A DNA stretch of 64,000 bases, from positions 1 through 64,000 of the forward strand of contig NZ_BCSR01000008.1 of the NCBI RefSeq assembly GCF_001570965.1. Direction: 5' to 3'. The stretch is from Janibacter corallicola NBRC 107790. GTDB lineage: Bacteria; Actinomycetota; Actinomycetes; Actinomycetales; Dermatophilaceae. Positions within the stretch are counted from its first letter, which is position 1. Every line of letters begins with the position of its first letter. The translations under genes were made by a program, and so were the position numbers. A model generated the notes under the pieces. It did not search any database. It saw only the letters and a program-made list of their open reading frames with translations, and had not been told where the DNA came from. Below are positions 1-64,000 of this stretch, in pieces.

Positions 1-45
1 GACGAGGCAGGCGAAGCCCGCCTGCCACTCGCTGTGCTCGGTCAT
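1..45 (-). CDS. era: GTPase Era, N-terminal fragment (cut by window edge)
   Basis: Only the first 15 codons are inside the window, reading [15 protein letters not shown]. This matches the segment just before the G1 loop of Era GTPases (typically ..AGFACxVGRPNxGKST), the 16S rRNA/30S maturation factor. The ATG (45-43) overlaps the TGA of the hlyC-like gene in an ATGA arrangement, so the two should be translationally coupled. The order phoH, ybeY, hlyC-like, era is the standard actinobacterial order and supports the call. The G domain itself is outside the window, so identity rests on 15 residues plus context. Confidence 0.7.
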   Translation of the reverse strand, partial: MTEHSEWQAGFACLV

Positions 46-1343
46 GCCCCGATCTCCTCGTGGTCCGGCGCGGCGTCCTCCGCCGCGTCTGGTGATGGCT
101 CGCGCTCGACGAGCACCGTCGCGATCCGGTGCCGTCGCCCCGACATCTTCTCAGCAGTGAGGCGCAGTCCGGCCACCTCGCACGTCGTGCCGACGATCGG
201 GACCCGCCCGGTCACCTTGCCGAGGAGCCCACCGACGGTGTCGACGTCCTCGTCCTCGAGGTCCATGTCGTAGAGCTCGGCGAGGTCGTCCAGGTGCAGG
301 TTGGCCGGGACGCGGAAGTGCTCCCCGCCGAGGTCCTCGACCCCGGGACCCTCGCGGTCGTACTCGTCGGTGATCTCCCCCACGATCTCCTCGAGGATGT
401 CCTCGATCGTCACCAGGCCTGCGGTGCCGCCGTACTCGTCGACGACGATCGCCGCGTGGGTCTGGTGTCCCTGCATCTCCCGCAGCAGGTCGTCCAGCGG
501 CTTGCTCTCCGGCACGAAGGGGGCCGGCCGCGCCAGCTTCTCCACCGGCAGGTCCGCCGCCGACTCGTCGGCGAGGGTCCGGCGCACGCAGTCCTTGAGG
601 TAGAGCAGGCCGATGATGTCATCGGTCGACTCGCCGACGACGGGGATGCGGGAGAAGCCGGAGCGGATGAGCAGGTTGAGCCCCTTGCGGGCGACCTTGT
701 CCCCCTCGATGGTGATCATGTCGGTGCGCGGCACCATGACCTCCCGGGCGAGGGTGTCGCCGAGCTCGAAGACGGAGTGGAGCATGTCCCGCTCCTCCTC
801 CTCGATGAGGGAGCGCTCCCCCGCGATGTCGAGGAGGTCGCGCAGCTCGGCCTCGGAGCGGAAGGGACCGTCGCGGTAGCCGCCGCCGGGGGTGACGGCA
901 TTGCCGAAGGCGACGAGCAGCCGGGCCAGGGGGCCGAGGATGCGCTGCAGCCAGACCATGACCGGTGCCGCGATGAGGGCCACCCGGGCGCTGTGCTGGC
1001 GCCCGAGGGTGCGGGGCGAGACGCCGACGACGACGAAGGTGATGAGCACCATGATCGCGATCGACACGACCAGGGCGGTGCCCGCCGCCTCGATCCGTGC
1101 GGTGACGAGCAGCGTCACGAGCACGGCGGTCGTGGCCTCGGCGACCGCCCGCATGAAGGCGAGCACGGAGATCGGCGCCGCTCCCCCCTGGAGGATCCGC
1201 CGCAGCGCGGTGCCGCCGCGCCGGCCGGCCTCCTCGGCCTCCTCGGCGGCGACTCGCGAGGCCGAGCCGATCGCGGCGTCGACCAGGGTGAGGACGAAGG
1301 CGGCGACGACCGAGACGCCGACCCCGATGATCAGACCGGTCAC
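42..1343 (-). CDS. HlyC/CorC family CNNM-CBS membrane protein
   Basis: A 433-aa membrane protein of the CNNM/CorC (hemolysin C) family, associated with Mg2+/Co2+ efflux or tolerance. Residues ~5-140 hold several hydrophobic segments (DUF21/CNNM domain). A tandem CBS pair follows at roughly 200-325 (EVMVPRTDM at its start, [19 protein letters not shown] in the second), then a CorC_HlyC C-terminal domain at ~340-415. The GTG start overlaps the TGA of ybeY (GTGA) and the stop overlaps era (ATGA). It sits inside the phoH-ybeY-era operon, where this family is usual. The transported ion cannot be read from sequence. One CGAAGGGGG motif lies at 525-533, opposite to the coding strand. Confidence 0.93.
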
Positions 1344-1810
1344 GCCCGTCGCTCCCGCCCCCGTCCGGCGAGGAAGGTGAGCAGCAGCTGGCGCTGCAGC
1401 TCGAACATCTCCTTCTCCTCATCGGGCTCGGCATGGTCGAATCCGAGCAGGTGCAGGATCCCGTGGGTGGTGAGCAGCAGCAACTCCTCGACGGGCGCGT
1501 GGCCGGCTGCCGCGGCCTGCTTCTCGGCGACCGAGGGGCACAGCACGATGTCACCGAGCACGCCCTCGTCGGAGGTCTCCCCCTCCGGCCCGGGCCGCAG
1601 CTCGTCCATCGGGAAGCTCATCACGTCAGTCGGCCCGGGCAGGTCCATCCACTGCTCGTGCAGGACCGTCATCGTCTCCTCGTCGACGAGACGGATGCAC
1701 AGCTCGACCTGCGGGTGGACACGCATCTCCTCCAGCACGTAGCGGGAGACACCCACCAGCTCGATCTCCGAGAGGTCGTAGCCGACCTCGTTGAGCACCT
1801 CGATGCTCAC
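1340..1810 (-). CDS. ybeY: rRNA maturation endoribonuclease YbeY
   Basis: A 156-aa UPF0054 single-strand endoribonuclease that acts in 16S rRNA 3'-end maturation and late 70S quality control. The zinc-binding H-x3-H-x5-H signature is present near residues 115-125 as [11 protein letters not shown]. Family length is about 150-180 aa, so the gene is complete. The GTG start overlaps the stop of phoH by GTGA and its own stop overlaps the hlyC-like start, so phoH, ybeY, hlyC-like and era form one coupled unit. Nothing unusual in the active site. Confidence 0.97.
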
Positions 1811-2865
1811 TGCTTCTCCCCCTTCGACCGGGTGGCGTCGTAGCGCTCGTAGGCATTCACGATCTCGCCGACGAGTCGGTGGCGGACCACGTCCTCCGCC
1901 CCCAGGTAGGCGAAGTGGATGTCCTCGACGTCGGCGAGGATCCGGCGCACCACCCGTAGTCCGGACTGGGTCCCGCCGGGCAGGTCGACCTGGCTGATGT
2001 CACCCGTGACGACCATCTTGGAGCCGAAGCCGAGCCGGGTGAGGAACATCTTCATCTGCTCCGGCGAGGTGTTCTGCGCCTCGTCGAGGATGATGAAGGA
2101 GTTGTTCAGCGTCCGGCCGCGCATGAAGGCCAGCGGGGCGACCTCGATCGTCCCGGCAGCTATCAGCCGCGGGATCGACTCCGGGTCGATCATGTCGTGC
2201 AGCGCGTCGTAGAGCGGGCGCAGGTAGGGGTCGATCTTGTCCCCGAGGGTGCCGGGGAGGAAGCCCAGCTTCTCGCCCGCCTCGACCGCGGGTCGGGTGA
2301 GGATGATCCGCCCCACCTCCTTGGCCTGCAGCGCGGCGACCGCCTTGGCCATGGCCAGGTAGGTCTTGCCGGTCCCGGCGGGGCCGATCCCGAAGATCAC
2401 GGTGTTCTCGCCGATGCCGTCGACGTAGTGCTTCTGACCGAGGGTCTTGGGCCGGACGGTCCGCCCCCGGCTGGAGACGATGTTCTGGGTCAGGACATCG
2501 GCCGGCCGCTCCCGCGTGCTGCCCTTGAGCATGATGATGGAGCGCTGCACGGAGTCCTGGTTCAGCGGCTGCCCTGCCTCGACGATCTCGGTCAGCTCAT
2601 CGAGCAGCCGGTCGATGACGTCCAGGTCCCCGGCCGGACCCTGCAGGCGGAACTCATTACCCCGCACGAGGATCTCCACCTTGGGGAAGGCCCGCTCCAT
2701 GGTCCGCAGCAGCTGGTCGCCGGTACCGAGCAGGCTGACCATCGAGATGGTGTCCGGCAGGACGATCGTCTGCGAGGAGTGCTCGTCGTCGTGGGCAGAT
2801 CCTTGCGGGGGCTCGTCGGAGATCGCCTCGAGCGCGCGCAGGTCGGGTTTGTCAGATCGTGGCAT
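1807..2865 (-). CDS. phoH: PhoH-like ATPase
   Basis: A 352-aa PhoH-family P-loop NTPase related to superfamily I helicases. An N-terminal KH-like region (~35-110) precedes the ATPase domain, with Walker A GPAGTGKT near residue 160 and Walker B IILDEAQN near 265. Its cellular task is not settled; linkage to ybeY suggests RNA metabolism, and PhoH2-type relatives unwind RNA. The ATG at 2865 has no better upstream alternative. The last codons carry one CGAAGGGGG motif (1817-1825), read in the lysine-glycine frame. Downstream coupling to ybeY is by GTGA overlap. Confidence 0.94.
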
Positions 2866-2928
2866 CGTGGTGCCCAGTCTACGGGCGATGACCCGCCGGG
2901 GACCCCTGCGGCGGGTGGCGCTCCCGGC

Positions 2929-3669
2929 TCAGCGCCACCGGTGCACCGCGTTGACCACTGCGATGGCGGCAGGCCCCGCGGTCGAGGCACGCAGCACCTC
3001 CCGACCGAGCCGGACCGTGGTCGCCCCCGCCTCGGTCAGCCAGTCGATCTCCCGGGAGGCGATCCCCCCTTCGGGGCCGACGACGAGGAGGACCTCGCCG
3101 TCCCCGGGCAGGTCCGTGGTCGCGAGCGGGGTGCTCGCCTCCTCGTGGAGGACGAGCACGGTGCGCCCCGCACACTCCCGGAGCAGGTCGCGGGTGGTGG
3201 CCATGGGGGCCAGGTCCGGCCACCGTCCACGGCGGGACTGCTTGGCCGCACGCTCGATGACGTGGGACCACTTGCGCAGCCCCTTGTCGACCTTGGGTCC
3301 CTTCCAGCGCACGATCGAGCGCTCGGCCTGCCACGGGATGATCCGGTCGACGCCGAGCTCGGTGGCGGCCTCGACGGCGTCCTCGTCGCGTCCGTCCTTG
3401 GCCAGGGCCTGCACGAGGGTCAGGCGAAGGGAGGGCTCCGGCTCGTCGGCGCGCTCCAGCACCCGCAACCGCACCGTGTCACCGGAGACCTCGGCGGTCT
3501 CGGTGAGCACGCGGGCACCGCGCCGGTCGCCGACGAGCACCTCCTCCCCCACCCGCAGCCGGACGACGGTGGCCGCGTGGTGGGCCTCGGCCCCGGTGAG
3601 GTCCACGACCGAGTCGGTCGTGAGCCCGTCGAGCGCCGGAGGATCGACGAGGAAGAGCGGCGCGGTCAC
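2929..3669 (-). CDS. rsmE: 16S rRNA (uracil1498-N3)-methyltransferase RsmE
   Basis: A 246-aa SPOUT-family methyltransferase that makes m3U1498 in the decoding region of 16S rRNA using S-adenosylmethionine. An N-terminal PUA-like domain (~1-75) is followed by the knotted catalytic domain. The SAM-loop motif LVVGPEGGIASRE lies near residues 188-200, and LGREVLRASTAGPAAI near the C-terminus closes the trefoil knot. GTG start; it lies 8 bp after dnaJ, as in many actinobacteria (hrcA-dnaJ-rsmE). The GPEGG codons contain a CGAAGGGGG motif. Confidence 0.95.
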   Translation of the reverse strand: MTAPLFLVDPPALDGLTTDSVVDLTGAEAHHAATVVRLRVGEEVLVGDRRGARVLTETAEVSGDTVRLRVLERADEPEPSLRLTLVQALAKDGRDEDAVEAATELGVDRIIPWQAERSIVRWKGPKVDKGLRKWSHVIERAAKQSRRGRWPDLAPMATTRDLLRECAGRTVLVLHEEASTPLATTDLPGDGEVLLVVGPEGGIASREIDWLTEAGATTVRLGREVLRASTAGPAAIAVVNAVHRWR

Positions 3670-3677
3670 CGGTGGGC

Positions 3678-4802
3678 TCAGCGCCTGAAGGCGTGCCGCA
3701 GCCGGCCGACGAAGCCGGAGTCGGCGTCGGCGGGCTGCCCGTCCGGCTGCTCCTCGTCGCGCACGCTGGCCAGCTCCCGCAGCAGCGACTCCTGCTCCTC
3801 GTCCAGGTGCGTGGGCGTGCGCACGTCGGCGTGGATGATCAGGTCACCGCGGCCGTCGGTGCGCAGGTGGCCCACGCCGAGGCCGGAGAGGATCACCGTG
3901 TCGCCGGGCTGGGTACCCCGCTCCAGGGTGATCTGCCGGGTGCCGTCGAGGGTCTCGAAGTCGATCTCGACGCCGAGGGCGGCCGCGGTCATCGGGACGG
4001 CGACGGTCGCGTGCAGGTCGTCCCCGCGGCGGGTGAAGGTCTCGTGCGGGCGGACCTGCAGCTCGACGTAGAGGTCCCCGGCCGGCCCACCACCGGGCCC
4101 GACCTCCCCTTCGCCCGCGAGGTGGATCCGGGTGCCGGTGTCGACACCGGCGGGGATCTTGACCTTCAGCGTGCGGCGGGTGCGCAGCCGTCCCTGGCCG
4201 GCGCACTCGTGGCACGGGCTGATGATGATCTCGCCGAAGCCCTGGCAGGTGGGGCACGGCCGGCTGGTCATCACCTGACCGAGGAAGGAGCGTTGCACCT
4301 GCTGGATCTCGCCCTGACCGCCACAGGTCTCGCAGGTGCGCCGGCCGGTGCCCGGCTGGCTGCCGTCGCCGGAGCAGTGGGTGCAGACCGTGGCGGTGTC
4401 GATCGTCAGGTCCTCCTGGCCGCCGAAGACGGCCGCGTCGAGGTCGACCTGCAGCCCGACGAGCCCGTCCTGGCCGCGGGAGCGCCGCGAGCGGGGACCG
4501 CGGCCGCGCCCACCGGCACCGGCGGCGCCGAAGAACTGCTCCATGATGTCGCTGAAGGTGAAGCCGGCGCCGAAGCCGTCCTGGGAGCCGCCGTAGGGGT
4601 CGGCGCCCATGTCGTACTGGCGACGCTTGGTCTCGTCACCGAGCACGTCGTAGGCCTGGCTGACCTCCTTGAAGCGCTCCTCCGCCTCGGGGCCCGGGTT
4701 GACGTCCGGGTGCAGCGTGCGGGCCAGCTTGCGGTAGGCCCGCTTGATGTCCTCCTGGCTCGCGTCGTGGCTGACGCCCAGGTCCTCGTAGTAGTCGTTC
4801 AC
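3678..4802 (-). CDS. dnaJ: Chaperone DnaJ (second copy type, hrcA-linked)
   Basis: A 374-aa type I J-protein, co-chaperone of DnaK. The J domain occupies ~1-70, with the HPD motif in LHPDVNP near residue 33. A Gly-rich linker with the GGSQDGFGAGF stretch follows. The zinc-finger region has all four CxxCxGxG motifs (CTHCSGDG, CETCGGQG, CPTCQGFG, CHECAGQG), then the C-terminal substrate-binding domain. GTG start. It lies downstream of hrcA and is therefore the HrcA/CIRCE-controlled DnaJ2-type paralogue of actinobacteria, distinct from the copy normally found in the dnaK operon. Confidence 0.96.
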   Translation of the reverse strand: MNDYYEDLGVSHDASQEDIKRAYRKLARTLHPDVNPGPEAEERFKEVSQAYDVLGDETKRRQYDMGADPYGGSQDGFGAGFTFSDIMEQFFGAAGAGGRGRGPRSRRSRGQDGLVGLQVDLDAAVFGGQEDLTIDTATVCTHCSGDGSQPGTGRRTCETCGGQGEIQQVQRSFLGQVMTSRPCPTCQGFGEIIISPCHECAGQGRLRTRRTLKVKIPAGVDTGTRIHLAGEGEVGPGGGPAGDLYVELQVRPHETFTRRGDDLHATVAVPMTAAALGVEIDFETLDGTRQITLERGTQPGDTVILSGLGVGHLRTDGRGDLIIHADVRTPTHLDEEQESLLRELASVRDEEQPDGQPADADSGFVGRLRHAFRR

Positions 4803-4850
4803 GCCTTGGTCCTCGTGATGTCGTGGTGGTCGGCGCGGATCGAACGGCCG

Positions 4851-5891
4851 TCAGCCGTTGATGATCCGCGAGAGATAGGTCGCGACGGCTCGCACCTGCG
4901 CGATCGTCGCCGGGTAGTCCATACGGGTCGGCCCCAGCACACCGATGGCGCCGACCTCTTCCTCCTCGGAACCGTACGCCGTGGTGACCAGGGAGGTCCC
5001 CTGCAGCCCGGAGACCTGGTTCTCCGAACCGATGCGGACCGCGACCCGGCCGCCCGCGGCGGTCCCCTGGGCCTCGACGCTGAGCAGCTTGAGCAGGACG
5101 ACCTGCTGCTCGAGCGCGTCGAGCACCGGCTCCAAGGTCATCGGGAAGTCCTGCGGGCTGCGGGCCAGGTTCGCCGTGCCGGCGAGCGTGACCTTCGTCT
5201 CGCGCTCGTCGGCGAGGGCGTCCTCGAGGGCCTCGAGGACGCCGGCCGTGAGGGCGTCCTCGGTCTCCACGTCACCGTCGTGCAGGGCCTTCAGGGCCGT
5301 CCGTGCCTCCGCGAGACGACGCTCGCGGGTCACGGCGTTGACCAGGGTCCGGGCCCGCCCCAGCACCTCCTCACCGGCCTGCGTCGTGTAGTCGACCGTG
5401 GTGGGCACGATCCGCTGCTCGACCCGCCCGGTGCCCATGATCACCACGACCATCAGCCGGGTCTCGTTCATCGGGACCAGCTCGATGTGCTTGACGGTGC
5501 TCCGGGTCAGCGAGGGGTACTGCACGACCGCGACCTGCCGGGTCAGCGAGGAGAGGAGACGCACGGTCCGGTCCAGGACGACGTCGAGCTCGTCGGCGCC
5601 CTCGAGGAAGTCGGTGATCGCGGCCCGCTCGCCCCGGGACATCGGCCGGATGGCCTGCAGCCGGTCGACGAAGAGCCGGTACCCGGCATCGGTGGGGATG
5701 CGTCCCGCGGAGGTGTGCGGGGCGACGATGAGCCCCTCGTCCTCGAGTGCCGCCATGTCGTTGCGCACGGTGGCCGCGGACACGTTCAACTGGTGCCGAT
5801 CCAGCAGTGCCTTGGACCCCACCGGCTCCGAGGTCTGGACGTAGTCCTCGACGATCGCGCTGAGCACGGCCATGCGCCGCTCGTCGTTCAC
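4851..5891 (-). CDS. hrcA: Heat-inducible transcription repressor HrcA
   Basis: A 346-aa HrcA repressor of class I heat-shock genes. An N-terminal winged HTH (~1-75, with QTSEPVGSKALLDR and SAATVRNDMAALEDEGLI) is followed by the GAF-like dimerisation domain. It binds CIRCE, and a CIRCE element lies just upstream of its own start, so it is autoregulated together with dnaJ and probably rsmE. The GTG start is preceded by a strong GGAGG about 7 nt upstream. The stop is about 50 bp before dnaJ. Length and ending (RVVATYLSRIING-like) are normal. Confidence 0.97.
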   Translation of the reverse strand: MNDERRMAVLSAIVEDYVQTSEPVGSKALLDRHQLNVSAATVRNDMAALEDEGLIVAPHTSAGRIPTDAGYRLFVDRLQAIRPMSRGERAAITDFLEGADELDVVLDRTVRLLSSLTRQVAVVQYPSLTRSTVKHIELVPMNETRLMVVVIMGTGRVEQRIVPTTVDYTTQAGEEVLGRARTLVNAVTRERRLAEARTALKALHDGDVETEDALTAGVLEALEDALADERETKVTLAGTANLARSPQDFPMTLEPVLDALEQQVVLLKLLSVEAQGTAAGGRVAVRIGSENQVSGLQGTSLVTTAYGSEEEEVGAIGVLGPTRMDYPATIAQVRAVATYLSRIING

Positions 5892-5913
5892 GGGGACCTC
5901 CTCCCTCGAATCA

Positions 5914-5940
5914 CTGGCACTCCGATCTCCTGAGTGCCAA
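5914..5940. promoter_or_regulatory. CIRCE operator of hrcA-dnaJ
   Basis: Inverted repeat CTGGCACTC - 9 nt - GAGTGCCAA (arms 5914-5922 and 5932-5940). This matches the CIRCE consensus TTAGCACTC-N9-GAGTGCTAA with symmetric G/C changes. It starts 23 bp upstream of the hrcA GTG. A minus-strand TAGAAT (5940-5945) abuts it and could be the -10 box, which would place CIRCE at the transcription start. A separate 12-bp palindrome ATTCCCGGGAAT lies at 5960-5971. Confidence 0.95.
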
Positions 5941-6020
5941 TTCTAGGACCGGAGCATTCATTCCCGGGAATCCGGCGTGCCGCCCCCTTCGCCCCGCCCG
6001 CCCCGGCCTACGGTCCTGAC

Positions 6021-6902
6021 GTGACTGACCGATACGGATCCGACGTCCTCGCCGGCGGCTGGCGCTCCACGGGGCGCCTCGCCCGCCCCACCGCTCGCGA
6101 TCTCGAGGCCGAGACCGGTCTCGTCGTCGAGGACGTCGAGACCGGCTGGGTCGGTGCCGTCGTCGCTGTGGAGAAGGCCGGCGGTGTCCGGGTCGTGCAC
6201 CTGGAGGACCGCCGGGGCAAGGTCAAGGCCTTCCCGCTGGGTCCGGGCTTCCTCCTCGATGGTGCGCCCGTGCGTCTGGTCCCGCCGAAGGGGGCCGGCC
6301 GTGCGGCCCTGGCCGCGGCCGAGCAGGCGAGCTCGCGCACCGCGAGCGGATCGGTCGCCGTGCGCGACCACCGCGCCCGGGTGGCGCGCGGGTCCCGGAT
6401 CTTCGTCGAGGGCAAGCACGATGCCGAGCTCGTCGAGCAGGTCTGGGGCCACGACCTGCGTGTCGAAGGGGTCGTCGTGGAGATGCTCGACGGGGTCGAC
6501 GACCTCGCCGGGGTGATCCGCGACTTCGCGCCGGGCGACGGCCGGCGCATGGGCGTGCTCGTCGACCACCTCGTCCCCGGCACGAAGGAGTCGCGGATCG
6601 TGGCGCAGGCCGCCCGCGTCGCCCCGGAGCACGCCCTGATCGTCGGCCACCCCTATGTCGACGTGTGGCAGTCGGTGCGGCCGCAGCGCCTCGGCATGGA
6701 GGCCTGGCCGCAGATCCCCCGCTCGATGGAGTGGAAGCGCGGGATCTGCGCCCACCTCGGCTGGCCCCACGAGACGCAGGCGGACATCGCCCGGGCCTGG
6801 CAGCGCATCCTCGGCACCGTGCGCAGCTACACCGACCTCGAGCCGGCCCTGCTCGGCCGGGTCGAGGAGCTGATCGACTTCGTCACCGCCGACGGCCCCT
6901 GA
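6021..6902 (+). CDS. DUF3097 domain protein (Toprim-like)
   Basis: A 293-aa protein of the actinobacterial DUF3097 family. It has a basic N-terminal part (~1-100) that includes a VRVVHLEDRRGKVKAFPL strand-rich segment. A Toprim-like core follows, with RIFVEGKHDAELVEQVWG near residue 130 and MGVLVDHLVPGTKESRI near 185; the Glu and Asp-x-His are the expected acidic metal-site positions. Function is unproven; Toprim folds act in primases, topoisomerases and RNase M5. GTG at 6021 is chosen because the longer reading frame would run through the CIRCE element. It diverges from hrcA, and the neighbourhood (hemW, hrcA) is typical for the family. Confidence 0.88.
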   Translation: MTDRYGSDVLAGGWRSTGRLARPTARDLEAETGLVVEDVETGWVGAVVAVEKAGGVRVVHLEDRRGKVKAFPLGPGFLLDGAPVRLVPPKGAGRAALAAAEQASSRTASGSVAVRDHRARVARGSRIFVEGKHDAELVEQVWGHDLRVEGVVVEMLDGVDDLAGVIRDFAPGDGRRMGVLVDHLVPGTKESRIVAQAARVAPEHALIVGHPYVDVWQSVRPQRLGMEAWPQIPRSMEWKRGICAHLGWPHETQADIARAWQRILGTVRSYTDLEPALLGRVEELIDFVTADGP

Positions 6903-6908
6903 GGTGCG

Positions 6909-7664
6909 TCAGTCCTTCGGGCCGCCGGCGACGTAGATAACCTGCCCGGAGACGTAGCCCGCCTCCTCGGAGAGCAGGAAGGAGGCCGTCGCGGCGATGT
7001 CCTCCGGCTGGCCGGCCCGCTGGACCGGGACCTCCTTGGCCGCGTGGGCGAGGAAGTCCTCGAAGGGCACGCCCATCCGCTCGGCCGTCGCCCGTGTCAT
7101 GTCGGTCTGGATGAACCCGGGCGCGATCGCGTTGGCGGTGACGCCGAACTTCCCGAGCTCGATGGCCAGGGTCTTGGTGAAGCCCTGCATGCCCGCCTTC
7201 GCGGCCGAGTAGTTCACCTGCCCGCGGTTGCCGAGTGCGGAGGTCGAGGAGAGGTTGACGATGCGCCCGTACTTCTCGGCCGTCATGTGGGCCTGGACCG
7301 CCTTGGTCATGAGGAAAGCGCCGCGCAGATGGACACCCAGGACCGCGTCCCAGTCCTCGACGCCCATCTTGAAGATGAGGTTGTCGCGGATGATGCCGGC
7401 GTTGTTGACCAGCAGCGTCGGCGTGCCGAGCTCGTCGGCGATCCGGGCCACGCCCGCCTCGACCTGCTCCGGGTCCGAGACGTCCACGCCCACTGCCAGG
7501 GCGGTACCGCCCCCTTCGGTGATCTCGTCGGCGACCTCCTGGCAGGCGGACTCGTCGAGGTCGAGGACGGCCACGTGGTGCCCGTCGGTGGCCAGGCGAA
7601 GGGCGATCGCCCTCCCGATCCCCCGGGCGGCTCCGGTGACGACGGCGGTACGGGTGGGGCTCAT
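6909..7664 (-). CDS. fabG: SDR family 3-oxoacyl-ACP reductase (FabG-like)
   Basis: A 251-aa short-chain dehydrogenase. The NAD(P)-binding TGAARGIG lies near residue 11, NNAG near 88, and the catalytic Ser-Tyr-Lys in STSALGNRGQVNYSAAKAGM near 140-160. The C-terminal VIYVAGGPKD is typical of FabG. It reduces 3-oxoacyl thioesters with NADPH. Without a neighbouring fatty-acid gene set it may be an alternative FabG or a related oxidoreductase. It converges on DUF3097 with a 6-bp gap. The codons for ITEGGGT carry a CGAAGGGGG motif (7510-7518). Confidence 0.88.
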   Translation of the reverse strand: MSPTRTAVVTGAARGIGRAIALRLATDGHHVAVLDLDESACQEVADEITEGGGTALAVGVDVSDPEQVEAGVARIADELGTPTLLVNNAGIIRDNLIFKMGVEDWDAVLGVHLRGAFLMTKAVQAHMTAEKYGRIVNLSSTSALGNRGQVNYSAAKAGMQGFTKTLAIELGKFGVTANAIAPGFIQTDMTRATAERMGVPFEDFLAHAAKEVPVQRAGQPEDIAATASFLLSEEAGYVSGQVIYVAGGPKD

Positions 7665-7747
7665 GCGCTGCTCCTGGGTCGATGGGTGCTGTCAGGGTCA
7701 TGGTCCCCGATGGTCCCGGCCGGTGCCCACCAGCGTCCGGAGACCGG

Positions 7748-8392
7748 TCAGTCGGGGTGCTCGCGCGTCCAGCGGGTGTGGGTGGGCAGCACCCAGCCCC
7801 GCTTGCGCGCGATCAGGCACAGCCCGAAGCCGACGACGAGGCCGGCGAGGGAGCCCGCCGTGGGTGTGACGAGCTCCCGGACCACGACCAGCACCAGTCC
7901 CCCGACGAAGGCCGCCGTGGCGTAGAGCTCCGACTGCTGCAGGATGATCGGTACCCGGCCGAGCATCATGTCCCGCACCGCGCCACCGCCGCAGGCTGTC
8001 ATCACACCGAGCAGCACCGCCGGCAGCCAGCCCAGGCCGTGCAGCAGCGCCTTCTCGGTGCCGACGACCGCCCAGGTGCCGAGCGCGATCGCGTCGACCC
8101 ACGGGAAGCACTGCCGCCAGCGCCGCCCCTCCAGGGGGATGAGGAAGGCGATGGCCGCCGCCGCGAGCGCGGTCCCCAGGTAGGACAGGTCGACGAGGGC
8201 GATCGGCCGCAGGTCGAGCAGGACGTCGCGGATCGCCCCGCCGCCGAGCGCGGAGATGATGGCCAGGACCACGAAGCCGACCGGGTCCAGGCGGCTGCGG
8301 CGGGCCACCGCCCCGCCGAGCAGGCCGTTGGCGGCCACGCCGACGAGATCGAGGAAGCGGATGAAGTCGGGGACGGCCAGGATCTGCTCCAC
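7748..8392 (-). CDS. Trimeric intracellular cation channel (TRIC/YadS) family protein
   Basis: A 214-aa membrane protein of the TRIC/UPF0126 family: two repeated three-helix units plus a seventh helix, forming trimeric K+-conducting channels in characterised bacterial members. Repeat signatures GGGAIRDVLLD (~50) and GGGAVRDMMLGRVP (~135) are visible, each carrying the Gly-rich kink motif. The GTG start is 4 bp after the hemW stop, so it is likely cotranscribed with hemW. The conserved pairing with hemW is not one I can explain functionally. Confidence 0.9.
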   Translation of the reverse strand: MEQILAVPDFIRFLDLVGVAANGLLGGAVARRSRLDPVGFVVLAIISALGGGAIRDVLLDLRPIALVDLSYLGTALAAAAIAFLIPLEGRRWRQCFPWVDAIALGTWAVVGTEKALLHGLGWLPAVLLGVMTACGGGAVRDMMLGRVPIILQQSELYATAAFVGGLVLVVVRELVTPTAGSLAGLVVGFGLCLIARKRGWVLPTHTRWTREHPD

Positions 8393-8396
8393 GCGC

Positions 8397-9632
8397 TCAG
8401 CCCTCCCCGTCCGTCAGGAGCTGGTGCACGACGGTGTCCGCGAGCAGACGACCGCGGCGGGTGAGCACGAGGCGGCCCCCGACCGCGGCCCGCCCATCGA
8501 GCAGGCCGTCGGCGATGAGGCCCGCGACCGCGCGCCGGCCACCGGGGGCGAGAACGTCCGTCGGCAGCCCCTCGCGCAGCCGGACGCCGAGCAGCACCTC
8601 CTCGTCGTGGCGCTGCTCGGCCGTGAGCACCTCCCGCGCGGCCGCCGGGGACCCCTCGGTCAGGCGCTGCGCCCACGCGGCGGGGTGCTTGACGTTCCAC
8701 CAGCGGGTGCCGGCGACGTGGCTGTGCGCTCCGGGGCCGATCCCCCACCAGTCGTCGCCACGCCAGTAGGCCTCGTTGTGGCGGCAGCGGTCGTGCTGAC
8801 CCGCCGCCCAGTTGCTGATCTCGTACCACTCGTAGCCCGCGCCGGCGAGCAGCTCGTCGGCGAGCTCGTACTTGTCCGCCTCGTCGTCGCCGGTCGGCAT
8901 CGGGAGCTCGCCCCGGCGCACCCGTGCGGCCAGCTTCGTGCCCTCCTCGACGGTCAGGGCGTAGGCCGAGACGTGGTCGGGGGCCAGCTCCACCGCGGAG
9001 CGAAGGGAGGTGCCCCAGTCCTCCAGCGTCTCGCCCGGGGTGCCGTAGATGAGGTCGAGGCTCACGGACAGGCCCGCGGCGCGCGCCGCGGTCACCGCCG
9101 TGGCGACACCGGCGGGGTCGTGGGTGCGATCGAGAGTGGTCAGGACGGAGGGCACCGAGGACTGCATGCCCATGCTGACGCGGGTGAAGCCCCCTTCGGC
9201 CAGGGTCGTCAGGCTCCGGTCGTCGACCGAGTCCGGGTTGGCCTCGGTGCTCACCTCCGCGTCGGGGGTGAGGCCCCAGCGCTCCTCGATGCCGGCGAGG
9301 ACGCGGGTGAGGTCCTGCGGGTCCAGCAGCGTGGGGGTACCGCCTCCGACGAAGACGGTCGAGACCGGCGGCGTGTCCCCGAGCACCTCGACGGCCAGGT
9401 CCAGCTCGCGCAGGGCCGCGTCCGCCCACGTGGCGGGGCCGGCCCCCTTCGGCCCACCGGGGGGGCCGAGCTCGGTGGGGGTGTAGGTGTTGAAGTCGCA
9501 GTAACCGCAGCGCACCGTGCAGAAGGGCACGTGCAGGTAGATCCCGAGGGGTCGCCGACCGACCGCGGCGCGGGCGGCAGCGGGCAGGGTGCCGTCGCGG
9601 GGCGCGGGATCGCCGTCGGGAAGGGTGGGCAC
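8397..9632 (-). CDS. hemW: Radical SAM family heme chaperone HemW
   Basis: A 411-aa HemW (HemN-like) protein. The 4Fe4S radical-SAM motif CTVRCGYCDF lies near residue 35 just after YLHVPFC, followed by GGGTPTLL and MGMQS. These are HemW features; the coproporphyrinogen dehydrogenase HemN differs at its N-terminus. HemW binds heme and passes it to client proteins. The GTG at 9632 (VPTLPDGDPAPRDG) is preferred over the GTG at 9659, because family members start with a similar LPxGxPAPxDG segment. It carries two CGAAGGGGG motifs, one in the lysine-glycine frame (9443-9451). Confidence 0.92.
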   Translation of the reverse strand: MPTLPDGDPAPRDGTLPAAARAAVGRRPLGIYLHVPFCTVRCGYCDFNTYTPTELGPPGGPKGAGPATWADAALRELDLAVEVLGDTPPVSTVFVGGGTPTLLDPQDLTRVLAGIEERWGLTPDAEVSTEANPDSVDDRSLTTLAEGGFTRVSMGMQSSVPSVLTTLDRTHDPAGVATAVTAARAAGLSVSLDLIYGTPGETLEDWGTSLRSAVELAPDHVSAYALTVEEGTKLAARVRRGELPMPTGDDEADKYELADELLAGAGYEWYEISNWAAGQHDRCRHNEAYWRGDDWWGIGPGAHSHVAGTRWWNVKHPAAWAQRLTEGSPAAAREVLTAEQRHDEEVLLGVRLREGLPTDVLAPGGRRAVAGLIADGLLDGRAAVGGRLVLTRRGRLLADTVVHQLLTDGEG

Positions 9633-9703
9633 CGACTCATTTTCACATCGGGGCCCCACCCCGCGGTCATCGGCGGTCTGACCGGGCTGGCTACGGTGGG
9701 TCC

Positions 9704-10501
9704 ATGACCCGGTGGATCGAGCTCGATGGCGTCGTCAACATGCGTGATCTCGGGGGGCTTCCGACCCACGGTGGTCGGCGCACCCGCGAGGGCAGCCTCA
9801 TCCGCAGCGACAACCTGCAGGACCTCACCGACGCGGACGTGCGCCACCTCATCGACGCAGTGGGTGTCACCGACGTCATCGACCTGCGCAGCGACACCGA
9901 GCGGGAGCTGACCGGCCCGGGCCCGCTCACGCAGACCCCGCTGGCCCACCACCACCTGAGCTTCATGGCCGACGACGCTTACCGGGACCGGATCGGCTCC
10001 GACGGCAGCGGTGGCTCGGGCCGGGCCGGCTCCGAGGCCCTGCTGCTGCGGAGCGAGGAGGACCGCGGCTCCCCCGACTTCTGGACCCGCCACTACCTGG
10101 GCTACCTGGATCAGCGGCCGGACTCGGTCGCGGGCGCCCTCGCGGCGATCGCGAGGAGCCGTGGCGGAGCAGTCGTCCACTGCGCCGCAGGCAAGGACCG
10201 CACCGGGACCGTCACCGCGCTCGCGCTGTCCGTCGCGGGGGTGCCGGAGGAGGAGATCGTCGCCGACTACGCCGCCTCCGCCGAGCGGATCGCCAGGATC
10301 GTCGACCGGCTGGCCGACGTGGAGCCCTACGCCGCCGGCCTGCGGGGCCGCTCGCTGCAGGAGCAGACTCCCCAGCCGGAGACCATGGTCGCGATCCTCG
10401 AGCAGCTGCAGTCGGCCCACGGGGGCGCGGCCGGCTGGCTGCGTGAGCACGGGTGGGGCGAGGAGCAGCTCGAGCAGCTGCGCGCGCGCCTCGCGGGGTG
10501 A
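9704..10501 (+). CDS. Tyrosine-protein phosphatase (Tyr_phosphatase3 type)
   Basis: A 265-aa protein-tyrosine/phosphoinositide phosphatase family member. It opens with VNMRDLGGLPT, the characteristic N-terminal motif of this class. The P-loop CxxxxxR is seen as HCAAGKDRTGT near residue 160, with Cys as nucleophile and Arg as phosphate ligand. No signal peptide or membrane segment is seen, so it should be cytoplasmic. It stands alone on the plus strand between hemW and the DUF4442 gene; the substrate is unknown. It is part of an accessory insertion that separates hemW from lepA. Confidence 0.9.
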   Translation: MTRWIELDGVVNMRDLGGLPTHGGRRTREGSLIRSDNLQDLTDADVRHLIDAVGVTDVIDLRSDTERELTGPGPLTQTPLAHHHLSFMADDAYRDRIGSDGSGGSGRAGSEALLLRSEEDRGSPDFWTRHYLGYLDQRPDSVAGALAAIARSRGGAVVHCAAGKDRTGTVTALALSVAGVPEEEIVADYAASAERIARIVDRLADVEPYAAGLRGRSLQEQTPQPETMVAILEQLQSAHGGAAGWLREHGWGEEQLEQLRARLAG

Positions 10502-10505
10502 GGGC

Positions 10506-10976
10506 TCAGGCCTTCTTCTTCATCGAGACGTAGACGGGGATGACTCCCTCGACGACGACCTCGCCGTCGGTGCGGATCGCCCGCACCCGGATGTCGACGT
10601 CCCCGGGGGTCGCCTCCCACTGCTGCGGGTCGGTCTCGGCGATGCACAGCAGGTCGGTGCTCGACTTCGCGGGGTAGCTCACGCTCAGGCCGCGGGGAAG
10701 CCAGCGCTTGTCTGCCGGGCAGGTCGCCTCGGCGAGCAGCCCCATCGCTGCCTCGAGCCCGTTGCACACCGCGATCGCGTGCACGGTGCCGATGTGGTTG
10801 TGCACCCGCCGACGGTTGCTGATCGAGACCTCGGCGTAGTTGGCCCGCACCTCTCGGACATTGGGGCGCACGGTCGCGAAGTACGGCGCCTTGAGGCTGT
10901 AGAGGAGGGAGAAGATGCGCTTGCCCGCCGGGAGCCGGGTGATGCGCCGATAGAGGTCGAAGGTCTGCTGGGCCAT
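10506..10976 (-). CDS. DUF4442 hotdog-fold protein
   Basis: A 156-aa protein resembling DUF4442/hotdog-fold acyl-CoA thioesterase-like proteins. The central HNHIGTVHAIAVCNGLEAAMG segment near residues 63-83 looks like the long hotdog helix region, where PaaI-type thioesterases carry their catalytic residues. No partner enzyme is adjacent, so a thioesterase role is only family-level inference. It converges on the phosphatase gene with a 4-bp gap. The basic MKKKA tail is unremarkable. Confidence 0.8.
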   Translation of the reverse strand: MAQQTFDLYRRITRLPAGKRIFSLLYSLKAPYFATVRPNVREVRANYAEVSISNRRRVHNHIGTVHAIAVCNGLEAAMGLLAEATCPADKRWLPRGLSVSYPAKSSTDLLCIAETDPQQWEATPGDVDIRVRAIRTDGEVVVEGVIPVYVSMKKKA

Positions 10977-11061
10977 GGAGTCACCCTAGGCACGAACCCC
11001 CTTGTGCCGGAACCGTCCCCGAGGGTCGCGTCCGTCACCCTCGGCCGGGCCGGGGCTGGCC

Positions 11062-11460
11062 TCACCCGGCGTACGTGCCGAAGCTCCAGGAGTTGCCCTC
11101 GGGGTCGCGGATGCTGAAGCCGCGGGAGCCGTGGTCCGCGTCCTCCAGCGGCCTGGTGAACTCGGCGCCGGCTCCCTTCGCCCGCTCGTGGACGGCGTCC
11201 GGCTCCTCGGTGACGACATAGAGCATCGCCCCACCGACGGGGGTGCTGAAGTGCGGATCCTCGGGGCGGGCGCTGGAGATCATCACCCGGCCGCCCTCGG
11301 GCCAGAGCATCTCGCTGTGCTGGACGATCCCATCCCCCTCCACGAGGACGCCCTCGGTGAAGCCGAGGCCCGTCAGCCACTCGCGCAGGGCGATCGGGTC
11401 GGCGGCGGTCAAGCCGGGCCAGATGTCGTGGTCGGTCCGTGTCTGCGGTGTCGTGTCCAT
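11062..11460 (-). CDS. VOC family (glyoxalase-like) protein
   Basis: A 132-aa vicinal-oxygen-chelate fold protein with the paired beta-alpha-beta-beta-beta modules: LREWLTGLGFTEG near residue 26 and RGFSIRDPEGNSWSFGTY at the C-terminus, where the DPEGN motif and the following aromatic strand are standard. Substrate unknown; members include glyoxalases, dioxygenases and antibiotic-binding proteins. ATG at 11460. It follows the O-methyltransferase gene on the same strand with a 56-bp gap and may be cotranscribed. Confidence 0.88.
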   Translation of the reverse strand: MDTTPQTRTDHDIWPGLTAADPIALREWLTGLGFTEGVLVEGDGIVQHSEMLWPEGGRVMISSARPEDPHFSTPVGGAMLYVVTEEPDAVHERAKGAGAEFTRPLEDADHGSRGFSIRDPEGNSWSFGTYAG

Positions 11461-11516
11461 GCCGAGCAGTCTGCCGCCGTGTGCGCCCCGCGGTCTTGGA
11501 CGAATGCGAGCCGACC

Positions 11517-12557
11517 TCAGCCCGCGACGGGCACGCACTCGATACCGATCTGGTCCAGCGCGGTACCGCGGACCGCGACCTCCGCCAGACCCGCGGCGCC
11601 GATGAGCACCCGGAACTCCTCGAGGGTCCGCTCCCGCCCGCCCGCGATCGTGTACATCCGCAGGTCCATCTCGGCGAACATCGCCGGGTCGCCTCCGTCG
11701 CTGCCGTGGCCCTCGAGGATGAGGACCCGTCCGGAGCGGCCCGCGGCCTCGGCGCAGCGTCGCAGGATGCGCACGGCGTCCTCGTCCGGCCAGTCGTGGA
11801 TGACCGAGGCCAGGACGTAGGTGTCGCCGCCTGTCGGCAACGGATCGAAGAAGCTCTGCGACGCGATCTCGCAGCGGTCCAGCAGGCCGGACTCGGCGAG
11901 CCGGGCCCGACCTCGTTCCGCCGTCGCGGGCAGGTCCAGCAGTGTCCCCCACAGCTGCTCGTGCGCGCTGAGCACGGCGGCGAGCAGCTCTCCCGTGCCC
12001 CCGCCGACGTCGACGACGTGCCCGGCCCGCTCCCAGTCGAAGGCGCTCATCACGTCCTCGAAGTACTCCGGCCCGGCTGCCATGACCGCGTCGAAGGACT
12101 CCCCCATGACCTCGTCCTCCGCCAGGTGACGCCAGAAGGGGGCGCCGAAGACGCTCTCCCAGGCCGGCTCCCCCGTCCGCAGGGTGTGCACGAGCCCGGT
12201 GAAGACGAGGTCCATCCGGCCGCCGAACCCGTCGAGGTCGAGCTGGACGCGCATCTGCGAGGGGTGGTCCGAGCGCAGCAGGTCACCGGTGCCGGTCAGC
12301 CCGAAGGTGCCGGGCTCGGACTCGGTGAAGAGCCCCTTGCACGCCAGGTGGCGCAGCAACCGCACGAGCGCCCCCGGCTCCGCGCCGCACCGCCGCGCTG
12401 CCTCCTCGAGCGGCATCGGTCCGTCGGCCAGGGCATCGGCGACCCGCAGTGTCGCGGCGGCCCGTACCGCCAACGGCGTCACGAGGTCGATCACCGGGGC
12501 CAGCTGGTCCCACGCCGTCGGCTCCCGCTGCGGCAGCGTCCCGTCCGTGTCCGTCAT
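11517..12557 (-). CDS. SAM-dependent O-methyltransferase (hydroxyneurosporene/acetylserotonin type)
   Basis: A 346-aa class I O-methyltransferase. An N-terminal winged-helix dimerisation domain (~15-95: PLAVRAAATLRVADALADG, EEAARRCGAEPGALVRLLRHLA) precedes the Rossmann domain. The SAM motif VDVGGGTGELLAAVL is near residue 180, and VIHDWPDEDA near 248 carries the His-Asp region used by this family. Such enzymes methylate hydroxyls of aromatic or polyketide secondary metabolites. The ATG at 12557 has a GGGAGG ribosome-binding site. The AraC-type regulator directly upstream (38 bp) probably controls it. Confidence 0.88.
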   Translation of the reverse strand: MTDTDGTLPQREPTAWDQLAPVIDLVTPLAVRAAATLRVADALADGPMPLEEAARRCGAEPGALVRLLRHLACKGLFTESEPGTFGLTGTGDLLRSDHPSQMRVQLDLDGFGGRMDLVFTGLVHTLRTGEPAWESVFGAPFWRHLAEDEVMGESFDAVMAAGPEYFEDVMSAFDWERAGHVVDVGGGTGELLAAVLSAHEQLWGTLLDLPATAERGRARLAESGLLDRCEIASQSFFDPLPTGGDTYVLASVIHDWPDEDAVRILRRCAEAAGRSGRVLILEGHGSDGGDPAMFAEMDLRMYTIAGGRERTLEEFRVLIGAAGLAEVAVRGTALDQIGIECVPVAG

Positions 12558-12595
12558 GGCGTCCTCCCTCTCACGTGCCCGCGAGCCTCCCCCGC

Positions 12596-13405
12596 TCAGC
12601 GCTCCCGGTCTTGGACGAATGCGATCTCGTCCTCCCGCAGCCACCGACCGGGCGGGGTCCCGGCGAAGTCGACCCAGTCACGGCTCTGGTGGCTCTGGTC
12701 GGCATAGCCCGCGCGAGCGGCAGCCAGCGCGGGCGGGGCCCCGGCCGCGACGAGGCGGCGACTCTCCTGGAAGCGCAGCACTCGGGCAACCGTCTTCGGC
12801 GGATGGCCGAACTCCTGCCGGAAGCGCTCCCCCAGGTGGCGGGTGGACCACCCGACCTCACGGGCCAGCCCCGCGATCGGTGCCTGCCCACGGCTGCGGG
12901 TCAGCGCCTGCCAGGCGTGGTCCACCTCCGGGCACGGCTGCCACCGGGGCTCGCGGTGCGCGAAGAGCGACTCCAGGACGAGGGCGAAGCGGGCCGGCCA
13001 GTCCGGCGTCTCACCCAACCGCTCGTGCAGCCGGCGCGCGCTCGGCCCGATGAGCTCCCCGAGGTCGACCGAGGTGCCGGACACCTCACCCGGTGGCCCG
13101 CCGAGCAGCACGGCGACTCCCCTCGGGGTCAGGTCGAGCTGCACCCCGTGCTGGGAGCCGTCGTGCAGGATCCGGGCCGGGCTCGCGTGCAGCCCGGCGA
13201 GCAGGGTGTCGAAGCGCCCCCTTCGCCCGTCGGCACCGATCAGGTCCAGGGGCTGGTCGAGGGAGAGGATGAGGGTGGCGCTGCCCGAGGGCATCCCGAT
13301 GTGCGTACCCGGCTGCGCCCCGGCGATCCGGTACCCCACCATCGACTCGACGTAGGGCCGCAGCGCGGTGGGGATGGCGCCAGGCTCAGGCTGTGTCCCC
13401 GTCAT
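12596..13405 (-). CDS. AraC family transcriptional regulator
   Basis: A 269-aa regulator with a ligand or sensor domain at ~1-150 (DUF6597-like, typical of actinobacterial AraC proteins) and a C-terminal double HTH at ~165-265 (LAREVGWSTRHLGERFRQEF, PPKTVARVLRFQESRRLV). The ATG at 13405 is used because the extra 8 upstream codons look non-coding. Same strand and only 38 bp before the O-methyltransferase, its likely target. The codons for DGRRGRF contain CGAAGGGGG in the Arg-Arg-Gly frame (13217-13225). Confidence 0.88.
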   Translation of the reverse strand: MTGTQPEPGAIPTALRPYVESMVGYRIAGAQPGTHIGMPSGSATLILSLDQPLDLIGADGRRGRFDTLLAGLHASPARILHDGSQHGVQLDLTPRGVAVLLGGPPGEVSGTSVDLGELIGPSARRLHERLGETPDWPARFALVLESLFAHREPRWQPCPEVDHAWQALTRSRGQAPIAGLAREVGWSTRHLGERFRQEFGHPPKTVARVLRFQESRRLVAAGAPPALAAARAGYADQSHQSRDWVDFAGTPPGRWLREDEIAFVQDRER

Positions 13406-13759
13406 GCATCGACGGTAGCGCCTGGGCAAGCCATACCGCTCCCGAAGACCAAGTAACTCGCGGGTACGACACTACGCTCGGGATGTCGAGAACTGACCGA
13501 ACCTTGATCTTCCGACGATCCATCTCGTTGGTTGCGCGCAGCGTGGTGCAGTACCTGCGAGTAACACATGAGTCGCGGGAGGGGGTGCGGCATCGAGCGG
13601 ACGGCGCGGACCGGTGAGCGCGCCCGACTCAGGGAGCGAGGAACGAGCGACCAAGGGCGCGTCCACCGCGCCCGCGCCGGGAGCGCCCATTCGTACCTCG
13701 CTCCTCGCCTCCTTCGAGGCTCGGCCGCGGGCGGCCTTCACACCTCAGGGAGCCGGGGT
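13406..13759. other. 354-bp intergenic region with nested hairpin
   Basis: No credible gene is seen; the open frames here lack family features and a ribosome-binding site. 13440-13580 is less GC-rich than its surroundings and should contain the AraC promoter. 13636-13708 folds: outer arms GCGAGGAACGAG (13636-13647) and CTCGCTCCTCGC (13697-13708) pair with one mismatch, enclosing a perfect inner stem GGGCGCG-TCCAC-CGCGCCC (13655-13673). On the minus strand this lies just after the lepA stop and may terminate lepA; no T-run follows. Confidence 0.6.
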
Positions 13760-15616
13760 CTACTTCTTGGCCTTGTCCCCGGCCGACCCGTCGGAGGAGA
13801 GCGCGGCGATGAAGGCCTCCTGCGGGACCTCGACGGTCCCGATGTTCTTCATCCGCCTCTTGCCCTCCTTCTGCTTCTCCAGGAGCTTGCGCTTGCGGGA
13901 GATGTCACCGCCGTAGCACTTGGCAAGCACGTCCTTGCGGATCGCCCGGATGGTCTCGCGGGCGATGACCCGAGAGCCGACGGCCGCCTGGATGGGGACC
14001 TCGAACTGCTGGCGCGGGATGAGCTCCTTGAGGCGGGTGGCCATCTTCGTGCCGTAGGCGTAGGCCATGTCCTTGTGCACGACGGCACTGAAGGCGTCGA
14101 CCGCGTCGCCCTGCAGCAGGATGTCGACCTTGACCAGGTCGGCGACCTGGTCGCCGGCCTCCTGGTACTCCAGCGAGGCGTAGCCGCGGGTGCGCGACAT
14201 CAGCTGGTCGAAGAAGTCGAAGACGATCTCCGCGAGCGGCAGCGTGTAGCGCATCTCGACGCGGTCCTCGGAGAGGTAGTCCATCCCGTCCATCCGGCCG
14301 CGCTTGCCCTGGCAGAGCTCCATCACCGCGCCGATGTGCTCGCTCGGGGTCAGCAGCGTGGCCTTGACGATCGGCTCGCGGACCTCGTCGACCTTGCCGT
14401 AGGGGAACTCGCTGGGGTTGGTCACCTCGAGCCGGGTCCCGTCGTCCATCGTCACCTGGTAGACGACGTTGGGGTGGGTGGAGATGAGGTCGAGGTTGAA
14501 CTCCCGCTCCAGCCGCTCCCGGATGATCTCCAGGTGGAGCAGGCCGAGGAAGCCGCACCGGAAGCCGAAACCGAGCGCCGCCGAGGTCTCCGGCTCGTAC
14601 ACCAGCGCCGCGTCGTTGAGCTTGAGCTTGTCCAGGGCGTCGCGCAGCACCGGGTAGTCCGAGCCGTCCATCGGGTAGAGCCCGGAGAAGACCATCGGCC
14701 GGGGCTCCTTGTAGCCACCGATCGCCTGCTCCGCCGGCGCCGCCGCGCTCGTGACGGTGTCACCGACCTTGGACTGGCGCACGTCCTTCACGCCGGTGAT
14801 GAGGTAGCCGACCTCGCCGACGCCCAACCCCTTGCTCGGGGTCATGTCCGGTGAGATGACCCCGATCTCGAGGAGCTCGTGGGTCGCCTTCGTCGACATC
14901 ATCACGATCTTCTCGCGGGACTCCAGGTGGCCGTCGACGACCCGCACGTAGGTGACGACACCGCGGTAGTTGTCGTAGACCGAGTCGAAGATCATCGCCC
15001 GTGAGGGGGCGTCCGCCTGCCCCTCGGGCGGCGGGAACTGCGCGACGATCTCGTCGAGCAGGTCCTCGACGCCCTCGCCGGTCTTGCCGCTGACCCGCAG
15101 CACGTCCTCGGGCTCGCAGCCGATGAGGCCGGCCAGCTCATCGGCGTACTTCTCGGGCATCGCCCCGGGCAGGTCGATCTTGTTCAGCACCGGGATGATC
15201 GTCAGCTCGTGCTCCATGGCCAGGTAGAGGTTGGCCAGCGTCTGGGCCTCGATCCCCTGGGCGGCGTCGACGAGCAGGATCGCGCCCTCACAGGCGGCCA
15301 GCGAACGGGAGACCTCGTAGGTGAAGTCCACGTGGCCCGGGGTGTCGATCATGTTCAGCGTGAAGGACTCGTCGAGGACCTCCCACGGCATCCGCACGGC
15401 CTGGGACTTGATCGTGATGCCGCGCTCGCGCTCGATGTCCATCCGGTCCAGGAACTGCGCCCGCATCTTGCGCTCCTCGACGACCCCGGTGATCTGCAGC
15501 ATGCGGTCCGCCAGCGTCGACTTGCCGTGGTCGATGTGGGCGATGATGCAGAAGTTGCGGATCTGGGCCGGCGGGGTCGCGTTGGGCGCGTGGGCCGTGC
15601 TGGCCTGGGGTGACAC
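13760..15616 (-). CDS. lepA: Elongation factor 4 (LepA)
   Basis: A 618-aa translational GTPase EF4/LepA, which back-translocates or helps remodel stalled ribosomes and assists 30S assembly. G1 [16 protein letters not shown] lies near residue 22, G3 DTPGHVDF near 95 and G4 NKIDLPG near 148. EF-G-like domains III and V and the LepA-specific C-terminal domain ([13 protein letters not shown]-like basic stretch) follow. The GTG at 15616 is chosen because codons further upstream run into a hairpin and lack similarity; 618 aa fits the family. Confidence 0.96.
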
Positions 15617-15698
15617 GAGTGCTGGACCTCTGGGTCGACGGGGCAGGGCTTCAGGGTCATCCTCCCATGAGGAGGGGATGACCCCCGGGCGGTATGCG

Positions 15699-15738
15699 CG
15701 AAGGGGGCCGGCCACCAGCAGGTGACCGGCCCCCTTCG
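15699..15738. terminator. Hairpin terminator between rpsT and lepA built from inverted CGAAGGGGG copies
   Basis: The 18-nt arms start and end with the motif: CGAAGGGGGCCGGCCACC (15699-15716), a 4-nt loop AGCA (15717-15720), and GGTGACCGGCCCCCTTCG (15721-15738). Pairing is complete except for one G-T type mismatch. It begins 18 bp after the rpsT stop on the minus strand. There is no clear T-tract, as is common for actinobacterial terminators. A second hairpin built the same way is at 52267-52309. Confidence 0.8.
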
Positions 15739-15756
15739 ACGAGGACGCGTGGGTCC

Positions 15757-16017
15757 TCAGAGGGTGTTGACCGCCTTGGCCAGGGCCGACTTCTTGTTGG
15801 CGGCCTGGTTCTGGTGGATGACGCCCTTGCTCACGGCCTTGTCGAGCTTCTTGCTCGCGGTGAGCAGAGCGCTCTTCGCGGTCTCGGCGTCGCCCTCGGC
15901 GACGGCCGCGCGGACCTTGCGGATCCAGGTGCGCAGCTCGGACTTGTAGGCCCGGTTGCGCTCGGTGGCCTCGTTGTTGGTCTTGACCCGCTTGATCTGG
16001 GACTTGATGTTTGCCAC
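15757..16017 (-). CDS. rpsT: 30S ribosomal protein S20
   Basis: An 86-aa ribosomal protein S20: [20 protein letters not shown] at the start (GTG initiator at 16017), a lysine-rich three-helix bundle, and the conserved end [21 protein letters not shown]. It binds 16S rRNA early in 30S assembly. A longer frame continues upstream to 16152 but is unrelated to S20. It lies between holA and lepA, the usual neighbourhood. The 5' region contains an inverted repeat TGCGCGC-N8-GCGCGCA (16126-16147). Confidence 0.97.
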
Positions 16018-16168
16018 AGGTGTGTCTTTCTGGTCGCTGAGGAACTTCTGCCGTAGAGGGCGGCAAGGCGGCTCGGGACCGGCGTGGGGACACCGTGGGA
16101 GAGACGCCCTGGGGTGGTGCTGCGGTGCGCGCACGACCTGGCGCGCACGCAATGGCCAAATCTAGCAG

Positions 16169-16184
16169 CGGCCCCACGGGGCCG
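16169..16184 (-). terminator. Short hairpin after holA
   Basis: CGGCCC-CACG-GGGCCG (a further C-G pair inside can form) lies 9 bp after the holA stop on the minus strand. It is followed on that strand by CTGCTAGATTTGG. It is a plausible intrinsic terminator for holA; the following TAGATT could be a -10 element for rpsT. Confidence 0.5.
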
Positions 16185-16193
16185 ACAAACCGC

Positions 16194-17150
16194 TCAGCCG
16201 CCGGCGCGTGCGTCGGCGATCGTCAGCACGGCCTTCTCCACGGCATAGACCGGGTCGCGGCCGCCGCCCTTGACCTCGAAGTCCGCCGCGGCCACCGCCT
16301 CGATGCTCCGGCCGAGCGCATCGGCGCTCCACCCCTGCAGCGCCCGACGGGCCTTGTCGATCTGCCACGGGGCCATGCCGAGGTCGCGGGCGAGGTCGGC
16401 GCTGCGGCCCCGTCCCGCTCCCCCGACCTTGGCCAGCTGGCGCAGCTGCTGCGCGAGCACCGCGACGATCGGGACCGGGTCGACGCCCACGTTGACGGCG
16501 TGGCGCAGCAGCCGCAGCGCCTCGCCGGTGCGGCCGGCGACGGCGGCGTCGGCGACCTTGAAACCGGTCGCCTCCACCCGGCCGCCGTGGTAACGCTCGA
16601 CGACGTCGGCGTCGATCGTGCCGCTCGTGTCGTCGACGAGCTGCTGGCAGGCGGCCGCGAGCTCGCGCACGTCCTTCCCCACCGCCTCGACGAGCGCCTG
16701 GACCGCCCCGGGGGTGATCTTGCGCCGGGCGACGCGGAACTCGTTGGTCACGAACTCCGACTTCTCCCGGTCGCTCTTGATCGCCGGTGCGGGGACGACC
16801 TTCGCCCGAGCCTTCTTCAGCGCGTCCAGGACCTTCTTGCCGCGGTTGCCCGAGGCGTGGGTGACCACGAGGGTGACCGTCTCCTCCGGGTCGGCGAGGT
16901 AGGAGAGCAGGTCGGCCTGCAGCGCCTCCCCCGCCTGGTGCAGGTCCCGCACGACGAGGACGCGGTCCTCACCGAAGAGCGAGGGGCTGGCGTGCATCCC
17001 GACCGCGCCCTCCTCGTACCCCTCGGCGGTCAGGGTGACCACCTCCAGGTCGGGGCTCGTCACGCGGGCGTCGGCGATGACCGACTCCACGGCCCGGTCG
17101 GCGAGGATCGACTCCGGCCCGGAGACGAGCACGAGCGAGGGGCCGCTCAA
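16194..17150 (-). CDS. holA: DNA polymerase III subunit delta (HolA)
   Basis: A 318-aa clamp-loader delta subunit, an AAA+-like protein that opens the beta sliding clamp. It starts [20 protein letters not shown], where the family has a degenerate P-loop. [15 protein letters not shown] and [17 protein letters not shown] follow in domain I, then a C-terminal helical collar domain. It appears to use TTG (17150-17148), which overlaps the TGA of the aldo/keto reductase gene (TTGA). Typical length is ~320 aa, so that start is accepted. It lies upstream of rpsT as in many actinobacteria. Confidence 0.93.
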
Positions 17151-18121
17151 AAGAGCGCCACCTTCGCCACCGGCGGGAAGATCTCGTCCAGCGCGGCCTC
17201 GTCCTCGACGGTGGGCACCCAGTCGGCCGCTGCGGCGTTCTGCGCCACCTGCTCGGGCCGCGTCGCCCCGGCGATGACGCTGGAGACGGCCGGGCGGCTC
17301 GCCAGCCAGGAGAAGGCGACCTGCAGCTCGGTCAGCCCCCGCTCGCGGGCGAAGTCCCCGAACGCCTCCAGCTGACCGAGGTCGGCGTCGCGCAGCATCT
17401 GCTGGCGGGAGTGGGTCAGGCGGCTGCCCTCGGGGGCGACCCCGTCGGAGTACTTGCCGGTGAGCAGCCCGTTGGCCAGTGGGAAGTACGGCAGCACGCC
17501 CAGGCCGTAGGCCTGCGCGGCCGGGATCACCTCGAGCTCGGCACGGCGGTCCAGCAGGTTGTAGTGGCTCTGGCTGGAGACGAAGCGCGCCCCACCACGG
17601 GCCCGGGCGACGTGCTCGGCGTCGGCGATCTGCCAGCCGGCGCGGTTGGAGTGCCCGATGTAGCGGACCTTGCCCTCGCGCACGAGGTCGTCGAGCGCGT
17701 CGAGGGTCTCCTCGATCGGCGTCGCCGGGTCCGGCGTGTGGAACTGGTAGAGGTCGATGTGGTCGGTGCCCAGCCGGCGCAGCGAGGCCTCGACGGCGGC
17801 CATGATGTAGCGCCGCGACCCCCGGGCTCCGAAGTCCGGCCCGTTGGCACCCTTCATGTCCATGCCGAACTTCGTGGCGAGGACGATCTCGTCGCGGCGG
17901 GAGCCGAGGGCCTCCCCGAGCAACCGCTCGGACAGGCCGGGCTCGACGCCGTAGGTGTCGGCGACGTCGAAGAGGGTGATGCCGGCGTCGAGGGCCGCGC
18001 CGACGACGGCGTCGACTCCCTCCCGGGTCTCGGTGGCCGTCCCGGCTCGACCGAGGTTGTTGCAGCCGAGACCGACGACGGAGACGGCGAGACCGGAGTG
18101 ACCGAGGCGAGCTGTCTGCAT
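17147..18121 (-). CDS. Aldo/keto reductase
   Basis: A 324-aa NADPH-dependent TIM-barrel oxidoreductase. The catalytic tetrad is recognisable: Asp and Tyr in DVADTYGVEPGLSERLLG (~50), Lys in VLATKFGMD (~82) and His in LYQFHTPDP (~125). The C-terminal SVIAGATRPEQVAQN is the NADP-binding segment. Substrate not predictable. Its stop overlaps the holA TTG start by 4 bases, so holA translation may be coupled to it. Confidence 0.92.
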   Translation of the reverse strand: MQTARLGHSGLAVSVVGLGCNNLGRAGTATETREGVDAVVGAALDAGITLFDVADTYGVEPGLSERLLGEALGSRRDEIVLATKFGMDMKGANGPDFGARGSRRYIMAAVEASLRRLGTDHIDLYQFHTPDPATPIEETLDALDDLVREGKVRYIGHSNRAGWQIADAEHVARARGGARFVSSQSHYNLLDRRAELEVIPAAQAYGLGVLPYFPLANGLLTGKYSDGVAPEGSRLTHSRQQMLRDADLGQLEAFGDFARERGLTELQVAFSWLASRPAVSSVIAGATRPEQVAQNAAAADWVPTVEDEAALDEIFPPVAKVALF

Positions 18122-18130
18122 GGCGACAGG

Positions 18131-20356
18131 CTAGTCGTGGGTGGTGACGGCCAGCCCGAGTGTCTTCGCGCGGGCGGTCACCGCGGCGGCCTCCCGGTCC
18201 AGGGACTGCGCGAGCTCCTCCACGGGCAGCCCGAGCTCGACGCCGTCGCGCAGCTCGTCATCGTCCTGGGCGGACCAGCCCTCGCCCTGCACGACCGCCG
18301 TGCGCACGCCCGCCGGCCCCGGCGGGGCCGAGGGTGCCCCGGTCATGCTCCGCTTGACCGGCTCGGCCACCGGCAACGGCTCGGGGGCGATCTGGTCCAG
18401 CCGGCGCAGCGCACCCAGGACGAGGTCGCGGTCGGTCGTCGGCCAGAAGGGCGGCAGCGAGCGCTGCAGGAAGCCGGCGTAGCGCGCCTTGATCATCCGG
18501 TGGTCGAGGAAGGCGACCACCCCGCGGTCGTCACCGCGCCGGATGAGCCGCCCCGCGCCCTGGGCCAGGCGCAGCGCCGCGTGTGTCGCCGAGACCGCCA
18601 TGAAGCCGTTGCCGCCGCGCCGGGCGATCTCCTGGGTGCGCGCGGAGGAGAGCGGGTCGTCCGGCCGGGGGAAGGGGATGCGGTCGATGAGCACGAGCTG
18701 GCAGGCGCTTCCGGGCACGTCGACCCCCTGCCACAGCGTGAGCGTGCCGAAGAGGATCGTGCGCGGGTCCCCGGCGAACTGCCGCACGAGCGTGCCGATC
18801 GTCTCCTCGCCCTGGCAGAGCACCGTGAAGTCCTCGCCGAGCCGCTCGCGCATCGCCTCACTCGCCTCCCGCGCGGCCCGCATGGAGGAGAAGAGCCCGA
18901 GCGCACGGCCACCGGCGGCCCGCACGAGCGCCTCGATCTCCTCGAGGGTCTCGCCGGCGAGGCCGTCCCGGCCCGGGGCCGGCAGGTGCTCGGCGACGTA
19001 GGCGATGGCCTGCTGGCCGTAGTCGAAGGGGGACCCCACATCCAGTCCCCGCCACTCGGGCGCACCCGGGCCGCGCAGCCCCAGGGTCCCCGCGACGGAG
19101 TCGAAGGAGCCGCCCAGCTCGAGGGTCGCCGAGGTCAGCAAGACCGTGCGGTCCCGCACCGTGTCGTCATCGTCGGTGGCCCCCGTGCCGAAGATGCGCT
19201 CGCGCACCCGCATCGCCACGCTCATCGGCGCGACCCGCAGCAGCGGCCCGCGCCGGGGGGCCTTCGCGACCCAGGTGACGTCGAGCTCGCGCTCCTCGAG
19301 CATCCGTGCGGCGGTGTCGAAGAGCTCCTCGACGGCGACCTGGGCCACCTGCCGTGATCCGTCGACGGGCTCCCCCTTCGGCGGCTTGAGCTCGGTGAGC
19401 AGGCCGCGGGTGGTGTCCCGGAGCCGCTCGAGGACGGCGGCGAGTGCCTCCGGGATGCCGGCGGTCAGGCGTCCCTCGGGGGCTCCCTCGAGGACCGCCT
19501 CGAGGTCGGCGGCGACGTCGTCGACGTCATCGGTGGTCTCGACCATCCGCCGGGCGCGCTTGCCGGCGGCCCGGATCCCCCCGGGCGAGAGCTCGTCGGT
19601 GACCGTCGAGGTCACCCGGTCGACGAGCTCGTGGGCCTCGTCGATGACGAGCACGTCGTGCTCGGGCAGCATCGGGCGCCCCTCGAAGGCGTCGATCGCC
19701 ATGAAGGAGTGGTTGGTCACGACGACGTCGACGTCCTGGGCCGCCTCCCGCGAGCGCTCCACGAAGCACTCGGCCACCATCGGGCACCGCGAGCCGAGGC
19801 ACTCCTGCGCCGAGACCGAGACCTGGCGCCAGGCCTTCTCCGAGACACCGGGCACGAGCTCGTCCCGGTCCCCCGACTCGGTCTCCTCGGCCCACTCCCG
19901 CAGCCGCAGGACCTCCTGGCCGATCCGGCCGGCCGCGGCGTCGACCTCGCCGACGTCCATGAGGCCCTCGTCCTCGTCGGGGAAGCCGCCCTCGAGCTTG
20001 TGCCGGCACAGGTAGTTGCGCCGGCCCTTGACGATCGCGTAGGTCGGGCGACGCTCCAGCCGGTCGGTCAGCGCATCCGCCAGGCGCGGCATGTCGGAGT
20101 CGACGATCTGCGCCTGCAGGGCCAGGGTCGCGGTGGCGACCACCGCGGGGGTGCCGGTGCGCTGCGCGTGCTCCACGGCCGGGACGAGATAGGCCAGGGA
20201 CTTGCCGGTACCGGTGCCGGCCTGGACGAGGAGGTGCTCCTCGGTCTCGATGGCGTCCGCGACGGCGCGGGTCATCTCGACCTGTCCGGGACGCTCCGTG
20301 CCACCCACTCCGGTGACGGCGGCTGCCAGCAGGGACTCCACGGACTTCGGCACCAC
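18131..20356 (-). CDS. dinG: DinG/XPD-family ATP-dependent DNA helicase
   Basis: A 741-aa superfamily 2 iron-sulfur helicase. Walker A AGTGTGKSLAYLVP lies near residue 43. The iron-sulfur cysteines are at about C117 (YLCRHKLEGG) and in CLGSRCPMVAECF (~185-197). DEAH is in VIDEAHELV near 235, and the motif VI-like AQGAGRLIRRGDD near 630. Such enzymes unwind R-loops, D-loops and forked DNA. The last ~50 residues (WSAQDDDELRDGVELGLPVEELAQSLDREA onward) form an extra SANT/Myb-like helical domain absent from E. coli DinG. No SOS box is seen upstream. Confidence 0.92.
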   Translation of the reverse strand: MVPKSVESLLAAAVTGVGGTERPGQVEMTRAVADAIETEEHLLVQAGTGTGKSLAYLVPAVEHAQRTGTPAVVATATLALQAQIVDSDMPRLADALTDRLERRPTYAIVKGRRNYLCRHKLEGGFPDEDEGLMDVGEVDAAAGRIGQEVLRLREWAEETESGDRDELVPGVSEKAWRQVSVSAQECLGSRCPMVAECFVERSREAAQDVDVVVTNHSFMAIDAFEGRPMLPEHDVLVIDEAHELVDRVTSTVTDELSPGGIRAAGKRARRMVETTDDVDDVAADLEAVLEGAPEGRLTAGIPEALAAVLERLRDTTRGLLTELKPPKGEPVDGSRQVAQVAVEELFDTAARMLEERELDVTWVAKAPRRGPLLRVAPMSVAMRVRERIFGTGATDDDDTVRDRTVLLTSATLELGGSFDSVAGTLGLRGPGAPEWRGLDVGSPFDYGQQAIAYVAEHLPAPGRDGLAGETLEEIEALVRAAGGRALGLFSSMRAAREASEAMRERLGEDFTVLCQGEETIGTLVRQFAGDPRTILFGTLTLWQGVDVPGSACQLVLIDRIPFPRPDDPLSSARTQEIARRGGNGFMAVSATHAALRLAQGAGRLIRRGDDRGVVAFLDHRMIKARYAGFLQRSLPPFWPTTDRDLVLGALRRLDQIAPEPLPVAEPVKRSMTGAPSAPPGPAGVRTAVVQGEGWSAQDDDELRDGVELGLPVEELAQSLDREAAAVTARAKTLGLAVTTHD

Positions 20357-20407
20357 CCCACCCTATGACGACCTGCGGCCGTCGTCGGCAGGTCCTGCGC
20401 GGCCTGT

Positions 20408-20435
20408 GGACGGAATCCGTCCGGCGCCGGACGGA
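20408..20435. promoter_or_regulatory. Three-half-site palindromic cluster between dinG and the PadR cassette
   Basis: GGACGGA (20408-20414), one A, TCCGTCC (20416-20422), GGCGCC (20423-20428), GGACGGA (20429-20435). Half-sites 1-2 form a perfect 15-nt palindrome and half-sites 2-3 a perfect 20-nt palindrome. It lies ~50 bp upstream of the dinG ATG and just upstream of the predicted -35 box of the divergent operon. This suits a regulator that could control either side; the protein is unknown. Confidence 0.5.
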
Positions 20436-20445
20436 ACCACCGCGC

Positions 20446-20498
20446 TTGCCCCTCCGACGTGACTCGCCTACGGTAGTCAACCACTGGTACACAACCTT
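20446..20498 (+). promoter_or_regulatory. Predicted promoter and operator of the membrane protein-PadR-MMPL cassette
   Basis: TTGCCC (20446-20451), 17 nt, TACGGT (20469-20474) fits an actinobacterial housekeeping promoter. Directly downstream, overlapping the expected start of transcription, CAACC occurs twice (20479-20483 and 20492-20496), the second as CAACCTT. The same half-site AAGGTTG recurs before the MMPL gene (about 21326-21350), in an inverted repeat AGGTTG-N10-CAACCT. This suggests binding sites for the cassette's PadR repressor. Confidence 0.5.
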
Positions 20499-20522
20499 CA
20501 GTGATCATCGGAAGGACCCACC

Positions 20523-20975
20523 ATGACCACGGCACCCGAGACGCGCCTCGCGGACGCGAACACCGCACTGCAGCGTTACGCCCTGACCATCATCGGCGCC
20601 AGCATCGTGGTGCAGCTCGCTCTGGTCGTCACCGGCAGCCGGATCGGATGGCTCGCCGCCGGCCTCACCGCCGTCATCGCCGTGGGCTACGCCGCCTTCC
20701 TCATCCGCGACCATGGCGCGCTGGGACGGGTCCGCTACGGACTGCTCGCTGCACACGTCATCACCTTTGCGTCGGTCGTCGGGGGATTCCTGCTCCACTT
20801 CTTCGTGCTCGCCGTCCTGGGGGACCCCGCCGTGCGAGCCGACACGGCCGAGGACTTCGTCCTCGATCCCGGCTGGTTCGGCGTGGTCCTGGGTATGCCG
20901 ACTTTCTGGTCACTCGGGCTGCTGGTGCACGCCCTGGGAGCGATCCTCGGCCGTGGGTTCGAGGCCTCCCGGTGA
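20523..20975 (+). CDS. Small four-helix membrane protein of unknown function
   Basis: A 150-aa protein with about four hydrophobic segments (~20-40, 45-62, 75-105, 118-142). The sequence does not match a family I can name. The ATG at 20523 is preceded by GGAAGGACC. Its TGA overlaps the GTG of the PadR-like gene (GTGA), so the two are translationally coupled. A small membrane protein coupled to a PadR repressor and followed by an MMPL exporter and a two-component system suggests envelope sensing or an accessory role in transport; that is inference. Confidence 0.75.
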   Translation: MTTAPETRLADANTALQRYALTIIGASIVVQLALVVTGSRIGWLAAGLTAVIAVGYAAFLIRDHGALGRVRYGLLAAHVITFASVVGGFLLHFFVLAVLGDPAVRADTAEDFVLDPGWFGVVLGMPTFWSLGLLVHALGAILGRGFEASR

Positions 20976-21334
20976 CCTCCGAGTCCGAGGAGTGGCTCGA
21001 GGAGCTCGTCACCGGGTGGGTCGAGGTCCACAAGAAGTCCATGACCACCCTCGTCCTGCTGCGGATCGTGTCCGACCGGGCACCGGCGCCCGCCGCGGAC
21101 ATCGGGGCCGAGTTCGCCCACCGCACCGGGTGGGCCATCTCCGAGCGGGGTCTCTACCGCACGCTCAAGCGGCTCGCCGGAAGCGACCTGATGACGGTGG
21201 ATTCCGTGCCGGTCGAACGGACCGGGCGCCCGCGCAAGGACTTCACCCTGACCGACCTGGGACGTCGCTATCTCGCACGCCTCGAGGAGATCGCGGACTC
21301 GATCGACCACAGTCCCCGTCCATCGAAAGGTTGA
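20972..21334 (+). CDS. PadR-like winged-helix transcriptional regulator
   Basis: A 120-aa regulator: an N-terminal helix (SEEWLEELVTGWVEVHKKSM), then the winged HTH TTLVLLRIVSDRAPAPAADI.. ISERGLYRTLKRLAGSDLM, and a wing RTGRPRKDFTLTDLGRRYLARL, which is the PadR signature. PadR proteins are ligand-relieved repressors, often of transporters. The GTG at 20972 overlaps the preceding TGA. Candidate operators (AAGGTTG half-sites) lie in the promoter at 20475-20498 and after this gene. The MMPL gene begins 51 bp downstream. Confidence 0.85.
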   Translation: MTSESEEWLEELVTGWVEVHKKSMTTLVLLRIVSDRAPAPAADIGAEFAHRTGWAISERGLYRTLKRLAGSDLMTVDSVPVERTGRPRKDFTLTDLGRRYLARLEEIADSIDHSPRPSKG

Positions 21335-21385
21335 CCCGGGAACCAACCTCCTGCGCGATGTGCCGACACCCCCTCCGGCGATGGG

Positions 21386-23476
21386 ATGGATGGCATGACA
21401 GCGACCCTGCGCCCATCCCCTCCCGGCTCGTCCCACCGGGCCGCCCGCCGGGGCCTCGCCGAGCGTCTCACCAGCCGCCGCGGAGCCCCCTTCGTCCTCG
21501 TCCTCGCCGTCCTCGTCGTCGGCCTCGCCAGCTCTCTGTTCGGGTCGACCGAGGCGCCCCCGCGGGGCGCCGACTTCCCGGACACGGCCGAGTCCGCCGT
21601 GGTCGCCGACCAGCTGGAGTCCTTCCCCGGCAGCGACACCGCGCCGGTCCTCCTCGTGGCGACCAACGACGACGGCTCGCAGCTGACGAAGGGGGACCTG
21701 GCCGACCTCGACGAGATGGCCACCCACCTCGACCCGGCCACCGATGACCCCTCCCCCGCCCGGACGTCCGACGACGGCCGGGCCGCGGTCATCAACGTCC
21801 CGGTCCCCACCGACCTGGACTCCGACGCGAACGTGGAGATGATCCAGGACCTGCGGGCGAAGGTCGCCGAGCACGCCCCGGAGGGCATGACCGTGCAGGT
21901 CACCGGCGGTCCGGCCTTCGGGGCCGACATCGCCTCCTCCTTCGAGGGGGCGAACTTCACCCTGCTCGCCGTGACCATCGGCGTCGTCGCGCTGCTCCTG
22001 CTGCTGACCTACCGCTCCCCCGCGCTGTGGCTGGTGCCGCTGGCCGTCGTCGGCGTGGCCGACCAGATGGCCGGCACCGTCACCACCGCCGTCGGCGACG
22101 CGAGCGGCCTGCCCTTCGACGCCGGGATCGTCTCCGTGCTCGTCTTCGGCGCCGGCACGAACTACGCGTTGCTGCTCATCTCCCGCTACCGCGAGGAGCT
22201 CCACGACCACGAGGAGCACCGCACAGCGCTGGGCGCCGCGTGGCGGGCCACGGCCCCGGCCATCGTCGCGAGCAACGCCACCGTCGTGCTCGCCCTGGCC
22301 ACCCTGCTGCTCGCTGCCGTCCCGGGCACCCGGGGGCTGGGCCTCGCCTCCGCGGTCGGACTGGTCTTCGCCCTGCTGGCGGTGCTCCTCGTGCTGCCCG
22401 CCGCCCTGGCCCTCGTCGGCCGGAAGGTCTTCCGGCCCTTCGTCCCGCGCCGCGGCGACACGCTGGATCACGAGGGAGCCTGGGCCAAGGTCGCCCGTCG
22501 GGTCGTCGCCCGTCCCGGCCGGCACCTCGTCGGGGGCCTCGTGGTCCTCGCGGTCCTCGCCTCGGGCCTGACCGGTGCACGGGTCGGCCTGAGCCAGGTG
22601 GACTCCTTCCGCGGCGGCTCCGAGTCCGGACAGGGGCTCGTCGTCCTCGGTGAGCACTTCCCGGCGGGGGCCGCCGCTCCCTTCGCCGTGACCACCGACG
22701 CCACCCACACCGAGGAGACCGTCGAGGCCCTGGAGGGTGTCGAGGGCGTCACCGGCGTCGTCCCGTCCGGCACGAACGGCGCGGGGCTGGCCAAGGTGAC
22801 CGTCATCGGCCAGCCCTCCCCCGGCACCCCGGCCAGCCTCGACCTCGCCGAGGACCTGCGCTCGGCCGCCCACGGCGTCGCGGGTGGGGACGCGAAGGTC
22901 GGCGGCGGCTCCGCCGAGCTGCTCGACGCCCGCGCAGCGGCCGAGAGCGACCTGGGGACGGTCGTCCCGCTGGTGCTGCTGGTCAGCCTCGCCGTCCTCG
23001 TGGTCCTGCTCCGCGCGGTCGTCGGCCCGCTGGTGCTGCTCGCCCTCAACGCCGCCAGTGCCCCGGCCGCCCTCGGGCTCGGCGCGTGGCTCGACGAGCA
23101 CCTGCTCGGGCACCCCGCGCTGGCCGTGCAGGTCCCGCTGATCGCCTTCCTCTTCCTCGTCGCGCTGGGGATCGACTACACGATCTTCCTCATGCACCGG
23201 GCGAGGGCCGAGGCGGCCGGTCACGGCACCCGGGACGGGGTCGCCCGGGCGGTGGCCCGCACCGGAGCGGTGATCACCAGTGCCGGCGTCGTGCTGGCCG
23301 CGGTCTTCGCGGCGCTCGGGGTGCTCCCCCTGGTCGTCCTCGGCCAGCTCGGGCTGATCGTCGGCCTCGGCGTCCTGCTGGACACCCTGCTGGTGCGCAC
23401 CGTCGTCGTGCCCGCGGCGACCGCCCTCATCGGCGACCGGTTCTGGTGGCCCGGCCGGGTAGCGTCGCGCGGGTGA
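21386..23476 (+). CDS. MMPL/RND family transporter with TM4 Asp replaced by Asn
   Basis: A 696-aa MMPL transporter with the two-fold 1+5, 1+5 transmembrane plan: TM1 at ~37-55, an extracytoplasmic domain to ~190, then TM2-6; TM7 at ~380, a second domain, then TM8-12. Family members use a proton relay of Asp-Tyr pairs in TM4 and TM10. TM10 keeps it (LGIDYTIFLMHR), but TM4 reads FGAGTNYALLLISRYREE, with Asn (codon AAC, 22160-22162) for Asp. ATG 21386 and 21395 are both possible. Its TGA overlaps the kinase GTG. Cargo unknown: lipid, peptide or drug export. Confidence 0.92.
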   Translation: MDGMTATLRPSPPGSSHRAARRGLAERLTSRRGAPFVLVLAVLVVGLASSLFGSTEAPPRGADFPDTAESAVVADQLESFPGSDTAPVLLVATNDDGSQLTKGDLADLDEMATHLDPATDDPSPARTSDDGRAAVINVPVPTDLDSDANVEMIQDLRAKVAEHAPEGMTVQVTGGPAFGADIASSFEGANFTLLAVTIGVVALLLLLTYRSPALWLVPLAVVGVADQMAGTVTTAVGDASGLPFDAGIVSVLVFGAGTNYALLLISRYREELHDHEEHRTALGAAWRATAPAIVASNATVVLALATLLLAAVPGTRGLGLASAVGLVFALLAVLLVLPAALALVGRKVFRPFVPRRGDTLDHEGAWAKVARRVVARPGRHLVGGLVVLAVLASGLTGARVGLSQVDSFRGGSESGQGLVVLGEHFPAGAAAPFAVTTDATHTEETVEALEGVEGVTGVVPSGTNGAGLAKVTVIGQPSPGTPASLDLAEDLRSAAHGVAGGDAKVGGGSAELLDARAAAESDLGTVVPLVLLVSLAVLVVLLRAVVGPLVLLALNAASAPAALGLGAWLDEHLLGHPALAVQVPLIAFLFLVALGIDYTIFLMHRARAEAAGHGTRDGVARAVARTGAVITSAGVVLAAVFAALGVLPLVVLGQLGLIVGLGVLLDTLLVRTVVVPAATALIGDRFWWPGRVASRG

Positions 23477-24759
23477 GCAGGACACCCTCGGCCCCAGGTC
23501 CAGCCGCCGGTCACCCGCGGCTGGCCGGACCGGTCGGCGTCCCGGGCGAGGACGCGGTGGGCGGCGGGACCACCCGGTGGTTGCGGCTGGGTCAGCACGC
23601 CCTGCTCGCCGTGCTCGCGGTGGTCTGCCTCACGCGGGCGGTCGAGGCCGGCGCGCACCCGGCCGCCGAGCTGGCGGGGCTGGCCGTCTTCGTCGGCTGG
23701 TACCTCGTGGGGATCCCGCTGGCCCGGCGTGGCCTGAGCGGCGCGACGTGGTTCATCGTCCTCGCCCTCGTGTGGGGCGGGTTGGTGCTCGTCTCGCCGG
23801 AGAACGTCTGGCTGGCCTTCCCGCTCTGGTTGCTCGCCGGGCACCTGCTGAGGCTCGTCCCCGGCGTGGCCATTTCGCTGGTCGTGCTGGGCGTGGTCGT
23901 CGCCGAACCGGTGCGCCAGACGGGAGCCACCTCCTTCGCCGCGATCATCGGACCGCTCATCGGGATGGTCGTCGCCCTGGGCATCTCCCGCGCGCAGATG
24001 GCGCTGGTGCGCGACGGCATCGAGCGCCAGCGCCTCATCGCCTCCCTCTACGCCGCCCAGGAGGAGACCGCGGCCCTGACCGACGAGCTGGCCCGGGTGC
24101 AGCGTGCGGAGGGAGCCACCAGTGAGCGCACCCGCCTCTCCCGGGACATCCACGACGGCATCGCCCAGGGCTTCTCGTCGATCCTGCTGCTGGCCCGTGC
24201 CGCGCTCGCCGAGGAGGACCCGGAGCGGGCGCGGGAGATCCTCCGGCACCTCGAGTCCGGCGCGGTCGACGGGCTCGAGGAGTCCCGTCGGGTGGTCGGT
24301 GCGCTGGCCCCCGCCGACCTGGACGAAGGGAGCCTGACCGGCGCCCTGCGCCGCGTCACCGACCGCTTCACCGAGGAGTCATCGGTCTCGGCCCGGCTGC
24401 GGGTCGGGCGCGAGGTACCGCAGCTCCCGACGACGGTCGAGGTGGCCCTGCTGCGCTGCGTGCAGGGCGCCCTGGCCAACGTGCGCACCCACGCGCGGGC
24501 CGACACGGTGCTCGTCGGGGTCGAGCGCTCCGGCGAGGTGCTCCGGGTCGACGTCGTCGACGACGGGCAGGGTTTCGACACCGAGGCCTGGGCCAGCCAC
24601 TCGCCGGACGATGCGGGCGAAGGGGGTTACGGCCTGCGCGCCACCCGCGCCCGACTGCGCGAGATCGGTGGCGGCCTGTCCGTGGAGTCCTCACCGGGTG
24701 GGGGCACCGCCGTCTCCGCGTGGGTCCCGGTGCCCCGCACCAGCGAGGAGGAGTCATGA
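23473..24759 (+). CDS. DesK/NarX-type sensor histidine kinase (HisKA_3)
   Basis: A 428-aa membrane kinase. About six hydrophobic segments occupy ~40-180 with no large periplasmic domain, so it probably senses within the membrane. A coiled-coil linker (~185-220) leads to the HisKA_3 phosphoacceptor motif RDIHDGIAQGFSSILLL near 228. The HATPase_c domain has a weak N-box (CVQGALANVRTHA), the DDGQGF G1 box and GGYGLRATRARL. GTG at 23473 overlaps the MMPL stop (GTGA), and the ATG of the response regulator overlaps its own stop (ATGA). Confidence 0.92.
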   Translation: MSRTPSAPGPAAGHPRLAGPVGVPGEDAVGGGTTRWLRLGQHALLAVLAVVCLTRAVEAGAHPAAELAGLAVFVGWYLVGIPLARRGLSGATWFIVLALVWGGLVLVSPENVWLAFPLWLLAGHLLRLVPGVAISLVVLGVVVAEPVRQTGATSFAAIIGPLIGMVVALGISRAQMALVRDGIERQRLIASLYAAQEETAALTDELARVQRAEGATSERTRLSRDIHDGIAQGFSSILLLARAALAEEDPERAREILRHLESGAVDGLEESRRVVGALAPADLDEGSLTGALRRVTDRFTEESSVSARLRVGREVPQLPTTVEVALLRCVQGALANVRTHARADTVLVGVERSGEVLRVDVVDDGQGFDTEAWASHSPDDAGEGGYGLRATRARLREIGGGLSVESSPGGGTAVSAWVPVPRTSEEES

Positions 24760-25367
24760 GCGTGCGCGTCGTGGTCGTCGAGGACCACCCGGTGACCCGG
24801 CTGGGCATCGTGGCCCTGCTCCGGCAGGACGACCGGCTCGACGTCGTGGGTGAGGCCAGCACGGGCGAGGAGGCGCTGGAGGTCATCGCCCGGGAGCGCC
24901 CCGAGGTCGTCCTCACCGACCTGCGCCTCGGGGACGGGATGGACGGGGTCGGGGTGACCTCCTCCCTTCGCTCCGGCCCGGGGGCACCTGCGGTATTGGT
25001 GCTGACCACGTACGACACCGACCGCGACATCGTCCGTGCGGTCGAGGCCGGCGCGGCCGGCTACCTGCTCAAGGACACCGCGCCCGAGGAGGTCGTCGCG
25101 GCGGTGACCCGGGCGGCCGCCGGCGAGACCGTCCTCGCCCGACGAGTGGTCGCGCGGATGGGCCGGCGACGGGTGGAGCTCTCCGCGAGGGAGGTCGAGA
25201 TCCTCGGCGCGGTCGCCCGGGGCCTGGCGAACCGGGAGATCGCGGGGGAGCTCTTCATCTCCGAGGCGACCGTGAAGACCCACCTCGTCCACGCCTTCAC
25301 CAAGCTGGACGTGGACAGCCGCACCGCGGCGGTCGCGCGGGCCCGCGAGGAGGGACTGCTCCCCTGA
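24756..25367 (+). CDS. NarL/FixJ-type response regulator
   Basis: A 203-aa regulator. The receiver domain is at ~1-118, with the acidic pair ED in VVVEDHPV, the phospho-Asp in VVLTDLRLGDG (~residue 54) and Lys in YLLKDTAPEE (~104). The LuxR-type HTH lies at ~140-200 (LSAREVEILGAVARGLANREIAGELFISEATVKTHL). ATG at 24756 overlaps the kinase TGA. It is the cognate partner of the DesK-type kinase, and it may control the MMPL cassette along with the PadR protein. It converges on the OmpR-type system with a 7-bp gap. Confidence 0.94.
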   Translation: MSVRVVVVEDHPVTRLGIVALLRQDDRLDVVGEASTGEEALEVIARERPEVVLTDLRLGDGMDGVGVTSSLRSGPGAPAVLVLTTYDTDRDIVRAVEAGAAGYLLKDTAPEEVVAAVTRAAAGETVLARRVVARMGRRRVELSAREVEILGAVARGLANREIAGELFISEATVKTHLVHAFTKLDVDSRTAAVARAREEGLLP

Positions 25368-25374
25368 TGCCGGC

Positions 25375-26043
25375 TCAGCCGGCCCTCAGCCGGTAGCCCA
25401 CGCCGCGGACGGTGAGGATGCGCTCGGACCCGATCTTCGAGCGCAGCGAGCGCACGAAGACGTCGACGACGTTCGAGCCGGGGTCGAAGTCCATGTCCCA
25501 GACCATCCCGAGCAGCTGCTCGCGGCTGAGCACCTGGTCCGCGTGCTCGACGAATGCCTCGAGCAGGGAGAACTCGCGGGCGGTGAGCTCGACCTCCCTG
25601 CCGGCCACCGTCGCGGTGCGGCGGCGCACGTCCAGGGTGAGGTCGCCGACGCCCAGCGTCTCCTCGGACGCGGGGGCGGCGCCCCCTTCGCGCAGGCGCA
25701 GCCGCACCCGGGCCAGCAGCTCGGCGAACTGGAAGGGCTTGGTCATGTAGTCGTTGGCCCCGCCCTCGAGGCCGCTCACGGTGTCCTCCACGCCGTCCCG
25801 GGCGGTGAGGATGATGACCGGGATGTCCACGCCGTCGCCGCGCAGCCGGCGCAGCACCTCGAAGCCGTCCAGCCCGGGCAGGCCGACGTCCAGGACGAGC
25901 AGGTCGAAGCCACCGGTGGAAGCCAGCGCCCAGGCCTCCCGACCGTGGGTGGTGACGGTGGTGCGGTAGCCGCCGGCGCGCAGGCCCTTGTCGATGAAGC
26001 TCGAGATCGCCTCATGGTCCTCCGCGATGAGGATGCTGCTCAT
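25375..26043 (-). CDS. OmpR/PhoB-family response regulator
   Basis: A 222-aa regulator. Receiver domain ~1-115: IAEDHEAI, the phospho-Asp in LLVLDVGLPGLDGFEVL near residue 51, and Lys in DYMTKPFQFAELL near 100. The winged-helix output domain is ~130-220 (LTAREFSLLEAFVEHADQVL, GSNVVDVFVRSLRSKIG, ILTVRGVGYRLRAG). It resembles MprA/TcrX-type actinobacterial regulators. ATG at 26043 overlaps the stop of the kinase gene by ATGA. The codons for REGGAAP hold CGAAGGGGG (25682-25690). Confidence 0.95.
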   Translation of the reverse strand: MSSILIAEDHEAISSFIDKGLRAGGYRTTVTTHGREAWALASTGGFDLLVLDVGLPGLDGFEVLRRLRGDGVDIPVIILTARDGVEDTVSGLEGGANDYMTKPFQFAELLARVRLRLREGGAAPASEETLGVGDLTLDVRRRTATVAGREVELTAREFSLLEAFVEHADQVLSREQLLGMVWDMDFDPGSNVVDVFVRSLRSKIGSERILTVRGVGYRLRAG

Positions 26044-27551
26044 GACACCTCCGGGATCGGCATGGTCTCCTCGCCCTCCTGCTCCCCCTGGTCGGTGACG
26101 TGGGGGACCAGGAGGGTGAAGACAGCACCCTGCCCCGCTTCGCCGCCCACGTCGACCCGACCGCCGTGCGCCTCCGCGATGGCCCGCACGATCGCCAGCC
26201 CCAGGCCGGCGCCCCGGTGGCGGGTGCCGTCCGGGTTCTCGCCGTGGGCGAAGCGCTCGAAGATCTGGTCCCGGTCGGCGACGGGGACGCCGGGACCGTC
26301 GTCCTCGATGCTGATCGCGAGCGCGGGCCCGATCCGGGGGTCCGTCACGAGGGCCGATCCCAGGGTGATCGCGCCACCGTCCTGCGTGTGCTGCACGGCG
26401 TTCTGCGCCAGCTGGAGCACCGCCTGGGTGATGCGCTGCGGGTCCAGCCGCGTCGTGCCCTCGGCGATCTCACGGATGCCCCAGCGCCGGTCGCCGAGGG
26501 CGCTGATGCGCGCGTCGAGACCGACGGTGAGGGCCGCGAGGTCGACGTCCTCGCTCATCCGCACGAAGTCGGGCCGGTCGGCCTTGGCGAGCGCGAGCAG
26601 GTCGGTGACGATCCGGCTCATCCGGTCCAGCTCCTGGCTCACGATCCGCATCGTCACGGCCCGCGACTCGGGGTCGTCGTCCATCAGCTCCAGGTGCCCC
26701 CGGATCACCGTGATCGGGGTCCGCAGCTCGTGGCCGGCGTCGTCGACGAAGCGCTGCTCCGCGCGGAAGGCCTCCTCGAGCCGGTCGAGCATCCGGTTGA
26801 AGGTGGTCGCCAGGCCCGAGACGTCGTCGTCCCCGACGTCGATGCGCCGGGTGAGGTCCTGCTCGGTGATCTCCGCGGCCGTCTCCTGGACCTGCCGAAC
26901 CGGACGCAGGATCCGCCCGGCGACCAGCCAGGAGACCACGCCCCCGAAGACCAGCGCCGCCAGCGAGATCAGCGCCAGGGTCTGCACGGTCTGGTCGACC
27001 CGCGCGGTCTCCTCGTCGGTGAACTGCGCGGCGATGAGCAGGGCGCTCTCGCCGCCGTCGACCTCGACGACGGAGCGGGCCCACCGCATCTCGCCGGCGG
27101 GGGTGTCCCGGGTTCCGCTCGTGTCCTTGGCCGCGGCACGCAGGAAGGCGCTGTCCGAGGCCACGTCGTAGCCCCCGTCGTCCACCTCCGGCGTGCCCGG
27201 GCCCGGTGAGTAGAAGACCCGACCGGAGGTGCCGACGTACCCGACGATGACCTCGCCGCGGGAGAGACGCTGCCGATCGAGGAAGACGTCGAGGAGGCGC
27301 TCGCTGGAGGTGAAGGGCTCCCCGGTCTCCGGGTCGATGCCTTCCTCGGTGAAGGTCTGGAACTCCCTGATCTCCTGGGAGACGGCGTCATTGGCCCGTT
27401 CGGCGACCTCGAGGTGCAGGGACTCGTGGACGATGACCACGACGCTGGCCAGGCTCACGAAGAGCACGAGCACCATCCACCCGACGATCGTCTCGCGGGC
27501 CAGGCGGGGACGCTTCCCGTGACCGGCCCCGGAGGGCTCAGTCGTCGTCAT
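26040..27551 (-). CDS. HAMP-domain sensor histidine kinase
   Basis: A membrane kinase of about 503 aa. TM1 is at ~18-45, followed by a periplasmic sensor domain of ~130 aa, TM2 (~VQTLALISLAALVFGGVVSWLVA) and a HAMP domain. HisKA has DDAGHELRTPITVIRGHLEL, and HATPase_c has QLAQNAVQHT and IEDDGPGVP. The start is ambiguous, because ATG codons recur in a run of ACG (Thr) codons. ATG 27551 (MTTTEPSG) is chosen over 27581, leaving a 14-base overlap with the preceding polyaspartate gene in another frame. Confidence 0.9.
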   Translation of the reverse strand: MTTTEPSGAGHGKRPRLARETIVGWMVLVLFVSLASVVVIVHESLHLEVAERANDAVSQEIREFQTFTEEGIDPETGEPFTSSERLLDVFLDRQRLSRGEVIVGYVGTSGRVFYSPGPGTPEVDDGGYDVASDSAFLRAAAKDTSGTRDTPAGEMRWARSVVEVDGGESALLIAAQFTDEETARVDQTVQTLALISLAALVFGGVVSWLVAGRILRPVRQVQETAAEITEQDLTRRIDVGDDDVSGLATTFNRMLDRLEEAFRAEQRFVDDAGHELRTPITVIRGHLELMDDDPESRAVTMRIVSQELDRMSRIVTDLLALAKADRPDFVRMSEDVDLAALTVGLDARISALGDRRWGIREIAEGTTRLDPQRITQAVLQLAQNAVQHTQDGGAITLGSALVTDPRIGPALAISIEDDGPGVPVADRDQIFERFAHGENPDGTRHRGAGLGLAIVRAIAEAHGGRVDVGGEAGQGAVFTLLVPHVTDQGEQEGEETMPIPEVS

Positions 27552-27966
27552 CGTCGTCCCGGTCGTCGTCGTCATCGTCATCGTCGTCGTCGTAGTCCGG
27601 CGGCGGGGAGACGGTTCGGCTGCTCCACTGCGGGTCGGGTGTGCTCGTGGGGCGCTTCGTGGGACGAGTGGACGTGCTGGAGGACGGCTCCGTCGTGGGC
27701 GACTCGGTGGAGCTGGGGGTCGGGCCGGACTCGGTCGGCTCCTGCGTGGACGACTCGGTCGGCTCCTGCGTGGACGAGCTCCCGGAGCCGGGGTCGCCGG
27801 AAGGGCCGATCGTCGAGGTGCTGCTCCCCGGGGTGAGCGTGACCCCGGGCTGCTGGACCGGCTCGGGGTCGGAGGGCGCGGCCAGGGCGCGGAAGCCCAG
27901 ACCCACGAGGAGGGGCACCGCGATCAGCACGACGAGCAGCAGCCCGCCACGGCTGAGGCGCCTCAC
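27538..27966 (-). CDS. Secreted or membrane-anchored Pro/Ser/Thr protein with polyaspartate tail
   Basis: A 142-aa protein. The N-terminus MRRLSRGGLLLVVLIAVPLLVGLGFRALAA is a signal peptide or anchor; ~30-115 is a low-complexity Ser/Thr/Pro/Glu linker; the tail is YD10-R-D6. A perfect 24-bp tandem duplication (27728-27751 and 27752-27775) doubles the TQEPTESS segment. GTG start. It heads the operon of the HAMP kinase and OmpR regulator, with its 3' end overlapping the kinase start. An extracytoplasmic acidic tail could bind divalent or cationic ligands and feed the kinase; this is a guess from position. Confidence 0.75.
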   Translation of the reverse strand: MRRLSRGGLLLVVLIAVPLLVGLGFRALAAPSDPEPVQQPGVTLTPGSSTSTIGPSGDPGSGSSSTQEPTESSTQEPTESGPTPSSTESPTTEPSSSTSTRPTKRPTSTPDPQWSSRTVSPPPDYDDDDDDDDDDRDDDDDD

Positions 27967-28007
27967 GGGAGCTCACCGTCCGGCGTGGCGACGGGGGTGG
28001 TCGACAT
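27963..28007 (-). CDS. Possible 14-codon leader peptide upstream of the polyaspartate gene
   Basis: ATG at 28007 opens MSTTPVATPDGELP and stops with a TGA that overlaps the GTG of the polyaspartate gene (GTGA). A purine-rich GAGAAAGGG lies just upstream, a better ribosome-binding site than the one available to the GTG itself. It may serve to couple translation. Very short, so coding status is unproven. Confidence 0.3.
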   Translation of the reverse strand: MSTTPVATPDGELP

Positions 28008-28074
28008 CGTGGCCCTTTCTCTTCGGGCAGGGGTTTCGTCCCAGACTAGGCAGCGGTGGTGAGCCGATCGTGAG

Positions 28075-28102
28075 CCGTGGATGAGGAATTCCTCATCCAC
28101 GG
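28075..28102. repeat. 28-bp perfect palindrome downstream of a hypothetical gene
   Basis: A perfect palindrome with half-site CCGTGGATGAGGAA (28075-28088), centred on the EcoRI-like GAATTC. It begins 1 bp after the stop of the hypothetical gene at 28104 and lies ~70 bp upstream of the leader of the two-component operon. As RNA it would be a 12-bp stem with an AATT loop (a terminator without a T-run). As DNA it could be an operator. Confidence 0.7.
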
Positions 28103-28103
28103 G

Positions 28104-28655
28104 TCAGCGGCCGAGGATCCGCCTCAGCCAGCGGGGACGGGTGCTGACCTGGACGAGCCCCGGCTCGTTCTCCGGCGTCGGGGCCTCCGGGTGCAGCGCC
28201 TCGATGAGGACCGCCGAACCCGGCGCGGGCCCGGACAGCGTGCTCGGGTCGATGCTCCACGCGGCAGCGGTGGCCAGAACGTCCGCCTCCGAGGTCTGCC
28301 CGCCCGTCGGCGGCTGGTCACTGCGCAGGCCCCCGCGCTCGGCGATGAGCCAGTGGTGGTCCTCCTGCGAGCTGGCGAAGGCCTGCACCTGCGTGCTCAT
28401 CATCGCCGAGAGCATCTCGACCCGCCGGCGCGAGAGGCCGGCGGCATCGCCCCCGACGACGAGGGTCCACCGGCCGTCGACCCCGGGCAGCGGCGGCAGC
28501 ACGGCCGTGGCGCCGGTGCCGGTGGCGCGGACCGCCTCCGCGACCTCGGCCACCCGCCCACCGGTCAACCCCAGCGCCTCGACGACCTCCGCCTGCGGCT
28601 TGCCGCGTACGGCGAGCCAGGCGCTCCCGGGGCCGAAGGGGACCAGCCCGCTCAC
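28104..28655 (-). CDS. Hypothetical protein, 183 aa
   Basis: No family recognised. It is soluble-looking, with an alpha/beta composition and segments VVEALGLTGGRVAEVAEAVRA and RWTLVVGGDAAGLSRRRVEML. The C-terminus is Arg-rich (RPRWLRRILGR). There is no signal peptide, membrane segment or metal-site motif. The ATG overlaps the stop of the GNAT gene (ATGA), so it is translated from the same message. The 28-bp palindrome follows its stop. Confidence 0.7.
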   Translation of the reverse strand: MSGLVPFGPGSAWLAVRGKPQAEVVEALGLTGGRVAEVAEAVRATGTGATAVLPPLPGVDGRWTLVVGGDAAGLSRRRVEMLSAMMSTQVQAFASSQEDHHWLIAERGGLRSDQPPTGGQTSEADVLATAAAWSIDPSTLSGPAPGSAVLIEALHPEAPTPENEPGLVQVSTRPRWLRRILGR

Positions 28656-29662
28656 AGCGCCCTGCTCATGATCACCCGGTCCCGGTCATCGCCCTCGGCC
28701 ACGCGCAGCGCCCCCGGGACGCGGCCGACCTCCTCGTAGCCGAAGCGGGCGTAGAAATCACCGACGCCCGTGCCGTCCCGCTGGTCCAGGACGGTCCGCT
28801 CGATGCCGCGCTCCCGGGCCGCCCGGTGCAGGCCGGCCATGAGCAGCCTCCCGTACCCGAGGCCGCGGCGGTCGGGGTCGGTCATGACGCGTTCGATGGA
28901 CGCGGTGTGGCCCTGCAGGTCACCCGTGCCCGGCACGAGGAACCCGAGGCCGAGCAGCTCGCCCTCCGGGGAGTTCAGCGAGACCCCGACGACCCGACCG
29001 GCGACCATCCGGTCGGCGTAGTCGTCGAGGACCGCCGAGACCCGACCCCGGCTCGTCCCGGGGCGGAAGCCGACCGCCCCGCCGCTGTCGTTGACCCGCA
29101 CCCACATGTCGAGGACCGCCTCGGCCGCCCGGGGCGGGACCCGGTCGACGACGCGGATGTACGGCAGCTCGAGGACCTGCCAGGTCTCCCCGTCGACGTC
29201 GTGGTCCTGGTCGGGCGCGTGCACGAGACCCGCGGAGGTGAGCAGCTCCCGGGTGGCGGAGTCCTCGGGCGCCACCCGCATCCGCACCGGCAGGTCGGGC
29301 AGCCACGCCAGGGCGTGTCCCATGGCGAGACGCAGCGCCCGGGCCATCCGCTCGGTCGAGGTCCCCACGACCGAGCGCGTGGTCAGCCGCACGAAGTCCC
29401 CGCGGTCCTGCAGGCCGACGAAGCCCACCGCCAGGCTGTCCCCCTGCCGCACGACCCAGGTGCCCCAACCGCGCTCCTCCCAGTGCGCGATCCAGTCCTG
29501 CACCACCTCGGCGGGGCGCTCGTGGGAGGCCGGCAGGTCGAGCAGCTCGGCGACGAGCGCGACCTCCTCCGGGGTCGCCGGGATCATCGTCAGGTCGTCC
29601 GCGGAGAGCTCGCGGGGGACGGGTCCCCCTTCGCCCTCGGCGGTGACGGGCTGGTGGTCCAT
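28652..29662 (-). CDS. Tandem GNAT-fold N-acetyltransferase
   Basis: A 336-aa protein with two GNAT-like halves. The N-terminal half (~20-170) is degenerate. The C-terminal half (~180-336) has the acetyl-CoA loop in TDPDRRGLGYGRLLMAGLHR (R/Q-x-x-G-x-G/A pattern) near residue 278 and ends with GDFYARFGYEEVGRVPGAL. This layout is common in actinobacterial mycothiol-synthase-like acetyltransferases, but the substrate is unknown. ATG at 29662. It is 48 bp from, and divergent to, the DUF3516 helicase. Confidence 0.87.
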   Translation of the reverse strand: MDHQPVTAEGEGGPVPRELSADDLTMIPATPEEVALVAELLDLPASHERPAEVVQDWIAHWEERGWGTWVVRQGDSLAVGFVGLQDRGDFVRLTTRSVVGTSTERMARALRLAMGHALAWLPDLPVRMRVAPEDSATRELLTSAGLVHAPDQDHDVDGETWQVLELPYIRVVDRVPPRAAEAVLDMWVRVNDSGGAVGFRPGTSRGRVSAVLDDYADRMVAGRVVGVSLNSPEGELLGLGFLVPGTGDLQGHTASIERVMTDPDRRGLGYGRLLMAGLHRAARERGIERTVLDQRDGTGVGDFYARFGYEEVGRVPGALRVAEGDDRDRVIMSRAL

Positions 29663-29710
29663 GCCCCAATGGTGCACCGGAGGTGCCCGTGCTGCCACGA
29701 TGTGGACACC

Positions 29711-32314
29711 ATGACCTCCTCCCCCGCCGCGCCGCCCACCGCCCTCACGATCCCCGAGGGGATGAGCCCGGAGGACCTCTACGAGCACTTCGCGCAGTGG
29801 GCGAGCGGGCGCGGCACCGAGCTCTACCCGCACCAGGAGGAGGCGCTGCTCGCCCTCCTCGGCGACGACCACGTCGTGCTCGCCACCCCGACCGGGTCCG
29901 GCAAGTCCCTCGTGGCCACCGGTGCCATCGCCCACGCCCTGGCCAAGGACGAGGTCGCCTTCTACACCGCCCCCATCAAGGCGCTCGTCAGCGAGAAGTT
30001 CTTCGACCTGTGCGCGATCTTCGGCGCCGAGAACGTCGGGATGCTCACCGGCGACGCCTCCGTCAACGCGGACGCCCCGATCATCGTGTGCACCGCGGAG
30101 GTGCTGGCCAACCTCGCGCTGCGCGAGGGCAGTGCCGCCGACGTCGGTCTCGTCGTCATGGACGAGTTCCACTACTACTCCGAGCCCGAGCGCGGCTGGG
30201 CCTGGCAGGTGCCGCTGCTGGAGCTGCCGCAGGCCCAGATGCTGCTCATGTCCGCCACCCTCGGCGACACCCGCGACATCGAGGAGGACCTCGCCGCGCG
30301 CAGCGACCGGGACGTCGTGCGCGTCGCGGACGCCGAGCGCCCCGTGCCGCTCACCTTCCGGTGGGTAATGACCCCGCTGCAGGAGACGATCGAGGAGACC
30401 CTCGAGTGGGGGCGCGCCCCGGTCTACGTCGTGCACCAGACCCAGGCGAAGGCGGCCGAGCACGCCCGCAGCCTGCAGACCACCAGGCTGCTGACGAAGG
30501 GAGAGAAGGCAGCCTTGGCCGACCGGCTGGCGGGCTTCCGCTTCTCCGCCGGCTTCGGCAAGACCCTCAGCGCCCTCCTCCGGCGCGGCATCGGGGTGCA
30601 CCACGCGGGGATGCTGCCGCGCTACCGGCGTCTCGTCGAGCAGCTCGCCCAGGCGGGGATGCTCAAGGTCATCTGCGGCACCGACACCCTCGGCGTCGGC
30701 ATCAACGTGCCGATCCGCACGGTGCTCTTCACCTCGCTGACGAAGTTCGACGGCCACCGCCACCGGGTGCTGCGGGTGCGCGAGTTCCTCCAGGTCGCCG
30801 GTCGTGCCGGCCGCGCCGGCTACGACACCGAGGGGTACGTCCTCGTCCAGGCGCCCGAGCACGTCATCGAGAACCACCGGGCCGAGGTCAAGGCCGGTGA
30901 CGACCCGAAGAAGCGCAAGAAGCTGCAGCGCAAGAAGCCGCCGGACGGGTTCATCGTCTGGACCGAGGACACCTTCACCAAGCTGACCACCGCCGAGCCG
31001 GAGAAGCTGCGCTCGCGGATGAAGGTCGACAACGCGATGATCCTGGGTGCCGTCGCCCGCCCCGGCGACGCGGTCCGCACCCTCTCGCGGCTGACCCGTG
31101 AGAACCACGAGGACGCCCGCAGCCGTGCCCGGCTCGCCCGCCGCGCCATCCGGCTGGGCCGCAGTCTGCTGGACTCCGGTGTGCTGCAACGGCTCCCGGA
31201 GCCGGACGAGACCGGGCGCACGGTCGCGCTGACGGTCGACCTGCCGCGGGACTTCGCGCTCAACCAGCCGCTGGCCCCCTTCGCGCTGGCGGCGCTGGAC
31301 CTGCTCGACCGGGAGGACCCCGGCTACGCGCTGGACCTGGTCTCCACGGTGGAGGCGGTGCTGGAGGCCCCCTTCGCCATCCTGCTGGCGCAGCAGCACG
31401 CCGCCCGCGGCGAGGCCATCGCGCAGCTGAAGGCCGACGGCGTCGAGTACGACGAGCGGATGCGCATCATCGACGAGATCACCTGGCCGCAGCCGCTCGC
31501 GGAGGAGCTGGAGGCGGCCTTCGAGACCTATCGGCAGACCCACCCGTGGCTGCCGGAGGAGGCCCTGACCCCCAAGTCGATCGTGCGGATGATGTGGGAG
31601 CAGGGGATGTCCTTCGCGGACTTCGTGCGGCTCTACCAGCTCGCCCCGCGGGAGGGCCTCGTGCTGCGCTACCTCTCCGACGCCTACCGGACGCTCACCC
31701 ACACGGTGCCCGAGGCCTACGCGAGCGAGGAGGTCGAGGCACTCACCGAGTGGCTCGGCGAGACCGTGCGCCAGACCGACTCCTCGCTGCTGGACGAGTG
31801 GGAGGCCCTCGCCGACCCCGACGGACACACCGCCGAACGGATCAGCAACCACGAGGCCACCGCTCCCCCACGCCCGCTGACCGCGAAGGCCGGCCCCTTC
31901 CGCGCGATGGTCCGCGGCGCCCTGTGGCAGCGGGTCGAGCTCGCCGCCCGGGACGACGTGGACCGGCTCGCCGCGCTCGAGGTCGCGGCGGCCGAGCTCG
32001 CCGACGACGGGCGCTCCCCGGTCATGGGGGCCGAGGACTGGGACGTCGCGCTCGGCGACTACTGGGAGGTCCACGACGAGATCGCCACCGACGCCGACGC
32101 CCGCGGGCCGCACCACCTGCACATCGAGGAGGCCCGCGGACCCGCGCCGGGTGGGCCCGAGGACGGGCCGGAGGTCCGGCTGTGGGAGGTCCGCCAGACC
32201 CTCGCCGACCCCGCCGGCGACCACGACTGGGTCATCGAGGCGCTCGTCGACCTCGACGCCTCCGACCGGGTGGGGGCCGCCGTCGTGCTGGCCACCGCGC
32301 TGCGCTCGCTCTGA
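29711..32314 (+). CDS. Ski2-like DEAD/DEAH helicase with DUF3516 C-terminus
   Basis: An 867-aa superfamily 2 helicase. Walker [17 protein letters not shown] lies near residue 62, a DEFH-type Walker B in VVMDEFHYYSEP near 155, SAT near 182, and motif VI in QVAGRAGRAGYDTEGYV near 365. The DUF3516 domain occupies the C-terminal ~450 residues, an arrangement characteristic of actinobacteria. Ski2-type enzymes unwind structured RNA. ATG at 29711 is the first with family similarity (IPEGMSPEDLYEHFAQWA). A DUF4031 gene starts 4 bp after its stop, so the two form an operon. Confidence 0.93.
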   Translation: MTSSPAAPPTALTIPEGMSPEDLYEHFAQWASGRGTELYPHQEEALLALLGDDHVVLATPTGSGKSLVATGAIAHALAKDEVAFYTAPIKALVSEKFFDLCAIFGAENVGMLTGDASVNADAPIIVCTAEVLANLALREGSAADVGLVVMDEFHYYSEPERGWAWQVPLLELPQAQMLLMSATLGDTRDIEEDLAARSDRDVVRVADAERPVPLTFRWVMTPLQETIEETLEWGRAPVYVVHQTQAKAAEHARSLQTTRLLTKGEKAALADRLAGFRFSAGFGKTLSALLRRGIGVHHAGMLPRYRRLVEQLAQAGMLKVICGTDTLGVGINVPIRTVLFTSLTKFDGHRHRVLRVREFLQVAGRAGRAGYDTEGYVLVQAPEHVIENHRAEVKAGDDPKKRKKLQRKKPPDGFIVWTEDTFTKLTTAEPEKLRSRMKVDNAMILGAVARPGDAVRTLSRLTRENHEDARSRARLARRAIRLGRSLLDSGVLQRLPEPDETGRTVALTVDLPRDFALNQPLAPFALAALDLLDREDPGYALDLVSTVEAVLEAPFAILLAQQHAARGEAIAQLKADGVEYDERMRIIDEITWPQPLAEELEAAFETYRQTHPWLPEEALTPKSIVRMMWEQGMSFADFVRLYQLAPREGLVLRYLSDAYRTLTHTVPEAYASEEVEALTEWLGETVRQTDSSLLDEWEALADPDGHTAERISNHEATAPPRPLTAKAGPFRAMVRGALWQRVELAARDDVDRLAALEVAAAELADDGRSPVMGAEDWDVALGDYWEVHDEIATDADARGPHHLHIEEARGPAPGGPEDGPEVRLWEVRQTLADPAGDHDWVIEALVDLDASDRVGAAVVLATALRSL

Positions 32315-32318
32315 CGCC

Positions 32319-32582
32319 ATGATCCTCATCGACCCGCCGACGTGGCCCGGATGGGGCCGGCACTGGAGCCACGTGGTCTCCGACGCCTCCCTCGAGGAGC
32401 TGCACGACTTCGCCGAACGGATCTCGCTGCCGCGCAGGCTCTTCGACGAGGACCACTACGACCTGCCCGAGGAGCGCTACGAGGAGGCGGTCGCCGCCGG
32501 CGCCCGGGAGGTCAGCGGGCGGGAGCTGATCCGCGCGCTCATCGCCAGCGGCCTGCGGGTCAGGCAGGCGGAGCGACGCTGA
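32319..32582 (+). CDS. DUF4031 domain protein
   Basis: An 87-aa protein matching DUF4031: MILIDPPTWPGWGRHWSHVVSD at the N-terminus, then LHDFAERISLPRRLFDEDHYDLPEERY and an Arg-rich end. The WPGHGRxWSHLxSD-type opening is diagnostic. Function unknown; the conserved His and acidic residues could form a small catalytic or metal site. It directly follows the DUF3516 helicase, and its last 23 bases overlap the convergent HD-domain gene. Confidence 0.88.
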   Translation: MILIDPPTWPGWGRHWSHVVSDASLEELHDFAERISLPRRLFDEDHYDLPEERYEEAVAAGAREVSGRELIRALIASGLRVRQAERR

Positions 32583-33231
32583 GCCGATCCAGCTCCCGGG
32601 CGAGGTTGGCCCGGGCGCGGGCGGTCCAGTGCTCGTGGGCGTGGTCGGTGCGGTAGAGCCGCTCCCGGCGGGCGAAGGGGGCCAGCACCTCGCTCCTGCC
32701 CCGCGCGAAGTCCTCCGCCGGGACCTGCCGGTACTCCAGCCGGACCTGGTGGCAGTAGGCGTCGAAGCGCTCGGTGCCTGCGGAGAGGATCCACAGGTCG
32801 GCGTCGTGGAAGGCATCGCCCATCGGATCCGGACCGGTACCGGAGGGCTCGTGGGTGGCCGACTCCCGGACCACCCGGGCGACGGCCGCGACCACGTCCG
32901 GCGGCAGGCCGATGCCCGGGAGGGTCTCCTCGGCCAGCCGGGCCGAGGCCTCCTCGGTCTCACCGGGGGGCGCGTGCACGTCGTAGACCGCGTCGTGGAA
33001 CCACGCCACGAGGTCGGCGACGGCGCCGGAGCCCTCCGGGAGGGCACCCCCTTCGCCCAGCTCGTCGAGGGCGGCGAGCACCTCCGCAAGGTGCACGACG
33101 TCGTGGTAGGAGCGGTGCGGCTCCAGCCACCGCTGCAGCAGGTCCTCCCCGAGCGCCACCGCCCCGGGTGCGAGCTCGACCGGGCACAACGGCACCACCA
33201 CGTCCCGCCAGCGGTCCACGAGGGTGTTCAC
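32560..33231 (-). CDS. HD-domain protein (predicted metal-dependent phosphohydrolase)
   Basis: A 223-aa protein: RSYHDVVHLAEVLAALDEL near residue 52 gives an early His, and VAWFHDAVYDV near 88 gives the His-Asp pair. DAFHDADLWILSA near 150 supplies further HD-type ligands. This pattern matches actinobacterial HD phosphohydrolases acting on nucleotides; substrate unknown. The GTG at 33231 leaves only 18 bp to the divergent permease ATG, so GTG at 33219 is a possible alternative. Its 3' end overlaps the DUF4031 gene convergently. Confidence 0.82.
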   Translation of the reverse strand: MNTLVDRWRDVVVPLCPVELAPGAVALGEDLLQRWLEPHRSYHDVVHLAEVLAALDELGEGGALPEGSGAVADLVAWFHDAVYDVHAPPGETEEASARLAEETLPGIGLPPDVVAAVARVVRESATHEPSGTGPDPMGDAFHDADLWILSAGTERFDAYCHQVRLEYRQVPAEDFARGRSEVLAPFARRERLYRTDHAHEHWTARARANLARELDRLSVAPPA

Positions 33232-33249
33232 ATGTGGGATTCTGCCGGA

Positions 33250-34755
33250 ATGAGCGCCCCTTCGTCCTCCCGCGACACACTCGAGACCGTCCGGCGTGCC
33301 GGAGTCGAGACGACCGGGATCGAGATCATCGAGGAGTCCGACCGCACCGCACGGCCACGGGACCTCTTCTGGCCGTGGTTCGCCGCCAACGTCTCGGTCT
33401 TCGGCATCTCCTACGGCAGCTTCGTGCTCGACTTCGGCGTCTCCCTCGGCCAGGCGATCCTCGTCTCGGTGCTCGGCATCGTCATCTCCTTCCTGCTGTG
33501 CGGCCTCGTCGCGGTGGCCGGCAAGCGCGGATCGGCGCCGACGATGATCATCTCCCGGGCCTCCTTCGGGGTGCACGGCCAGAAGCTGCCCGGCGTCGTC
33601 TCCTGGATCGTCTCGATCGGCTGGGAGACCTTCCTGGCGATCATGGCCACGCTCGCGACGGCAACGGTCATGCGCGAGCTGGGCTGGGGCGGGGGCACCG
33701 GCACGAAGGTCGTGGCGATGCTCGTCGTCGCAGCCCTCATCGTCACCGCCTCGGTCGCCGGCTACCACCTGATCATGCGACTCCAGTCGGTACTGACCTG
33801 GCTGACGGGGCTCGCCACGATCGTCTACGTCGCGCTCACCCTGCAGCACGTGCAGTGGGACGCGCTGGGGCAGCTGGAGGGCGGCTCGCCGCAGCAGGTG
33901 CTCGGCGCGCTGATCATGGTGATGACCGGCTTCGGGCTCGGCTGGATCAACATCGCTGCCGACTGGTCGCGCTACCAGCGCCGCGACGCCTCCTCGGGCG
34001 CGATCGTCTCGTGGAACACCCTCGGCGGGGCCCTCGCCCCCTGCCTGCTCGTGGCCTACGGCATCGGTCTCGCCGGCTCCGACGAGGCACTGCGCACCGG
34101 CATCGCCGCCGACCCGATCGGCACCCTCGCGACGATCCTGCCGACCTGGTACCTCGTCGTCTTCGGGGTGACCGCGGTGCTCGCGCTCGTCTCCGGGGCG
34201 GTGCTCGGCATCTACTCCTCTGGGCTGACGCTCCTCAGCCTGGGCGTGCGCATCCCGCGGCCGGCGGCCGCCGGCCTGGACGGGGTGCTGCTCACCCTCG
34301 GGACGATCTGGGTGGTCTTCTTCGCCGAGGACTTCCTCGGGCCCTTCCAGTCCTTCCTCATCACCCTCGGGGTGCCGCTCGCCGCCTGGGCGGGGATCTT
34401 CCTCTCCGACCTGGCGCTGCGGCGCGCGGACTACGACGAGGCGGCGCTCTTCGACGCGCGCGGCCGCTACGGCTCGGTCGACTGGATCTCGATCGCGACG
34501 ATGCTCCTCGTCTCGGTCATCGGCTGGGGGCTCGTGACCAACGCGATGCCCGACTCCACCTGGAACAACTGGCAGGGCTACCTGCTCAAGGCCTTCCTCG
34601 GCACCGAGCTCGTGCAGGACCCGGCCGGCAACTACTGGGTCGGTGACTGGTCCTACGCCAACCTCGGCGTCATCGTCTCCCTCGTGCTCGCCTTCGTCAT
34701 CACGTGGGTGGCCCGCCGCCCGGTCGTGCGCCGGCAGGAGCGCGCCGATGGCTGA
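33250..34755 (+). CDS. NCS1-family nucleobase:cation symporter
   Basis: A 501-aa transporter of the purine-cytosine permease (NCS1) family, with ~12 transmembrane segments. ESDRTARPRDLFWPWFAANVSVFGISYG near residue 32 is the characteristic first-helix region, and GWINIAADWSRYQRRDAS near 232 is typical of the family. Likely substrates are purines, cytosine, allantoin or hydantoins. The ATG of the following cysteine hydrolase overlaps this gene by 8 bases, so the pair probably imports and processes one compound. Confidence 0.9.
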   Translation: MSAPSSSRDTLETVRRAGVETTGIEIIEESDRTARPRDLFWPWFAANVSVFGISYGSFVLDFGVSLGQAILVSVLGIVISFLLCGLVAVAGKRGSAPTMIISRASFGVHGQKLPGVVSWIVSIGWETFLAIMATLATATVMRELGWGGGTGTKVVAMLVVAALIVTASVAGYHLIMRLQSVLTWLTGLATIVYVALTLQHVQWDALGQLEGGSPQQVLGALIMVMTGFGLGWINIAADWSRYQRRDASSGAIVSWNTLGGALAPCLLVAYGIGLAGSDEALRTGIAADPIGTLATILPTWYLVVFGVTAVLALVSGAVLGIYSSGLTLLSLGVRIPRPAAAGLDGVLLTLGTIWVVFFAEDFLGPFQSFLITLGVPLAAWAGIFLSDLALRRADYDEAALFDARGRYGSVDWISIATMLLVSVIGWGLVTNAMPDSTWNNWQGYLLKAFLGTELVQDPAGNYWVGDWSYANLGVIVSLVLAFVITWVARRPVVRRQERADG

Positions 34756-35326
34756 GCCCCTGCCGATCGACGCCGCGGTCGCCCCCTGGTTGGTCGTCAT
34801 CGACCCGCAGCGGATCTTCGCCGACCCCGCCTCGGACTGGGGATCGCCGATGTTCGCGGACTCGCTCGGCCCGGTCCGGGAGCTCGCGGGTGCCTTCGGG
34901 CGCAAGCGCACCCTGCTCACCCGGTGGCTGCCCGGCGAGCACGTCGGCTCCTGGGAGGACTACTTCCGGCGCTGGCCCTTCGCCGATCGTCCGGCCACCG
35001 ACCCGGTCCACGAGCTCGTCGAGGGAGTCCGGGAGCTCAGCTCACGGCCGCCGGTCGAGGCGAGCACCTTCGGCAAGTGGGACCGGCTGCGGGAGGTCAC
35101 CGGCGAGACGCCGACGCTCGTCCTCGCCGGTGTGGCCACGGACTGCTGCGTGATCTCGACCGCGCTGCCGGCCGCCGATGCCGGCGCCCACGTCGTCGTC
35201 GCCGCGGACGCCTGCGCGGGCTCGGACCAGGGCAGCCACGACGCCGCGCTGCACGTGATGGGCCTCTACGCCCCGCAGATCGTGGTGACCGACTCCGCCC
35301 GGGTGCTCGCCTCCCTTCGCCCCTGA
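34748..35326 (+). CDS. Isochorismatase-family cysteine hydrolase
   Basis: A 192-aa hydrolase. The triad is visible: Asp in VVIDPQRIFAD (~20), Lys in STFGKWDRL (~105) and Cys in GVATDCCVISTAL (~134). The family includes nicotinamidases, N-carbamoylsarcosine amidases and ureidoacrylate hydrolases. Coupling with an NCS1 nucleobase-type permease favours an amide or carbamoyl product of nucleobase or hydantoin breakdown; that is inference. Its start lies within the permease gene. Confidence 0.88.
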   Translation: MAEPLPIDAAVAPWLVVIDPQRIFADPASDWGSPMFADSLGPVRELAGAFGRKRTLLTRWLPGEHVGSWEDYFRRWPFADRPATDPVHELVEGVRELSSRPPVEASTFGKWDRLREVTGETPTLVLAGVATDCCVISTALPAADAGAHVVVAADACAGSDQGSHDAALHVMGLYAPQIVVTDSARVLASLRP

Positions 35327-35335
35327 TCGGCCCGG

Positions 35336-35698
35336 TCAGCTCGCGGCCGGGTGGATGTCGACCATCCAGGGGGTGCCGAACTTGTCGGTGAGCATGCCGA
35401 ACTCGTCGCCCCACATCTGCTGCTCGAGGGGCACGTCGATGCGGCCGCCCTCGGCCAGCCCCTCCCAGTAGCCGCGCAGGCGGTCGACCTCGTCGCCGCT
35501 GATGCTCACCGTCATCCCGCCGCCGTGCTGCGGCGCCGGCATGCCTGGCGGGGTGTCGCTGGCGAAGATCACGTAGCCGGCCTCGGTCTCCAGGCTGGAG
35601 TGCATGACGAGGTCGGCGATGGGCCCGGCGTCGGGGTCCATGTCGCCGAAGGTCGCGATCTCGAGGGTTCCCCCGAGCACGGCCTGGTAGAACTCCAT
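35336..35698 (-). CDS. VOC/PhnB-like protein, N-terminus probably lost
   Basis: A 120-aa PhnB/glyoxalase-like protein: FYQAVLGGTLEIATFGDM at the start and EQQMWGDEFGMLTDKFGTPWMVD at the C-terminus. Normal members begin with ~15-20 more residues forming the first beta strand (..PYLxFxGxAxEALEFYxxVFGG). Here the frame has a TAG two codons before the ATG, and that TAG is the stop of the adjacent LysG gene. The first strand appears to be missing, perhaps after a deletion that joined the two genes. It may be unstable or nonfunctional. Confidence 0.75.
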   Translation of the reverse strand: MEFYQAVLGGTLEIATFGDMDPDAGPIADLVMHSSLETEAGYVIFASDTPPGMPAPQHGGGMTVSISGDEVDRLRGYWEGLAEGGRIDVPLEQQMWGDEFGMLTDKFGTPWMVDIHPAAS

Positions 35699-35701
35699 CG
35701 C

Positions 35702-36619
35702 CTAGTGGGAGCCACCGACAGCCGCCACAGCTCTCCTCCCACCCGCTCGAGCGGGGCGCAGCGCTCGTGCCGCCTCCCGGACCGCGTCACCGAGCCGGCC
35801 CACCCGCGAGGTCTGCAGGGACCACACCTGCCAGTGGAGAGTGACGTCGACGTGGGCGCGGCGGCGCAGCAGCACCAGCCGGCCGGTCTCGAGGTCGTCG
35901 CCCAGCTGGGCCTCCGGGACCATCGCCCACCCCAGACCCGCGCGGACCGCGGCGAGGAAGCCCTCCGAGGAGGGCACGTGGCTGCACGGCGGTGGGTCGG
36001 TCACGCCGAGCCCGCGCAGCACCGAGTGCTGCAGGTCGTCCTTGGCGTTGAAGCGCAGCACCGGCATCCGCTGCCAGTCCACCCCACGTCCTGACCGGTG
36101 GCGCTCCGCAACGAAGGGGGCCGCCACCGGCAGGTAGCGCATGGCACCGAGGACCTCGGTGCGGCAGCCGGAGACGGCGGTGGGATCGGCGCTGACCGCG
36201 GCGAGGACGTGACCGCGACGCAGGTGCTCGCTGCTGTGCTCCTCGTCCTCCACCGCGAGCCGCAGGAGGGTGTCCGGCCACGTCGCCGCGGCGGCGAGCA
36301 CCGGCTCGAACCAGGTGGCCAGCGAGTCGGCGTTGACGGCGACCGGCAGCTCCAGGCCGGGGGCACCCCCTTCGCCCAGGGCCGCGCGGGCGTCCTCCTC
36401 GAGGAGGACCATCTGCCGGGCGGTGCGCAGCAGCACCTCCCCCGCACTCGTCGGGCGGCACGGCGCGCTCCGCTGCACGAGGACCCGGCCGGTGGCCGAC
36501 TCGAGGGCCTTGATCCGCTGGCTGATCGCCGAGGGGGTCACCTGCAGCGCGGTGCCGGCGGCCTCGAAGGTGCCGTGGTCGATGACGGCGAGCAGCGCTC
36601 GCAGGTGCTCGAGGTTCAT
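35702..36619 (-). CDS. lysG: LysR-family regulator of amino-acid export (LysG/ArgP)
   Basis: A 305-aa LysR-type regulator. HTH at ~1-60 (LEHLRALLAVIDHGTFEAAGTALQVTPSAISQRIKALE); effector-binding domain ~90-290. LysG/ArgP proteins activate the adjacent lysine/arginine exporter when cytoplasmic basic amino acids are high. Divergent to a LysE-type gene with 70 bp between them, the classic lysG-lysE arrangement. An inverted repeat lies in that gap. The codons for LGEGGAPG contain CGAAGGGGG. Confidence 0.92.
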   Translation of the reverse strand: MNLEHLRALLAVIDHGTFEAAGTALQVTPSAISQRIKALESATGRVLVQRSAPCRPTSAGEVLLRTARQMVLLEEDARAALGEGGAPGLELPVAVNADSLATWFEPVLAAAATWPDTLLRLAVEDEEHSSEHLRRGHVLAAVSADPTAVSGCRTEVLGAMRYLPVAAPFVAERHRSGRGVDWQRMPVLRFNAKDDLQHSVLRGLGVTDPPPCSHVPSSEGFLAAVRAGLGWAMVPEAQLGDDLETGRLVLLRRRAHVDVTLHWQVWSLQTSRVGRLGDAVREAARALRPARAGGRRAVAAVGGSH

Positions 36620-36637
36620 GAAGCAACTCTAAGGATC

Positions 36638-36652
36638 CGAAAGGAACTTTCG
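36638..36652. promoter_or_regulatory. Inverted repeat in the lysG-lysE intergenic region
   Basis: CGAAAG-GAA-CTTTCG (36638-36652), a perfect 6-bp inverted repeat in the 70-bp gap between the divergent lysG and lysE genes. The surrounding stretch is the most AT-rich of the gap. Its position suits a LysG binding site controlling lysE; experimental consensus for this group is not given by the sequence. Confidence 0.55.
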
Positions 36653-36689
36653 CTTCTCTTGCCCATCGGGGGCGACCTACTCTCGGCCC

Positions 36690-37283
36690 GTGCTCACCAC
36701 CGCCCTCGCCGGCATGCTCACCGGACTCGCCCTCATCGTCGCCATCGGCGCGCAGAACGCCTTCGTGCTGCGGCAGGGCATCCGGCGGGAGCACCTCGTT
36801 CCGGTCCTGCTCGTGTGCATCACCGCGGACGCGCTGCTCATCTCGCTGGGCACCGCCGGCGTGGGCGTCCTCGTGCAGTCCCACCCCCGGGCGCTGACGG
36901 TCGTCACGTGGGTGGGCGTGGCCTACCTCGTGGTCTACGGCCTGCTCTCACTGCGGCGGGCCCTCTCCCCCGGGGCGCTCACTGCGGCGGCGCCGGCCTC
37001 CCGCGGCTCCGTGGTGCTCACGACGCTGGCGATCACCTTCCTCAACCCGCACGTCTACCTGGACACCGTGGTCATGCTCGGGTCGATCGCGGGCGGCTTC
37101 GAGGAGCAGCGGTGGGCCTTCGCCGCGGGCGCGGCGACGGGCAGCCTCGTCTGGTTCACCGGTCTCGGGCTGGGGGCCCGCTGGCTCGCCGGGCCGCTCG
37201 GCCACCCCCGCACCTGGCAGGTCCTCGACGGGCTCATCGGCCTGACGATGCTCGCCATCGCCGGGCGCCTCGCGACCCTCTGA
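36690..37283 (+). CDS. lysE: LysE/ArgO-family basic amino-acid exporter
   Basis: A 197-aa membrane exporter of the LysE superfamily with six hydrophobic segments. GLALIVAIGAQNAFVLRQGIRREH near residue 8 is the family signature (IGAQNAFVLRQG), and TFLNPHVYLDTVVMLGSI near 115 is the second conserved loop. It exports lysine or arginine when these accumulate. GTG start. It is controlled by the divergent LysG and converges on hflX with an 11-bp gap. Confidence 0.95.
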   Translation: MLTTALAGMLTGLALIVAIGAQNAFVLRQGIRREHLVPVLLVCITADALLISLGTAGVGVLVQSHPRALTVVTWVGVAYLVVYGLLSLRRALSPGALTAAAPASRGSVVLTTLAITFLNPHVYLDTVVMLGSIAGGFEEQRWAFAAGAATGSLVWFTGLGLGARWLAGPLGHPRTWQVLDGLIGLTMLAIAGRLATL

Positions 37284-37293
37284 GGAGGCCCGG

Positions 37294-38766
37294 TCAGCGC
37301 GCCAGCGTCCCCTCGAAGGGCTCCAGCTCCGCGGCGAGGTTGGGCATGACCCGGGCGCGCAGCCGCGTGCCCTCGGCGACGTGCTCCTCGCGGAGGATCT
37401 CGCCCTCCTCGTGCAGCCGGCTGACGAGGTCACCGCGGTCGTAGGGCAGCAGCACCTCGACGTCGATCTGCGGGCGGGGGAGCTCCCGGGCGATGAGCTC
37501 CAGCAGCTCATCGACGCCCTCACCGGTACGTGCGGAGACCGCGATGGAGTACTTCTCCTCGCGGAGCACGCGGGCGATGACCTCCGGGTCGGCGAGGTCG
37601 GCCTTGTTGAGGACGACGACCTCCTTGACGTCGGTGGCGTCCACGTCCGCGAGCACCGCCCGCACGGCGCTGATCTGGCTCTCCGGGTCGGGGTGCGAGG
37701 CGTCGACGACGTGCAGCAGCAGGTCGGCGTCGGCGACCTCCTCCAGCGTGGAGCGGAAGGCCTCGACGAGCTGGTGGGGCAGCGCCCGGACGAAGCCGAC
37801 GGTGTCGGTCAGCGTGTACTCCCTCCCGTCCGGGGTCTCGGTCCGCCGCACCGTGGTGTCCAACGTCGCGAAGAGCTGGTTGTCCACGAGCACGCCGGCG
37901 TGGGTGAGTCGGTTCAGCAGGGTCGACTTGCCGGCATTGGTGTACCCGGCGATCGCCACCGCGGGCACGCCCCGGTTGGCGCGGGCCGAGCGACGGGTGT
38001 CGCGGTGGGTCTTCATCCCGGACAGCTCCCGCTTGAGCTTGGCGATGCGGGAGTTGATCCGGCGCCGGTCCAGCTCGATCTTCGTCTCACCGGGACCACG
38101 GGAGCCCATCCCCTGGCCGCCGGCGGCCTGACCACCGGCCTGCCGGGACATCGACTCACCCCAGCCGCGCAGTCGCGGCAGCAGGTACTGCAGCTGGGCC
38201 AGCTCGACCTGGGCCTTGCCCTCGCGGCTCTTGGCGTGCTGGGCGAAGATGTCGAGGATCAGCGCCGTGCGGTCGATCACCTTGACCTTGACGACGTCCT
38301 CGAGGGCACGCCGCTGGCTCGGCGCGAGCTCGCTGTCGCAGACGACCGTGTCGGCCCCCTCCGCGAGGACGATGTCGCGCAGCTCGAGCGCCTTGCCGGA
38401 GCCGAGGTAGGTGCCGGGGTCGGGGTTCGGCCGGCGTTGCAGCACGCCGGCGAGGACCTCCGAGCCGGCGGTCTCCGCCAGGGCGGCGAGCTCGCGAAGG
38501 GAGTTCTCCGCCTCCTCGGCGGTCCCGTGGCTCCACACCGCGGCGAGGACGACCTTCTCCAGCCGCAGCTGGCGGTACTCGACCTCGGTGATGTCCTCGA
38601 GCTCGGTGGACAGGCCGGAGACCCGGCGGAGCGCGGAGCGCTCCTCCCGGTCCAGCTGGTCACCGTCGAAGTGGTCTCGGCCCTCGATGGGACCCGGCTC
38701 GGCCGCGAGCGCCTGGGCGCGCCGGGAGAGCAGGTGATCATCGTCGTCTCGCAGTGGTTCCGTCAT
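37294..38766 (-). CDS. hflX: GTPase HflX
   Basis: A 490-aa ribosome-splitting GTPase HflX, which rescues stalled 70S ribosomes under stress. The N-terminal HflX domain contains a Gly/Gln-rich turn (RQAGGQAAGGQGMGSRGPGE near residue 205). The G domain has G1 GYTNAGKSTLLNRL near 268, G3 DTVGFVRALP near 315 and G4 NKADLAD near 380. In many actinobacteria hflX directly follows dapF and miaA; here the pair is split by about 10 kb of other genes. Confidence 0.96.
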   Translation of the reverse strand: MTEPLRDDDDHLLSRRAQALAAEPGPIEGRDHFDGDQLDREERSALRRVSGLSTELEDITEVEYRQLRLEKVVLAAVWSHGTAEEAENSLRELAALAETAGSEVLAGVLQRRPNPDPGTYLGSGKALELRDIVLAEGADTVVCDSELAPSQRRALEDVVKVKVIDRTALILDIFAQHAKSREGKAQVELAQLQYLLPRLRGWGESMSRQAGGQAAGGQGMGSRGPGETKIELDRRRINSRIAKLKRELSGMKTHRDTRRSARANRGVPAVAIAGYTNAGKSTLLNRLTHAGVLVDNQLFATLDTTVRRTETPDGREYTLTDTVGFVRALPHQLVEAFRSTLEEVADADLLLHVVDASHPDPESQISAVRAVLADVDATDVKEVVVLNKADLADPEVIARVLREEKYSIAVSARTGEGVDELLELIARELPRPQIDVEVLLPYDRGDLVSRLHEEGEILREEHVAEGTRLRARVMPNLAAELEPFEGTLAR

Positions 38767-38923
38767 GTCTCCTTCAGGATCTCACCATGGAACGCCCCAC
38801 GGCCAGCGAATACTCCCGACCCGCCCGGGACGCTCGGGCGATCCCCCGTCCTCGACACGTAGAGTTTCTGCCGCCCACGACGGGCACTCCCTTCTCCCCC
38901 TTCGTCCGGAGGCCGACGCCCCC

Positions 38924-40387
38924 ATGAGTCCCGAGACCGACTCCACCACTGCAACGACGGACCAGGACCACCTCTCCCGCGGCCTGAATCCCCGTCACGT
39001 GCAGTTCATCGCCTTCGGCACGGCGATCGGCACCGGCCTGTTCTACGGGTCCGCGGAGACCATCCAGGTCGCCGGTCCGGCGGTGCTGCTCGCGTACGCG
39101 GTCGCCGGCGCGATGGTCTTCATCGTCATGCGGGCCCTCGGCGAGATGGCGGTGCGCCACCCCGTCGCCGGGTCCTTCGCCCAGTACACGGGCTCCTTCC
39201 TCGGCCCCTGGGCCGGGTACATCACCGGCTGGGTCTTCTGGCTGGAGCTGGCCGTCGTCGCGATCGCGGACATGACGGCAGTGGCGACCTACATGGGGCT
39301 GTGGTTTCCCGGTGTACCCGGCTGGGCGTGGATGCTGGCGGCAATCGCCGTCATCGGGACCCTGAACCTCATGGCCGTGAAGGTCTTCGGCGAGATGGAG
39401 TTCTGGTTCTCCCTCATCAAGATCCTCGCGATCCTCGCCCTCGTCGTCGGCGGCATCGTCCTCATCCTCTGGGGCCGTGAGGTCGGCGGAACCACCCCCG
39501 ACGTCGCCCACCTGTGGCAGCACGACGGCTTCGCCCCCTTCGGTCTGTGGGGGATCATCATGAGCTTCAGCGTCGTCGTCTTCTCCTTCGGCGGCATCGA
39601 GACGCTCGGCATGACCGCCGGGGAGGCCGACGACCCGGAGCGGTCCATGCCGCGCGCGGTCAACACGGTGCCCTTCCGCATCCTGCTCTTCTACGTCGGC
39701 GCGCTCGCGGTGATCATGGCGATCATCCCGTGGGACCGCGTGACGGGCGAGTCCTCCCCCTTCGTCGAGGTCTTCGCCGCCCTGCAGGTGCCGGCAGCCA
39801 AGCACCTGATGAACTTCGTCGTCCTCACCGCCGCGCTCTCGGCGATGAACGCGATCTTCTACGCCTGCTCGCGCACGATGTACGGGCTGGCGGAGCAGGG
39901 GCACGCCCCCCGGTCCTTCCTGCACCTCTCGCGCCGCAGCAACATCCCGGTCATCCCGGTGACGATCATGTTCGGCACCGGCCTGGTCGGGGTCGCCCTC
40001 TTCCTGCTCATCGAGGACCGGCTCTTCTTCTACGTCGCCGCGATCGCGACCTTCGCGACCGTCTTCACGTGGCTGATGATCCTGCTGGCCCACTGGCGGA
40101 TGCGGGTGCAGGTCGCCCGCTCCGGCGCGCCCGCCACGTCCTACGGGATGCCCTTCTTCCCGGTCCCGAACGTCATCGCCATCGCCTTCATGATCGGCGT
40201 CATCCTGCTGCTGGCGATGACGGAGGACGGGCGGCACGCCTTCGTCGTCGGCGCCGGGACGCTCGTCGTGCTGACGATCGGCTACGTCGCCCTGGTCCGC
40301 GGGCGGGGCCGGGAGACCACGACGTTGCCGACCGACGCGCGGTACGCACCGGCGGGGGCCGGCTCGGACGTCGACGACCGGGCCTGA
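38924..40387 (+). CDS. APC-family amino-acid permease (GABA permease/AnsP type)
   Basis: A 487-aa 12-helix permease. HVQFIAFGTAIGTGLFYGSAETIQ near residue 25 is the conserved first-helix IGTGLF motif, and MVFIVMRALGEMAVRHPVAGSFAQY near 70 is the second. These resemble proton symporters for GABA, proline, aromatic or asparagine. Substrate not predictable. ATG at 38924 has a GGAGG some 11 nt upstream. A CGAAGGGGG copy lies in the leader, and two more lie in the gene in the Pro-Phe frame (39534-39542, 39756-39764). Confidence 0.9.
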   Translation: MSPETDSTTATTDQDHLSRGLNPRHVQFIAFGTAIGTGLFYGSAETIQVAGPAVLLAYAVAGAMVFIVMRALGEMAVRHPVAGSFAQYTGSFLGPWAGYITGWVFWLELAVVAIADMTAVATYMGLWFPGVPGWAWMLAAIAVIGTLNLMAVKVFGEMEFWFSLIKILAILALVVGGIVLILWGREVGGTTPDVAHLWQHDGFAPFGLWGIIMSFSVVVFSFGGIETLGMTAGEADDPERSMPRAVNTVPFRILLFYVGALAVIMAIIPWDRVTGESSPFVEVFAALQVPAAKHLMNFVVLTAALSAMNAIFYACSRTMYGLAEQGHAPRSFLHLSRRSNIPVIPVTIMFGTGLVGVALFLLIEDRLFFYVAAIATFATVFTWLMILLAHWRMRVQVARSGAPATSYGMPFFPVPNVIAIAFMIGVILLLAMTEDGRHAFVVGAGTLVVLTIGYVALVRGRGRETTTLPTDARYAPAGAGSDVDDRA

Positions 40388-40394
40388 CCCGGGC

Positions 40395-42101
40395 TCAGCC
40401 CTTCGCCAGGGTCCGGATGTCGGTGACCTGGGTGCGCTCGGCGTCGGCCCGCTCGTCCTCGCTCATCTGCTGGCTCTCCCGCTCGGCCTCGACCCGCTCG
40501 AGGTAGTGCTCGACCTCGGTGCGCACCGTCGCCTCGTCCCAGCCGAGCTCCCGGCCGAGGATGCGCGCCGCGGGCTCCGCGCTCGAGACGCCCCGGTCGG
40601 TGGTGTCGATCGAGATCCGGGTGCGCCGGGTCAACAGGTCGTTCAGGTGCAGCGTGGCCTCGGAGCGGGCCGCGTGCACGACCTCGACGGTGAGGTACTC
40701 CTCGGCCCCGGTCAGGGGCCGGGCCAGCTCCTGGTCCTCGTCGATCATCGCGAAGAGGTCCACCGCGAGGGATCCGTAGCGGTCCAGCAGGTGGGTGATC
40801 CGCCAGACCGGCAGGTCGTGACGGCGGCTCAGGGAGTCGATCTGGTTCACCAACGCCTGGTAGCCCTCGGCGCCGAGCAGCGGGATGTGCTCGGTGACGC
40901 TGTCCGGCACACCCGGGGCGAGGTCCTCCCGGGCCGCGTCCACGCCGTCGGCGGCCATGATCCGGTAGGTCGTGTACTTCCCGCCCGCGATCGAGACCAG
41001 ACCCGGTTGGGGGCGGGCGACCGCGTGCTCGCGGCTCAGCTGCGAGGTCTCCTCCGACTCTCCCGCCAGCAGCGGGCGCAGACCCGCGTACACGCCCTGG
41101 ATGTCCGCCCGCGTGAGCGGGGTGAGCAGGACGCCGTTGATCTGCTCGAGCAGGTAGTCGATGTCCGCGGCGGTCGCCGAGGGGTGGGCGCGGGAGAGGT
41201 TCCAGTCGGTGTCGGTGGTCCCGATGATCCAGTGGGTGCCCCACGGGATGCAGAAGAGGACGGAGGTCTCGGTGCGCAGGATGAGACCGGTCTCGGAGTT
41301 GATCCGGTCCCGTGCGACGACGAGGTGCACGCCCTTGCTCGCGCGGACGTGGAAACGGCCCCGCCCGCCGGCCATCCGCTGGATGTCATCGGTCCACACC
41401 CCGGTGCAGTTGATGACGACGGAGGCGTTGACAGCCACCTCCTCCCCGGTCTCGACGTCCATGACGGTGGCGCCGACGACCCGCTCCCCCGCGTGCTTCA
41501 GGCCGGTCACCTTCGCGGAACTGAGCACGGTCGCGCCGTAGGCGGCCGCGGTGCGGACCACGGTGAGGGTGTGGCGGGCATCGTCGGTCTGCGCGTCGTG
41601 GTAGAGCAGACCGCCGTGGTGGGCGTCGGGGCGCAGTCCGGGGGCGATGCCGCGCACCCCCCGCTTGGACAGCTGCTTGGTCCGCGGGACGGAGCGCCCG
41701 CCGCCCATCGTGTCGTAGAGCGTCAGCCCGGCGGTGACATAGGGCCGCTCCCAGACGGCGTGCTTGAGCGGGTAGAGGAAGGGAACCGGCTTGACCAGGT
41801 GCGGCGCGATCCGGGTGAGCATCAGCTCCCGCTCCTGGAGGGCCTCCCGGACGAGGCCGAAGTCGAGCTGCTCGAGGTAGCGCACCCCGCCGTGGAAGAG
41901 CTTGCTGGAGCGCGAGGAGGTCCCGCAGGCGAAGTCCCGCTGCTCGACGAGGGCGACCTTGAGGCCCCGCGTGGCCGCGTCCAGCGCCGTGCCGGCCCCG
42001 GTGACCCCGCCCCCGACGACGAGCACGTCCAGATCCTCCTCGGCCAGCCGCCGCCACGCCCTCACGCGCTCCGCCGAGTCCAGTGGGGTGGGGGTGGGCA
42101 T
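40395..42101 (-). CDS. glpD: Glycerol-3-phosphate dehydrogenase (FAD-dependent)
   Basis: A 568-aa membrane-associated flavoprotein oxidising glycerol 3-phosphate to dihydroxyacetone phosphate and passing electrons to quinone. The FAD-binding LDVLVVGGGVTGAGTALDAA lies near residue 25, RSSKLFHGGVRYLEQ near 72, and a C-terminal GlpD cap domain follows from ~430. The ATG at 42101 has a GGAGG 8 nt upstream. Divergent from glpK, so the two jointly convert glycerol to DHAP. No glpF facilitator is present nearby. Confidence 0.96.
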   Translation of the reverse strand: MPTPTPLDSAERVRAWRRLAEEDLDVLVVGGGVTGAGTALDAATRGLKVALVEQRDFACGTSSRSSKLFHGGVRYLEQLDFGLVREALQERELMLTRIAPHLVKPVPFLYPLKHAVWERPYVTAGLTLYDTMGGGRSVPRTKQLSKRGVRGIAPGLRPDAHHGGLLYHDAQTDDARHTLTVVRTAAAYGATVLSSAKVTGLKHAGERVVGATVMDVETGEEVAVNASVVINCTGVWTDDIQRMAGGRGRFHVRASKGVHLVVARDRINSETGLILRTETSVLFCIPWGTHWIIGTTDTDWNLSRAHPSATAADIDYLLEQINGVLLTPLTRADIQGVYAGLRPLLAGESEETSQLSREHAVARPQPGLVSIAGGKYTTYRIMAADGVDAAREDLAPGVPDSVTEHIPLLGAEGYQALVNQIDSLSRRHDLPVWRITHLLDRYGSLAVDLFAMIDEDQELARPLTGAEEYLTVEVVHAARSEATLHLNDLLTRRTRISIDTTDRGVSSAEPAARILGRELGWDEATVRTEVEHYLERVEAERESQQMSEDERADAERTQVTDIRTLAKG

Positions 42102-42131
42102 GTGACCTCCTGCAATCGCTGCTCCTGGCGA

Positions 42132-42148
42132 AGGGGGCGAATCCCCCT
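42132..42148. promoter_or_regulatory. Small inverted repeat in the glpD-glpK gap
   Basis: AGGGGG-CGAAT-CCCCCT lies centrally in the 100-bp region between divergent glpD and glpK and overlaps a CGAAGGGGG copy (42129-42137). It could be an operator for a glycerol regulator. No glpR gene is in the window. Confidence 0.4.
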
Positions 42149-42201
42149 CACCCACAACGGTAGCCGCCGAAACGGCTCCACCACCCGGGGAACCTGAGAC
42201 G

Positions 42202-43743
42202 ATGTCGGGCATGAGCGCCTCGAGGACCTATGTGCTGGCCATAGACCAGGGAACGACGAGCACCCGCGCCGTCGTCTTCGACCGCGCCGGCAAGCCGGTC
42301 GCCAGCGACCAGATCGAGCACGAGCAGATCTTCCCGCGAGCCGGCTGGGTGGAGCACGACGCCCTGGAGATCTGGGAGAACGCCCGCCGCGTCATCGGCG
42401 GCGCCCTGAGCAGGGCGAACCTGAACAGCCGGCACATCGAGGCCGTCGGCATCACGAACCAGCGCGAGACCACGGTCGTGTGGGAGAAGGCGACCGGCCA
42501 GCCGATCCACCACGCCGTCGTCTGGCAGGACACCCGCACCCAGGCGTTCGTCGACGAGCTGGCCGAGGACGGCGGCGTCGAGCGCTTCAAGGACGTCTGC
42601 GGGCTACCGCTCGCGACCTACTTCGCCGGGCCGAAGATCGCCTGGATCCTCGACCACGTCGAAGGGGCCCGCGAGCGCGCCGAGGCCGGCGAGCTCCTGG
42701 CCGGGACGATGGACACCTGGCTGCTGTGGAATCTCACCGGCGGCGGTGAGAACGACGGCGTGCACGTAACCGACGTCACGAATGCCTCGCGCACCATGCT
42801 CATGGACCTGCGCACCCTGGACTGGGACGACTCGGTCTGCGAGGCCATCGGCGTGCCGAGGCAGCTGCTCCCGCAGATCCGTTCCTCCTCCGAGGTCTAC
42901 GGTCGGTGCCAGCCCGGCGTCCTCAGCGGGACGCCCGTCGCCGGGATCCTCGGGGACCAGCACGCGGCGACCTTCGGCCAGGCGTGCCTGACGCCCGGCA
43001 GCGTGAAGAACACCTACGGAACCGGCAACTTCATGCTGCTCAACACCGGCACCGAGATCGTCACGAGCGACAACGGTCTGCTCACCACGGTCTGCTACAA
43101 GCTCGGCGAGCAGGACGCCGTATACGCGCTCGAGGGCTCCATCGCGGTCACCGGCTCGCTCGTGCAGTGGGTCCGGGACAACCTCGGCCTCATCCGCTCG
43201 GCCCCGGAGATCGAGGACCTCGCGGCCACGGTCGAGGACAACGGCGGGGTCTACTTCGTGCCCGCCTTCTCCGGTCTCTTCGCCCCGCACTGGCGCCCGG
43301 ACGCCCGCGGCGCGATCCTCGGGCTGACCCGCTTCGCGAACAAGGGGCACCTGGCGCGCGCGGTGCTGGAGTCGACCGCGTACCAGACCCGGGACGTTCT
43401 CGAGGCGATGCAGGCCGACGCCGAGCGGGCCGGCGGCCGGCTCACCGAGCTCAAGGTCGACGGCGGCATGGTCGCCAACGAGACGCTCATGCAGTTCCAG
43501 GCCGACCTCCTCGGGGTCGACGTCGTGCGCCCGAAGGTCGTCGAGACGACCGTCCTCGGGGCCGCCTACGCCGCTGGCCTGGCCGTGGGCTACTGGGAGT
43601 CCACCGACGAGATCGTCGACAACTGGGGCGAGGACACCCGCTGGAGCCCACAGCTGGACTCCGACGAGGTCGACCGGCTGCACCGCAACTGGACCAAGGC
43701 GATCAGCAAGTCCCTGGACTGGGTCGACGAGGACGTGGACTGA
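42202..43743 (+). CDS. glpK: Glycerol kinase
   Basis: A 513-aa FGGY-family kinase phosphorylating glycerol with [21 protein letters not shown] near residue 8 is the phosphate-1 loop; [10 protein letters not shown] near 80 and [12 protein letters not shown] near 272 are further conserved motifs. GIKDGGMxxN-type [18 protein letters not shown] is seen as [17 protein letters not shown] near 420. ATG 42202 or 42211 are both possible. Divergent from glpD. Confidence 0.96.
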
Positions 43744-43755
43744 GGAAGCCCCAGG

Positions 43756-45204
43756 TCACGCAGCCAGGAGCCCCTCGTAGTAGATCTCCAGTGGCGACCA
43801 CGACCGGCACGTCGACGTGCGGCCGTGTCCGAGCAGTGGCGCGGCCACGGAGGTGAATTCGGACCCGGTGGGTGTCGTCAGCCGCACGGTGTGGGGTCCG
43901 CCGCCGGGATCGAGTCCGGTCGCAATGACCTCGGCTTGCCAGCCGGGTTCCTCCTTGACGAGGTTGTGTCGCTGGCAGCTACCCATGGCGTTGGCCGCCG
44001 AGGTGGCGCCGCCGCGGGCGGCGGGGGTGACGTGGTCGACCTGCCGTGCGGGTGCGTCGCACCACGGCACCCGACAGGTCGCGTCCCGCAGGCCGATCAG
44101 CTGGCGCAGCACCCCGCTGAAGAGTCGCCGTTGTGAGTCCATCGCCACCAGGTCGCGCCCACCCGGGGCGGTCCACAGTCGGCGCAGCCAGGTCCGGGTG
44201 TCGGTGTCGCACAGGCGCAGCAGGTGCTCGCGGGCCATGTCGGCGGGCACGGCGCCCCAGCCGGGGATCTCGACCGCGCAGCCGCCGTCCCGTCCGTCTG
44301 GGCCGCCGAAGGCTGCGGGGATGATCGCGTCCTCGCTCATCACCAGCCCGACCTCGACCGGCTGCACCTGCCCCGTGTCACGACCGGACAGACGCTCCAG
44401 CGCGGTGTCGGCCAGCCACTGGCCCCGGCCCCGCTCGTCCGCGGCCCGGGCCGCGTCGACCTCCGGGTCACCGGTGGCGACGTAGCGGGCCTCCTCCGCT
44501 GCGGTCAGGGCCGCGTAGGCACCGACGACATCGGCCAGCGGCCCCAAGATGCTGAGCCGCGCCATCCCGTCCGGCGCCGGGCGCACCCCGACATGACGCG
44601 ACGCGGCGGCCCGTCGGCGGCGCTCGACGATCGCCTCCTGATCGAGGTCGATGGCCACCCGCTGCGCTGCCGCCGTCAGCGCACGGTCACCCAGCGTGCT
44701 CAGGTCCGGCGCGAGCCGGCGGTCGGCCTCGAGACGGTCTGCCGGCGACAGGCAGGCCGTCTCCCGCACGACGATCAAAGACCGCGCCTCGCTGATCTCG
44801 CCAGCGGTCAACGCGGCCATCGTCAACGGCAGGTCGTGCACGAGAGCCTTGGCCGCACCCACATGACGGTCGGCCTGCCACGGCGAGCACCGGCGGGACA
44901 GCGCCACCTCGGCACGAGTCGCGCTGCGCCGGCACGAGGCCTCGCGCCGGGAGATCTCCTCCCGCGCGGCAGCCTCCTGCGTGAGCTCGTCCCGGTCCTC
45001 GACGAACCGCGCCGTGGCGCGCGCCTGCACCGCGGCCGCCGCCCCCTTCGTGGCCTCCAGCGTGGTGATCACCTGCATCAGGTCCGCCTCCGAGAGCCCA
45101 TCCACGGATGCCGCCCCCAAGGCCGCGAGGACGTCGTCGAGCACGTCCGGCAGCACGGCGGCACCCTGGACCTCGGGTGCTCCTGCCGCGCTCTGCTCGA
45201 TCAT
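43756..45204 (-). CDS. DUF222/13E12-family HNH endonuclease, LexA-controlled
   Basis: A 482-aa protein: the DUF222 domain occupies ~20-330, and a C-terminal HNH nuclease motif follows (CRVPWCDAPARQVDHVTPAA..NAMGSCQRHNLVKEE, ~385-435) with all His/Asn and the two Cys pairs. This is the 13E12 repeat family that is DNA-damage-inducible in mycobacteria. The start is ATG 45204, with GGAGG 6 nt upstream; the longer frame would run through the promoter. A LexA box sits in the spacer of its promoter. The DNA target is unknown. One CGAAGGGGG is in the Lys-Gly frame (45042-45050). Confidence 0.9.
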   Translation of the reverse strand: MIEQSAAGAPEVQGAAVLPDVLDDVLAALGAASVDGLSEADLMQVITTLEATKGAAAAVQARATARFVEDRDELTQEAAAREEISRREASCRRSATRAEVALSRRCSPWQADRHVGAAKALVHDLPLTMAALTAGEISEARSLIVVRETACLSPADRLEADRRLAPDLSTLGDRALTAAAQRVAIDLDQEAIVERRRRAAASRHVGVRPAPDGMARLSILGPLADVVGAYAALTAAEEARYVATGDPEVDAARAADERGRGQWLADTALERLSGRDTGQVQPVEVGLVMSEDAIIPAAFGGPDGRDGGCAVEIPGWGAVPADMAREHLLRLCDTDTRTWLRRLWTAPGGRDLVAMDSQRRLFSGVLRQLIGLRDATCRVPWCDAPARQVDHVTPAARGGATSAANAMGSCQRHNLVKEEPGWQAEVIATGLDPGGGPHTVRLTTPTGSEFTSVAAPLLGHGRTSTCRSWSPLEIYYEGLLAA

Positions 45205-45226
45205 CGCGTCCTCCTTGACTCCCACC

Positions 45227-45255
45227 ATTATCGAACATATGTTCGATAATGTCAA
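45227..45255 (-). promoter_or_regulatory. Consensus promoter with perfect LexA (SOS) box in the spacer
   Basis: On the minus strand: TTGACA (45255-45250), 17 nt, GATAAT (45232-45227). Inside lies TCGAACATATGTTCGA (45231-45246), the GAAC-N4-GTTC box of actinobacterial and Bacillus LexA. The full palindrome spans 24 bp (45227-45250). LexA here would block RNA polymerase, giving tight SOS control of the HNH gene that starts 23 bp downstream. The divergent rsmC-like gene begins ~46 bp away and may also respond. Confidence 0.93.
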
Positions 45256-45295
45256 GATCTGCCGTGGACCTGATGTGGCCCTCTAGAGTTCCCCC

Positions 45296-45907
45296 GTGAC
45301 CGACCCGACCGAGCACTACTTCACCGACAACCCCGCTGCGAGCGAGGCCGAACGGCGCGAGCTGCGCACGACACTCGCCGGACGCGACGTGACGGTGACG
45401 ACCGCAGGGGGCGTCTTCTCCCCCGGCGGCGCGGACAAGGCGACGTCGATCCTGCTCGACGTCGTGCCGGAGCCGCCGGCCGAGGGGGACCTGCTGGACC
45501 TCGGATGCGGCTGGGGGCCGATCGCGCTCACCCTCGCGATGCGCTCCCCCGCAGCGACCGTGTGGGCGGTCGACGTCACCGAGCGGGCGCTGGACCTCAC
45601 CCGGCGCAACGCCGCCGCCCTGGGACTGGACAACGTGCGCGCCGTCCGGCCGGAGGAGGTGCCGGAGGAGACCCCCTTCGCCGCGATCTGGTCCAACCCG
45701 CCGATCCGGGTGGGCAAGGCGGTCGTCCACGACATCATGCGCACCTGGCTCCCCCGGCTGGCGAAGGGGGCCGATGCCCACCTCGTCGTCGGCAAGAACC
45801 TCGGCGCCGACACCCTCGCCGCATGGATCACCGCCGAGCTGGACCTGCCCGTCGTGCGGGTGGCCTCGCGCAAGGGCTTCCGCATCCTGCGCGTCGAGCG
45901 CCCCTGA
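45296..45907 (+). CDS. RsmC-like class I methyltransferase
   Basis: A 203-aa SAM-dependent methyltransferase like the C-terminal domain of RsmC (16S rRNA m2G1207). SAM motif I LLDLGCGWGPIALTL lies near residue 62. The guanine-N2 methylase motif is IWSNPPIRVGK near 125, and VVGKNLGADT near 162 follows. It lacks the N-terminal pseudo-methylase half of E. coli RsmC, as in most actinobacteria. GTG start. It diverges from the SOS-controlled HNH gene; its transcription may share that region. Confidence 0.9.
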   Translation: MTDPTEHYFTDNPAASEAERRELRTTLAGRDVTVTTAGGVFSPGGADKATSILLDVVPEPPAEGDLLDLGCGWGPIALTLAMRSPAATVWAVDVTERALDLTRRNAAALGLDNVRAVRPEEVPEETPFAAIWSNPPIRVGKAVVHDIMRTWLPRLAKGADAHLVVGKNLGADTLAAWITAELDLPVVRVASRKGFRILRVERP

Positions 45908-45910
45908 GCC

Positions 45911-46669
45911 TCAACGGCGCCCGGCCCGCAGCCGGGTGCTCGCCGCGTGGGCCAGTCGCCGCAGCGCGTGCTCGTGAGTGGTGGGCTCGAAGACCCGGGT
46001 CGGCCCCGACACCGACAGCGCCGCGACCGCCCGTCCCCCGGGCCCGGTGACCGCCGCCGCCATGCAGGTCAGCCCGGGCTGGATCTCCTCCCGGTCGTGG
46101 GCCACCCCGGTGCGCCGGATCTCCTCCAGCTCCGCCCGCAGCCGCTCCGGGTCGGTGATCGTCCTCGGGGTCCAGCGGGGCAGCGGACCGGCGAGGACCC
46201 GTTCGGCCAGCTCGTGGTCGTGGGCCAGCAGCGCCTTGCCCACCCCGGTGCAGAAGGCGGGTGCGCGGCCTCCGATGCGCGAGGGTGCCGGCGCCGCCTG
46301 CGGGCCGTGCAGCTTGTTGAGGTAGACGACCTGGGGGCCGTCGATCATCGCCATGTGCACGGTGTGCTTCGTCGCGGTGTAGAGCTCGATGAGCCACGGC
46401 GTGAGCAGCTCACGGACGCGCTCGGTGCCGGCATCCCCGGCGATGTCGGTCATGCCGTGGATGAGCGGCCCCAGCCGGTAGGAGGTTCCGGCGCGCTCGA
46501 CGGCGCCGGTCTCTTCGAGGGCCGCGAGCAGGCGGAAGGTCGTCGACTTGCTCAGGTCGGCCCGGCGGGCCAGCTCGCTGACGCCGAGACCGGTCCCGGC
46601 GTCCTTGCCGAAGGCACCGAGCACGGCGACGGCCTTGGCCACGGAGGAACGGGGGTCGCGCTCGGTCAC
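45911..46669 (-). CDS. IclR-family transcriptional regulator
   Basis: A 252-aa IclR-type regulator: an N-terminal winged HTH (~8-65, GVSELARRADLSKSTTFRLLAALEETGAV) and a C-terminal effector domain (~80-248) with PAFCTGVGKALLA near 145 and GLTCMAAAVTGPGGRAVAALSVSGP near 205. GTG at 46669. It is divergent to mhpF-mhpE with 133 bp between them, so it is the likely local regulator of those catabolic genes. The effector would be an aromatic acid or pathway intermediate (inference). Confidence 0.92.
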   Translation of the reverse strand: MTERDPRSSVAKAVAVLGAFGKDAGTGLGVSELARRADLSKSTTFRLLAALEETGAVERAGTSYRLGPLIHGMTDIAGDAGTERVRELLTPWLIELYTATKHTVHMAMIDGPQVVYLNKLHGPQAAPAPSRIGGRAPAFCTGVGKALLAHDHELAERVLAGPLPRWTPRTITDPERLRAELEEIRRTGVAHDREEIQPGLTCMAAAVTGPGGRAVAALSVSGPTRVFEPTTHEHALRRLAHAASTRLRAGRR

Positions 46670-46717
46670 GGACCCATCCTGACCGCTGCGGTGGGCTTCG
46701 ACCCCCTTCGTGCCGTA

Positions 46718-46730
46718 CAGCGGAACGCTG
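46718..46730. promoter_or_regulatory. Candidate IclR operator
   Basis: CAGCG-GAA-CGCTG (46718-46730), a perfect 5-bp inverted repeat in the 133-bp gap between the divergent IclR gene and mhpF. Position suits control of both; no experimental consensus supports it. Confidence 0.4.
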
Positions 46731-46802
46731 ACGTGGCGCACCCGTCCCCTCCCACAGGATGCTGGGAACAGCTCACCGCCCCACCCGAGGCAAGGACGAA
46801 GG

Positions 46803-47762
46803 ATGAAGAAGAAGGTAGCCATCATCGGCTCCGGCAACATCGGCACCGATCTGATGATCAAGGTCATCCGCACCTCCGAGGTGCTGGAGATGGCCGCGAT
46901 GGTCGGGATCGACCCGGAGTCCGACGGCCTGCGCCGCGCCGCGGCCATGGGCGTCGCCACCACCCACGAGGGCGTCGAGGGCCTGAAGGCCATGGACGTC
47001 TTCGAGGAGATCGAGATCGTCTTCGACGCCACCGCGGCCAAGGCCCACGAGGCAAACGCGCGCGCCCTGGAGGGCAGCGGCAAACGACTCGTCGACCTCA
47101 CCCCTGCCGCCCTCGGCCCCTACGTCGTGCCGCCCGTCAACGGTGACCAGCACATCGCCGAGGGCGCTGACAACGTCAACATGGTCACCTGCGGTGGCCA
47201 GGCCACGATCCCGATGGTCGCCGCAGTCAATCGGGTCTCCCCCGTGCACTACGGCGAGATCGTCGCCTCCATCGCGAGCAAGTCCGCCGGCCCCGGCACC
47301 CGGGCCAACATCGACGAGTTCACCGAGACCACCTCCGCCGCCATCGAGAAGGTCGGCGGTGCCACCCGCGGCAAGGCCATCATCATCCTCAACCCCGCCG
47401 AGCCGCCGCTCATCATGCGCGACACCGTGCTGTGCCTGACCGGCGACGTCGACCAGGACGCCGTCCGCCGGTCCGTCGAGGACATGGCAGAGCAGGTCCG
47501 CAGCTACGTGCCCGGCTACCGGCTCGTCCAGGACGTCCAGTTCACCCCCGTGACCGCCGACGAGGTGCGGACCCTCGTGGACGCGGACGTGGCGCCCACC
47601 ACCAAGATCACGGTCTTCCTCGAGGTCGAGGGAGCCGCCCACTACCTGCCGGCCTACGCCGGCAACCTCGACATCATGACCTCCGCGGCACTGCGGACCG
47701 CCGAGCAGATGACCGCCGGCGCCCCGGAGCTGGCCGCGGCCACGACGGAGGCAGCCCGATGA
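46803..47762 (+). CDS. mhpF: Acetaldehyde dehydrogenase (acylating)
   Basis: A 319-aa NAD+- and CoA-dependent acylating aldehyde dehydrogenase of the MhpF/DmpF/HsaG type. [17 protein letters not shown] near residue 5 is the NAD site, and the catalytic Cys is in [12 protein letters not shown] near 131. It converts the acetaldehyde or propanal released by the partner aldolase to the acyl-CoA. ATG at 46803 is preceded by AAGGACGAAGG. The aldolase ATG overlaps its TGA (ATGA), matching the substrate-channelling complex these two proteins form. Confidence 0.95.
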
Positions 47763-48796
47763 GCACCACGACCACCACGCCCACGAAGCTCTACATCCAG
47801 GACGTCACGCTGCGCGACGGCATGCACGCCGTGCGCCACCGGATGTCCCCCGAGGACGTCGGTCGTATCGTCGGTGCGCTCGACGCCGCCGGCGTCGACG
47901 CCATCGAGGTGGCCCACGGTGACGGCCTCGCCGGCGCGAGCCTGACCTACGGCCCCGGCAGCAACACCGACTGGGAGTGGATCGAGGCGGCGGCGCAGAA
48001 CATCTCCAGTGCCGTCCTGACCACCCTGATCCTCCCCGGTGTCGGCACCATCGAGGAGCTCAAGGAGGCCTACTCCCGCGGAGTCCGCTCGGTGCGCGTC
48101 GCCACGCACTGCACCGAGGCCGACGTGGCCAAGCAGCACATCGAGGCCGCCCGCGAGCTCGGGATGGACGTCTCCGGCTTCCTCATGCTCAGCCACATGG
48201 CAGAGCCGAAGGAGCTGGCCGAGCAGGCCAAGCTCATGGAGGGCTACGGGGCGCACTGCGTCTACGTCACCGACTCCGGCGGCCGGCTGACGATGAACGA
48301 CCTGCGCGACCGGCTGCGCGCGTACAAGGACGTGCTCGACTCCGGGACCCAGCTGGGCATCCACGCCCACGAGAACCTCTCGTTGTCGGTGGCCAACTCG
48401 GTCATCGCCGTCGAGGAGGGCGTCACCCGCGTGGACGCCTCGCTCGCCGGTCAGGGCGCCGGGGCGGGCAATGCCCCGATCGAGCCCTTCGTCGCCGTCG
48501 CCGACCTGCAGGGCTGGGAGCACGGCTGCGACCTCTTCAAGCTCCAGGACGCGGCCGACGACATCGTCCGCCCGCTGCAGGACCGCCCGATCCGGGTGGA
48601 CCGGGAGACCCTCACCCTCGGGTACGCGGGGGTCTACTCCAGCTTCCTGCGGCACGCCGAGGATGCCTCGAAGAACTACGGCGTCGACGTGCGCGACATC
48701 CTCATGGAGGTCGGCCGTCGCAAGCTCGTCGGCGGCCAGGAGGACCTCATCGTCGACATCGCCCTCGGGCTGCGGGACGGCGCCAAGGCCTCCTGA
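47759..48796 (+). CDS. mhpE: 4-hydroxy-2-oxovalerate aldolase
   Basis: A 345-aa DRE-TIM metallolyase (MhpE/DmpG/HsaF type) that cleaves 4-hydroxy-2-oxoacids to pyruvate and an aldehyde. The metal-binding [15 protein letters not shown] lies near residue 16, and [20 protein letters not shown] near 202 gives the His-x-His ligands. It is coupled to mhpF by ATGA overlap. The 2-oxopent-4-enoate hydratase (mhpD) and ring-cleavage genes that usually precede the pair are not in the window. Confidence 0.95.
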
Positions 48797-48806
48797 GCCG
48801 GCTCCT

Positions 48807-49676
48807 TCAGAGGAGCTCGGTGGTCCCGTCGGCGACGAGGACGGCGGGACCACCGAGCTCGACCTCGCGGCCGACCAGCAGTCGCACCTGCAGGCTGCCG
48901 CCGGGGACGTCGACGCGGGCGGCCCCGGTCCTGTCGGCCGCCCCCGACCAGAAGGCCACGCCGATCGCGGCCGCGCAGACGCCGGTACCGCAGGAGCGGG
49001 TCTCCCCCACGCCGCGCTCGTGGACGCGCATCCGCACGTGGCCCGGCCCGACGACGCGGACGAACTCGACATTGCTGCCCTCGGGGGGCGTCGGCTTGAC
49101 CGCGGGGGCCCGGGTGAGGTCCAGCCCTGCGAGCGAGACGTTCGGCGGGAGCGCGACGACGGTGTGCGGGTTGCCCAGGTCGAGGGAGAGCGCGGAGAAG
49201 GGTTCGGGGACCTTCTCCTCCTCCTCGACGTGCACGAGGGCGTCGAAGCCTTCGGCCTCGGCCTTCGCCTCGTCACGGAAGGACCAGGTGCCCATGTGCG
49301 TGATCACCTGCTCGCCCTCGAAGCGGACCCGGCGCACGCCGGCCCGCGTCGCGAGGGCGAACTCCTCCCCGACGAGTCCCTCGCGCCGCAGCCACGTCGC
49401 GATGACGCGGGTCCCGTTGCCGCACATCTGCGCCAAGGACCCGTCGGCATTGCGGTAGTCCATGAACCACTCGGCCTCGCCGGCCTGCGCGCGCACGGAC
49501 TCCTCCTCGGAGGCACTCGTCGGCACGATGCGGATCACGCCGTCACCGCCGATGCCCGCGTGCCGGTCGGCGAGCAGCGCCACCTGGCTCGCGGTCAGGT
49601 CCAGCCGCGCGTCGAGGTCGGGCACGAGGACGAAGTCGTTCTCGGTGCCGTGCCCCTTGGTGAAGGTCAGGCTCAT
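48807..49676 (-). CDS. dapF: Diaminopimelate epimerase
   Basis: A 289-aa cofactor-independent epimerase converting LL- to meso-diaminopimelate for lysine and peptidoglycan synthesis. The two catalytic cysteines are in AQMCGNGTRV near residue 82 and RSCGTGVCAA near 232. The GHGTENDFVLV opening is typical. ATG at 49676 overlaps the stop of miaA (ATGA). A C-terminal PGGSLQVRLL segment is normal. In related genomes hflX follows directly; here mhpE converges on it instead. Confidence 0.96.
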   Translation of the reverse strand: MSLTFTKGHGTENDFVLVPDLDARLDLTASQVALLADRHAGIGGDGVIRIVPTSASEEESVRAQAGEAEWFMDYRNADGSLAQMCGNGTRVIATWLRREGLVGEEFALATRAGVRRVRFEGEQVITHMGTWSFRDEAKAEAEGFDALVHVEEEEKVPEPFSALSLDLGNPHTVVALPPNVSLAGLDLTRAPAVKPTPPEGSNVEFVRVVGPGHVRMRVHERGVGETRSCGTGVCAAAIGVAFWSGAADRTGAARVDVPGGSLQVRLLVGREVELGGPAVLVADGTTELL

Positions 49677-50605
49677 GCGCCCCATTCTGCCGAACGGCGC
49701 GCGAGCGCCAACGCCGCCTCCGTCAGGTCCTCCCGACCTGCCTCCAGCCAGTGGACCCGGTGGTCCGGCCGCCACCAGGACTCCTGCCGGCGGGCGTAGC
49801 GGCGCGTGGCCCGTGCGGTCCGCTCGATGGCCTCCTCACGCCCGATCTCGCCGTCGAGCTGCGCGAGCGCCTGGGCGTATCCGATGGCCCGCGAGGCGGT
49901 CCGGCCCTCGCGCAGTCCCGCCCGGTCCAGCCGGGCCACCTCCTCGAGCAGGCCGGAGTCCCACATCCGCCGGGCCCGGGCGTCGATGCGCGCGACCAGC
50001 ACATCCCGGTCCTCCCGCAGACCGATGACGAGCGAAGGGCGCCGGTAGCGCTTCGTGGGCGCCGTCGCCGCGAAGGGCCGGCCGGTCAGCTCCACGACCT
50101 CGATGGCACGGATGATCCGGCGCAGGTTGTTCGGCTCGATGGCAGCCGCGGCCTCGGGGTCGAGCTCGCGCAGCCGGGCGCGCAGCCGGTCCGGGCCCCC
50201 CTCCTCCTGCGACTCCGCCTCGAGCCGGGCACGCACGTCCGGGTCCGTGGGCGGGATGTCGAGGTGGTCCAGCGCCGCGCGGACGTAGAGACCGGACCCG
50301 CCGACGAGCACCGGCACGCGGCCGCGGTCGATGAGGTCGGCGATGACCGTCTCGGCTCGCTCCTGGTAGTCCGCAAGGGCCGCCTCCTCAGTGACCTCGA
50401 GGACGTCGAGGAGGTGGTGGGGGATCCCCCTTCGCTCCTGCGGTGGCAGCTTGTTGGTGCCGATGTCCATGCCGCGGTAGAGCTGCATGGCATCGGCCCC
50501 GACGACCTCGCCGCCGAGCGCTTCGGCGAGGGCGAGGGCCAGCTCGGACTTGCCGGTGGCGGTCGCGCCGACGACCGCGATGACCTGCGGCGGGCGCGGG
50601 GTCAC
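49673..50605 (-). CDS. miaA: tRNA dimethylallyltransferase
   Basis: A 310-aa enzyme adding a dimethylallyl group to N6 of A37 in tRNAs reading U-starting codons. The P-loop VVGATATGKSELALALAEAL lies near residue 10, DAMQLYRGMDIGTNK near 38, and LVGGSGLYVRAALD near 102. It works upstream of MiaB, also in the window. GTG at 50605 overlaps the def stop (GTGA). The codons for QERRGIP hold a CGAAGGGGG in the Arg-Arg-Gly frame (50426-50434). Confidence 0.96.
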   Translation of the reverse strand: MTPRPPQVIAVVGATATGKSELALALAEALGGEVVGADAMQLYRGMDIGTNKLPPQERRGIPHHLLDVLEVTEEAALADYQERAETVIADLIDRGRVPVLVGGSGLYVRAALDHLDIPPTDPDVRARLEAESQEEGGPDRLRARLRELDPEAAAAIEPNNLRRIIRAIEVVELTGRPFAATAPTKRYRRPSLVIGLREDRDVLVARIDARARRMWDSGLLEEVARLDRAGLREGRTASRAIGYAQALAQLDGEIGREEAIERTARATRRYARRQESWWRPDHRVHWLEAGREDLTEAALALARRSAEWGA

Positions 50606-51207
50606 GACGACGCGGGCTCCTCGGCGTCCTCGTCGTCGTGGCCGAAGGGGTCGGTGTCGGTGCCGGGCAGCCAGGTGTGGCCGGGCCCGTCCCAGCCCTC
50701 CTCCTTGATCACCTTCTTGGCCTTCTTCTTCCAGCGCTGGCCGAGCCGGTCGACGTAGAGGAAGCCGTTGAGGTGGTCGTACTCGTGCTGCATGCAGCGC
50801 GCGAACTCCCCGGTGGCCTCGAAGTTCAGCTCGTTGCCGTCCCAGTCGTACCCCGTGACCGTGGCGTGCTGGCCGCGGCGCAGCGGGAAGGAGTAGCCCG
50901 GGAAGGAGAGGCAGCCCTCGGACTCGTGCTCCCGGTCCGGCTCGCCGTCGGAGGGCTTGGAGGCCTTGACGAAGGGGTTGATGACGTGCCCCAGCTCAGG
51001 CACGCCGTCCTCGTTGGCCATGTGCCAGGTGAAGATCCGCAGCCCCACACCGATCTGCGGGGCGGCCAGCCCGACGCCCCGTGCGGCCTCCTGGGTCTCG
51101 TACATGTCCTCGATCAGCGTGCGCAGGTCCTGGTCGAACTCGGGGACCGGCTTCGCCCGCGTGTGCAGGACCGGCTCCCCCCAGATGGTGATCGGGTGGA
51201 TGGTCAT
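50602..51207 (-). CDS. def: Peptide deformylase
   Basis: A 201-aa metallohydrolase removing N-formyl groups from nascent proteins. All three motifs are present: GVGLAAPQIG near residue 45, EGCLSFPG near 102 and QHEYDHLNGFLY near 150 (metal ligands Cys and two His). ATG 51207 is preferred to 51216, because the purine-rich GAGAAG lies at a workable distance only for the former, but both are possible. A charged C-terminal tail (~165-201) extends beyond the fold. It is coupled to miaA. Confidence 0.95.
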   Translation of the reverse strand: MTIHPITIWGEPVLHTRAKPVPEFDQDLRTLIEDMYETQEAARGVGLAAPQIGVGLRIFTWHMANEDGVPELGHVINPFVKASKPSDGEPDREHESEGCLSFPGYSFPLRRGQHATVTGYDWDGNELNFEATGEFARCMQHEYDHLNGFLYVDRLGQRWKKKAKKVIKEEGWDGPGHTWLPGTDTDPFGHDDEDAEEPASS

Positions 51208-51277
51208 GGGCGGCATCTTCTCATACCCGGCGCGGCCGGTTGCCCGGGTCCCGGCCCGCGCTCGGGGTGGAGGTGGC

Positions 51278-51844
51278 TCAGGCCTTGATGGCCGAGATCT
51301 CCATGTTGAGGGTGATCTTCTTCGAGACGAGGACGCCGCCGGTCTCGAGGCCGGCGTTCCAGGTCAGGCCCCAGTCCTCGCGGTCGACCGTGGTCACGGC
51401 GGTGAAGCCGGCGCGGACGTTGCCGAAGGGGTCCTGTGCGGTGCCGTCGTAGGTGGCCTGCAGGGTGACCTCCTTGGTGACGCCCTTGATGGTCAGGTCG
51501 CCGACGAGGTCGAAGTTGCCGCCGTCGACGTCCTGGACCCCCTTGGCGACGAAGGTGATCTCGGGGAACTGCTCGACATCGAAGAAGTCGGCGGACTTCA
51601 GGTGGCCGTCGCGGTCGGCGGAGCCGGTGTCCACGGAAGCGGTCCGCATCGTCGCGCTGACCTTCGAGTCGGTGAAGTTCTCGGCGACCTCGATGGTGCC
51701 CTCGAGGTCCCGGAGGTAGCCGCGGACCTTGGTGACCATCGCGTGGCGGGCGACGAAGCCGACCTCGGTGTGGCTCGGGTCCAGCGAGTAGGTGCCGGCA
51801 GCGAGGTCCTGGAAGGTGCTCGTGGTCGTGTTCGTCTCGGTCAT
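51278..51844 (-). CDS. YceI-family lipocalin-like protein
   Basis: A 188-aa YceI-fold protein (isoprenoid/lipid-binding beta barrel): YSLDPSHTEVGFVARHAMVTKVRG near residue 19, DGHLKSADFFDVEQFPEITF near 85, and VSKKITLNMEISA at the C-terminus. No signal peptide is seen, so unlike E. coli YceI it should be cytoplasmic. ATG at 51844 with AGGAG 9 nt upstream. A strong predicted promoter with an AT-rich operator-like repeat sits 55-90 bp upstream, which points to a dedicated regulator. Confidence 0.92.
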   Translation of the reverse strand: MTETNTTTSTFQDLAAGTYSLDPSHTEVGFVARHAMVTKVRGYLRDLEGTIEVAENFTDSKVSATMRTASVDTGSADRDGHLKSADFFDVEQFPEITFVAKGVQDVDGGNFDLVGDLTIKGVTKEVTLQATYDGTAQDPFGNVRAGFTAVTTVDREDWGLTWNAGLETGGVLVSKKITLNMEISAIKA

Positions 51845-51898
51845 GTGACTCTCCTGTCGAGGGGGCGGTCCCGGGTGGTCCTCCCGGGTACATCCACC

Positions 51899-51931
51899 AC
51901 GGTAGACGAAAACTAGTTTATTCGTCAACTA
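51899..51931 (-). promoter_or_regulatory. Predicted yceI promoter with operator-like inverted repeats
   Basis: Minus strand TTGACG (51928-51923), 18 nt, TACCGT (51904-51899). The spacer contains a perfect 10-bp palindrome AAACTAGTTT (51910-51919), and TAGTT-N8-AACTA (51914-51931) spans the -35 box. The stretch is markedly AT-rich for this genome. TAGTT/AACTA repeats fit a MarR-type repressor site; no such gene is adjacent. Confidence 0.6.
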
Positions 51932-52025
51932 CATTGGTGACGCGCTCCCGGTTGATGAGGCCGCCCCAGCATGTTTCGCTGGATGCATCGCCCCACCGGG
52001 GGAAGCCAACAGAAGGGAGCCCACC

Positions 52026-52217
52026 ATGGGTCTCGATGACCTGACCGGCAAGGCCAAGGACGCGCTCAACAGCGAGAAGGGCGAGCAGATCAGCGACCAG
52101 GGCCTGGACAAGGCCGGCGAGTTCGCCGAGGGCAAGGGCGTCGGTGGCGACAAGGTCGACAAGGCCAAGGACGCGGTCGACGGCAAGATCGGCGGCGGCG
52201 ACGAGGGCGAGAACTGA
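52026..52217 (+). CDS. MT0933/Rv0909-like antitoxin family protein
   Basis: A 63-aa, highly charged, helix-rich protein with Lys/Asp/Gly repeats (GKAKDAL, DKAGEFAEGKG, DKVDKAKDAVDGKIGG). It resembles the MT0933-like antitoxin family, whose mycobacterial member Rv0909 pairs with toxin Rv0910. AAGGGAG ribosome-binding site 8 nt before the ATG. No toxin gene is adjacent: the next genes are yceI and miaB on the other strand, and a strong terminator closes the transcript. It is either an orphan or a stress protein of CsbD-like character. Confidence 0.72.
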   Translation: MGLDDLTGKAKDALNSEKGEQISDQGLDKAGEFAEGKGVGGDKVDKAKDAVDGKIGGGDEGEN

Positions 52218-52266
52218 ACCTCGCCTGAAGTCTCGTCTGCACCGTCGTAGCGCGTGATGCAGACAT

Positions 52267-52309
52267 GCGAAGGGGGCGGATCACCGATGCGGTGATCCGC
52301 CCCCTTCGC
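52267..52309. terminator. Perfect 19-bp hairpin terminator made of inverted CGAAGGGGG copies
   Basis: The left arm GCGAAGGGGGCGGATCACC (52267-52285), loop GATGC (52286-52290) and right arm GGTGATCCGCCCCCTTCGC (52291-52309) pair perfectly. It lies between the convergent antitoxin-like gene and miaB, so it can serve both strands. The outer part of the stem is the same motif as in the rpsT hairpin (15699-15738); the inner part differs. Confidence 0.88.
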
Positions 52310-52321
52310 GCGTGCTCCGGC

Positions 52322-53848
52322 TCAGGCGCCGCAGGAGGGCGCTGTCACCGGGGCGGGGTCGGGTACTCCGATGCGCGGCATGCCGAGGCTGACGGCGGGC
52401 TTGGCCACGCCGCCGCCCTCCCCGTGCTGCAGCGCCTCCCAGGCGTCGCCGCCCTTCGTCCGGCGCACGGCGTAGGTGCCCCCCGCGAGGGCGGCGTCGG
52501 CGACGAGGTGGTGGGGGGCGCCGTAGGTGACGCCCACGGTGACCACGTCCCCCGGCCGGGGCCGCTCGGCCCCCTCCGGGACCGCGAAGTGCACGAGCCG
52601 GTTGTCCCGGGCCCGACCGCTCATCCGGGCGGTCTCGGTGTCCTTGCGGCCCTCCCCCGTCGCGACGAGCACCTCGAGGTCACGCCCCTCCTGGGCACGG
52701 TTGCCCTCCCACGAGATCTCCTCCTGCAGCGCGATGAGGCGCTCGTACCGATCCTGGACGACCTCCTTGGGCACCTGGTCGGCCATCGTCGCCGCCGGGG
52801 TCCCGGGGCGGATCGAGTACTGGAAGGTGAAGGCCGAGGAGAAGCGGGACTCCCGCACGACGCGGAGGGTCTCCTCGAAGTCCTCCTCGGTCTCCCCCGG
52901 GAAGCCGACGATGATGTCGGTCGTGATCGCGGCGTCGGGGATGCGCTCGCGCACCCGCTCGAGGATCCCGAGGAACTTGCGCGAACGGTAGCTGCGCCGC
53001 ATCGCCTTCAGCACCGCGTCCGAGCCCGACTGCAGCGGCATGTGCAGGCTGGGCATGACGTTGGGGGTCTCGGCCATCGCGTCGATGACGTCGTCGGTGA
53101 AGGCCGCCGGGTGCGGGCTGGTGAAGCGCACCCGCTCCAGCCCCTCGATCTCGCCGCAGGCGCGCAGCAGCTTGCCGAAGGCGTAGCGGTCACCGAACTC
53201 GACGCCGTAGGAGTTGACGTTCTGCCCGAGCAGGGTCACCTCCACCACGCCTTGGGCGACGAGCGCCTCGACCTCGGCGAGGATCTCCCCCGGGCGCCGG
53301 TCCTTCTCCTTGCCGCGCAGCGCGGGCACGATGCAGAAGGTGCACGTGTTGTTGCAGCCGACCGAGATCGAGGTCCACCCGGAGTAGGCCGAGTCCCGCC
53401 GCGTGGGCAGCGTCGAGGGGAAGGTCTCGAGCGCCTCGAGGATCTCGACCTGGGCCTCCTCGTTGTGCCGCGCCCGGTCCAGCAGCGCGGGCAGCGAGCC
53501 GATGTTGTGGGTGCCGAAGACGACGTCCACCCAGGGTGCCCGCTGGACGATGGTGTCCCGGTCCTTCTGCGCCATGCAGCCGCCGACGGCGATCTGCAGG
53601 TCCGGGTGACGGTCCTTGAGGGGGCGCAGCTGCCCGAGGTTGCCGTAGAGCTTGTTGTCGGCGTTCTCCCGCACCGCGCAGGTGTTGAAGACGACGACGT
53701 CGGCCACCTCCCCGCGGTCCTCGTTCGGCAGGCTGGCGATGTCGACGTACCCGGCGGTCTCGAGCAGACCGGCCAGCCGCTCGGAGTCGTGCACGTTCAT
53801 CTGGCACCCATGGGTGCGTACGTCGTAGGTCTTGGGCGTTGCAGTCAT
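52322..53848 (-). CDS. miaB: tRNA-2-methylthio-N6-dimethylallyladenosine synthase MiaB
   Basis: A 508-aa radical-SAM methylthiotransferase acting after MiaA on A37. The UPF0004 domain has Cys in [12 protein letters not shown] near residue 14, [11 protein letters not shown] near 54 and VGGCMAQKD near 88. The radical-SAM motif [19 protein letters not shown] lies near 160, and a C-terminal TRAM domain covers ~390-460. ATG at 53848. The ~40-residue C-terminal extension after TRAM ([20 protein letters not shown]) is unremarkable. Confidence 0.96.
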
Positions 53849-53886
53849 GACCCCGCCAGTTTACGTCCGGCGAAGGGGTTTCCCGC

Positions 53887-54741
53887 TCACCCCACCCGGG
53901 TGTACGTGATGTCGATGCTCAGCTCGCTGCGCTCCGGCCCGACGTACATCCCGCGGAAGGGTGAGACGTCGTCGTAGTCCCGGCCGCGCCCGATGACGAC
54001 GAGGTCCAGGCCGACGCTGCCGACGTCGGTGGGGTCCAGGGGTAGCCACTCCCCGTCCCAGAACTCCAGCCAGGCGTGGTTGCGGCCGGCGATGCTCGCG
54101 CCGCGGGCCAGCCCGGACTCGCCGGTGTCCTCGGCGGTGCGGTACCCGGCGACGTAGCGAGCGGGGATGTCGATGTGCCGCAGGCCGCCGAGGGTCAGGT
54201 GCGCGAAGTCCTGGCAGACCCCTCGCCGTGCCTCCCACACCGCCTGCGCGGTGGGCTGCCAGCCGGTGATCCCCCGTTCGTAGGCGAGGGTGCCCTGGAT
54301 CCGGTCTCCGAAGGAGCGGGCCGCCTCGCGCGGGGTCGCGGCGGTGGCGACCTCCTCAGCGAGGGCCATGACCTCCTCGTGCGGGGCGGTGCGGGCGGTC
54401 TGCGCGAGGAACTCGCTGAGCCGGTCCTGGACCCGCTCGGCGCGCACCGCATCCCAGCCCGCCGGCTCCCCCTCCGGGGTGTCCGAGCGCTCGACCGTGC
54501 TCGTCGCCTCGATCTCGAGCTCCCGGTGCGGGGTCCGCGACTCGAGGGACATGACGTGGGTCCCCCAGTGGTCGACGTAGCCGTTGCTCCACGTGAGCGG
54601 CTTGACCCGGACCCTGGCCTCGAGGGTGGTCTGGCCCGGCTCGTCGACGGGGATCATCCGCAGCTCGTTGTGCGAGGCGGTGACCTCCCGGTCGTAGTGC
54701 ATCGTCGTCCGGTGCACGATCCGGTGGCGTCGCGTGCTCAT
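53887..54741 (-). CDS. Transglutaminase-like cysteine peptidase family protein
   Basis: A 284-aa protein with an N-terminal bacterial transglutaminase-like beta domain (~1-85: YDREVTASHNELRMIPVDEPGQ) and a transglutaminase core. The triad is visible as Cys in ARRGVCQDFAHL near residue 172, His in AGRNHAWLEFWDG near 222 and Asp in PLDPTDVGSVG near 240. It ends the three-gene ATP-grasp/alpha-E/transglutaminase operon. The combination suggests making, then trimming or cross-linking, a peptide bond, but no product is known. ATG overlaps the alpha-E stop (ATGA). Confidence 0.93.
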   Translation of the reverse strand: MSTRRHRIVHRTTMHYDREVTASHNELRMIPVDEPGQTTLEARVRVKPLTWSNGYVDHWGTHVMSLESRTPHRELEIEATSTVERSDTPEGEPAGWDAVRAERVQDRLSEFLAQTARTAPHEEVMALAEEVATAATPREAARSFGDRIQGTLAYERGITGWQPTAQAVWEARRGVCQDFAHLTLGGLRHIDIPARYVAGYRTAEDTGESGLARGASIAGRNHAWLEFWDGEWLPLDPTDVGSVGLDLVVIGRGRDYDDVSPFRGMYVGPERSELSIDITYTRVG

Positions 54742-55658
54742 ACGAATTCTCCCGTCCACTCCTGCAGCGGCCCGGAGCGGAAGTAGCGCTCGGCGATCGC
54801 GTCCGAGGTCGCCATGACCGCCTCCTGCACCTCCTGCATGCGCTCGGGCAGGTCGCGGAGCACCGCATCGGGCGAGCTGAACTCCAGCTGGGTGCGCACG
54901 TGCCCGAGGATCCGCCTGGCCTCGTCGGAGAAGCCGACCCGGTCCTTGTCCGGCGCGAGCACCACGAGGCGCTCCTCGGCCTCTTTCAGCGCGGCGAGCA
55001 CCGACCGGGGGAACTGCCGGTCCAGGGCGAGGAAGGCCGCCGCCGTGCGGTCGGTGATGATCCCGCGCATGGTGCGCAGCATCGCCTGCTGCGCACCGCA
55101 GCTGGCCAGCACCGAGGTCCACGTGGGACCGGCCGGGGTGGCGCCGGTCGCGACCAGTCGTGCCGTCATGTCCGCCCGCTCCAGCGACCGGCCGAGCACG
55201 AGGAAGTCCCACGCGTCGTCATGGCTCATCGTCGAGTCCGCGATCCCGTCGAGCAGCGCCGCCCGCTCGCGCACCCAACCCAGGTGGTACTGGGTGGCCC
55301 GGCCGGGAGTGAAGGAGTTCCACCGGTGGAACGTGGTGTTGATCGTCTCCCACGTCTCGGTCGAGATCGTCTCCCGTGCCCGGCGGGCGTTCTCCCTCGC
55401 TGCGTGCCACGACCCGGAGATCGCGTTGGGGTTGCGGGCGTCGAAGACGAGCATCCGGCTGGTGTCGACGTAGTCCACGTCGCCGACGTCGCCATAGCCC
55501 ATGATCCCGCGCAGCACCATGGTGCAGGCGGCCTGCTCCACCGCGCCGGGGTCCTCGAGCAGCTGCAGGCGGAGGGCGTCGACGATCCGGGCGGTGCCGT
55601 CGGCCCGCTCGACGTACCGGCCGATCCAGAAGAGGCAGTCGGCGATCCTGCTGAGCAT
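54738..55658 (-). CDS. Alpha-E domain protein (DUF403)
   Basis: A 306-aa, all-helical DUF403 protein: MLSRIADCLFWIGRYVERADGTARIVDAL at the start is diagnostic (LSRxAxxLYWxGRYxERAE), and a second copy appears as DDAWDFLVLGRSLERADMTARLV near 145. No enzymatic motif is known for the family. It is fused by overlaps to the ATP-grasp gene upstream (TGATG) and the transglutaminase gene downstream (ATGA), implying fixed stoichiometry, probably as a scaffold for the pair. Confidence 0.93.
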   Translation of the reverse strand: MLSRIADCLFWIGRYVERADGTARIVDALRLQLLEDPGAVEQAACTMVLRGIMGYGDVGDVDYVDTSRMLVFDARNPNAISGSWHAARENARRARETISTETWETINTTFHRWNSFTPGRATQYHLGWVRERAALLDGIADSTMSHDDAWDFLVLGRSLERADMTARLVATGATPAGPTWTSVLASCGAQQAMLRTMRGIITDRTAAAFLALDRQFPRSVLAALKEAEERLVVLAPDKDRVGFSDEARRILGHVRTQLEFSSPDAVLRDLPERMQEVQEAVMATSDAIAERYFRSGPLQEWTGEFV

Positions 55659-57256
55659 CAGCGCTCCTCCTCGGCGATGTCCTTCTCGGTCGTGTCCTTG
55701 TCGGTGCGGGTGGACTGCGCCTGGGCCTGCTCGGCCCGGTTGGTCCCCACCCAGATGACCTCACGCTCGTCCCGGTCGTGCGGGAGCCGGTGGTTCCGGC
55801 CCGCGAGCACCCAGGTGTCCTTGGAGCCGCCGCCCTGGCTGGAGTTGACGACGAGCTGGCCCTCGGGCAGCGCCACGCGGGTCAGCCCGCCGGGCAGCAC
55901 CGTGACCTCCTCGCCGTCGTTGACCGCGAAGGGCCGCAGGTCCACGTGCCGGGGCCGCAGCCCCCCGTCGATGAGGGTGGGCACCGTGGACAGCTGCACG
56001 ACGGGCTGTGCGATCCAGCCGCGGGGGTCGTGCAGCAACTTCGCGCGAAGGGAGTCCAGCTCCTCCCCCGTGGCCTCCGGACCGATGACGAGGCCCTTGC
56101 CGCCGGATCCGTCGACCGGCTTGACCACCATCTCGTCGAGCCGCCCGAGCACCTCCTGCAGCGCCGCCGGCTCGTTGAGCCGGTAGGTGTCCACGTTCGG
56201 CAGCACCGGGCCCTCGTCGAGGTAGTACCGGGTCAGGTCCGGGATGTAGGAGTAGACGAGCTTGTCGTCGGCGACGCCGTTGCCGATGGCATTGGCCAGG
56301 GTGACCCGCCCGGCACGCACCGCGGAGACGAGGCCGGTCACGCCGAGCATCGAGTCCCTGCGGAAGTGGACCGGGTCGAGGAACTCGTCGTCGATGCGCC
56401 GGTAGATGACGTCCACGCGCTCCTCGCCGTGCGTGGTGCGCATCCGCACCTCGCCGCCGCGCACGACGAGATCGCTGCCCTCGACGAGCTCGACGCCCAT
56501 CATCCGTGCCAGCAGCGAGTGCTCGAAGTAGGCACTGTTGTAGACCCCCGGGGTGAGCACGACGACCGTCGGGTCAGGCTGTCCCTCGGGAGCGCTGGCG
56601 CGCAGCGCCCGCAGCAGCATCCGCGGGTAGTCGTGCACCGGCCGGATGCGCATCGTCGCGAAGGCCTCCGGGAAGACGTTGGTCATCGCCCGGCGGTTGG
56701 AGATGACGTAGGAGACGCCCGAGGGGACGCGCACGTTGTCCTCGAGCACCCGGAAGGTGCCCTGCTCGTCGCGGATGAGGTCGATGCCGCTGACGTGGGC
56801 GCGCACGCCGCCCGGTGGGCGCAGGCCGCACACCGCCCGGTGGAAGTGGGCGGAGGTCGCGATGAGCTTCCAGGGGACGATGCCGTCCTCGACCGCCCGC
56901 GGCAGCCCGCTGGGTCGGCTGTAGATGTCGTCGAGGAAGGCCTCGAGGACCTTGACGCGCTGGGCCACGCCGCGCTCGACGGTCTCCCACGCCTCCGCGT
57001 CGATGACCCGGGGCACGGCGTCCAGCGGGAAGGGCCGCTCCTCCCCCGCGTGGTCGAAGGTCACGCCCTGCTCGAAGAACATCCGGGCCAGGGCGTCCGC
57101 GCGCTCGGTGAGCGCCCCGACCTCCATGGAGCGAAGGGTGTGGTGGATCGGCTTGTACGGCGGCCGGGGGGCACCCCCTTCGTCCAGCATCTCGTCCCAG
57201 GCCGCGCCGGGGTCGTACTGCGTCCCGAAGAGTGAGTCGAGTGCCTTGTCCGTCAC
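55658..57256 (-). CDS. Circularly permuted type 2 ATP-grasp protein
   Basis: A 532-aa member of the circularly permuted ATP-grasp family (DUF404/DUF407). FDHAGEERPFPLDAVPRVIDAEAW near residue 50, GIDLIRDEQGTFRVLEDNVRVPSG near 152, and the metal/ATP segment VVKPVDGSGGKGLVIGPEA near 388 are recognisable. ATP-grasp enzymes ligate carboxylates to amines or thiols. GTG start. The extended Thr/Glu-rich tail (~505-532) is lineage-specific. First gene of the three-gene operon. Confidence 0.93.
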   Translation of the reverse strand: MTDKALDSLFGTQYDPGAAWDEMLDEGGAPRPPYKPIHHTLRSMEVGALTERADALARMFFEQGVTFDHAGEERPFPLDAVPRVIDAEAWETVERGVAQRVKVLEAFLDDIYSRPSGLPRAVEDGIVPWKLIATSAHFHRAVCGLRPPGGVRAHVSGIDLIRDEQGTFRVLEDNVRVPSGVSYVISNRRAMTNVFPEAFATMRIRPVHDYPRMLLRALRASAPEGQPDPTVVVLTPGVYNSAYFEHSLLARMMGVELVEGSDLVVRGGEVRMRTTHGEERVDVIYRRIDDEFLDPVHFRRDSMLGVTGLVSAVRAGRVTLANAIGNGVADDKLVYSYIPDLTRYYLDEGPVLPNVDTYRLNEPAALQEVLGRLDEMVVKPVDGSGGKGLVIGPEATGEELDSLRAKLLHDPRGWIAQPVVQLSTVPTLIDGGLRPRHVDLRPFAVNDGEEVTVLPGGLTRVALPEGQLVVNSSQGGGSKDTWVLAGRNHRLPHDRDEREVIWVGTNRAEQAQAQSTRTDKDTTEKDIAEEER

Positions 57257-57324
57257 GTGGCCACACTAACCACCGGGGGCCCCTCCGGGGGAGCGAAGGA
57301 CGCCGGCCCCGGCACCGATCGCCC

Positions 57325-57873
57325 TCAGTCGCGGACGTGTTCCGCAGCCGCCTCGAGGGCCTCGTTGACAACGAGGCGGGAGACCTCGGCGTCATACCCC
57401 TTGCGAGCGAGCATCCCGGACAGCCGGCGGGTCTGCTTCGCCCGGTCGAGGCCGTGCATGCTGCGCAGCTTCTTCGCCACGAGTTCGTGCGCCCGCGCTC
57501 GCTCCTGCTCGGGATCGACCTCCGTGAGGACGTCCTCGATGACCTCGTCATCGACTCCCTTCGCTCGCAACTCGTGCGCCAGCGCCCGCCTGGCCAGACC
57601 CCGACCGGTCTGCTTCGACCGGACGAAGGTCCGCGCGTAGGCGGTGTCGTCGACGAGGCCGAGCTCCTCGAACCGATCGAGCACCCGTTCGGCCGAGTCA
57701 CCGGGGCAGTCCTTGCGCCGCAGCGCGTCCTCCAGCTGCTTGCGACTCTTGGGAGAGCCGGTCAGCTGTCGGAGGACGATCGCACGCGCCACGGCATCGG
57801 GGTCAGCATCCGCATCCGTGCCTGCCTCCAGGTCGGGGTGCTGCGCCGCGGCGGTCCGGTGGCCCGAGTCCAT
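57325..57873 (-). CDS. recX: Regulatory protein RecX
   Basis: A 182-aa RecX, a helical-repeat protein that caps and inhibits RecA filaments. Three tandem three-helix units are visible: ARAIVLRQLTGSPKSRKQLEDALRRK near residue 27, GLVDDTAYARTFVRSKQTGRGLARRALAHELRAKG near 75, and the C-terminal KLRSMHGLDRAKQTRRLSGML. It starts 2 bp after the recA stop, the standard recA-recX operon, so it is coexpressed under SOS control. Confidence 0.95.
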   Translation of the reverse strand: MDSGHRTAAAQHPDLEAGTDADADPDAVARAIVLRQLTGSPKSRKQLEDALRRKDCPGDSAERVLDRFEELGLVDDTAYARTFVRSKQTGRGLARRALAHELRAKGVDDEVIEDVLTEVDPEQERARAHELVAKKLRSMHGLDRAKQTRRLSGMLARKGYDAEVSRLVVNEALEAAAEHVRD

Positions 57874-57875
57874 CC

Positions 57876-58952
<1,077 letters not shown>

Positions 58953-59081
58953 GCCACACCTTCCTTGTACTCGTGTCGGGCGCGTCCACCGGCGACCAGC
59001 ACCGCGCAGTCGGACTCGTTGCGCTTCTCTGGTCAGACGCTAGGGGCCGCCCCCGACAACGGTCCGCAGCCGCCGTGGAGC

Positions 59082-59142
59082 TGTGGACACCGGTGCCGTC
59101 GGGAGGACACCTGTGGACAAGCGTACCCGTACACCTGTTCGA
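59082..59142 (-). promoter_or_regulatory. recA control region: SOS box plus two DnaA-box-like sites
   Basis: Minus-strand TCGAACAGGTGTACGG (59142-59127) is a LexA box with one change from GAAC-N4-GTTC (GTAC). Close by are TTGTCCACA (59120-59112), identical to the actinobacterial DnaA box, and GTGTCCACA (59090-59082), one mismatch, in the same orientation 30 bp apart. The box lies ~175 bp before the recA ATG, so a long leader or a second promoter nearer the gene is expected. Confidence 0.7.
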
Positions 59143-59172
59143 TGCGGGGAGCGCCGCGCCGACACGCCGGGA

Positions 59173-59730
59173 TCATCTCGCCAGGGGCAGCCGGGCCACG
59201 ACGTCGTGACGGGGTCTGCCCTTCGCCCCCTCGTGCAGGTGGGAGGCGACCAGCGTCGTCTCCGCCACCCGCCACGGCCGCGAACGCCACGTGTCGAGCA
59301 CCCGCAGCCACCTGGTCGCCTCGATCGCCCGCCTCAGCCGGGCGAGGGTCAGGTGGGCCACGAAGTCCTTGCCGTCCGGAGTGGCGCCCGAGACATTCGC
59401 CGCGGCCCGTGCGCCGGTCGCCAGGCGGGTCAGCGACTCCCCCGCGGCCGCGTCCACCCCGATCCAGAGCACCGTCGCCCGGGTCGGGTCCGGGAAGCAC
59501 CCCGCACCGCCCAGCACCACGTCGAAGGGAGCGACCCGCGCCGCCGCCTCCCCCAACCGGTCGATGAGCTCGTCCTGGCGTGCCTCCGGCACCGAGGCCA
59601 TGAAGGCCAGCGTCAGGTGCCACTGCGCCGGGTCGATCCACGGCATCCCCTCCCGCGGTGCCAAGAACTCCGCCAGGTCCGCCACCACGTCCTCGGGCGG
59701 CACCACCGAGACGAACATCCGCTGCCCCAC
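59173..59730 (-). CDS. thpR: RNA 2',3'-cyclic phosphodiesterase (2'-5' RNA ligase family, ThpR)
   Basis: A 185-aa 2H phosphoesterase. Both His-x-Thr motifs are present: WHLTLAFMASVPE near residue 41 and AHLTLARLRRAIE near 127. It hydrolyses 2',3'-cyclic phosphates at RNA ends and can ligate 2'-5' in vitro. MGQRMFVSVVPPEDV is the normal start. It is preceded 35 bp upstream by the end of a large nested hairpin (59766-59853) and followed by the recA control region. Confidence 0.92.
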   Translation of the reverse strand: MGQRMFVSVVPPEDVVADLAEFLAPREGMPWIDPAQWHLTLAFMASVPEARQDELIDRLGEAAARVAPFDVVLGGAGCFPDPTRATVLWIGVDAAAGESLTRLATGARAAANVSGATPDGKDFVAHLTLARLRRAIEATRWLRVLDTWRSRPWRVAETTLVASHLHEGAKGRPRHDVVARLPLAR

Positions 59731-59765
59731 GACCCCAGCCTCCCACGGGTACGCGCGCAGGTGGA

Positions 59766-59853
59766 GTCGTCGAGCGGGCTGGGGGGTGGCCGACTCAGGA
59801 CGCAGGCCGCCCCGCGGCCGGAGTCCAAGGCCACCCCCCAGCCCGCCGACGAC
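59766..59853. repeat. 88-nt nested hairpin between the ABC exporter operon and thpR
   Basis: Four stem tiers on one axis: GTCGTCG/CGACGAC (59766-59772 with 59847-59853); an 18-bp perfect stem GCGGGCTGGGGGGTGGCC (59774-59791) with 59829-59846; GACTC/GAGTC (59792-59796 with 59821-59825); and GGCCGC-CCC-GCGGCC (59805-59819). There are 36 pairs in all, with small bulges. No T-run on either strand. It may end the ABC operon, be a structured RNA or leader of thpR, or be a small mobile relic. Confidence 0.85.
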
Positions 59854-59886
59854 GGAACCGACCGGACCAGCCGGACCGGTCGAGAG

Positions 59887-60681
59887 TCACGACCGCAGCA
59901 GCGTCTCGATCCGCCGCGACGCGGCCCAGATGCCGAGGACGCCGAGCGCCACGAGGTAGCCCACGTGCAGCAGCAGTCCCCAGTCGACCTCACCGAGCAT
60001 GAGCCCGCGTTCGAGGGCGACACCGTGGTAGAGCGGCGTGGCCATGACGATCGGCTGGGCCCATCCGGGGTACGTGCCGAGCGGGAAGAAGGTCGCCGAG
60101 AGCAGGAAGAGCGGCTGGATGACGAGCATGATCCAGTCGAAGTCGACCCACGTGCGCATGAAGGTCGTCAGGTACATCCCGACGGCGGAGAAGGCCATCC
60201 CGATGAAGATCGCCGCAGGCACGGCGAGGAGCGACCACCACGACTCGACGACACCGACCACGACCGCCACGAGGTAGAAGACGAGCGCGTAGACCCCGCC
60301 CCTGATGAGGGACCAGACCACCTCCCCGATGGCGATGTCCCGCGGGCCGAGCGGTGTGGCGAGCATCGCGTCGTAGATCTTGGCGTAGCGCAGCTTGAAG
60401 AAGACGTTGAAGGTGGAGTCCATGACCGCGCCGTTCATCGCGGACGCGGCGAGCATCGCCGGGGCGACGAAGGCGGCGTAGCTGACCCGCGAGCCGCCGT
60501 CGGTCGTCACGAACGGCACGAGCGAGCCCACCCCGATGCCGAGCGAGAAGAGGTAGAACACCGGCTCGGCGAAGCCGGTGACGAAGGCCGCCCACTGCCT
60601 CCGGAAGCCGACGGCGTTGCGCTCGACGACCGAGCTCCACATCGCCATCCCGGGGGTCAGCGGTCCGGTGCGCGCGCTCAC
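59887..60681 (-). CDS. ABC-2 type transporter permease (second subunit)
   Basis: A 264-aa membrane protein of the ABC-2 (DrrB/NodJ) type with six transmembrane segments. FAEPVFYLFSLGIGVGSLV near residue 37 and LRYAKIYDAMLATPLGPRDIAIGEV near 100 are the family motifs, and the last helices hold FLLSATFFPLGTYPGW. GTG at 60681 overlaps the stop of the preceding permease gene (GTGA). With the neighbouring permease and ATPase it forms an exporter; two different permease chains suggest a heterodimeric channel. Confidence 0.92.
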   Translation of the reverse strand: MSARTGPLTPGMAMWSSVVERNAVGFRRQWAAFVTGFAEPVFYLFSLGIGVGSLVPFVTTDGGSRVSYAAFVAPAMLAASAMNGAVMDSTFNVFFKLRYAKIYDAMLATPLGPRDIAIGEVVWSLIRGGVYALVFYLVAVVVGVVESWWSLLAVPAAIFIGMAFSAVGMYLTTFMRTWVDFDWIMLVIQPLFLLSATFFPLGTYPGWAQPIVMATPLYHGVALERGLMLGEVDWGLLLHVGYLVALGVLGIWAASRRIETLLRS

Positions 60682-61493
60682 GGGACGAGCTTCCGGGTCA
60701 TGCCACGGTGGGCGTAGACCCACCCGAGGCCGATGAAGAGCAGCAGCACGGCCAGGTGCACGAGGTCGAAGGGGGCCAGGCTCGCGTGGGCGCTCCCGCG
60801 GACCAGCTCCACGCCGTGCCACAGCGGCGTCACCCAGGCGACCGGCTCGAACCACCCCGGGAGCCGGTCGATCGGGAAGAAGACCCCGGAGAAGAGCATG
60901 AGCGGGGTGATGACCAGGCGGTAGACGACGTTGAAGGCCCCGTCCCCCTTCGCACGGGCGGAGAAGCCGAAGATCGGCACGGCGAAGGCGAGGGTCACGA
61001 GCACCCCGACCGGCACCGCCAGCAGGACCCACCAGGAGGAGAAGCCCCCGAAGAGCGCGGCGACGAGGACGAAGGCGATCGTGGCGATGCCGCCCTGGGC
61101 GGCCACGACGGTCAGGTGGCCGAGCAGCAGGTCGGTGACGGTCAGCGGGGTCGCGAGCATCGAGTGGTACATCCGGTTCCAGGTGAAGAGACCGTAGACC
61201 GGGTACGTCGACTCGCTGACCGCGACCATCATCGCCTGCACCGCAACCATGCCGGGCGCGACGAACTCCAGGTACGGCACCCCGTCCACCCCGCCGGAGG
61301 AGGCGTTGACGAGGGAGCCCAGCCCCAGGCCCATCGCGAGGAGGAAGAGCAGCGGCGAGGCGAAGCGGCTGAAGAGGGATCCCTGCCACGTGCGCCGGTA
61401 GACGATGAGGAAGTAGCCCGCGACCGCCCCGACCCGCTCCAGCGGACGAAGGGGGGCCCGCGGCCCGTGGACGTGGCGCGCGTCGGCACTCAT
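60678..61493 (-). CDS. ABC-2 type transporter permease (first subunit)
   Basis: A 271-aa ABC-2 permease, homologous to the next gene: FASPLLFLLAMGLGLGSLV near residue 45, FTWNRMYHSMLATPLTVTDLLLGHL near 104, FSGVFFPIDRLPGWFEPVAWVTPLWHGVELVRG near 200. The ATG overlaps the ATPase stop by TGATG. The shared MLATPL and FP-x-D/G-x-x-P-x-W motifs in the two permeases indicate an old duplication. Confidence 0.92.
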   Translation of the reverse strand: MSADARHVHGPRAPLRPLERVGAVAGYFLIVYRRTWQGSLFSRFASPLLFLLAMGLGLGSLVNASSGGVDGVPYLEFVAPGMVAVQAMMVAVSESTYPVYGLFTWNRMYHSMLATPLTVTDLLLGHLTVVAAQGGIATIAFVLVAALFGGFSSWWVLLAVPVGVLVTLAFAVPIFGFSARAKGDGAFNVVYRLVITPLMLFSGVFFPIDRLPGWFEPVAWVTPLWHGVELVRGSAHASLAPFDLVHLAVLLLFIGLGWVYAHRGMTRKLVP

Positions 61494-62428
61494 CAGTCCA
61501 CCAGCGTCCGACCGGTGAGGTGGAGGAAGACGTCCTCGAGCGTGGAACGGCGCACGATCGAGCTGATCGGGTGCAGGTCGCGGGCGAGCACGGCGTCCAG
61601 CGCGTCGTCGCCCTGGTCGGTGTAGAGGAGCAGCCGGTCCGGCAGCGCCTCCACGTGGCTGCCGATGCCCTCGACCAGGTGGGCCGCGGTGGTGTGGTCG
61701 GCCGGCTCCTCCAGCTGCAGGCGCAGCTCGAGCACCTCGCGGGTGGCGTGCTCGCGGATCAGCTCGCGGGGGGAGCCCTCGGCGACGATGCGGCCGTGGT
61801 CCATGACCACGAGGCGGTCGCACAGCTGCTCCGCCTCCTCCATGTAGTGGGTCGTGACGATGAGCGTCACGCCGCGGCGCTTGAGCCGGAAGAGCCGGTC
61901 CCACAGCACGTGCCGTGCCTGCGGGTCCAGCCCGGTCGTCGGCTCGTCGAGGAGGAGCACCTCGGGGTTGTTGATGAGCGAGCGGGCGATCGTCAGCCGC
62001 CGCTTCATACCGCCGGAGAGCGGCTCGACCATGTCCTTGCGTCGCCCGGTCAGCTGCGCGAAGTCCAGCAGCTCCTCGGTGCGCTCCCGGATCACCTTGC
62101 GCGGCAGGCCGAAGTAGCGACCGTAGACGTGCAGGTTCTCCTCGACGGTGATCTCCTCGTCGAGGTTGTCCTGCTGCGGGACGCTGCCGAGGCGCGCCCG
62201 GACGGCCGCGCCGTCGGTGACCGGGTCCAGCCCGAAGATCCGCAGCTCGCCCCCGCTCGGTGGGGAGGTGGCCGCGACCATCTTCATCGTCGAGGACTTG
62301 CCCGCCCCGTTGGGGCCGAGGAAGCCGAAGGACTCCCCCTTCGTCACCTGCACGTCGATGCCGTCCACGGCGGTGAAGTCGCCGAAGGTCTTCGTCAGGC
62401 CCGTGGCGCTCAGCAGGATCTCCGTCAC
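61493..62428 (-). CDS. ABC transporter ATP-binding protein (DrrA/NodI type)
   Basis: A 311-aa ATPase. Walker A GPNGAGKSSTMKMVA lies near residue 38, Q-loop region VPQQDNLDEEITVEENL near 85, signature LSGGMKRRL near 138, Walker B LLLDEPTTGLDPQAR near 157 and the H-loop THYMEEAE near 193. The C-terminal ~80 residues form the accessory domain seen in drug and polysaccharide exporters. Cargo unknown: drug, lipid or O-antigen-like glycan. First gene of a three-gene operon. Confidence 0.95.
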   Translation of the reverse strand: MTEILLSATGLTKTFGDFTAVDGIDVQVTKGESFGFLGPNGAGKSSTMKMVAATSPPSGGELRIFGLDPVTDGAAVRARLGSVPQQDNLDEEITVEENLHVYGRYFGLPRKVIRERTEELLDFAQLTGRRKDMVEPLSGGMKRRLTIARSLINNPEVLLLDEPTTGLDPQARHVLWDRLFRLKRRGVTLIVTTHYMEEAEQLCDRLVVMDHGRIVAEGSPRELIREHATREVLELRLQLEEPADHTTAAHLVEGIGSHVEALPDRLLLYTDQGDDALDAVLARDLHPISSIVRRSTLEDVFLHLTGRTLVD

Positions 62429-62444
62429 GGTGCCCGAGGCTAGT

Positions 62445-62699
62445 TCACTCCGGTGGCTCGTTCGCGATCTCCCTGGGGACCTCCATCGGGGGCCGGTCGA
62501 TGCCGAGCCAGCGCTCCCGCGGCACCCCCATGTCCCGGCACAGCGCCTCCCAGACCTCCCGGGGCCCGAGGCCGTCCTCGAGGGCGCGGGTCACGGTCCG
62601 GTCCCCGAGCTCCTGGAGGACGTGGCCGCCGGCGAGCACGTGGGCGTAGGACTCCCCGAACTCGTCCTCCATGAGGGTCCAGAACCGACTCAGCCGCAC
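62445..62699 (-). CDS. DUF3046 domain protein
   Basis: An 84-aa protein: VRLSRFWTLMEDEFGESYAHVLAGGHVLQEL..TVTRALEDGLGPREVWEALCRDMGVP..RW, which is the actinobacterial DUF3046 family. Function unknown; it is usually encoded beside recA, and here it is ~3.5 kb away beyond the ABC operon. GTG at 62699 is chosen because the frame beyond it is unrelated. It lies 64 bp from, and divergent to, the agmatine deiminase gene. Confidence 0.88.
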   Translation of the reverse strand: MRLSRFWTLMEDEFGESYAHVLAGGHVLQELGDRTVTRALEDGLGPREVWEALCRDMGVPRERWLGIDRPPMEVPREIANEPPE

Positions 62700-62763
62700 G
62701 TCGCACAGTGTAGGTGCCACACGGCATACTGCGATCCACCGCGACGACGAAGGAGAGCACCTC

Positions 62764-63810
62764 GTGCCCGAGACCACCGCATGGCGGATGCCCGCCGAGT
62801 GGACACCCCACGAACGCACGTGGATGGCCTGGCCGAGCGCCGGGTACGCGCTCGGGGAGGACGAGGCCGAGGCCGACGTCGCCCGCCGCACCTGGGCCGA
62901 CGTGGCCCGCGCCGTGGCCCGCTTCGAGCCGGTCACGACGGTGGTCACCGGTCACGACATCCACCGCTGCCGGGAGTACCTCGGCAACGACACCGCCCAC
63001 CCGATCGACCTGGTCATCGCCGACCTGGACGACGCGTGGATGCGCGACATCGGGCCCACCTTCGTCCTCTCCCCGCAGGGCCGCCTCGGCGGCGTGGACT
63101 GGGTCTTCAACGGCTGGGGCGCCCAGGAGTGGGCCTCTTGGGAGAACGACGCACGGGTGGGCGCCCTCGTGGCCGACGCCGCCGGCGCGAAGACGATCCC
63201 CTCCCCGGTCGTGTGCGAAGGGGGTGCCATCCACGTCGACGGCGAGGGCACCGTGCTGCTCACCGAGACCGTCCAGCTGGACCCGGGGCGCAACCCCGAC
63301 CTGACGAGGGCCGACGTCGAGGCCGAGCTCGCCCGCACCCTCGGGGTGGACACCTTCATCTGGCTGCCGCGGGGCCTGACACGGGACTACGACGAGTTCG
63401 GCACCCGTGGGCACGTCGACATCTGCGCGACCTTCACCGAACCCGGCCGGGTGCTGCTGCACTGGCAGGAGGACCCCTCGCACCCCGACCACGAGGTCAG
63501 CCGCGAGCTCGAGGCGGTGCTGCGGGAGGCCCGCGACAGCGCCGGTCGCCCCCTCGACGTCGTGCGGCTGCCGGCGCCCACCACGCTGACCGACGCGGAG
63601 GGGCCGGTCGACTGGTCCTACGTCAACCACCTCGTCACCAACGGCGGTGTCGTCGCGTGCACCTTCGAGGACCCCAACGACGAGCGCGCCCTGGCGATCC
63701 TGCGGGAGGTCTATCCCGGCCGCGAGGTCGTCGCCGTCGACGCCCGCCCCCTCTACGACCGCGGTGGCGGGATCCACTGCATCACCCAGCAACAGCCGGA
63801 GTCCGCATGA
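62764..63810 (+). CDS. Agmatine deiminase family protein
   Basis: A 348-aa pentein-fold enzyme of the peptidyl-arginine/agmatine deiminase family. MPAEWTPHERTWMAWP near residue 8; the Asp-rich loop DLDDAWMRDIGPTFV near 84; GHVDICATF near 218 gives the catalytic His; and the nucleophile Cys is in RGGGIHCITQQQP at the end. It probably hydrolyses agmatine to N-carbamoylputrescine or a related guanidine. The GTG at 62764 has AAGGAGAG upstream. The next gene overlaps by ATGA. Confidence 0.92.
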   Translation: MPETTAWRMPAEWTPHERTWMAWPSAGYALGEDEAEADVARRTWADVARAVARFEPVTTVVTGHDIHRCREYLGNDTAHPIDLVIADLDDAWMRDIGPTFVLSPQGRLGGVDWVFNGWGAQEWASWENDARVGALVADAAGAKTIPSPVVCEGGAIHVDGEGTVLLTETVQLDPGRNPDLTRADVEAELARTLGVDTFIWLPRGLTRDYDEFGTRGHVDICATFTEPGRVLLHWQEDPSHPDHEVSRELEAVLREARDSAGRPLDVVRLPAPTTLTDAEGPVDWSYVNHLVTNGGVVACTFEDPNDERALAILREVYPGREVVAVDARPLYDRGGGIHCITQQQPESA

Positions 63811-64000
63811 ACCTCCAGACCCTCGTCCGTGCCCGTCGTGACCTGCTCGCCTACCTCCCGCTCGCGGTGACGACGACGATCGCCGACATGACCGGTCACG
63901 ACCGCACCCACCTGGTGAGCAAGCTCGCCCTCGCGCCGACGCTCGCCGCAGGCGTCCTGGCCACCCGCGACGAGCGCTGCCCGAAGCGCACCGGGGCCCT
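63807..64000 (+). CDS. Possible YhhN/TMEM86-family protein (5' fragment)
   Basis: The first ~64 codons are in the window: MNLQTLVRARRDLLAYLPLAV..HLVSKLALAPTLAAGVLATRDE. The LVxK..APxLAAxVL pattern resembles the first helices of YhhN-like lysoplasmalogenase proteins, which hydrolyse vinyl-ether lysophospholipids. The ATG overlaps the agmatine deiminase stop (ATGA), so the genes are coupled. The gene continues beyond the window; family assignment is tentative. Confidence 0.55.
   Translation, partial: MNLQTLVRARRDLLAYLPLAVTTTIADMTGHDRTHLVSKLALAPTLAAGVLATRDERCPKRTGA

What the first reader, a model, noticed from the sequence alone, without database searches (positions are those of the whole stretch)
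59766..59853. An 88-nt, four-tier nested hairpin ahead of thpR
36 base pairs on one axis, including an 18-bp perfect stem, are far more than an intrinsic terminator needs, and there is no T-run. It ends 35 bp before the thpR start (an RNA-end processing enzyme) and follows the ABC-2 exporter operon. It could be a structured regulatory RNA, an RNA substrate controlling thpR, or a miniature inverted-repeat element.
Basis: partly seen in the sequence, partly recalled or inferred. Interest (0 to 1): 0.6.

Follow-up and report, generated by a model that had tools for sequence, protein, structure and literature searches.

The report
Flipping hairpin repeat family of Janibacter
The hairpin is one copy of a previously undescribed family of long imperfect palindromes found only in the bacterium Janibacter; they sit at the ends of genes, keep a fixed small bulge while their stems change freely, and turn over in place between species, so it is probably a repeat-derived end-of-gene hairpin and not a regulator of thpR.

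Summary
The hairpin is real: 59766-59853, about 35 base pairs, z = -6.75 against shuffles. It is not specific to thpR. The same asymmetric core, read on the minus strand as GGCCC-UNRG-[inner stem]-CNUGAGUC-GGGCC, recurs about 10 times in this genome, including once more in the window (13600-13680). It occurs in 14 of 16 Janibacter genomes and was not found elsewhere in 180-188 genomes of the family. I collected 73 copies. The bulge motif is nearly invariant, while outer and inner stems differ from copy to copy and stay paired. Copies sit at gene 3' ends (45 of 73 between convergent genes) without a U-tract. At orthologous sites species carry either polarity (7 of 17 site groups), and four pairs are clear in-place inversions. 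Other species have unrelated perfect hairpins at several of the same sites. The thpR site is empty in a relative, and one copy replaced part of a gene. No REP transposase (Y1_Tnp) was found in the genus. Most likely this is a new family of REP/ERIC-like intergenic palindromes serving as tail-less terminator or 3'-end hairpins, with arms homogenised and cores flipped by template switching. What recognises the core is unknown; a strand-biased mismatch pattern is unexplained.

The parts
59766..59853 (-). Whole palindromic element of the finding (short form), core read on the minus strand
   Evidence: E 1.3e-15 with model R1, which was built with it
59766..59791 (.). Outer stem, arm nearer thpR; pairs with 59829-59853
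59792..59797 (-). Conserved core, bulge side: TGAGTC on the minus strand (GACTCA on plus), nearly invariant in 73 copies
59798..59826 (-). Inner stem (short form): GGAC / 3x3 loop / GGCCGC-GGG-GCGGCC
59826..59831 (-). Conserved core, opposite side: CCTTGG on the minus strand (consensus CCUNRG)
59829..59853 (.). Outer stem, arm nearer the ABC-2 permease gene
13600..13680 (-). Second copy in the window (mini inner arm TCGCTCGTTCCTCGCTCC), between two minus-strand genes, about 80 nt after the stop of 13760-15616
59887..60648 (-). ABC-2 type permease gene whose stop is about 33 nt before the hairpin

Best explanation
The hairpin is one copy of a Janibacter-specific family of dispersed imperfect palindromes (about 80-140 bp). 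SHOWN: many copies per genome; an almost invariant asymmetric core (CCUNRG opposite CNUGAGUC) between two stems that differ from copy to copy yet pair; location at gene 3' ends; polarity that flips between species at the same site; at least one recent gain that destroyed a gene start; unrelated perfect hairpins in its place in other species. INFERRED: at its site the element works as a tail-less hairpin terminator or 3'-end stabiliser/barrier, here for the ABC-2 operon, and between convergent genes for both genes at once. For that only the stem matters, so polarity is free. Stems stay complementary and cores flip because the polymerase switches template between the two arms during replication. 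The core would be erased by the same process unless selected, so it is probably a recognition site, most simply for whatever spreads the family.
For: Copies in the own genome and in 14 of 16 genus genomes, with pattern matches far above the reversed-pattern control (covariance model). Outer 5' arms score 16.7 with their own 3' arm against 9.4 with arms of other copies (inner 12.3 against 7.2). Core nearly invariant in 73 copies. Context: 45 convergent, 15 same-direction sense, 5 same-direction antisense, 4 divergent (one orthologous site), 3 inside predicted genes, 1 undetermined, against 10 convergent of 62 gene pairs in the window. Distance to the upstream stop mostly 15-60 nt. Inversion in place: elements 87-92% identical by core polarity but 66-72% in the gene frame, with orthologous flanks. 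Unrelated perfect hairpins at the same sites in G006, G009, G010, G012. About 90% of M. tuberculosis terminators are reported without a plain U trail, and similar findings exist for Streptomyces (PMC8355165). Template switching homogenises inverted-repeat arms and inverts spacers (PMC8604942).
Against: No RNA data: termination itself is not shown. In the gene-sense strand the outer stems carry A.C mismatches rather than G.U (31 against 6 distinct isolated events, two-sided binomial p about 4e-5 if independent), the opposite of what selection on a sense-strand RNA hairpin predicts. Location between convergent genes is also what tolerance of insertions alone would give. No mobilising enzyme was found.
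Confidence: 0.6

Rival explanations
1. A purely selfish miniature element (MITE/REP-like) with no role at gene ends; it accumulates between convergent genes only because insertions there do no harm.
For: Dispersed, genus-restricted, variable copy number; a recent copy replaced the start of a rhodanese-like gene in G013 that is intact in G006, G009 and G010; core conserved although stems change.
Against: Other species keep a different perfect hairpin at several of the same sites, which suggests that a hairpin is wanted there. No Y1 transposase in any of 16 genomes. No target duplication apparent at the one clear gain.
Confidence: 0.27
2. A structured RNA made from the GACTCA strand (plus strand in the window), for example an antisense or independent small RNA.
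For: Mismatches in the outer stem are G.U on that strand; pairing covaries.
Against: Polarity relative to genes flips between species at the same site, same-direction sites lean the other way (15 against 5 copies), the inner stem shows no such bias (8 against 6), and there is no Rfam match above chance hairpins.
Confidence: 0.07
3. A cis-regulatory RNA or ThpR substrate controlling thpR.
For: It lies 35 nt before the thpR start.
Against: The same gene pair in G014 has only a short spacer and no hairpin; thpR in G004, G006 and G013 has other neighbours and no copy; other copies adjoin unrelated genes.
Confidence: 0.02
4. An ordinary one-off terminator hairpin; the shared core is coincidence.
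For: Position after the ABC-2 operon.
Against: The core recurs in dozens of places, with model E-values down to 1e-16.
Confidence: 0.01

Closest known systems
REP elements of the GTAG/CGTC superfamilies (RAYT-associated), PMC3733652
   Same: Dispersed intergenic palindromes with a fixed asymmetric tag, pairs of opposite orientation (G005), many at gene 3' ends
   Different: Stems of 20-30 bp plus an inner stem instead of 5-13 bp; the conserved motif is an internal bulge, not a foot tetranucleotide; up to about 18 copies per genome seen; no Y1/RAYT transposase in the genus; Actinobacteria are not among the phyla listed in the passages read
ERIC, BOX, RUP and other small mobile palindromic repeats (PMC2229807, PMC3049150; seen as search results, not read in full; details from own knowledge)
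   Same: Imperfect palindromes of about 100-130 bp between genes, non-autonomous
   Different: Different sequence and host; here stems turn over while an internal bulge stays, and elements invert in place
Tail-less (I-shaped) intrinsic terminators of Actinobacteria (PMC8355165)
   Same: Long G+C-rich hairpin after the stop codon, no U trail
   Different: Carry a conserved sequence core and form a repeat family; termination not shown
Quasipalindrome template-switch mutation (PMC8604942)
   Same: Arm homogenisation and spacer inversion explain paired but changing stems and the flips
   Different: A mutational process, not an element; it does not explain why the asymmetric core is kept

Membership tests
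REP elements (GTAG/CGTC, RAYT-mobilised) | GTAG or CGTC tetranucleotide at the foot of a short stem | tested here: not met
   Conserved motif is internal (TGAGTC bulge); stems 20-30 bp
REP elements (GTAG/CGTC, RAYT-mobilised) | Y1 (RAYT) transposase in the genome | tested here: not met
   PF01797 absent from all 16 genus genomes, positive in 5 of 14 control genomes
Miniature inverted-repeat element (MITE) | Short, non-coding, dispersed, with inverted-repeat arms | tested here: met
Miniature inverted-repeat element (MITE) | Target-site duplication and a parent transposon with the same ends | tested here: inconclusive
   One clear gain (L217) replaced about 140 bp and shows no apparent duplication; a parent transposon was not searched for
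Intrinsic (Rho-independent) terminator | Stable hairpin a short way after a stop codon | tested here: met
Intrinsic (Rho-independent) terminator | U-tract after the hairpin | tested here: not met
   3' flanks are mostly TCC..., none T-rich; reported as dispensable in many Actinobacteria (PMC8355165)
Intrinsic (Rho-independent) terminator | Ends transcripts | not testable with these tools
   Needs Term-seq or a reporter
Rfam structured RNA | Match to a curated family above its gathering score | tested here: not met
   (only sub-threshold microRNA-hairpin matches)
ERIC element | Enterobacterial consensus of about 126 bp | not tested
   Family is restricted to Janibacter in these searches

The most novel reading that the evidence does not exclude
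The conserved bulge is the recognition site of an unknown, dedicated enzyme that acts on one strand of the element folded as a hairpin (the GACTCA strand, the one whose mismatches are G.T), making this a transposition or hairpin-processing system unrelated to RAYT/Y1 that plants and flips gene-end hairpins genome-wide.
Probability: 0.15. Interest if true: 0.75.

Novelty: new variant of a known kind. Interest (0 to 1): 0.45.

Why it matters
It is a compact natural experiment on how gene-end hairpins arise and turn over: stems, polarity and even the kind of hairpin change between species at a fixed gene end while a short bulge is kept. It is a caution that covarying stems can come from a repeat homogenised at the DNA level and need not prove a functional RNA. 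It also points to an unidentified factor that reads the core. If that factor is found, it would explain how such repeats spread without a known transposase.

Tried and rejected
Rfam search of the locus and of five long- and short-form loci: nothing but sub-threshold microRNA-like hairpins. Degenerate 18-base core scan of all GTDB contigs: mostly chance hits at that specificity; of the 30 loci rechecked with the model only the Janibacter sp. Soil728 hit is a true member, and a weak Frankiales hit lies in a coding region. Gapped pattern and covariance model over 180-188 genomes of the family: only background outside the genus. REP/RAYT hypothesis: no Y1_Tnp. thpR-linked regulation: rejected by the empty site in G014. 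Sense-strand structured RNA: argued against by A.C over G.U and by flips. A preference for the sense polarity (15 against 5 copies) shrinks to about 9 against 4 independent sites by my own grouping and was not claimed. Literature search for Janibacter palindromes found nothing relevant.

Full report
OBSERVATION. The hairpin at 59766-59853 is real. It has 7 + 18 bp of outer stem, a 2-nt by 6-nt asymmetric loop, 4 bp, a 3x3 loop, 6 bp and a 3-nt loop. The region 59740-59880 folds at -96.8 kcal/mol against -69.3 +/- 4.1 for shuffles (z -6.75). It lies between two genes of the minus strand, about 33 nt after the stop of an ABC-2 permease gene and 35 nt before thpR. No T-run follows on either strand.

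IT IS A REPEAT. BLAST in the own genome found partial copies elsewhere. All share a core which on the minus strand of the window reads GCC-CTTGG-ACTACGGCCGC...GCGGCCTACGTCC-TGAGTC-GGGC, while the outer stems have other sequences. A covariance model from seven copies (R1) found members in 13 of 16 genomes of the genus. An independent gapped pattern (CCGACTCA, 50-80 bases, CNNAGGRCC) gave mostly palindromic matches, far above the reversed-pattern control; with the short forms, 14 genomes hold members, and the two matches in G002 are not palindromic. The genus is Janibacter: genome G010 has the 812,780-base contig of Janibacter sp. Soil728, with the same element. Outside the genus, 180-188 genomes of the family gave only background. 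With a structural detector I collected 73 copies from fetched loci; a few more were seen later. About ten are in the window's genome, one of them a second copy in the window at 13600-13680.

ANATOMY. Consensus, in the orientation of the minus strand of the window: outer stem (20-30 bp, often ending GCGGGCGAAGG / CCTTCGCCCGC), then CCC-U-N-R-G, an inner stem, C-N-U-G-A-G-U-C, GGG and the outer stem. Two main core classes exist: UUGG with CCUGAGUC and UAAG with CAUGAGUC. Inner arms come as mini (23-24 nt between anchors), short (28-32) and long (60-71) forms. The swap test shows real covariation: outer arms pair with their own partner at mean score 16.7 and with partners from other copies at 9.4; inner arms 12.3 against 7.2. 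The pairs next to the core and the bulge itself hardly vary.

WHERE THE COPIES ARE. With a small codon-usage gene finder trained on the window, 45 of 73 copies are between convergent genes, 15 follow a gene of the same direction (sense), 5 are antisense in a same-direction gap, 4 are at one orthologous divergent site, 3 are inside predicted genes and 1 is undetermined. In the window itself 10 of 62 gene pairs are convergent. The start of the stem is mostly 15-60 nt after a stop codon. The 3' flank is TCC or similar, not a U-tract. Tail-less terminators are reported as common in Actinobacteria (PMC8355165).

EVOLUTION. Grouping copies by flanking proteins gave 17 sites held by two or more copies; in 7 of them different species have the core in opposite polarity although the flanking genes are orthologous. 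In four pairs the element is 87-92% identical when aligned by its own polarity and only 66-72% in the gene frame (L201/L211, L207/L253, L237/L255, L227/L236), so it was inverted in place. At other shared sites the inner arm belongs to another class. Three kinds of gain, loss or replacement were seen. (a) The thpR site: G014 has the same ABC-2 permease and thpR genes with a short spacer and no hairpin. (b) The L217 site: G013 has an element plus a little unrelated sequence in place of about 140 bp of the start of a rhodanese-like gene that is intact in G006, G010 and G009, so the element is the derived state. (c) At the L223, L225, L242 and L251 sites some species have instead an unrelated long hairpin, mostly perfect. 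Sites of G013 and G006 that share an element show ordinary vertical inheritance.

STRAND TEST. Isolated mismatches inside the outer stem are A.C on the gene-sense strand far more often than G.U: 31 against 6 distinct events (90 against 20 by raw count). On the other strand, the GACTCA strand, these are G.U/G.T pairs. The inner stem shows no such bias (6 against 8). A hairpin selected as sense RNA should show the reverse. Since polarity to genes flips, the bias seems tied to the element itself. Possible causes are a structure formed by the GACTCA strand, or cytosine deamination of that strand when it is single-stranded. I leave this unexplained.

MECHANISM. The simplest account joins two parts. 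First (inferred), a hairpin at the gene end is useful as a terminator or 3'-end barrier, in both directions at convergent sites; only the stem matters, which explains the exchange for unrelated hairpins and the free polarity. Second (inferred, known process), template switching between the arms during replication homogenises arms and inverts what lies between them (PMC8604942), which explains paired but changing stems and the flips. This process would also remove the asymmetry of the core, yet the core is kept in nearly all copies, so something selects it (with the caveat that copies were collected by that core). Because perfect hairpins without the core do at the same sites, the core is more likely a recognition site for the spread or upkeep of the family than for termination. 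REP transposases are excluded as far as Pfam Y1_Tnp can see.

COMPARISON. It works like REP/ERIC-type intergenic palindromes and like tail-less terminators. It is not a member of the GTAG/CGTC REP superfamilies (no tag, no RAYT, longer stems; PMC3733652), and no Rfam family matches. I rate it a new variant of a known kind.

LIMITS. There are no expression data. Gene calls outside the window are automatic. The copy list is not exhaustive and was collected through the core motif, so its apparent invariance is partly by selection; patterns miss variants such as TGAGCC. Copies are related, so counts of mismatches and contexts are not fully independent; distinct-event and site-level counts are given where they matter.

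Noticed in passing
window 13600-13680: Second copy of the family in the window, with an inner arm (TCGCTCGTTCCTCGCTCC) that is a direct repeat more than a palindrome.
   Followed up: partly
L232 (G005:C9:93696-93950): Two elements of opposite polarity side by side between one gene pair; relatives keep only one of the two (L228 one polarity; L212, L262, L271 the other).
   Followed up: partly
L217 (G013:C1:2374176-2374254): Element replaces the start of a rhodanese-like gene; the gene is intact in G006, G009 and G010.
   Followed up: yes
L302, L301, L298, L294 (orthologous sites in G010, G012, G006): Unrelated, mostly perfect long hairpins at gene-end sites that hold the element in other species, e.g. 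GCCCAAGAAGGTGCATTGCCATAGGGCAATGCACCTTCTTGGGC.
   Followed up: partly
73 collected elements (outer stems): Excess of A.C over G.U mismatches on the TGAGTC strand in the outer but not the inner stem (31 against 6 distinct events).
   Followed up: partly
L247 (G010:C1:890564-890637 and downstream): The right half of the element is repeated in tandem downstream of it, as if by unequal duplication.
   Followed up: no
G001 and G002: The only two genus genomes without recognisable copies; G001 is a single contig.
   Followed up: no
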